21,644 bases of DNA. Origin: a virus. The position numbers were made by a program, and so were the translations under genes. The stretch is taken from IMG/VR virus record IMGVR_UViG_3300042542_005060, positions 1 to 21,644 of that record; one strand, given 5' to 3'. This document shows, piece after piece, positions 1 through 21,644 of the stretch; position 1 is the stretch's first letter; every line of letters begins with the position of its first letter. Below the pieces are notes generated by a model. That model saw nothing but the letters and a program-made list of their open reading frames with translations, made no database searches and was not told the origin of the DNA.

Positions 1-249
1 CAATTCTTTGATCCAGAGGCGCCACATCTTGGTTGGAGAGATGATGGACTAAGGATTCAAGCCCTAAACCTTGGCCCGAAAACAGGTACTCCCTATGTGC
101 AGCCCAGCAGTTCGGGCACGTCGCAGTTTTACTACACCAACATCTGTGGGGTTTACACTTTTAGAAATGTTGGCTTTGGTGTTCAATACACCAGGCTATT
201 CCCCATCGGTACCTATACAACCTGCGTCACCTCCGCCACCTGCCCATGA
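1..249 (+). CDS. C-terminal end of a tail-fibre-like or virion protein (5' truncated)
   Basis: Frame 1 is open from the window edge to TGA at 247-249, giving the last 82 residues of a longer protein whose start lies outside. The visible part is rich in Gly, Thr, Tyr and Phe and ends in a Cys/Thr-rich tail (residues about 72-82, with two Cys). This composition suits a beta-rich structural protein. The stretch is visibly more A+T-rich than the next gene, as if recently exchanged. Its stop overlaps the next start as ATGA, so both belong to one plus-strand late transcript. A tail fibre or host-recognition role is inferred only from its place ahead of tail genes; I recognise no domain. Confidence 0.55.
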   Translation, partial: QFFDPEAPHLGWRDDGLRIQALNLGPKTGTPYVQPSSSGTSQFYYTNICGVYTFRNVGFGVQYTRLFPIGTYTTCVTSATCP

Positions 250-485
250 CCATGCCCGATCTCACCACCATGGCCGAGTCCCTCGTCGTCACCGCCGGCC
301 AGGCGCTCACCAATGGCCTTGTCGATCAGGACATCTACAACCAGCGCCTCGCCACCTGCTTCAGCTGCGAGCAGTTCAACCATGACTCCCGCCGCTGTTC
401 CCTCTGCGGTTGCTTCATGATCGCCAAGGCACGCATCGGCGGAGATCCCCGGGCGCTCTGCCCTCAAGGTCTCTGGCAGCGGTAA
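246..485 (+). CDS. small Cys-rich, zinc-ribbon-like phage protein
   Basis: A 79-aa protein with an N-terminal helical half and a C-terminal cysteine cluster: C38 and C41 (CxxC), then C51, C54 and C56 (CxxCxC), then C72 in a CPxGxW ending. This arrangement looks like a small zinc-binding knuckle of a type often seen as a conserved hypothetical among phage tail genes; the family name is not certain. Start ATG 246 overlaps the upstream stop (ATGA), and the next gene begins 3 nt after its stop, so translation is probably coupled. A metal-binding structural or assembly role is inference. Confidence 0.7.
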   Translation: MTMPDLTTMAESLVVTAGQALTNGLVDQDIYNQRLATCFSCEQFNHDSRRCSLCGCFMIAKARIGGDPRALCPQGLWQR

Positions 486-488
486 CCC

Positions 489-1019
489 ATGGCCACCTTT
501 CCTTCCCTCAACCCGGCCACACGGATCTTCACCCCGCCATCAGATCAGCTGCAGCGCACCCGCTCGCTCAGCGGCGTCTACGAATCCGTCCTCCTCGGCA
601 GCGCACCACGTGACGCACGCATTGAGCTGTCCTTCGCAGCTCTGAGCACCGCCGACAAGGATCTGATCGTCAGCCACTACGACGGCCAGGAGTCGGACTT
701 TATCGCCTTCGATCTTCCCTCTGCCCTCTTCTCTGGTCACACCTCCGCGAACTACCTGACCGCCGGCTACCTCTGGCGATACGACGCACCGCCCGAGATC
801 GTCGACATTCCATCCGATCAGTCCAGCGGTTGCACCCTCGTCCACAACGTCTCTGTCACCCTCATCTCTGAAGTCGCAGCCCTGATGTTCGTCGTCGGTG
901 CTGACCTTCGCCTTTCCCTCTCCATCACCCCTGGCGCCGCCACCGCCTCAAGCTCCGCTGCTGGCGCTGCCCTCACGCTCACACTCTCCCTTGATGCTGG
1001 CCTGGCGACGGCCTCCTAA
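489..1019 (+). CDS. phage tail protein, paralogue of 1459-1800, with extra C-terminal repeats
   Basis: A 176-aa protein. Residues 1-130 share a layout with the gene at 1459-1800: MAxFPxLxP at the N-terminus, a central LSF-x-x-LS then LIxSH block, and a W-x-Y-x-x-PP motif followed by a V-x-V-x-L strand near the end. The pattern recalls a small tail/virion protein family of cyanophages and other marine phages. After residue 130 it carries an Ala/Ser/Thr/Leu-rich extension in which an 18-residue unit (GADLRLSL... and GAALTLTL..., each ending in ATAS) appears twice. It sits 3 nt after the Cys-rich gene and 23 nt before the next tail gene. The tail assignment comes from the family pattern and context. 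Confidence 0.7.
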   Translation: MATFPSLNPATRIFTPPSDQLQRTRSLSGVYESVLLGSAPRDARIELSFAALSTADKDLIVSHYDGQESDFIAFDLPSALFSGHTSANYLTAGYLWRYDAPPEIVDIPSDQSSGCTLVHNVSVTLISEVAALMFVVGADLRLSLSITPGAATASSSAAGAALTLTLSLDAGLATAS

Positions 1020-1042
1020 ACTCCAACCATCGAGCACATTCA

Positions 1043-1459
1043 ATGGCCAGCCTGATCTACAACACCTTCCACCGCGACCTGGCCACCGGTGCGATCGATG
1101 CCGACACCGACACCTTCAAGGTGATGCTCGTCACTTCGTCCTACACCCCAGACAAGGACGTCCACGACAAGCGAAACGACATCACCAACGAAGTCACCGG
1201 CACCGGCTACAGCACCGGCGGCGTCACCTCAGCCGCTACCGTCACGCTCAGCACCGCGAACGACCGGACCACCATCCAGTTCGGTGCCGTCTCCTGGGCC
1301 AGCTCTACCATCACCGCCCGGGGCGCCGTCTACTACAAGTCCCGCGGCGGCGCCAGCAGTGCAGACGAGCTCGTGGCCTACAACGACTTCGGCACTGATG
1401 TCTCGACCACCTCCGGCACCTTCTCCCTGGCGGCCACGACGATCACCATCCAGAACTGA
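1043..1459 (+). CDS. conserved phage structural protein
   Basis: A 138-aa protein with hallmarks of a widespread small phage structural family: an N-terminal YNTFHRDL segment, then IDADTDTFKVMLVTSSY, an NEVTGTGYSTGGV turn, and a C-terminal ITARGAVYYK strand followed by AYNDFG. It is beta-rich with no signal peptide or TM segment. Its TGA overlaps the next ATG (TGATG at 1457-1461), indicating coupled translation. It lies between two paralogous tail proteins, which supports a virion role. The exact position in the particle (tail, neck or decoration) cannot be decided from the sequence. Confidence 0.75.
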   Translation: MASLIYNTFHRDLATGAIDADTDTFKVMLVTSSYTPDKDVHDKRNDITNEVTGTGYSTGGVTSAATVTLSTANDRTTIQFGAVSWASSTITARGAVYYKSRGGASSADELVAYNDFGTDVSTTSGTFSLAATTITIQN

Positions 1460-1800
1460 TGGCCTACTTCCCGCCCCTCGCGCCGAACGAGCGCAGCTAC
1501 GACCTGGGGCGGCATCCCGTCACGACACAGCCTGGCTGGGCTGGTGGTGCTGTTCGCTTCCGCACCGGCCCGACGCGCACCGGTGCAGCCCTGTCGCTCA
1601 GCTTCCTCAACCTCAGCCAGACCGAGGCTGCGCTGATCCGCTCTCACTTCGCCACCCAGGGCAGCGGTGCGATCCCCTTTCAGCTCGGTTCCATCACCCT
1701 CTCCGACCCTCGCTACTGGGTCTACCTCGAGCCGCCGCAGGAGACGCACCGATCGGGCAGCGTCATCGACGTCACGGTGAGGCTGCAGGCGGTGCTCTGA
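1459..1800 (+). CDS. phage tail protein (short paralogue of 489-1019)
   Basis: A 113-aa protein: MAYFPPLAPNER start, TGAALSLSFLNLSQTEAALI core with RSHF, then W-x-Y-x-x-PP and a closing VIDVTVRL strand. It matches the first ~130 residues of the 489-1019 product motif for motif but lacks the Ala/Ser-rich extension, so the two look like products of a duplication split by the 1043-1459 gene. The start is fixed by the TGATG overlap with the upstream stop. Expected role: a small virion component made late from the plus-strand operon; the precise function is unknown. Confidence 0.7.
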   Translation: MAYFPPLAPNERSYDLGRHPVTTQPGWAGGAVRFRTGPTRTGAALSLSFLNLSQTEAALIRSHFATQGSGAIPFQLGSITLSDPRYWVYLEPPQETHRSGSVIDVTVRLQAVL

Positions 1801-1836
1801 CCGGCCAGCTACCCTCGGATGGTGGAGACCCATGGC

Positions 1837-2106
1837 ATGGCAGACAACGTCGACCAGGTCTCGCACCTGGAGATCTTCCGGGCGGTCATCGCCCTTGAGA
1901 CAAAGGTTGACCTGCTGCTGCAGCGGGAGACCAGCAGGGATGAGTCGGAGCAGAAGCGGGACGAGCGGATCAACGCATTGGAGCGCAGCCAGGCCTGGAT
2001 CCTCGGCATCTGCGCTGCCCTCTCCATCCTCGGCCCGATCATCGTGACTGCTGCTGCCCCGCGACTACAGTTCGGACAGCCAGCGACGCACGAGCAGCAT
2101 CGATGA
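1837..2106 (+). CDS. coiled-coil plus single-TM protein (holin- or spanin-like candidate)
   Basis: An 89-aa protein from ATG 1837. An in-frame ATG at 1819 also exists, but a purine-rich GGTGGAG at about 1820-1826 is well placed as ribosome binding site for 1837. Residues 10-50 are charged and heptad-like, predicting a coiled coil. Residues about 52-72 (WILGICAALSILGPIIVTAAA) are one TM helix, followed by a short polar tail. It stands directly before a peptidoglycan-modifying enzyme and within 1.5 kb of the lysozyme, so a role in lysis or membrane anchoring is plausible. Its stop overlaps the next start (ATGA). Confidence 0.65.
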   Translation: MADNVDQVSHLEIFRAVIALETKVDLLLQRETSRDESEQKRDERINALERSQAWILGICAALSILGPIIVTAAAPRLQFGQPATHEQHR

Positions 2107-2612
2107 TCGGTCCCAAGAAGCGGCCTCAGGACTGCGGCTTCAGGCCTGGCGACAGCCACCTCATCGTCAACGACATCACCGAGCGGGCGAAGGCCTTCAG
2201 CTTCTCTGGCCAGCTGCTGTGGGAGATCCCTTGCCTGGCCCGTGGGCAGGGGTCTGACTACGACTGGGCAGGCGTCGGAACCGATACGCCCCCGGGCCTC
2301 TACAAGATCGGCGCGATCTACCGCGACTATGAGATCGATCCGGTGCCGGTCTACAGCCGCAACGTCATGGCCTATGGCTGGTACAGCTTCGACCTGGTGG
2401 AGCTCGAGGGGCAGGAGCAGCGGCACGGTCGGGCCGGCATCATGATCCACGGCGGCGGCAGCGCCTGCGGCTGGCCCGGGGCATGGGAACCACGCCAGCC
2501 CCTGGTGCCGACACTCGGCTGCATCCGTCTCCACAACGCCGACCTGCGCGACCGGATCCTGCCCCTCACCGCCAGCGGTGCTGTCTTCGTCAGCGTCTAC
2601 CAGGAGGGCTGA
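2103..2612 (+). CDS. L,D-transpeptidase (YkuD)-like protein
   Basis: A 169-aa protein. An IMIHGG segment places the conserved His at residue 116, and a TLGCIRLHN segment places the candidate catalytic Cys at residue 140. This His...(S/T)xGC(I/V)R layout is typical of YkuD-fold L,D-transpeptidases, which form or rearrange peptide cross-links in peptidoglycan; DUF2778-type relatives share it. There is no signal peptide or TM segment, so export would need a holin or virion incorporation. Coupled by ATGA to the TM protein upstream and by TGATG to the dioxygenase downstream. A role in cell-wall attack or remodelling during lysis is inferred from the nearby lysozyme. Confidence 0.75.
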   Translation: MIGPKKRPQDCGFRPGDSHLIVNDITERAKAFSFSGQLLWEIPCLARGQGSDYDWAGVGTDTPPGLYKIGAIYRDYEIDPVPVYSRNVMAYGWYSFDLVELEGQEQRHGRAGIMIHGGGSACGWPGAWEPRQPLVPTLGCIRLHNADLRDRILPLTASGAVFVSVYQEG

Positions 2613-3154
2613 TGGAATTGGCTGACCTGGTTCGCATCTACCCGGCGGTGCTCAGCCCCGCCACCTGCCGCAATCTGATCGAAGGCTTCGAGCATCGCAA
2701 CCATCTGCAGCATCGGATCGACGATGATGACTGCCGGGTCACGAAGCTGAACCTCAGCCACGACTGGCCCGAAGCGCAACTCGACATCCTCGATGCTCTG
2801 ATCCCACAGTTCGAGGCCTACTCCTCTGACCTGGCCATCGGCCCACACCAGTGGCCCGATGACCTAACGCTGGAGAACATCTGGATCAGCCGCTACAACC
2901 CGCACGTCGACGAATGCCCTGAGCATGTTGACGTGGTCGACCACGGCACCGCCCGGCGGTTCCTGTCGATCCTGATCTGGCTCAACGACGTCCGCGACGG
3001 CGGCGAGACCGACTTCCCGCTGTGGCGGCAGGCGGTTCGACCGAGTGCCGGTAGTCTGTTGCTGTTCCCCCCGATGTGGCCCTGGCTGCATGCTGGGAGG
3101 ACGCCACGGTCAGGCCCGAAGTACGTCCTGACCACCTTCCTCCACTACTGCTGA
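2612..3154 (+). CDS. 2-oxoglutarate/Fe(II) dioxygenase, prolyl 4-hydroxylase-like
   Basis: A 180-aa protein starting at ATG 2612, set by the TGATG overlap and an AGGAGG site at 2602-2607. The double-stranded beta-helix iron site is visible: H105-x-D107 in EHVDVVD, then H160 in WLHAG, and K170 ten residues later as probable 2-oxoglutarate ligand. A GGETDFP motif (about 130-136) and RPSAGSLLLFP (about 143-153) match prolyl-hydroxylase-type enzymes. Such small dioxygenases recur in cyanophage genomes; the substrate is usually unknown. It lies between two lysis-region genes, so it is an accessory gene transcribed late. Substrate not predictable. Confidence 0.85.
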   Translation: MELADLVRIYPAVLSPATCRNLIEGFEHRNHLQHRIDDDDCRVTKLNLSHDWPEAQLDILDALIPQFEAYSSDLAIGPHQWPDDLTLENIWISRYNPHVDECPEHVDVVDHGTARRFLSILIWLNDVRDGGETDFPLWRQAVRPSAGSLLLFPPMWPWLHAGRTPRSGPKYVLTTFLHYC

Positions 3155-3161
3155 GGCAACC

Positions 3162-3308
3162 ATGGACCACATCAAGCCCGAGTACATCGGCTTCGCCCTC
3201 TTCGTGATCAGCGAGATCATCGGGATGGCCAAGATCCGCCCCAACTCCATCACCCAGCTGGCCCTGCAGCTGCTCCGCCAGTCCTTCCCCTACCACCCCG
3301 GCCGCTGA
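3162..3308 (+). CDS. 48-aa conserved phage membrane protein
   Basis: A short gene from ATG 3162 to TGA 3306-3308. The peptide has an N-terminal hydrophobic helix (EYIGFALFVISEIIGMAK, residues 7-24) followed by an amphipathic QLALQLLRQS helix. The EYIGFALFVISEIIGM block resembles a small protein I associate with cyanophages, usually called hypothetical. Its size, single helix and position one nucleotide before the lysozyme gene make it a reasonable holin or lysis-accessory candidate. It fills the space between dioxygenase and lysozyme exactly, in keeping with the compact operon. Confidence 0.75.
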   Translation: MDHIKPEYIGFALFVISEIIGMAKIRPNSITQLALQLLRQSFPYHPGR

Positions 3309-3309
3309 C

Positions 3310-3756
3310 GTGCCCTTCGACCGCTCCGCCCTCATCCGCCAGATCCGGCTGCATGAGGGCGAACGGCTGAAGCCGTACAGGTGCACCGCCGGCAAGCTCA
3401 CGATCGGCGTCGGCCGCAACCTCGACGATCGCGGCATCACCCGCGAGGAGTCGGCGATGCTGCTCGACGGCGACATCCGGCTACTGGAGATTGAGCTGTT
3501 CCGCGCGCTGCCCTGGGCCTCGGCCCTCGATGACGTGCGCCAGCGGGTGCTGCTCGACATGGCCTTCAACCTGGGCCTGCCCGGGCTGCTGCAGTTCAAG
3601 CGCACCCTCGAGGCGATCCGGACCGGCCAGTATCAGCAGGCGGCGACGATGATGCTCGACTCGCTGTGGGCCCGGCAGGTGGGGCAGCGCGCCGAGCGGC
3701 TGGCCAGGATGATGGCGACCGGCGCGACACCGCGGGAGCTGTGGCCGCCGGCATGA
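3310..3756 (+). CDS. endolysin, T4-type lysozyme (GH24)
   Basis: A 148-aa protein with GTG start at 3310, one base after the previous stop. N-terminal catalytic segment: E16 in LHEGERLKPY, C25 in RCTAGK and T31 in TIGVGRN. The E-8-D/C-5-T spacing is that of GH24 muramidases, with Cys at the position held by Asp20 in T4 lysozyme; Cys-type GH24 endolysins are known. The C-terminal half has the usual FNLG and RAERL-type helices. It cleaves peptidoglycan glycan strands. There is no signal peptide, so it probably relies on a holin. Last gene of the late operon; its stop abuts the convergent phosphoesterase stop with no spacer. Confidence 0.9.
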   Translation: MPFDRSALIRQIRLHEGERLKPYRCTAGKLTIGVGRNLDDRGITREESAMLLDGDIRLLEIELFRALPWASALDDVRQRVLLDMAFNLGLPGLLQFKRTLEAIRTGQYQQAATMMLDSLWARQVGQRAERLARMMATGATPRELWPPA

Positions 3757-4614
3757 TCAGGCTGCTGGGCTGGGGATGATGTCGACGCCGGAGGAATGGC
3801 GCGGGCGAAGGGTCAGCCAGATCCCGCCCAAGGACTTCGGCAGGACGATCTTCTCCACCGCCCAGCCGCCGCCGCTGGCGAACTCCTCCTTGTAGGTGCC
3901 GGTCTGCAGATGCCAGCGGGTCTCGATCTGCTGCTGGCCTGAGGTGGTGACTCGGTAGCAGGGGTGCGCCGCTATCGTCCTCTCGTGGTTGTGGCCGTTG
4001 ACCCAGATCGACGCCTGCGGGGCCAGGGTGGCGTAGCGACCCCCGCCCATGACGCCCTTCGTCACGACGCCGCCCCAGGCACCGTGGTGGAAGAACAGCA
4101 GCACCGAGCGGGACTTGCCGGGGCCACGCTCGTTCTCCTGGTAGAAGCTGAACCGCACGAACCCCTGGTAGGGCATGTGGTGCGGAGCGCCGGGGCCCAT
4201 CCGACGGATGACGTTGTCGAGGGGGTCCACCTCGTTCCGGCCGGCGACCGCTGTCTCGTGGTTGCCGTCGGAGATCATCGCCAGGGTGCCGACCCAGGGC
4301 CGGAGGAAGTCGGCGGCCTCGCCGAACACCAGGTCGAAGTAGTTGGACCCGAGGTGCTCCGGTCGGATGCTGCTCTTCGATCCGCGTCGGTCGTTCTTCC
4401 CCTGCATCAGGCAGAGGACATCACCGAACATGAAGGCGGCACCCTGCCGGTCGCGGCACTCGTTCAGGTGCCGGGCGAGGAGGGCCCGGTTGCACTTCGG
4501 GTTGTCGAGGTGGATGTCGGAAGCGAGGAGGCAGTGGAACTCCTCGGACTTCGAGCTATAAGGAATGCGCACATCGAGGAGTGCCGGGCCAACCCTGACG
4601 ACGTGGTGGCGCAC
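3757..4614 (-). CDS. calcineurin-like metallophosphoesterase
   Basis: A 285-aa protein if the GTG at 4614 is used; a second GTG at 4572 would remove 14 residues. All five metallophosphoesterase motifs are present from the longer start: D33-x-H35 (SDIHLDN), G64-D65, G117-N-H-E120, H176-H-G and G207-H-N-H210. These bind a dinuclear metal centre. Such enzymes hydrolyse phosphomono- or diesters, including nucleic acids; the phage substrate is unknown. Upstream codons in the same frame back to 4818 belong to the neighbouring HTH gene read in another frame, so I reject them. Transcribed leftward behind two small genes, 38 nt after the TM-HTH gene. Confidence 0.85.
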   Translation of the reverse strand: MRHHVVRVGPALLDVRIPYSSKSEEFHCLLASDIHLDNPKCNRALLARHLNECRDRQGAAFMFGDVLCLMQGKNDRRGSKSSIRPEHLGSNYFDLVFGEAADFLRPWVGTLAMISDGNHETAVAGRNEVDPLDNVIRRMGPGAPHHMPYQGFVRFSFYQENERGPGKSRSVLLFFHHGAWGGVVTKGVMGGGRYATLAPQASIWVNGHNHERTIAAHPCYRVTTSGQQQIETRWHLQTGTYKEEFASGGGWAVEKIVLPKSLGGIWLTLRPRHSSGVDIIPSPAA

Positions 4615-4652
4615 GATCTGTCCACAATGGACACCCGCAGGGTAGCGGGCGG

Positions 4653-4838
4653 TCAGGCCGCGAGCATCCGGCGGACAGTGGTGCGGCTGCAGCCGAGGCG
4701 ATCGGCGATGCGCTGCTGGGTCCAGCCGGCGGCGCGCCAGCGGCGGGCCCGCTGCTGCCGGGTCTCGGTGGCCCAGAGGATGATGACGATGGGCAGGAGC
4801 AGGAGAGCAACGGCCCAAGCGAGGACGCAGGTGGTCAT
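4653..4838 (-). CDS. membrane-anchored HTH microprotein
   Basis: A 61-aa protein from ATG 4838; a GTG at 4892 would add 18 polar residues. Residues 4-22 form one hydrophobic helix (CVLAWAVALLLLPIVIILW). The rest is basic and forms a resolvase/Hin-type helix-turn-helix: RARRWRAAGWTQQRIADRLG, then CSRTTVRRML. A DNA-binding HTH attached directly to a TM anchor in so short a protein is unusual; it might tether DNA to the membrane or regulate transcription there. No clear ribosome binding site separates the two starts. It lies between a small hypothetical and the metallophosphoesterase on the same strand. Confidence 0.6.
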   Translation of the reverse strand: MTTCVLAWAVALLLLPIVIILWATETRQQRARRWRAAGWTQQRIADRLGCSRTTVRRMLAA

Positions 4839-4898
4839 GGTGTGAATGCGATGGAGTCGACGGCGCGCTCGGCCTGTCGATGACTGGTTCACGGATTG

Positions 4899-5132
4899 TC
4901 AGCCCGGCAGCAGCGCCGCCAGGGCGCCCTTCACGTCAGCGGCCTTGTATCCGGCGATGGCCGCTTCAACGTTGGCGAACCGGCGACCAGCCGACAGGCC
5001 AGGGTGGCCGGCCCGCTGAATGTAAACGCCAACGGCGCCCCAGGAGTGGAAGTAGACGCTGATCTCACGGCCCTTCTCGGTGGTCAGGGTATAGGACTGC
5101 TCGTTGTGCTTCTCGATGAGGGTGGCGGTCAT
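4899..5132 (-). CDS. small conserved hypothetical protein
   Basis: A 77-aa protein from ATG 5132 (MTATLIEKH). A beta-rich N-terminal half ending in SVYFHSWGAVGVYIQRAGHP is followed by GRRFANVEAAIAGYKAADVK, a helical segment. The WG-x-V-x-V...RAGHP...GRxF...AIxxYK pattern looks like a conserved small family seen in picocyanobacteria and their phages, without assigned function. First gene of a three-gene leftward unit; a TAGGGT sequence on the minus strand at 5178-5183 is a plausible -10 box, 46 nt upstream of the start. Confidence 0.6.
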   Translation of the reverse strand: MTATLIEKHNEQSYTLTTEKGREISVYFHSWGAVGVYIQRAGHPGLSAGRRFANVEAAIAGYKAADVKGALAALLPG

Positions 5133-5177
5133 GACTGGTGACGTGTGGTGATGGGACGTCTCCGCCCCGATGATCAC

Positions 5178-5260
5178 ACCCTACCGGCCGCCATCCCGCT
5201 GCAGGGTTGAGTAGTAACAATCGTTCACAATCCGATCCGCTGCAGCCCCGCCGGTAGACT
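5178..5260. promoter_or_regulatory. divergent control region with 15-bp element GTAACAATCGTTCAC
   Basis: This head-to-head gap holds GTAACAATCGTTCAC at 5214-5228, which recurs exactly at 10149-10163. On the minus strand TAGGGT (5178-5183) is a candidate -10 for the gene starting at 5132. On the plus strand TAGACT (5255-5260) is a candidate -10 for the gene at 5267; if real, that transcript would be almost leaderless. The element lies 30 nt from TAGGGT here and 29 nt in the second region, suggesting a bound regulator with fixed geometry. The near-inverted arms GTAAC/GTT(C)AC support a dimeric protein site. Inferred from sequence pattern only. Confidence 0.4.
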
Positions 5261-5266
5261 GCTCCC

Positions 5267-5521
5267 ATGGCGCCCTCTCCACACCACTCGGTGCTGCAAC
5301 AGGCTCTGCCTGGCCTCCTCGTTGCGGTCGCCACTACTGCTCTCACCATCGGCGCCACCCTCGTCGGCTTCACCTGGCGTCAGACCATCACCCTCGCAGA
5401 GATGGCGAAAACCCTGACGGTCGTCTGCCAGCAGCTGGAGCAGAAGACCGCCAAGGATCAGCAGCAGGACGAAGCGATCCAAGGCCTTCGGGTTGATGTC
5501 GAAGGCCTCCGGCATCGCTGA
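5267..5521 (+). CDS. small TM/coiled-coil protein
   Basis: An 84-aa protein. Residues about 14-36 (LPGLLVAVATTALTIGATLVGFTW) form one TM helix. The remainder (AEMAKTLTVVCQQLEQK, KDQQQDEAIQGLRVDVEGL) is a predicted coiled coil facing away from the membrane. This topology is the reverse of the 1837-2106 protein (coil first, TM second). It is a lone plus-strand gene among leftward genes; its stop lies 3 nt from the haloperoxidase stop. It begins MAP, like two other promoter-proximal small genes here (10206, 17776). Function unknown; holin, spanin or superinfection roles are possible. Confidence 0.6.
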   Translation: MAPSPHHSVLQQALPGLLVAVATTALTIGATLVGFTWRQTITLAEMAKTLTVVCQQLEQKTAKDQQQDEAIQGLRVDVEGLRHR

Positions 5522-5524
5522 ACC

Positions 5525-6751
5525 TCAGACGGTCAGCACCGTCCCATCGAATGCCGCGAACGACGCAGCCCCCAGCGGCTCCGGCGTCCTGGCCTTCAGG
5601 TTGCGCAGGAATGACACCGAATGCGCCATCCCCAGCTGCAGGCCTGTGAGCAGGCTCGACCGGGAATGGATCCCCGCCCAGCTGCGGCCGACGGCCAGGG
5701 CCCACATCATCTGCCGGATCTCGTCATGCACCGACGTGATCTCCAGCGACGGCAGCGGACCATCAGCGAACCATGCCAGCAGGATCCCAGCGCAGGCGCC
5801 GGCGATCGTCGCATGGCCGCTCGGATAGTCCGGATGCAAGGGTGAGCCCTCGGCATAGGTCATCGGCAGATAGCCGCCGGTCTGCTGCACCAGCCAGCCG
5901 CCGATCTCCAGGAAGTCCCGGTGCAGGTTGCCCTGGACCCCTTCACGCCACAGCCGCTCAGGGCGCTCCCTCCCCCGCTGGAACTTCACCGCCCAGCAGG
6001 ACCGCATCGCCTGCTCGGTGACTGTCGCCAGGGCGCACTGCAGCGCCAGGACGCCGCCGCCGGTCACGAATGGCGCCTCGGCGATCATGGCCGGGAACCT
6101 CGAGCTCAGCCGTGCTCCAGATCCCAGCAGCTGGCAGGCGACGAACAACGGGATCAGGTAAGGCTGGTCTTGATGGACCAGGCTGGCCAGGGCGCGACCG
6201 CTCCACCGTCGCTGCTGTTCGAACTGCTGCCGCTCGCTCACCTGCCCCAGCTGCAGAGCCTCATAGGCCGCCGGTGTGGCGCCATAGCGGCCACTCCTGA
6301 TGAGCGGCTCGAACGACGCGCGGTTCCATCCCGTTGGGATCGACTGCCACAGCAGAGCGCTGGTGCGCCGCCCCAGATCGCCGGGGCCATAGCGGAACAT
6401 GCCGCCAACACCCGGACGGGTCAGGATGCCAGGGAATGCACCGAGGATCTCCGCGATCCGTCTGGCATCGGGATGGCTGTCGAGGCTGTCAATGTCCTGA
6501 TCGATCAGCCACTGCATCGCAGCGACCTCGAGCAACTCGCCGGCAGTCTCACGGCTGTCATCGGCCGGCGGTGCGGGCACGGTGGCATCGAGGCTGGTGT
6601 CGGTCCGTCGGAAGCCGGCGCGGGGGTTGACTATCTTGCGTGGTCCCCAGATGTGGAACGCCGCGAGTCGTTTGGTCATGTCGGCGAACGGCAGCGCCAG
6701 CAGCTGCTGCAGTCCGTAGCCGTCGTAGCCCTTGGAGAAGACGAGATTCAT
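5525..6751 (-). CDS. vanadium-dependent haloperoxidase
   Basis: A 408-aa protein of the PAP2/haloperoxidase fold. The vanadate-site signature is complete: K256-x6-R263-P264 (KFQRGRERP), P310-S-G-H313 (YPSGHAT) and R356-x5-H362 (GRSWAGIH), with spacers of 45 and 41 residues, within the family's usual range. The Tyr before PSGH and the HAT after it recall bromoperoxidase-type enzymes. The family oxidises halides with H2O2 to hypohalous acids; some relatives are acid phosphatases. It is shorter than algal bromoperoxidases. The residue four after H362 is Ser, where many members have Asp. No signal peptide. Last gene of a leftward cassette, 53 nt after the RTX gene. Accessory cargo rather than a phage core function. 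Confidence 0.88.
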   Translation of the reverse strand: MNLVFSKGYDGYGLQQLLALPFADMTKRLAAFHIWGPRKIVNPRAGFRRTDTSLDATVPAPPADDSRETAGELLEVAAMQWLIDQDIDSLDSHPDARRIAEILGAFPGILTRPGVGGMFRYGPGDLGRRTSALLWQSIPTGWNRASFEPLIRSGRYGATPAAYEALQLGQVSERQQFEQQRRWSGRALASLVHQDQPYLIPLFVACQLLGSGARLSSRFPAMIAEAPFVTGGGVLALQCALATVTEQAMRSCWAVKFQRGRERPERLWREGVQGNLHRDFLEIGGWLVQQTGGYLPMTYAEGSPLHPDYPSGHATIAGACAGILLAWFADGPLPSLEITSVHDEIRQMMWALAVGRSWAGIHSRSSLLTGLQLGMAHSVSFLRNLKARTPEPLGAASFAAFDGTVLTV

Positions 6752-6804
6752 GGGAGGTTGGCAGGGTGGAAAGGCCCCAGCGCAGTGCCGGGGCCCGTGG
6801 TCGA

Positions 6805-7389
6805 TCAGATCACCGCGAAGCAGGAGCTGTCGAGGCCCTGGGCCCGCGACTGCGCGAACACCACCGCAGCACCGTTGCCGATGCCGTCGGCGTCGAACCA
6901 GAGCTGATTGGTGGCGTCGCGGAACACCGTCGCGCCAGCCCCCAGGGCAGCACCCTCGGCGAACTCCAGGGCGGTGCCGGCGGCGATGCCGAAGGCGGCA
7001 CCAGACAGGGCCATGGTGTCGCCCTGGGCCCGGCTGAAGTCCTCGATGATGTCGGCGTTGAGCTGGCCGTGGGCGTCGAACACGAAGGTGTCAGCACCGC
7101 GGCCACCGATCAGGCGATCTTGGCCCCGGCCGCCGTTCAGCAGGTTGTCGCCCGTGTTGCCGGCGATCACCTCGGCCTTGTCGGTGCCGGTGGCGTCAAT
7201 GGCGGCGCGGCCCGTCAGCACCAGGTACTGGGCATTCGAGGCGGCCATGTCGAAGCTGATGGACGAGACCACGATGTCGCGGCCTTCGCTGCCGAGGATC
7301 TGGTCCCCGGCGTTGTTGATGATGAACTGGTCGGTCTCGCCGGCGACACCGGTGAGGACGTCGGCGCGGGAGGTTCCAGAGATGAGCAT
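6805..7389 (-). CDS. RTX-type calcium-binding protein, type I secretion substrate-like
   Basis: A 194-aa protein. Residues 77-104 hold glycine/aspartate nonapeptides (GNTGDNLLN, GGRGQDRLI, GGRGADTFVF), the Ca2+-binding beta-roll signature. Next come ADIIEDFSRAQGDTMALSG and LWFDADGIGNGAAVVFA, matching the serralysin-type C-terminal domain, and the protein ends in hydrophobic FAVI as in ABC-exporter (type I) secretion signals. The N-terminal 75 residues hold further weak repeats and no catalytic domain. It resembles a stand-alone secretion or adhesion module. It lies just upstream of the haloperoxidase on the same strand, suggesting joint expression; physical association is speculation. No exporter is encoded in the window. 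Confidence 0.82.
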   Translation of the reverse strand: MLISGTSRADVLTGVAGETDQFIINNAGDQILGSEGRDIVVSSISFDMAASNAQYLVLTGRAAIDATGTDKAEVIAGNTGDNLLNGGRGQDRLIGGRGADTFVFDAHGQLNADIIEDFSRAQGDTMALSGAAFGIAAGTALEFAEGAALGAGATVFRDATNQLWFDADGIGNGAAVVFAQSRAQGLDSSCFAVI

Positions 7390-7450
7390 GATGCGTGAGC
7401 AGGTGGATGGTGACGCGGATTGGGTGCGGCTCCGGCGGGCCGCGGTCTGC

Positions 7451-7633
7451 TTACCGCAGGCCCAGGTTGCGATCGTTCGGGTTTGGTGGCGGCAACTTCC
7501 TCAGTCCTGGAGCGACGAAGAACCTGGATTCGCCAGATCCAAACGCTTCCAGATCGGGAATGCTGGCATCTTCCAGCCATTGCATGAACTGATCCGCGTT
7601 CATCTCTGCAGGGAAGACGTAGATGTCACTCAT
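7451..7633 (-). CDS. 60-aa hypothetical protein of the RTX/haloperoxidase cassette
   Basis: Starts at ATG 7633. An acidic N-terminal part (MSDIYVFPAEMNADQFMQWLEDASIPDLE in two pieces) ends in a Pro/Asn-rich basic tail (PPPNPNDRN). No TM segment or recognisable domain. It lies 61 nt upstream of the RTX gene and 19 nt after the 7653-7946 gene, so it is co-oriented with the accessory cassette. It could be an independent small protein; no clear ribosome binding site was seen. Confidence 0.45.
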   Translation of the reverse strand: MSDIYVFPAEMNADQFMQWLEDASIPDLEAFGSGESRFFVAPGLRKLPPPNPNDRNLGLR

Positions 7634-7652
7634 CGACTCAGGTGCTCATGGT

Positions 7653-7946
7653 TCAGATGGCGGAGGGTTCGGTGTGCCCCGCTGGGGGGCGTGGCTGATA
7701 GCCGCCATGGGGCTGAGGCTTGATCGGCGGCTTGTCCGTGGCGGGCCCGCCGTTGCCGTTGCCGCGGATGGTGCGGCCCTCGGTGAAACGAGGTGGCGGA
7801 TTGCTGCCGCGGGGAGAGCCGTAGGACCCCCGAGGTCGGACCATGCGCCGGCCCGGAGCGTTGAGCGCACCGCGGATCCATGAGCCGAGCATCAGGCCGA
7901 GGCTCATGCCCCAGGCAACACTGGCGGGGTCGATGTGGTTGCTCAT
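7653..7946 (-). CDS. small membrane protein with Pro/Gly-rich tail
   Basis: A 97-aa protein. Residues 8-28 (ASVAWGMSLGLMLGSWIRGAL) form a hydrophobic or amphipathic helix. The remainder is a low-complexity Arg/Pro/Gly/Asn tail likely to be disordered. Its start codon overlaps the preceding stop as ATGA (7943-7946), showing membership of the leftward operon of tiny genes. I do not recognise the family. The tail is real reading frame rather than a shadow, since the coupled overlap fixes the frame. Confidence 0.6.
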   Translation of the reverse strand: MSNHIDPASVAWGMSLGLMLGSWIRGALNAPGRRMVRPRGSYGSPRGSNPPPRFTEGRTIRGNGNGGPATDKPPIKPQPHGGYQPRPPAGHTEPSAI

Positions 7947-8140
7947 TGCTGGCCCTCCAGCTCGGCGGCGATGGCGCGGAGCTCATTGACGTGCCAGTGC
8001 TTCGCGGAGCCGGCTTGTTCCGCCAGAGCGCGGGTGAAGGCGGCCAGCGCATCGCCGTAATCCTCGAATACGCCGACACGTTCAGCCACTTCGTTGAACG
8101 CTTCCCAGGCGGCAGCGGCAGCGGGGGAGAGGTCAGCCAT
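7943..8140 (-). CDS. 65-aa helical hypothetical protein
   Basis: Starts at ATG 8140, chosen because a strong AGGAGGGGG ribosome binding site lies just upstream on the minus strand. The frame could extend to 8212, but that part reads against the neighbouring gene. The protein is Ala/Glu-rich and almost wholly helical (AWEAFNEVAERVGVFEDYGD, then ALAAFTRALAEQ). It overlaps the upstream gene by 8 nt and the downstream gene by 4 nt. No function assigned. Confidence 0.65.
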   Translation of the reverse strand: MADLSPAAAAAWEAFNEVAERVGVFEDYGDALAAFTRALAEQAGSAKHWHVNELRAIAAELEGQQ

Positions 8141-8606
8141 CGGCCCCCTCCTGCGGAAAGGGGAATGCCCAGTGGGGAGCCCAGGCGATGAACGTGAACA
8201 GCAGCCCGTCATCCGGACGCCTCAGTATCCAGGCCGGGGCGTACTTGAGCGGTCGGTCCAGCCACCAGCACCGCCCCTGATCGTCGCAATCCTCCGGCCC
8301 CGGCAACCGCTCGGCGACCGGCACCGGCTCGACGGCAGGGCGGCCCCAGCGGGCAAGCACGGCGCGGCAGTGGTCAACGATCCCAGTGTTCAGGGTGACG
8401 CGGTACAGGCCGGGGCCCACGTCTGGACCTGCGCCATGGGCTGCCAGCCGTGAGACGGTGGAAAGGTCCTCCCGAAGTTGTTCCGGCATCAGCTCCATGA
8501 TCTCCTCATCCGTCGGCCCCTGCTCCGAGGCGGACAGCGCGGCGCTGGTCCGCTCAGCCCAGGCCAGCAGCAGCTCAGCGCACAAGGCGCGGAAGTCGGT
8601 GGTCAT
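8133..8606 (-). CDS. DUF551-like phage protein
   Basis: A 157-aa protein from ATG 8606, overlapping the upstream stop as ATGA. N-terminal half is helical and acidic. The C-terminal half carries PVPVAERLPGPEDCD, GRCWWL and a terminal HWAFPFP, a layout like the short DUF551-type module found in many phage small proteins (SERLP...W...THW.P.P). The function of that module is unknown. A member of the leftward cluster of overlapping small genes. Confidence 0.7.
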   Translation of the reverse strand: MTTDFRALCAELLLAWAERTSAALSASEQGPTDEEIMELMPEQLREDLSTVSRLAAHGAGPDVGPGLYRVTLNTGIVDHCRAVLARWGRPAVEPVPVAERLPGPEDCDDQGRCWWLDRPLKYAPAWILRRPDDGLLFTFIAWAPHWAFPFPQEGADG

Positions 8607-9196
8607 CGGATGGCCTCCACTTCCAGCCACAGCCTGACACGCTCCCACGTCAGATTCTTGTCAGGGGCCATCTGCTCAGCCGCTGCCGCCACCTCGCGGA
8701 GCACGTCGCAGGCGAACGGCGTGCAGTCGGTGCCAGGGCGCGACTCGCTGAACCGCATGGCCAGCAGGTGAGCCACCCGTTTCACCAGCCCACCGGCAGG
8801 CGCGGGCGAAGGAGGGTTGAGCTCCTGCAGCAGGCTGCAGTCGCAGGCCTCAGGTCCCTGTCTATCGCACGGGCCACCGCACTCGGCGATGGTGGCCGGC
8901 GAAGGGTAGCGGCGCTGCACACCGGCAGGCGCGGAGAGCTGCCGAAGTAGGGTGGCGGCGCGGGCAACAGAGGCGGAATGGTCGTCCCAGCCGCCGATGC
9001 TGAATAGCTGAGCAGCGATCTGATCCAATCTGTCCGCCAGCTTCGCCACCTCTGGCGCGGGCGGGGCCGGCTGCTGCGCGGCCTCCAGCGCCTCGATGCG
9101 CTGCAGCTGCTTGTAGCTTTCCTGCCGCAGGTCCGCAATCATTTTGGTCATCCCCTGGATGACGCCTCTGTAGCTGTCCTCTCTCGGGTCCCACAT
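8603..9196 (-). CDS. hypothetical protein with N-terminal coiled coil
   Basis: A 197-aa protein from ATG 9196, in a TGATG overlap with the upstream stop; a GTG at 9199 is equally possible. Residues 10-45 (VIQGMTKMIADLRQESYKQL, then RIEALEAAQ) predict a coiled coil, followed by a Pro/Ala linker and a second helix. A Cys-rich patch (CGGPCDRQGPEACDCSLL) in mid-protein could bind metal. The C-terminal third is helical (LAMRFSESRPGTDCTPFACD). No family recognised. Its stop overlaps the next start by 4 nt. Confidence 0.6.
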   Translation of the reverse strand: MWDPREDSYRGVIQGMTKMIADLRQESYKQLQRIEALEAAQQPAPPAPEVAKLADRLDQIAAQLFSIGGWDDHSASVARAATLLRQLSAPAGVQRRYPSPATIAECGGPCDRQGPEACDCSLLQELNPPSPAPAGGLVKRVAHLLAMRFSESRPGTDCTPFACDVLREVAAAAEQMAPDKNLTWERVRLWLEVEAIR

Positions 9197-9474
9197 CACA
9201 GCACCCCCTTGCCCAGGAGGCGGTTCGCAACCAGCTGCGCATAGCCTGCGATGTCGACCCAGCTGTCGGCATAGTCCGGGTCGCCGTTGATGATCCGCCC
9301 GATCTTGTGGCAGATCATGTCCAGCGCTTCCAGCTGGTCCGGTGACAGGATCTTGCTTCGTGCTTCGAGGTGATCCCGCAGGCAGTTCTTCAACTCCTGG
9401 GTCACCTCACTGTGGCCCATGAAGTCCCCGTAGCGTGCGCCACGTTCGGCCAGCGTTGCATTGATGTCGGTCAT
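9196..9474 (-). CDS. DUF6378-like conserved phage protein
   Basis: A 92-aa protein. MTDINATLAERGARYGDF at the start, HKIGRIINGDPDYADSWVDI in the middle and GYAQLVANRL at the end match a small helical family common in phages, in which D-W-D/N-type acidic residues and a closing GYA-x-L helix recur. Function is unknown; a similarity to all-alpha nucleotide-handling folds has been suggested for such proteins, but I cannot test it. Coupled by ATGA at both ends. Confidence 0.75.
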   Translation of the reverse strand: MTDINATLAERGARYGDFMGHSEVTQELKNCLRDHLEARSKILSPDQLEALDMICHKIGRIINGDPDYADSWVDIAGYAQLVANRLLGKGVL

Positions 9475-9716
9475 CAGATGATCGTGCGAGTGTTTGCTGT
9501 TGGGTCCTGCTCCACCGCCTCGGCGGCAGCAGGTGCTTCGATCTCGTCCAGCCAGGCCGTCAGCGCATCCCGCGAGGGACCCTTCGGCCACTTCAGCCAG
9601 CTCACCAGGTCCGCCCGGTTGGCGAACCATCGGGCGCTGCCCCGGTAGCAGGCGTTGAACCCACCCCCGCAGGCCTCGACCCACAGGCCCGGCACCTGGT
9701 ACTGCCGGCGCTTCAT
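9474..9716 (-). CDS. 80-aa hypothetical protein
   Basis: Start ATG 9716, stop at 9474-9476 overlapping the next ATG. N-terminal half YQVPGLWVEACGGGFNACYR and SARWFANRADLVSWLKWP is aromatic-rich and could be a small beta/alpha domain. The C-terminal tail is acidic and Ala-rich (DEIEAPAAAEAVEQDP). No domain recognised. Both junctions are 4-nt overlaps, which supports its being a real gene. Confidence 0.6.
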   Translation of the reverse strand: MKRRQYQVPGLWVEACGGGFNACYRGSARWFANRADLVSWLKWPKGPSRDALTAWLDEIEAPAAAEAVEQDPTANTRTII

Positions 9717-9823
9717 TGCCCACGTTCCATCCGCGGCAGCATCGTCCCGTGGTCATGGATCACCACGGCGATCACCACCACCGGCAGCAGGAACGTCAGC
9801 AGGTTGACGATGCAGCGTCTCAT
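9713..9823 (-). CDS. 36-aa single-TM microprotein
   Basis: A very short gene: ATG 9823, stop 9713-9715. Residues 5-22 (IVNLLTFLLPVVVIAVVI) form one TM helix behind a basic N-terminus (MRRC), followed by a short HDHG...PRMERGQ tail. It is linked by ATGA overlaps to both neighbours, the main reason for accepting it. Function unknown; small phage membrane peptides can act in lysis inhibition or superinfection exclusion. Confidence 0.6.
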   Translation of the reverse strand: MRRCIVNLLTFLLPVVVIAVVIHDHGTMLPRMERGQ

Positions 9824-10074
9824 CGCTCCAGCTCCCGGCCGGTCCGGGCCGCCAGCTCCTGCGCGCACGCCAGCACATTCCCAGCTCCGCCGTAGCGCAT
9901 CACCACCGGAGCTTCGCCCGGGCAGTAGATCACCAGGTCGCGGCGGTCGAGCAGCCGATCGGCTGCCAGGTAGATCCCCTGCCGCATCTCGCAGCAGGCA
10001 TCGGTGCTCAACGCCAGGGCATCCCCTGGCTGTGCATTCTGGATGAACTCCAGGACTCGTGTCGTCAACGTCAT
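9820..10074 (-). CDS. 84-aa hypothetical, first gene of a leftward operon
   Basis: ATG 10074 (MTLTTRVLEFIQ); a TTG at 10089 would add five residues. Helix VLEFIQNAQPGD, then DLVIYCPGEAPVVMRYGG and a C-terminal ACAQELAARTG helix; two adjacent Cys (residues 27-28). No family recognised. As the first gene of the cluster running to 7653 it is 40 nt downstream of a TAGGGT box (10114-10119, minus strand). Confidence 0.6.
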   Translation of the reverse strand: MTLTTRVLEFIQNAQPGDALALSTDACCEMRQGIYLAADRLLDRRDLVIYCPGEAPVVMRYGGAGNVLACAQELAARTGRELER

Positions 10075-10113
10075 GGATGCAATCTGCAATGGTTGGGTTG
10101 CTGCCCTGTCGTA

Positions 10114-10182
10114 ACCCTACCCAGCTCCCGCCCACCATCTCTCGATCTGTAACAATCGTTCACGGTGCGGCGGTCCTATGCT
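10114..10182. promoter_or_regulatory. second divergent control region with GTAACAATCGTTCAC
   Basis: Between the leftward gene at 10074 and the rightward gene at 10206. The 15-bp element at 10149-10163 is identical to that at 5214-5228. Minus-strand TAGGGT (10114-10119) lies 29 nt from it, and plus-strand TATGCT (10177-10182) 13 nt on the other side. The conserved distance to TAGGGT and the variable distance to the plus-strand box suggest the element mainly controls the leftward promoters. Regulator unknown. Confidence 0.4.
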
Positions 10183-10205
10183 TCCCCGAACCGCTCCCCA
10201 CACTC

Positions 10206-10466
10206 ATGGCCCCCTGGCTGGACCTGAACCAACCCCTCGACCATGAGTTCCAGATGGAGCTCCAGATCCGCGACATCCGCTCCATCACGAACGTCGACGA
10301 TCTGCGCTTCATGGCAGAAACCCTCTGCCGGCTCGCCTTCCACTTTCAGTCCGTCAACAAGAAGTTGGTTCATCAGCTCGCCGCTGCTGATGCAGCGGCG
10401 GCACCCGTCACCGATCGCCACCGCCAGATGGCGGAGGAGATCCTCGCTTCTCTGCAGCAGCCGTGA
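10206..10466 (+). CDS. 86-aa helical hypothetical protein
   Basis: Start ATG 10206 (MAPWLDLNQPLDHEFQMEL), preferred because the promoter-like TATGCT lies 23 nt upstream; the longer frame back to 10059 would cross it. The protein is nearly all helical: HEFQMELQIRDIRSI, DDLRFMAETLCRLAFHFQSV, then RHRQMAEEILASL. A lone rightward gene whose 3' end overlaps the convergent 10408-10617 gene by 59 nt. It shares the MAP start and the upstream 15-bp element with the 5267 gene. No function assigned. Confidence 0.6.
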   Translation: MAPWLDLNQPLDHEFQMELQIRDIRSITNVDDLRFMAETLCRLAFHFQSVNKKLVHQLAAADAAAAPVTDRHRQMAEEILASLQQP

Positions 10467-10617
10467 GCTGCGCCAGGTACATCTCCGCCAGGTAGAGGTC
10501 CTCGCAGCTGCGCGCCTGGTCGCCCACCACCGCGCGGTAGTAGGGCTTCCCCTGGTCGTCCTCCCACTGCTCGATCCGGCCGCGGCCGATCGGCCATTCC
10601 GTGATGACCCGTCCCAT
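10408..10617 (-). CDS. 69-aa hypothetical protein
   Basis: Start ATG 10617 overlaps the dCTP-deaminase-like stop (ATGA). Sequence: an N-terminal strand-rich part (VITEWPIGRGRIEQWEDDQG, KPYYRAVVGDQ) and a helix (CEDLYLAEMYLAQLTAAAE), then a low-complexity Pro/Gly/Ser tail. Last gene of the long leftward early operon. Its final 59 nt overlap the end of the rightward 10206 gene. Function unknown. Confidence 0.6.
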   Translation of the reverse strand: MGRVITEWPIGRGRIEQWEDDQGKPYYRAVVGDQARSCEDLYLAEMYLAQLTAAAEKRGSPPPSGGGDR

Positions 10618-11132
10618 CAGCCCCGGCTCCCCTGCACGCCCTGGTCGCCGTTGTAGCGGCCGGTGACCGCATAGCTGCGATCCGGTGCTGCCGCCATCTG
10701 GTGGAACACCATCTGGCCGATCTTCATCCCAGGCCACAGCCTGATCGGCTGCAGCTGCCGCACGTTCTTCAGCTCCAGCGTCAGGCGGCTGCCGTGCCAC
10801 CCCGGGTCGCACCATCCCGCCAGCAGGTGCTGCAGACCCTCGCGGGCCCGGCTCGACTTCAGCACGAACCGCGCGGCCACGAAGTCCGGTAGGGCGAACG
10901 TCTCGCGCGTCGAGGCCAGCACGAACTGCCCCGGCACCAGCAGGTAGGGCCGCCCCTCGTCGTGGTCGCCCAGGGGGTAGGGCCGCAGCTCCGGCCCCTC
11001 CGCGCTCTCGATCAGGAGCTGATCGCTCAACAGCAGGTCATAGCTCGCTGGGTTCAGCTGCTCCTCGTTGAACGGCCGAATCATCCCCTGCAGGGCAGCC
11101 GCCTTGATCATCCAATCGGGCAGAACAGTCAT
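10617..11132 (-). CDS. dcd: dCTP deaminase/dUTPase-family protein
   Basis: A 171-aa protein of the trimeric dUTPase fold. LPDWMIK start, NPASYDLLL (about 27-35), TRETFALP then KSSRAREGL (substrate-binding Ser and Arg), GWCDPGWHGSRLTLELKN (conserved DPGW and the candidate catalytic Glu in LEL), and a closing GRYNGDQGVQGSR loop. All are landmarks of dCTP deaminases, which turn dCTP into dUTP (or dUMP in bifunctional forms). In a phage this adjusts the pyrimidine pool for DNA synthesis. The N-terminal codons overlap the 11038-11256 gene. Confidence 0.85.
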   Translation of the reverse strand: MTVLPDWMIKAAALQGMIRPFNEEQLNPASYDLLLSDQLLIESAEGPELRPYPLGDHDEGRPYLLVPGQFVLASTRETFALPDFVAARFVLKSSRAREGLQHLLAGWCDPGWHGSRLTLELKNVRQLQPIRLWPGMKIGQMVFHQMAAAPDRSYAVTGRYNGDQGVQGSRG

Positions 11133-11256
11133 CGATCTTCAGTGAGTACTTTTCTTTGAGGCCGGTGTAACGAGCGTGGAATGGATGCGCCGGATCATTC
11201 CGGCCGTCCATGTCGTACCACTCGTCGATCTGATCCTGAACTTCCTGATCAGTCAT
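11038..11256 (-). CDS. 72-aa hypothetical overlapping the dcd start
   Basis: ATG 11256, 8-nt overlap with the upstream gene. The first 43 residues (TDQEVQDQIDEWYDMDGRND, PAHPFHARYTGLKEKYSLK) look like a genuine hydrophilic protein and fill space otherwise empty. The last 30 or so residues read in another frame across the start of dcd, a 95-nt overlap. That is long for this phage, so either the overlap is genuine or a frame error hides an earlier stop. No function known. Confidence 0.4.
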   Translation of the reverse strand: MTDQEVQDQIDEWYDMDGRNDPAHPFHARYTGLKEKYSLKIDDCSARLDDQGGCPAGDDSAVQRGAAEPSEL

Positions 11257-11467
11257 GCTTCGCTTGAATCGTTGTTGCCCAGCCGTGCAGTGCCCGGGCC
11301 AGGGTCTGGCGTTCGATCGCCACGTCTATTGTGGCAGCCTTCCAGGCCCTGTTGCGGTCGGTCGACCATTCGACACCAGGGCACCAGGACCGACGTTGAT
11401 CCTGGCTCACGCCAGGCGGGAGGCAGAGCCAGCAGGCTCCGCGGCGCAGAACATAGGACCGTGTCAT
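11249..11467 (-). CDS. 72-aa hypothetical protein
   Basis: ATG 11467 overlaps the preceding stop (ATGA). Basic and Trp/Cys-containing N-terminal half (RRGACWLCLPPGVSQDQRRS, WCPGVEWSTDRN), then a helix (AATIDVAIERQTLARALHGW). The two C-x-x-C/WC elements might bind metal. No family recognised; reality is supported mainly by its overlap spacing within the operon. Confidence 0.5.
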   Translation of the reverse strand: MTRSYVLRRGACWLCLPPGVSQDQRRSWCPGVEWSTDRNRAWKAATIDVAIERQTLARALHGWATTIQAKHD

Positions 11468-11658
11468 TTCCGTTGATGCAGTGGATAGTGGCAGACGTGG
11501 AGCTTCGGCATCCGGTAGTGATCACCGTTGCCGGCGCGCAGTGTGAAGTACGGCACGCCATCGATCTGAAACATGTTGGTGATGGTGAAGGTGATGTCTT
11601 CCGGCCAGCTGTAAGCGTGGACGGTGTCACCAATGTTGAACTCAACGAGTCGTCTCAT
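11464..11658 (-). CDS. 64-aa small beta-barrel-like protein
   Basis: ATG 11658 overlaps the methyltransferase stop as ATGA. Pattern of short strands: VEFNIGDTVHAYS, ITFTITNMFQIDGVPYFTL, then YRMPKLHVCHYPL. This looks like an SH3/KOW-like small barrel of the kind that starts FxxGDxV. It sits in the early leftward operon. Function unknown. Confidence 0.6.
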   Translation of the reverse strand: MRRLVEFNIGDTVHAYSWPEDITFTITNMFQIDGVPYFTLRAGNGDHYRMPKLHVCHYPLHQRK

Positions 11659-13076
11659 CGTGTGGTCTTGCGATTGGATTTGCGCCGGAGCTTTTCCGGC
11701 AGGCTGTAGCCCTTGATCTTGGCGATCCGCCCATTCAGCGCCGCCCAGTCCTCCAGGTCCTTGAACCTGAAGTGACCGGTGCCCTTCTTGTAGACCTTGA
11801 ACTCGAAGAAGCCCCAGTCGTGCCAGACGCCGGGCTCCAGGCGCTCGAAGCCCAGGGCCGGCTTCTGCACCTCCTCGTACCTCCGGCCGGTGACGTAGCA
11901 CAGGGCCTTCACCAGGTCCTGCACCTTGTCCTTGTTGCCCCCCCACTTCATGCTCACCGTGCCGCCGCTCCAGTCCGGTTCGGACAGATACGGCACGATG
12001 AACTTCTGGCCGAACAGGTAGCCGTCGTTCGTCTTCCATCCCTCCACCTGCCACCGGTTCTCGTGGGTGTGGCGGGTCAGCTCGTCGAACGCTGCCTCGA
12101 CGGCACGGTCGATCCGTTGCTCCGTCGTGCCGGCGATGATCTGCAGCATCCGGAACAGGTTCCGCTCCGTGAACGGCACCTGCACCTGCTGCTCGACGAA
12201 CCGGTTGATGTCCCCCTGCAGCTGGCTCGTCGCCATCGCCTGGGGCAGCATCTCGTCGATCACCGACTTCCAGAAGGACTTCTGCAGCTCCTTGCGGAAC
12301 CGGTTCCTGCTGGCGCTGCAGCCCTCCATGCTGATCCGGATGCCCAGCTCACCCTTGTAGATCCCGCCGACCGCCGCCTGCAGCCGGACGCCGGCGGCCA
12401 GCTGCTCGTCGTAGATCCGGCACGCCTCGACGTAGCGGTTCACCAGGTCCCGGCTCCGGCGGTAGGGGATGATCCCCTCGCCTTGGGCCTCGAGGTCATC
12501 AGGGCCGAGGAAGAACCCGTCGAACTCATCAGCCCCGCTTACACGTTGGCCCGGCTTCGTCAGCCGGACCAGGCCGATCTCGCAGCGCGTCGTCCGCTCG
12601 GCATCATCGAACACCGAGCCGAGGTATTGGCTGTCGCCATACTGCTCGATCAGCGTCTTCAGCTCCCGGCTGGCCCTGTTGCTCCACCGGTCGGTTGAGA
12701 CCGTGTTCCAGTTGCAGAGGGCCACGATCTGGCAGCCGGCCGGAGCCACCTGCCAGGCGTGGAGGATGTGGTGCTCGTCCGCCGAGAATGGCGGGTTCAT
12801 CACCACCAGGTCGGCATGGCTGATCTGGTCGGCGGTGATGGCCAGCCAGTCGTTGCCAATCAGCCGGCAGTCGCCCTGCAGGCCGGCCAGGATGGCACGG
12901 AGCCGGGCCTCCGGCTCCACCATCAGCACCTCCGCTGCACCGCGCTCCAGGCACGCATGAACCAGGTTGCCGCTGCCGGCGCTGGGTTCGACGACCGTGC
13001 GACCGCGAAGGTCAAGGGGGTCGAGCATCGTGGCCGCCACCTCTGGCGGCGTCGGGTAGAAGTCAGGGTTGAACAT
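11655..13076 (-). CDS. DNA methyltransferase (class I, NPPF) with DUF4942-like C-terminus
   Basis: A 473-aa protein from ATG 13076 (MFNPDFYPTPPEV), fixed by the ATGA overlap with the upstream gene. The methylase domain shows motif I EPSAGSGN (residues 30-37) for S-adenosylmethionine and motif IV NPPF (94-97), typical of N6-adenine or N4-cytosine DNA methylases. The C-terminal ~270 residues, ending FKDLEDWAALNGRIAKIKGY, match the DUF4942 type that often follows phage methylases. No nuclease gene for a matching restriction system is nearby, so it is probably an orphan that protects phage DNA or marks it for regulation. The longer frame to 13448 is a shadow of neighbours. Confidence 0.85.
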   Translation of the reverse strand: MFNPDFYPTPPEVAATMLDPLDLRGRTVVEPSAGSGNLVHACLERGAAEVLMVEPEARLRAILAGLQGDCRLIGNDWLAITADQISHADLVVMNPPFSADEHHILHAWQVAPAGCQIVALCNWNTVSTDRWSNRASRELKTLIEQYGDSQYLGSVFDDAERTTRCEIGLVRLTKPGQRVSGADEFDGFFLGPDDLEAQGEGIIPYRRSRDLVNRYVEACRIYDEQLAAGVRLQAAVGGIYKGELGIRISMEGCSASRNRFRKELQKSFWKSVIDEMLPQAMATSQLQGDINRFVEQQVQVPFTERNLFRMLQIIAGTTEQRIDRAVEAAFDELTRHTHENRWQVEGWKTNDGYLFGQKFIVPYLSEPDWSGGTVSMKWGGNKDKVQDLVKALCYVTGRRYEEVQKPALGFERLEPGVWHDWGFFEFKVYKKGTGHFRFKDLEDWAALNGRIAKIKGYSLPEKLRRKSNRKTTR

Positions 13077-13324
13077 CAGGCCCGCTCCTCGAAGCTCATG
13101 TGAGCCACGACCTTGTCGATCAGCCGCTGCGGCACCTTCGGCGACCTGGGCACCCAGCGACTGGAGACCCACGCCTGAGCGTGAGGATCCCACTCGGCGA
13201 TCTGGTCGAGCACGGTCCGCGTCCGGCTTTGGCGATGGAAGCGGACCAGGTTGGGATTGCGGCTGAAGATCGGATCCTGGGTGATCGTCCACCCGTCGCC
13301 GTGGTAGAGCATCTGCGGGGCCAT
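13076..13324 (-). CDS. 82-aa hypothetical protein
   Basis: ATG 13324 (MAPQMLYHGDGWTITQDP), with ATGA overlaps at both ends. Strand-rich N-terminus followed by basic, Arg/Trp-rich segments (RFHRQSRTRTVLDQIAEWD, SSRWVPRSPKVPQRL) and a helical end. The basic character would suit nucleic-acid contact, but no domain is recognised. Sits between the winged-helix gene and the methyltransferase gene. Confidence 0.6.
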   Translation of the reverse strand: MAPQMLYHGDGWTITQDPIFSRNPNLVRFHRQSRTRTVLDQIAEWDPHAQAWVSSRWVPRSPKVPQRLIDKVVAHMSFEERA

Positions 13325-13605
13325 CACGCCACCTCCCGGGCTGGTCTGGGGCCCAGGCCCCACACCTCATACCCCGGCGCTCCTCGAACCCCGCGGTCGT
13401 AGCGCACCAGCCCCAGCTTCCGCAGCTGGGACATCCGCGTCGACACATGGACCTCGCTGATCCCCCATCGCCCCTGCAGGGTCTCGACCGGCACCCGCGC
13501 CGGCAGACGGTCGCCGACCAGCACCTGCAGGTCGACCAGGTCCATCAGCACGCGATCAGGAACCTGCGCCCGCAGGCCGGCCAGGGCCGCAAGAAAGCCA
13601 TCCAT
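13324..13605 (-). CDS. winged-helix DNA-binding protein
   Basis: A 93-aa protein from ATG 13605 with a GAGG ribosome binding site just upstream on the minus strand. Helix at 10-30, then a winged-helix pattern: PVETLQGRWGISEVHVSTRM (turn and recognition helix) followed by SQLRKLGLVRYDRG (closing helix and wing), as in MarR/ArsR-like or replication-associated regulators. It lies 8 nt after ssb. It may regulate the early operon or assist replication; which cannot be told. Confidence 0.7.
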   Translation of the reverse strand: MDGFLAALAGLRAQVPDRVLMDLVDLQVLVGDRLPARVPVETLQGRWGISEVHVSTRMSQLRKLGLVRYDRGVRGAPGYEVWGLGPRPAREVA

Positions 13606-13613
13606 GGCCGACC

Positions 13614-14048
13614 TCAGAACGGGATCTCGTCGTCAGCCTCCGCTGGGGCAGCCGGCCGCGGCGCAGGAGCCACCGCAGGTGCTGCCGCAGCAGGGGCAAC
13701 GCCAGGCTGCGCGTCACCCTGCCGCGGTTTCGCATCCGACCACTTCTCGATGTTGTCGGCGGTGAACTTCTCCACCACTCGCATCTCGCCCTGGCGGTCG
13801 GTGTAGACCTCGGGCGGCTCGACCCGCCCAGAGCAGATCACCCCGTCGCCCTTCTTGACGTAGTTGCCCACGTACTCCGCCGACTTGCCCCAGACCGCCA
13901 CCTTCACCCACCTGGGCGGTCGATCCTCGCCGTTGCGCTTCGGTTGCCTCACCGCCACCGTGAAGTTGGCGACCATCCCGCCAGTGTCGAGATACTTCAG
14001 CTCGGGATCCCGGCCGATGTGTCCTGAGAAGAATCCTGTGAAAGCCAT
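13614..14048 (-). CDS. ssb: single-stranded DNA-binding protein
   Basis: A 144-aa protein. N-terminal OB fold: GHIGRDPELKYLDTGGMVAN, NFTVAVRQPKRNGED, then WVKVAVWGKSAEYVGNYVKK and GDGVICSGRV, as in bacterial SSB. A Pro/Ala-rich linker (about 113-137) leads to the acidic tip DDEIPF, which recruits partner proteins. It binds and protects ssDNA during phage replication and RecE/RecT recombination. Start ATG 14048 lies inside the preceding HTH gene (52-nt overlap) and has no clear ribosome binding site, so translation may be coupled. Confidence 0.92.
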   Translation of the reverse strand: MAFTGFFSGHIGRDPELKYLDTGGMVANFTVAVRQPKRNGEDRPPRWVKVAVWGKSAEYVGNYVKKGDGVICSGRVEPPEVYTDRQGEMRVVEKFTADNIEKWSDAKPRQGDAQPGVAPAAAAPAVAPAPRPAAPAEADDEIPF

Positions 14049-14227
14049 GATTGATCGATGCGTTCGTATGCGTGAATCCCCTCGATGGGGTATAGAACCC
14101 GGGTGCCAACCCGGATGAATGGCGGGCCTTTGCCCGCTGATCTCCAGTTCGCCAACGTCTGATCACTCAGCCGCCAGCGGACGGCAACCTCCTTGCTGGT
14201 CAAGTACGGTCGCTCACTACCACTCAT
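13997..14227 (-). CDS. excisionase-like (MerR/HTH_17-type) DNA-binding protein
   Basis: A 76-aa protein from ATG 14227 with a strong GAGGAGGAG site just upstream on the minus strand. Residues 8-45 follow the small MerR-like excisionase pattern: YLTSKEVAVRWRLSDQTLAN, W-R-x-x-G-x-G-P-P-F-I-R-V, then RVLYPIEGIHAYE. Such proteins act as excisionases, AlpA-type regulators or repressors. No integrase is in the window. It is placed between recT and ssb, overlapping ssb by 52 nt. Confidence 0.78.
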   Translation of the reverse strand: MSGSERPYLTSKEVAVRWRLSDQTLANWRSAGKGPPFIRVGTRVLYPIEGIHAYERIDQSWLSQDSSQDTSAGIPS

Positions 14228-14237
14228 TCACTCCTCC

Positions 14238-14966
14238 TCAGAAGGGGTCTTTGACCTCTGGTTGATGTAACTCTTCCTGAACAGCCACAGTCTCGACAAT
14301 CACTTCATCGCCAGAATCTGATGCATTCTCGCCAGCCTTCGCCGCGATCTGGCGGTTCAGATCCGCCACCACGCTGCCGCTGCTCTCCACCGTCACCTGC
14401 GCAGGACGCACCTCGGCCTCCTCACGCACACCCAGGCCGAACAACACCTCAGGCATGTAGAGGTTGATCAGCCTCGTCGCGGCGCGCCACCGCAACATCT
14501 GCTCCGGGATCGACTTGTACTTCGGGTTGCGCGTCCACCCGTCGGCCGCGGCTTCCTTCATGCTCACCGTCGCCGTGATCACCTCGCCGGTGTCGCGCAG
14601 CACCGCCGAGGCCGTCACCTCGAGACCATCGCCCTGGCCCTTGCTCTTCCAGGTGATGGTGCCCTGGAGCAGGCCGGACTTGTTGGCCCGGGCGATGGCG
14701 AACCGGGCCGATGTGTTCGGCCGGCCGTTGATCACGCTGATCTCCTGAAACAGCAGCATCGGATGCTCGCCCAGCTGCTCGGCGTAGAGCATGGCGACGA
14801 GGCACGCCTCGGGCTTGCCCTGGAAGTGCGCCGGCACCATGCCGCTCATGCTGAAGGCCTTCGCCAGCCGGTAGCGGTGGTCGAGGGCGGCACCGTTGTG
14901 GAGGAAGTCCAGCGCACCGGCGGCCGGCTGCTGGGTCGTGGTCGTGAGGGCGGTTGAATCGCTCAT
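14238..14966 (-). CDS. recT: RecT-family single-strand annealing protein
   Basis: A 242-aa protein from ATG 14966 (MSDSTALTTTT). The core shows YAEQLGEHPMLLFQEISVIN, GRPNTSARFAIARANKSG and KSIPEQMLRWRAATRLINLY then MPEVLFGL, matching phage RecT-like annealases. These load on ssDNA produced by the partner exonuclease and anneal it to complementary strands. The C-terminal ~50 residues are an acidic, probably flexible tail. It follows the RecE-like gene by 34 nt and precedes the HTH and ssb genes, a classical recombination block. Confidence 0.85.
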   Translation of the reverse strand: MSDSTALTTTTQQPAAGALDFLHNGAALDHRYRLAKAFSMSGMVPAHFQGKPEACLVAMLYAEQLGEHPMLLFQEISVINGRPNTSARFAIARANKSGLLQGTITWKSKGQGDGLEVTASAVLRDTGEVITATVSMKEAAADGWTRNPKYKSIPEQMLRWRAATRLINLYMPEVLFGLGVREEAEVRPAQVTVESSGSVVADLNRQIAAKAGENASDSGDEVIVETVAVQEELHQPEVKDPF

Positions 14967-15000
14967 GGGTTTACTGCGAATGGTTCTCAATAAGGGGGGG

Positions 15001-15810
15001 TCAGTCTCGGCACCATGCCGGAAGCTCGATCGGCTCCTGCACCAGGTCGCCATAGCCAGGCCAACGACCTGACTTCCAGCACTCGGCCAGGATCGTCATC
15101 GCGGCCTCGATCCGCCGCTGGCCGGCGGCGATCAGCGCACCGCTGGCGGGGTAGACCGCCACGGCATAGGGCCGCTCGTTCTCCACTGCGATCGTCAGGA
15201 ACTGCTCGGCCTCGAGGGCCGTCTGGTTCCATGCCGCCTGGACGTGGTAGTCCAGGTTGCTGATCGCCTTGGCGAACTCCACCCGGCTCGCATCGCGGCA
15301 CGTCTTCACGTCGACCACGATCCGTCGATCCTCGCTATGCCAGTCCGGTCGGGTCTTGCACTCCAGGCCCGTCTCCGGGTCCGTCCAGGTGTAGCTGGCT
15401 TCCCGCCGGCCTGGGAGCTCCAGCAGGAAGCCAGCAGCAGGATGCGACCGCACGGCATCGGCCATCCTGCGAACCTCGTCAGCATCCTCGGGTGAGAGGA
15501 CGATCTTCCCAGCGCTCTCGCGCTCGAACTCGGCCGCCAGCTCCTTGCCGACCTTCGTGCGACGATCGAAGCTGTGCGGCGGCACCGCGATGGTGGTGTC
15601 CCACAGCTCCGGCTCCAACACCGCCGTGTGCAGTGCCGTGCCCTTGAGCATCGCCGCGGTCGGCTCGGGCTTGACGCGATCCTCGGCCAGGAAGCGGTCG
15701 AAGTAGTGCAGCGGGCTGCGGCCCAGCACCTTGATCTGGCTCGGCGAGACGGCCTTAAGCCGGTGGTAGTCCTCGTTGCTGAGGCCCTCGTGGTGGATCA
15801 GTTCAGGCAT
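15001..15810 (-). CDS. RecE-like PD-(D/E)xK exonuclease (DUF3799 type)
   Basis: A 269-aa protein from ATG 15810 with AGGA seven bases upstream. KGTALHTAVLEP (about 56-67) carries the conserved G-x-x-x-H helix. LECKTRPDW (149-157) and IVVDVKT (164-170) supply the catalytic acidic residues and Lys169. A downstream LDYHVQAAWNQTALEAEQF helix with Tyr and Gln matches RecE/YqaJ-like nucleases. It resects dsDNA ends to give ssDNA for RecT. First gene of the leftward early operon, divergent from the helicase gene. Confidence 0.85.
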   Translation of the reverse strand: MPELIHHEGLSNEDYHRLKAVSPSQIKVLGRSPLHYFDRFLAEDRVKPEPTAAMLKGTALHTAVLEPELWDTTIAVPPHSFDRRTKVGKELAAEFERESAGKIVLSPEDADEVRRMADAVRSHPAAGFLLELPGRREASYTWTDPETGLECKTRPDWHSEDRRIVVDVKTCRDASRVEFAKAISNLDYHVQAAWNQTALEAEQFLTIAVENERPYAVAVYPASGALIAAGQRRIEAAMTILAECWKSGRWPGYGDLVQEPIELPAWCRD

Positions 15811-15843
15811 AGGCCATCCTGTGAATTGTGGGGGTCGCTCATG

Positions 15844-15930
15844 ACCCTAAGGCCTTCCCGGCCCTTCCCGCCCCCTACCGCTGCTTCCCGTCGCATAACG
15901 TCACAATCCGTTGATTTCGCGGGATAATCT
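15844..15930. promoter_or_regulatory. divergent early promoter region (recE-like / helicase)
   Basis: The 161-nt gap between the two early operons. Minus-strand TAGGGT (15844-15849) lies 34 nt before the recE-like start, as in the two other divergent gaps. On the plus strand, TCACAATCCG (15901-15910) also occurs at 5225-5234, and TAATCT (15925-15930) is a good -10 box 41 nt before the helicase ATG, 18 nt after TCACAA. This is the likely switch point for both early transcripts. No repressor gene sits directly beside it. Confidence 0.45.
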
Positions 15931-15971
15931 GCCATCCTCCTGTCACGGTCAACCCCGATTCCAGGCTCTGC

Positions 15972-17375
15972 ATGGCAGTCTCCCTTCGACCCTTCCAAGC
16001 CACCGCCGTCGCCGAGATCCGCGGTGCCTACATGGCCGGCCACCGCCGCGTCCTGTTCGTCCTCCCCACCGGCGGTGGCAAGACCTACACCTTCGTCCAC
16101 ATCGCTGAGCAGGCCGCCATCCGCGGCAACAGGGTCTGCATCCTCGTCCACCGTCAGGAGCTCGTCGATCAGTCCTCACGCTCCCTTCACGCCATCGGCT
16201 GCAACCACGGCGTCATCGCTGCCGGCTACCGGCAAGACCTCCGCCAGGGCGTCCAGGTCGCCAGCGTCCAGACCCTCGCCCGGCGGCTCCACACCATCCC
16301 GCCCGACTTCTTCCAGCTGCTGATCGTCGACGAGGCCCACCACGCCGTCGCCGGCACCTGGGCGAAGGTGCTGGCCGCCATGCCCCGGGCCCACGTCCTC
16401 GGGGTCACCGCGACTCCAGAGCGGCTCGACGGCCGCGGCCTGGGCGATCAGTTCGACACCATGATCCTGGGCCCCGATGCCGCCTGGCTCACCGAGGAGG
16501 GCTTCCTCGTTCGCGCCCGAGTCTTCGCACCGCCTGGCATCGACCTGTCCGGCATCCGTCGCTACGACACCCGCAAGGGTCACCAGCAGTCCGAGGAGAT
16601 CCTCCGCCAGGGGCAGGCGATGGGCGACGCCGTCTCCCACTACCGACGCACCATCGAGCCCGTCCACAACGGCACCGCTATCGCCTTCTGCTGCTCCGTC
16701 GCTCATGCCGAGGCCGTCGCTGAGGCCTTCCGCGCCCAGGGCATCGCCGCCGCGACCCTCGACGGCACCATGGACCGCGGCATCCGTCGCCGCACCATCG
16801 CCGACCTTGGCACCGGCCAGCTGAAGGTCCTCACCTCCTGCGACATCATCTCGGAAGGCACCGACATCCCGTCGGTCACCGGGGCCAGCCTGCTCCGCCC
16901 CACCGACTCCCTCGGCCTTCACCTCCAGCAGGTCGGCCGCATCCTCCGTCCATGCCCCGGCAAGCCCCACGCGATCGTCAACGACCACGTCGGCAACACC
17001 CTCCGCCACGGCCTCCCCACCGATCCCCGCGACTGGTCCCTCGAAGGCCGACCCAAGGGTCAGAAGCGCAAGTCCGACGCGCCGCCCGTCCGCATCTGTC
17101 CCGCCTGCTTCTCGGCGATCCCATCAGCCGCCAACCCGTGCCCCGAGTGCGGCCACGAGGTCGAGCAGGCACGACGCGAGCTGAAGACCGTTGAGGGTGA
17201 TCTGCAGGAGCTGCAGGCCGCAGTCGTTGCCAGACAGAAGCGCGTCCAGGTCGGCCAGGCCCGAACCCGCGAGGAACTGGAGACCATCAGACTGGAGCGT
17301 GGGTACAGCCGCGGCTGGACCGATCACATCCTTCGAGCACGAGGCAATCGACATGGCGGCACGGCTTTCGGATGA
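15972..17375 (+). CDS. superfamily 2 DEAH-type helicase with zinc ribbon
   Basis: A 467-aa protein. Walker A LPTGGGKT (31-38), DEAH box VDEAHH (119-124), motif III VTATPERLDG (145-154) and motif VI QQVGRILRP (319-327) give a complete SF2 core close to UvrB/RecG-like and type III restriction helicase folds. A four-Cys zinc ribbon follows (C376, C379, C390, C393), then a coiled-coil-like C-terminus. It probably unwinds DNA in phage replication or recombination. First gene of the rightward operon; its last 23 nt overlap the VRR-NUC gene. Confidence 0.9.
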   Translation: MAVSLRPFQATAVAEIRGAYMAGHRRVLFVLPTGGGKTYTFVHIAEQAAIRGNRVCILVHRQELVDQSSRSLHAIGCNHGVIAAGYRQDLRQGVQVASVQTLARRLHTIPPDFFQLLIVDEAHHAVAGTWAKVLAAMPRAHVLGVTATPERLDGRGLGDQFDTMILGPDAAWLTEEGFLVRARVFAPPGIDLSGIRRYDTRKGHQQSEEILRQGQAMGDAVSHYRRTIEPVHNGTAIAFCCSVAHAEAVAEAFRAQGIAAATLDGTMDRGIRRRTIADLGTGQLKVLTSCDIISEGTDIPSVTGASLLRPTDSLGLHLQQVGRILRPCPGKPHAIVNDHVGNTLRHGLPTDPRDWSLEGRPKGQKRKSDAPPVRICPACFSAIPSAANPCPECGHEVEQARRELKTVEGDLQELQAAVVARQKRVQVGQARTREELETIRLERGYSRGWTDHILRARGNRHGGTAFG

Positions 17376-17706
17376 GCGCCGCATCCAGGCGGAGATCCAG
17401 CTCGCTGCTGGCAACGGCCCCGCTCGCCTCTGGCGCAACAACGTCGGGGCCCTCCGTGACGCCCAGGGCCAGCTCGTGCGCTACGGCCTCTGCCCTGGCT
17501 CCTCGGACCTCATCGGCTTCCGCACCATCACCATCACGCCCGACATGGTCGGGCAGCGCGTCGCCGTCTTCACCGCCGTCGAAGTCAAGGACCAGGCCCG
17601 GCCTACCGAGCAGCAGGCCGCCTTCATTCGCCTCGTGCAGCAGGCCGGCGGGATGGCCGGCGTCGCCCGCTCCGTCCCCGACGCCCTCTCCATCCTGCGT
17701 CTGTGA
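17353..17706 (+). CDS. VRR-NUC domain nuclease
   Basis: A 117-aa protein from ATG 17353. A short helical start, ARLWRNNVGALRDAQGQLVR, then the nuclease signature: GSSDLIGF (Asp), FTAVEVKDQARPTEQQ (Glu-x-Lys) and FIRLVQQAGGMAGVARS. This is the stand-alone VRR-NUC form of the PD-(D/E)xK fold found widely in phages, often next to an SF2 helicase as here. Structure-specific endonuclease action on replication or recombination intermediates is likely. Overlaps the helicase gene by 23 nt. Confidence 0.88.
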   Translation: MAARLSDERRIQAEIQLAAGNGPARLWRNNVGALRDAQGQLVRYGLCPGSSDLIGFRTITITPDMVGQRVAVFTAVEVKDQARPTEQQAAFIRLVQQAGGMAGVARSVPDALSILRL

Positions 17707-17712
17707 CCGACT

Positions 17713-17753
17713 GTTACAACCCCAGCACGGCGGCCCGCAGCTGCTCTTAGCTT
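17713..17753 (+). promoter_or_regulatory. candidate internal promoter before 17776
   Basis: In the 69-nt gap after the VRR-NUC gene: TGTTACAA near 17713-17720 resembles part of the elements in the divergent gaps, and TAGCTT (17748-17753) fits the TAnnnT -10 pattern, 22 nt before the next ATG. It may give extra transcription of the small genes and primase. Pattern-based only. Confidence 0.3.
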
Positions 17754-17775
17754 CAGCCTGTCCACCTTCACATCC

Positions 17776-18009
17776 ATGGCTCCCTACACCCCACCCGAGG
17801 CGCTGCGCCGTGCTCAGCACCTCTACAGCTCCGCCCACAACGGCCTCGAGCCCACCGACGCCGACATCGTCGCCTTCGTCCAGCGGCCCGATCAGTGGGC
17901 CGAGCAGGCGATCCGCCTCGGCTGGACCTACCCCGCCGCTGAGGCCGTCGTGCGCTCCTGCCGCATCCTCCGCAAGCGCGTCCTGCTCGCCCTGGAGGCC
18001 ACCGCATGA
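17776..18009 (+). CDS. 77-aa helical hypothetical protein
   Basis: ATG 17776 (MAPYTPPEALRRAQHLY). Mostly alpha-helical with conserved-looking aromatic positions (FVQRPDQWAEQAIRLGWTYP) and a basic C-terminal helix (AVVRSCRILRKRVLLALEA). No family recognised. Stop overlaps the next ATG (ATGA), so it starts a coupled run of four tiny genes leading to the primase. Confidence 0.65.
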   Translation: MAPYTPPEALRRAQHLYSSAHNGLEPTDADIVAFVQRPDQWAEQAIRLGWTYPAAEAVVRSCRILRKRVLLALEATA

Positions 18010-18176
18010 CCGCCCTGCAGCACTACGACATCCGCTGCCATGCCCGCGGCAGCAGCCCCTTCACCTTTCCGGTGATCGCCAAGACCCCCGAGCAGGCCAT
18101 CGCCATCGCTCGCATCGCCTACCCGGGCCACCTCTACACCTTCTCCGACCGCGACCAGCCGGCCTTCATCGCATGA
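18006..18176 (+). CDS. 56-aa hypothetical protein
   Basis: ATG 18006 to TGA 18174-18176, linked by ATGA overlaps on both sides. Short strand HYDIRCHARGSSPFTFPVIA, then a helix (TPEQAIAIARIAYPG) and a closing strand. The FxVxAxTPEQAIAIARxxYPG pattern suggests a small alpha/beta protein similar to other phage microproteins that precede primases; no function known. Confidence 0.65.
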   Translation: MTALQHYDIRCHARGSSPFTFPVIAKTPEQAIAIARIAYPGHLYTFSDRDQPAFIA

Positions 18177-18340
18177 CCCCGCAGCCCTTCACCGTCTTCG
18201 CCTCACGGCCCGGCATCCCACCGATCCGCATCACCCTCGTCGGCGTCTCCCGCGATCGCGTCCTCCTCACCGCCCGTGAGCTGTTCCCCAGCCACACCGT
18301 TCACGCCACACCCGACGGCCAGTGGGAGGACGGCCAATGA
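18173..18340 (+). CDS. 55-aa hypothetical protein
   Basis: ATG 18173, TGA 18338-18340, with ATGA overlaps upstream and downstream. FTVFASRPGIPPIRITLVGV, then a helix (SRDRVLLTARELFPSHTV) and an acidic end. It shares the strand-helix plan of the gene before it (a V/I-rich strand, then a helix ending in a Pro before the last strand), so the two may be diverged duplicates. Function unknown. Confidence 0.65.
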   Translation: MTPQPFTVFASRPGIPPIRITLVGVSRDRVLLTARELFPSHTVHATPDGQWEDGQ

Positions 18341-18540
18341 ACGCTCACCCAGACCCTCGCGTCCGTGAGCTGCGCGACTCCGTCGCCTGGTGCGCCGGCG
18401 TCTCCTACGAGCGTCGCCGCATCGGTGAGCTGATCCGCCAACGCGCCATCGCCCTCCGCCAGCTTCCAGGCCCCACCTCCCGCACCGTGCAGGCCGAGCT
18501 CAACCGCCTCGCCACGCTCATCGAGGACCTTGACGAATGA
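18337..18540 (+). CDS. 67-aa helical hypothetical protein
   Basis: ATG 18337 (MNAHPDPRVRELRDSVAWCA). Two long basic helices: YERRRIGELIRQRAIALRQL and TVQAELNRLATLIEDLDE. A helical-hairpin design that could bind nucleic acid or the primase. Its TGA overlaps the primase ATG at 18537-18540, so expression of the two is coupled. Confidence 0.65.
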   Translation: MNAHPDPRVRELRDSVAWCAGVSYERRRIGELIRQRAIALRQLPGPTSRTVQAELNRLATLIEDLDE

Positions 18541-20720
18541 CGGCTCAGCTCCTTGAGCAGCTCCAGGCTCTACCTGACGACTGGCCCCTCGTGGCCGTCG
18601 ACGGCCGCAAGCGCCCCTACCAGGACGCATGGCAGGAGCACCCCCTCACCAAGGCGGACGTGGCCGCCGAGATCCGCGCCGGTCGCGCCAAGGCCGTCGG
18701 CGTCCTCGCTGGGCCCCCCTCAGGTCTCCTCTTCGTCGATCACGACGGGATCAGCGCCACCAAGAAGCTCGAGGAGCTCGGCCTCCCCCTCCGCGACCTG
18801 CCCAAGTCCCTCGCCATGACCTCGGGCAAGGACGGTCGCTTCCAGATCATCTACCGCATCCCCCCTGACTTCTGGCCCGCCCTCCGTGGCCGCCGCGTTT
18901 TCAAGACCGGTGCAACCGACGCCCAGGGCAAGGCCGAGCAGCTGGAGCTCCGGTGGACCGGCCATCAGTCGGTCGTCGTCGGTGCTCATCCTGAAACCTC
19001 CGGATACCGCTGGCTCCGCGGCCGCGGCCCCACCGACCAGGCCCTCGCCGACGCTCCCACCGCCCTCATCGAGCTGCTGCTCGATCAGCCCGACCCCGAG
19101 CCCGCACCGCTGCTCACGCCCGACGCGCTGCCCCCACCGCCCGAGGGCACCACCCTGCCGCTGCTCGACTTCGTCTCCCGCGACTCCCGCGACCTCGTCG
19201 ACTCCGGCGGCACGCCCGGGGCATGGAACGACGACCAGCTCCGCCTCGCCCTCGACCTTCGCGGCACCGAGGCCTGGATTCGCGCTCAGGGCCACACCCC
19301 AGACATCAGCGCCAGCCAGGCCTACGCCCTCCACGTCCAAGCCGCCCGGGCCAAGGCCCGCGACTTCGACGAGAAGAAGGCCTGGCGGCGCTTCGACGGG
19401 GCCGAGTCACGCTCCTGCAGGCCCTCGACGCCAGAGGACAAGCTCGAGGATCGCCTCCGCTATCACACCCGCACCGCACGGACCGTCCTGCCGCCGCCCA
19501 GGCCCCAGGAGCAGGCCAGCCAGGCCAGCCATCCGGAACCCCAGCAGCCCTACGCCCCGGCGCTCTCCAAGCCTCAGAAGCTCGAAGCTGCGGAGCTCCT
19601 CTTCATGCTCCGCCATCAGGCCGCCGACGGGCAGCGCATCCGATGGAACACCTTCCACCAGCAGGTCGAGCTCGATGGCGCTCCCCTCGAAGGTGCCGAG
19701 CGCTTCTACCTCACCCTCGCCGATCAAGGCTTCAAGGTCTCCAAGGACCTCGCCATCGACGCTCTCGTTCAGGTCGCCCGCGAGAACCCATACGACCCCG
19801 TCACCCTCTACCTCGAACACGTCGCCGCCACCGTCGCCCCCGCCTACATCGACGGTCTCGCCACCGCCTACCTCCGGCCTGAGGACGCTGCCCACGGCCA
19901 GACGACCCTCTACGACGCCATGCTCCGCTGCACCCTCATCGGGGCCGTTCGCCGCGCGTTCGAGCCCGGCACCAAGCACGACACCACCCTCATCCTCTCC
20001 GGCGATCAGGGGGCCCGGAAGTCATCCTTCTGGTCCGTCCTGGGCGGCCCCTTCTTCTCCGACTCCCTCGGCGACCTCAGCAGCAAGGACGACCTCCTCA
20101 AGCTCCACCGCTCCTGGATCATGGAATGGGCCGAGCTCGACCACGTCACCTCCCGCAAGCACGCCGGCCAGGTGAAGGCGTTCCTGACGACCCAATCCGA
20201 CCTGTTCCGCGCGCCCTACGGCAAGGCCGTCGAGAACAACCCGCGCCGCGGCATCATCGTCGGCTCGACCAACCGCTCCGAAGGCCTCTTCTGCGACGAC
20301 ACAGGCAACCGCCGCTTCTGGGTCATCCCCACCACCCGCAACGAGGCCGATCCGATCGACACCGGCACCCTCGCCGCCGAGCGGGACGCCATCTGGTCCG
20401 CTGCGGTCGCTGCCTACCGTGCCGGCGCACAGAACTACCTCCCCCTCGACCTCGCCCTCACCGTCAACCACGAGAACGAGGCCTATCAGCTGGCCAACCC
20501 CTGGCGCGATCCGATCGAGACCTGGCTGCGCGTTCCAGCCAACCACGGCCGCGTCATCACCAGCGAGCTGCTGCTCACCGAGGCCGTCCAGAAACCGGTC
20601 GAGCGCCAGACCCGTGCCGACCAGATGCAGGTTGGAAGCATCATGCGCGAGCTCGGTTGGGCCAAGCGCCGCACGACCCACGATGGCCGGCTCAAATGGG
20701 TGTTCTTCCAACCTCACTGA
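18537..20720 (+). CDS. replication primase-helicase: Prim-Pol-like N-terminus plus VapE/D5-like ATPase
   Basis: A 727-aa protein. Residues 15-150 are like the bifunctional primase-polymerase domain: an acidic pair in LLFVDHDG (D68, D70) and a late ELRWTGHQSVVVGAHP strand set. A Pro-rich linker (about 185-205 and 318-345) follows. The C-terminal ~370 residues are a VapE-type P-loop ATPase: Walker A GDQGARKSS (489-497), then KLHRSWIMEWAELDH, KAFLTTQSDLFRAPYGK and GSTNRSEGLFCDDTGNRRFW. It probably primes and unwinds DNA at the phage origin. The last 90 nt carry the first iteron copies of the adjoining candidate origin. Confidence 0.88.
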   Translation: MTAQLLEQLQALPDDWPLVAVDGRKRPYQDAWQEHPLTKADVAAEIRAGRAKAVGVLAGPPSGLLFVDHDGISATKKLEELGLPLRDLPKSLAMTSGKDGRFQIIYRIPPDFWPALRGRRVFKTGATDAQGKAEQLELRWTGHQSVVVGAHPETSGYRWLRGRGPTDQALADAPTALIELLLDQPDPEPAPLLTPDALPPPPEGTTLPLLDFVSRDSRDLVDSGGTPGAWNDDQLRLALDLRGTEAWIRAQGHTPDISASQAYALHVQAARAKARDFDEKKAWRRFDGAESRSCRPSTPEDKLEDRLRYHTRTARTVLPPPRPQEQASQASHPEPQQPYAPALSKPQKLEAAELLFMLRHQAADGQRIRWNTFHQQVELDGAPLEGAERFYLTLADQGFKVSKDLAIDALVQVARENPYDPVTLYLEHVAATVAPAYIDGLATAYLRPEDAAHGQTTLYDAMLRCTLIGAVRRAFEPGTKHDTTLILSGDQGARKSSFWSVLGGPFFSDSLGDLSSKDDLLKLHRSWIMEWAELDHVTSRKHAGQVKAFLTTQSDLFRAPYGKAVENNPRRGIIVGSTNRSEGLFCDDTGNRRFWVIPTTRNEADPIDTGTLAAERDAIWSAAVAAYRAGAQNYLPLDLALTVNHENEAYQLANPWRDPIETWLRVPANHGRVITSELLLTEAVQKPVERQTRADQMQVGSIMRELGWAKRRTTHDGRLKWVFFQPH

Positions 20721-20881
20721 GCAGGTTGGAAAGCCGAAACCCCTTGTCCCACCTGCCTTCTTCTAACCTATCTAACCTTCTAACCTAAAGGATAAAAGGA
20801 GAATAGAAGGGGGAGAAGAGGGGGGTTACGGCCCGCGTAGCCCACGAATGGAAGTTGGTCGGAGGTTGGAACAGGTTGGAA
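20629..20881. repeat. AGGTTRGAA iteron cluster, candidate replication origin
   Basis: Eight copies of a 9-bp unit lie within 253 bp. AGGTTGGAA occurs on the plus strand at 20629-20637, 20723-20731, 20863-20871 and 20873-20881. The reverse unit is TTCCAACCT at 20706-20714, TTCTAACCT at 20761-20769 and 20778-20786, and ATCTAACCT (one mismatch) at 20770-20778. The copies at 20706 and 20723 form a perfect 9-bp inverted repeat around the primase stop. Between the groups lies an A/G-rich tract (about 20787-20826), the most A-rich stretch of this part. Iterons plus easily melted DNA beside a primase gene is the usual plan of a phage origin. No gene fits in 20721-20922. Confidence 0.65.
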
Positions 20882-20922
20882 GCTCACCTCGCACCTACCC
20901 TTCCCTCAGCACCTGGGCCCAC

Positions 20923-21591
20923 ATGATCCGCCTCGATCTCGATACATCAGGCCTCACGGCCGCCCAGGGCTTCTTCGCTCGCGTCACCGATCAGCTCCCC
21001 TTCGCTTCCTCCCTCGCCCTCAACCAGACCGCTCGCCAGGTCCAGCTCGCCTTCCGCGATCAGACCGCCATCTCCTTCTCCTCACCCACAGCCTTCACTC
21101 GTTCCGCCTTCCGCTACACCAAGTCGACGAAGGCCAACCTCATCGCCGAGGTGTTCCCCTCCCCCGACCGCGCCTACATCGCCACCCAGTCCTTTGGTGG
21201 TCAGCGTCGCTGGAAGGAGTACGAGGGCTTCATCCGTGGTCTCGCTGCCTCCTCTGGTTCAGCCCTCCCCGACCGCCAGCTGGTGCCCACCGCCCTCGCG
21301 GTCAATGCCGCCGGCAACCCGAAGCGAAACCTCTTCGGTCAGATCGAATCTCGCCTTTCCACCACCGACCCCGGCGGCTTCTTCATCGGCACCCCTCGAG
21401 GTGGCAAGCGTGGCCCTGGTGTCTACCGTCGCTCCCGCGGTCGCCTCTTCCCCTACTTCCTCACGGTCGAACGTCAGCCGACCTACGCCCCTCGTTTTCC
21501 GTTCGAGCGCGTCGGTCGTCAGACCGTCGCTCGTGTTTTCAACACCAACCTTTCGGCCGCGATCGATCGGGCCATTGCCACCGCTCGATGA
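20923..21591 (+). CDS. putative minor tail/head-tail joining protein
   Basis: A 222-aa protein from ATG 20923 (MIRLDLDTSGLT). The frame opens at 20848, but that part is iteron DNA. Landmarks: LPFASSLALNQTARQVQLAF, SPTAFTRSAFRYTKS, AEVFPSP, FGGQRRWKEYEGF, then FFIGTPRGG and GVYRRSRGRLFPYF before a basic end. The PFAxxxALNxTA...TxFT...GGxRxxKxxE layout resembles a phage structural family, loosely like lambda-type minor tail protein Z; the link is uncertain. It lies alone after the replication genes, next to the cosQ-like site, where late structural genes would begin. Confidence 0.5.
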   Translation: MIRLDLDTSGLTAAQGFFARVTDQLPFASSLALNQTARQVQLAFRDQTAISFSSPTAFTRSAFRYTKSTKANLIAEVFPSPDRAYIATQSFGGQRRWKEYEGFIRGLAASSGSALPDRQLVPTALAVNAAGNPKRNLFGQIESRLSTTDPGGFFIGTPRGGKRGPGVYRRSRGRLFPYFLTVERQPTYAPRFPFERVGRQTVARVFNTNLSAAIDRAIATAR

Positions 21592-21605
21592 CCGCCCACC
21601 CTCGC

Positions 21606-21626
21606 GGGTCCTCCCCCCGCCATCCG
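21606..21626 (+). other. cosQ-like packaging signal
   Basis: GGGTCCT at 21606-21612 is identical to the core of phage lambda cosQ, and an ATCCG follows at 21622-21626, as in lambda where ATCCG follows the cosQ core after a short C/G-rich spacer. The site lies just past a structural gene, on the strand and side where lambda has cosQ, cosN, cosB and then terminase. The window ends 18 bases later, so cosN and terminase cannot be seen. A 7-mer alone can occur by chance; the call rests on the extended match and the position. Confidence 0.4.
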
Positions 21627-21644
21627 TCGTGGGTAATCCTGCGG

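Follow-up and report, generated by a model that had tools for sequence, protein, structure and literature searches.

Near the right end of a 21,644-nucleotide viral sequence (IMG/VR record IMGVR_UViG_3300042542_005060, positions 1 to 21,644; the whole of this stretch is referred to as the window), a compact array of short repeats spans the end of a vapE gene and the gap that follows it. The questions raised by this locus are whether the array is an origin of replication and, if so, which protein recognizes it. The evidence discussed below makes it very probable that the array is the replication origin of this cyanophage and that the initiator is the VapE/primase protein itself, with the C-terminal winged helix of this protein binding the 9-bp units and the wing hairpin reading their variable bases.

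The unit AGGTTRGAA occurs within positions 20629-20881 in seven exact copies and one near copy, and the search of both strands of the 21,644-base record detected no exact copy outside this interval. The original prediction gave the same copy numbers, with less than one occurrence expected by chance; on recounting, the chance expectation is 0.09 per record, and the maximum in 100 dinucleotide shuffles is one. The components of the array are as follows:

20629-20637, plus strand: iteron 1, AGGTTGGAA, exact, within vapE (codons 698-701)
20706-20714, minus strand: iteron 2, AGGTTGGAA, exact, within vapE (codons 724-726, FQP)
20723-20731, plus strand: iteron 3, AGGTTGGAA, exact
20761-20769, minus strand: iteron 4, AGGTTAGAA, exact, left core cluster
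20770-20778, minus strand: iteron 5, AGGTTAGAT, near copy with one mismatch, left core cluster
20778-20786, minus strand: iteron 6, AGGTTAGAA, exact, left core cluster, adjoining the tract
20787-20826, plus strand: AT-rich to G-rich purine tract, the putative melting/loading region; the window extreme for purine content, conserved in 115 loci and invertible
20863-20871, plus strand: iteron 7, AGGTTGGAA, exact, right cluster
20873-20881, plus strand: iteron 8, AGGTTGGAA, exact, right cluster

The arrangement described in the original prediction was recovered in all its parts: a perfect inverted pair (20706-20714 and 20723-20731) brackets the primase stop codon (20718-20720), the copies within 20761-20786 form a head-to-tail triplet, and a 10-bp tandem pair is found at 20863/20873. 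A scan of 14 genomes for the head-to-tail pattern, which is too strict, produced one match. The array is located between two same-strand genes, the downstream neighbor being a tail gene, and two of the eight iterons (20629-20637 and 20706-20714) lie inside the vapE coding sequence. Because these two units are part of the reading frame, the DNA word dictates the amino acids at these sites, as illustrated by FQP in the window vs FLP in locus L078, where FFLP takes the place of FFQP because the embedded unit changes.

The tract between the two groups of units had been described as a low-GC purine tract; the purine character stands (92.5% purine, the highest value for any 40-mer in the window), but the low GC content does not (47.5% GC). 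AT content is highest in the 40-mer that begins at 20769 (70% AT, the window maximum); the AT-rich part is where the triple repeat and the start of the purine tract overlap. Across the 115 loci, the unit closest to the tract is a minus-strand copy on the left side (101 of 106 cases) and a plus-strand copy on the right side (108 of 112). With respect to the gene strand, 66 loci have a purine tract and 49 a pyrimidine tract, and the position of the AT-rich part changes accordingly; given that the strands of the units stay constant, the AT-rich/purine block flips as a whole and the symmetry of the units is retained. At least 11 (about 11) switches of block orientation map to the helicase tree. 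The TAG/TAA runs seen in three loci (L067, L072 and L074) were considered as DnaA-trios, but this reading does not hold because such runs are too rare: runs of five or more [TA]A[GA] triplets are present in only 5 of 116 loci, and the run in the window consists of three, on the minus strand.

Comparison with related phages shows that the array is a conserved feature of this locus with a variable sequence. Repeats are present at the corresponding place in viral contigs, in a Cyanobium MAG contig (L088, 80% identity) and in Synechococcus phage S-LBS1 (64%); the original prediction requires repeats in the same gap of phages with the same primase, and these are present, with a different unit in each. 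The units share the frame AGGTnRGnn, the variable bases of which differ among phages and agree within each: AGGTTRGAA in the window, AGGTTGGCA in L012, AGGTTGGTA in L020, AGGTTGGGACA in L021, AGGTAGGGCA in L026 and L048, AGATAGGAC in L061, AGGTGGGG in L075, GGTTAGGCG in L086, and AGGTTGGGCA/AGGTTAGGCA in S-LBS1. Genome-wide counts indicate that the repeats are not scattered: AGGTTRGAA, found in nine records of 15-51 kb, is always near vapE, at a single locus, and, in a 45-kb genome, the nine copies of AGGTTGGTA all fall within 270 bp; the copies of GGTAGGGCA are mostly clustered, apart from a few strays. Records scanned with their own unit showed no second array. Among the 178 close loci, 92 exceed the 99% shuffle null by a conservative statistic (the best single 9-mer, in non-coding sequence only), and the remaining loci have shorter or more degenerate arrays.

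More distant relatives, prophages of Alphaproteobacteria, contain strong arrays of AGGTTGGAC, GGTTGGGAC, GGTGGGACA or GTGGTGACA, either adjoining vapE or placed 0.7-3 kb downstream of it in several Rhodobacteraceae. Some of the Rhodobacteraceae loci seemed to lack repeats, and a wider search placed many of their arrays at this distance (such displaced arrays are found in L125, L131, L133, L139, L143, L146, L147 and L149, all proteobacterial and mostly from Rhodobacteraceae); approximately 15 vapE loci of this type showed no array within reach of the wider search. The linear deposited genome of S-LBS1 (L321, MG271909.1) terminates inside the iteron array, at approximately 34.2-34.64 kb, with about 120 bp of the array repeated at the end, which might be an assembly wrap-around through the origin. 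In Cyanophage S-2L, the gap after the PrimPol gene has no GGTnRG array and contains just two copies of GGTGGCACA; an AG-rich tract, AGGAGAGAGAGAAAAAAAGGGGG, lies between GGTGGCACA and its inverse (L322:4128-4500), and this gap is possibly a degenerate relative of the origin in the window.

An additional line of evidence comes from nucleotide composition. The cumulative GC-skew minimum is located 0.8-2.7 kb from the array in 13 of 21 relatives (35-56 kb), with about three expected within 3 kb, and all these 13 genomes have appreciable skew. The skew turn predicted for this locus thus was found near the array in 13 relatives but not in the other eight (the L086 clade, G016 and G017), which show weak skew and have the minimum at other positions, the L086 clade being almost skewless and hence uninformative. 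In most of the 13 genomes, the skew shifts across the array within a run of same-strand genes, so that the turn does not simply reflect gene orientation; the minimum is usually not in the array but 0.8-1.0 kb downstream, which makes a contribution of codon bias in the next gene probable. Together, the confinement of the repeats, the arrays in relatives and the skew turn support the original identification of an iteron origin of replication.

The gene that overlaps the array encodes a 727-aa protein with Pfam matches to the AEP primase-polymerase (PF09250, 1.6e-16) and VapE (PF05272, 8e-61) families. The sole relative in a PDB profile search was 7pds, "PriRep1 with dsDNA" (E 1e-33), and the same structure was the top Foldseek match of a 399-residue model. 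The relevant features are:

18537-20720, plus strand: Prim-Pol, VapE (AAA+ helicase) and C-terminal winged helix, 727 aa, the putative initiator (Pfam, profile search, Foldseek)
20472-20717, plus strand: C-terminal winged-helix domain, residues 646-727 (AlphaFold2, mean pLDDT 91)
20664-20693, plus strand: predicted specificity residues K710 (20664-20666), R712 (20670-20672) and L719 (20691-20693), from covariation of the wing with the unit bases

In the AlphaFold2 model, residues 693-705 form the recognition helix, and residues 709-715 and 718-724 form the wing strands, so that K710, R712 and L719 are all within the predicted wing hairpin. When compared to PDB in isolation, the winged helix matches residues 271-469 of 7pds_B (Z 5.9) as well as numerous other winged helices. 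Of the segments measured, the wing varies the most (2.18 bits per column), the values for the helicase and the recognition helix being 0.82 and 0.81, respectively.

The window also encodes tail, lysozyme, SSB, RecT and exonuclease genes. A 408-aa protein (5525-6751, minus strand) shows a weak PAP2-superfamily match, just under the Pfam cut-off, and contains an SGHAT motif that recalls vanadium haloperoxidases, which is odd for a phage; directly upstream, on the same strand, is a gene for a 194-aa protein (6805-7389, minus strand) with RTX calcium-binding nonapeptide repeats (PF00353). Further phage genes encode a dCTP deaminase-like protein (10617-11132, minus strand), a YkuD L,D-transpeptidase-like protein (2103-2612, plus strand) and a 2OG-Fe(II) oxygenase-like protein (2609-3154, plus strand).

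Which protein reads the units is suggested by covariation. Numbering the unit A1 G2 G3 T4 N5 R6 G7 N8 N9 and deriving base frequencies from non-coding sequence alone, we scanned 569 VapE alignment columns across 116 distinct C-termini, VapE being the sole phage protein covered. The K710 column is the best of the 569 for base 5 (adjusted R2 0.71, compared with 0.45 for the next column and 0.33 for the 99th percentile), and the L719 column is the best for base 8 (R2 0.45, next 0.34) and for base 9 (0.53); given that the phylogeny is common to all columns, relatedness alone does not account for this ranking. The codons of K710, R712 and L719 overlap no iteron, whereas codons 698-701 and 724-726 do, and for this reason S701 and FQP were excluded from the covariation evidence.

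The pairing follows simple rules. R710 goes with a purine at base 5 (32:1) and K, Q, A or S710 with a pyrimidine (73:5); at position 719, L is accompanied by A in 15 of 17 cases, Q by C in 13 of the 16 decided cases, and R by G in 40 of 54. Residue 710 changed about 15 times on a tree built from the helicase only, and in supported independent pairs base 5 follows this residue in 6.8, opposes it in 0.4 and is the same in 0.8 (sign test, median p 0.03); by a tree-corrected measure, 710 ranks first of 267 columns. The corresponding sign test for L719 had too few supported pairs and is underpowered. In a held-out set of 32 new C-termini with new downstream DNA, which came from three further scans and included S-LBS1, R710 predicted a purine in 11 of 11 cases and K710 a pyrimidine in 17 of 18 (28 of 29 decided, with three ties); S-LBS1 obeys the rules at 710 (K/T), 712 (R/G) and 719 (R/G). 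Among Alphaproteobacteria, Q712 occurs with GGTGAC in 7 of 7 loci, vs 0 of 31 otherwise, these loci being not all phylogenetically independent, and R, K or T712 occurs with GGTnGG in 31 of 31, including L143, where the array is 2.5 kb away. The rule linking residue 710 to base 5 fails in Alphaproteobacteria, R often being paired with T.

This covariation strongly implies that the C-terminal domain of VapE recognizes the iterons. The original prediction named as candidate initiators the primase and several small proteins encoded upstream; the covariation points to the 727-aa Prim-Pol/VapE protein, via its winged helix, and, in a scan that covered VapE only, the small upstream proteins are not needed for this role. 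The helicase cores of L019 (unit AGGTAGGAA) and L033 (unit AGGTTGGAA) are 98% identical and the wings and units differ, which, as judged from these sequences, appears to be a case of fast switching of both. A more specific proposal, which we regard as reasonable although still somewhat short of probable, is that the wing hairpin rather than the recognition helix sets the iteron word, with residue 710 specifying base 5, 712 specifying bases 6-7 and 719 specifying bases 8-9, and that word and wing switch repeatedly on a constant helicase under pressure for origins that are private from co-infecting relatives, satellites and origin-directed nucleases. By analogy with ICP1 Odn acting on PLE iterons, origin-directed interference is a plausible driver of the switching.

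The evidence is compatible with a mechanism whereby the winged helix would dock on the units and the wing would read bases 5-9; the units, pointing outward from the central tract, would seed AAA+ rings on both sides, the AT-rich/purine tract would melt, and the fused Prim-Pol domain would prime in both directions. Unit and wing would change together, providing each phage with a private origin-initiator pair.

Several alternatives have to be weighed against the origin. The units might be VapE sites for copy-number control, incompatibility or handcuffing (like P4 crr), with initiation elsewhere; indeed, all that the covariation shows is recognition of the units by VapE, and the Rhodobacteraceae arrays 0.7-3 kb from the gene indicate that proximity is not obligatory. 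We consider this unlikely because the arrangement of divergent units on either side of a conserved AT-rich/purine tract is that of SaPI/PICI origins, the GC-skew minimum is 0.8-2.7 kb away in 13 of 21 genomes, and the records scanned with their own unit revealed no second array. The location between two same-strand genes could also fit operators for a transcriptional regulator, for example, a small upstream protein, acting on the downstream gene. Such a role seems very improbable, considering that no promoter or terminator match was found in 20600-20960, that the unit bases track the wing residues of VapE above every other VapE column, and that many copies lie in both orientations around the tract, reaching into the upstream gene.

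Repeats can occur in phage pac and cos regions, and the gene next after the array is a tail gene; nevertheless, a terminase/pac or recombination site would hardly account for the covariation with the DNA-binding wing of a replication protein (in the VapE-only scan), for the arrays adjoining vapE, or for the recurrence of the vapE-array pairing in prophages of other host phyla, and we give this possibility almost no weight. About equally negligible is a stem-loop origin of the pRN1/BPP-1 type to which the repeats would be incidental: systems of this type have the same gene class (AEP primase, helicase and winged helix) and an origin 3' of the gene (PMC4234260), but the fold test largely refutes it, as no stable stem-loop was found in the gap 3' of vapE, which folds no better than shuffles (z -0.63), and the conserved, covarying elements are the repeats. 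The iteron origin recognized by VapE is the reading that we retain.

If correct, this reading provides a testable, specific candidate origin for a large family that includes proteobacterial prophages as well as uncultured cyanophages: the 20 C-terminal residues of VapE would allow one to predict the origin and, in part, to read the repeat word. The joint change of initiator and origin specificity would reduce to a short list of residue-base rules, with natural protein-DNA pairs. Our literature search, which covered openly accessible papers, found no account of this origin or of a residue-level code, and the words "repeat" and "origin of replication" are absent from the S-LBS1 paper (PMC6157547).

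The organization of the window is best appreciated by comparison with known systems. The alpha/crr/ori system of phage P4 similarly combines a primase, a helicase and a C-terminal winged helix acting on origin repeats (PMC4234260), but the primase of P4 alpha is a Toprim enzyme and that of the window an AEP Prim-Pol (PF09250), so that the window protein does not belong to the P4 alpha family. The pRN1 ORF904 and BPP-1-type phage proteins share with the window the AEP primase, helicase and winged helix and the origin 3' of the gene (PMC4234260); their origin, however, is a long stem-loop, whereas the window has iterons and no significant stem-loop. In PLE, iterons covary with the DNA-binding domain of a RepA_N initiator, and Odn, an origin-mimicking nuclease of ICP1, selects for iteron change (PMC8263062); unlike in the window, the initiator is the unrelated RepA_N, the iterons are about 30 bp long, and there is no residue-level rule. 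In SCCmec, the isolated C-terminal domain of the initiator helicase Cch2 binds short repeats just downstream of the gene (PMC7581432), although there are three AAGTG repeats, the polymerase/primase is separate and no covariation is reported.

The closest parallel is with SaPI/PICI. The C-terminal domain of the SaPI and SCCmec initiators binds iterons directly 3' of the gene (PMC7581432), SaPI/PICI origins have an AT-rich region with an iteron set on each side, located 3' of the initiator gene (PMC6092414, PMC7581432), and this layout is reported as exclusive to those islands (PMC6092414). The initiator in these replicons, which comprise SaPI rep-ori and the pri-rep-ori of E. coli PICIs, is a helicase, sometimes fused to an AEP primase, with the origin directly 3' of its gene (PMC7581432, PMC6092414), and is homologous to that of the window (7pds by profile and fold; Pfam VapE); the layout is present at 20629-20881 and in most viral relatives, with some Rhodobacteraceae arrays 0.7-3 kb downstream. 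The window differs in that its iterons are 9 bp long and GC-rich, some of them lying in the initiator gene, the purine tract belongs to an invertible block, and wing residues tracking the iteron sequence are identified. A PICI satellite island was considered and rejected as the identity of the window, which is a tailed phage with its own structural genes, encoding tail and other phage proteins, and has as relatives phage contigs of 35-56 kb and the isolate S-LBS1. There is, then, a strong case that the array works like a SaPI/PICI rep-ori, which would extend this origin layout from islands to complete phages.
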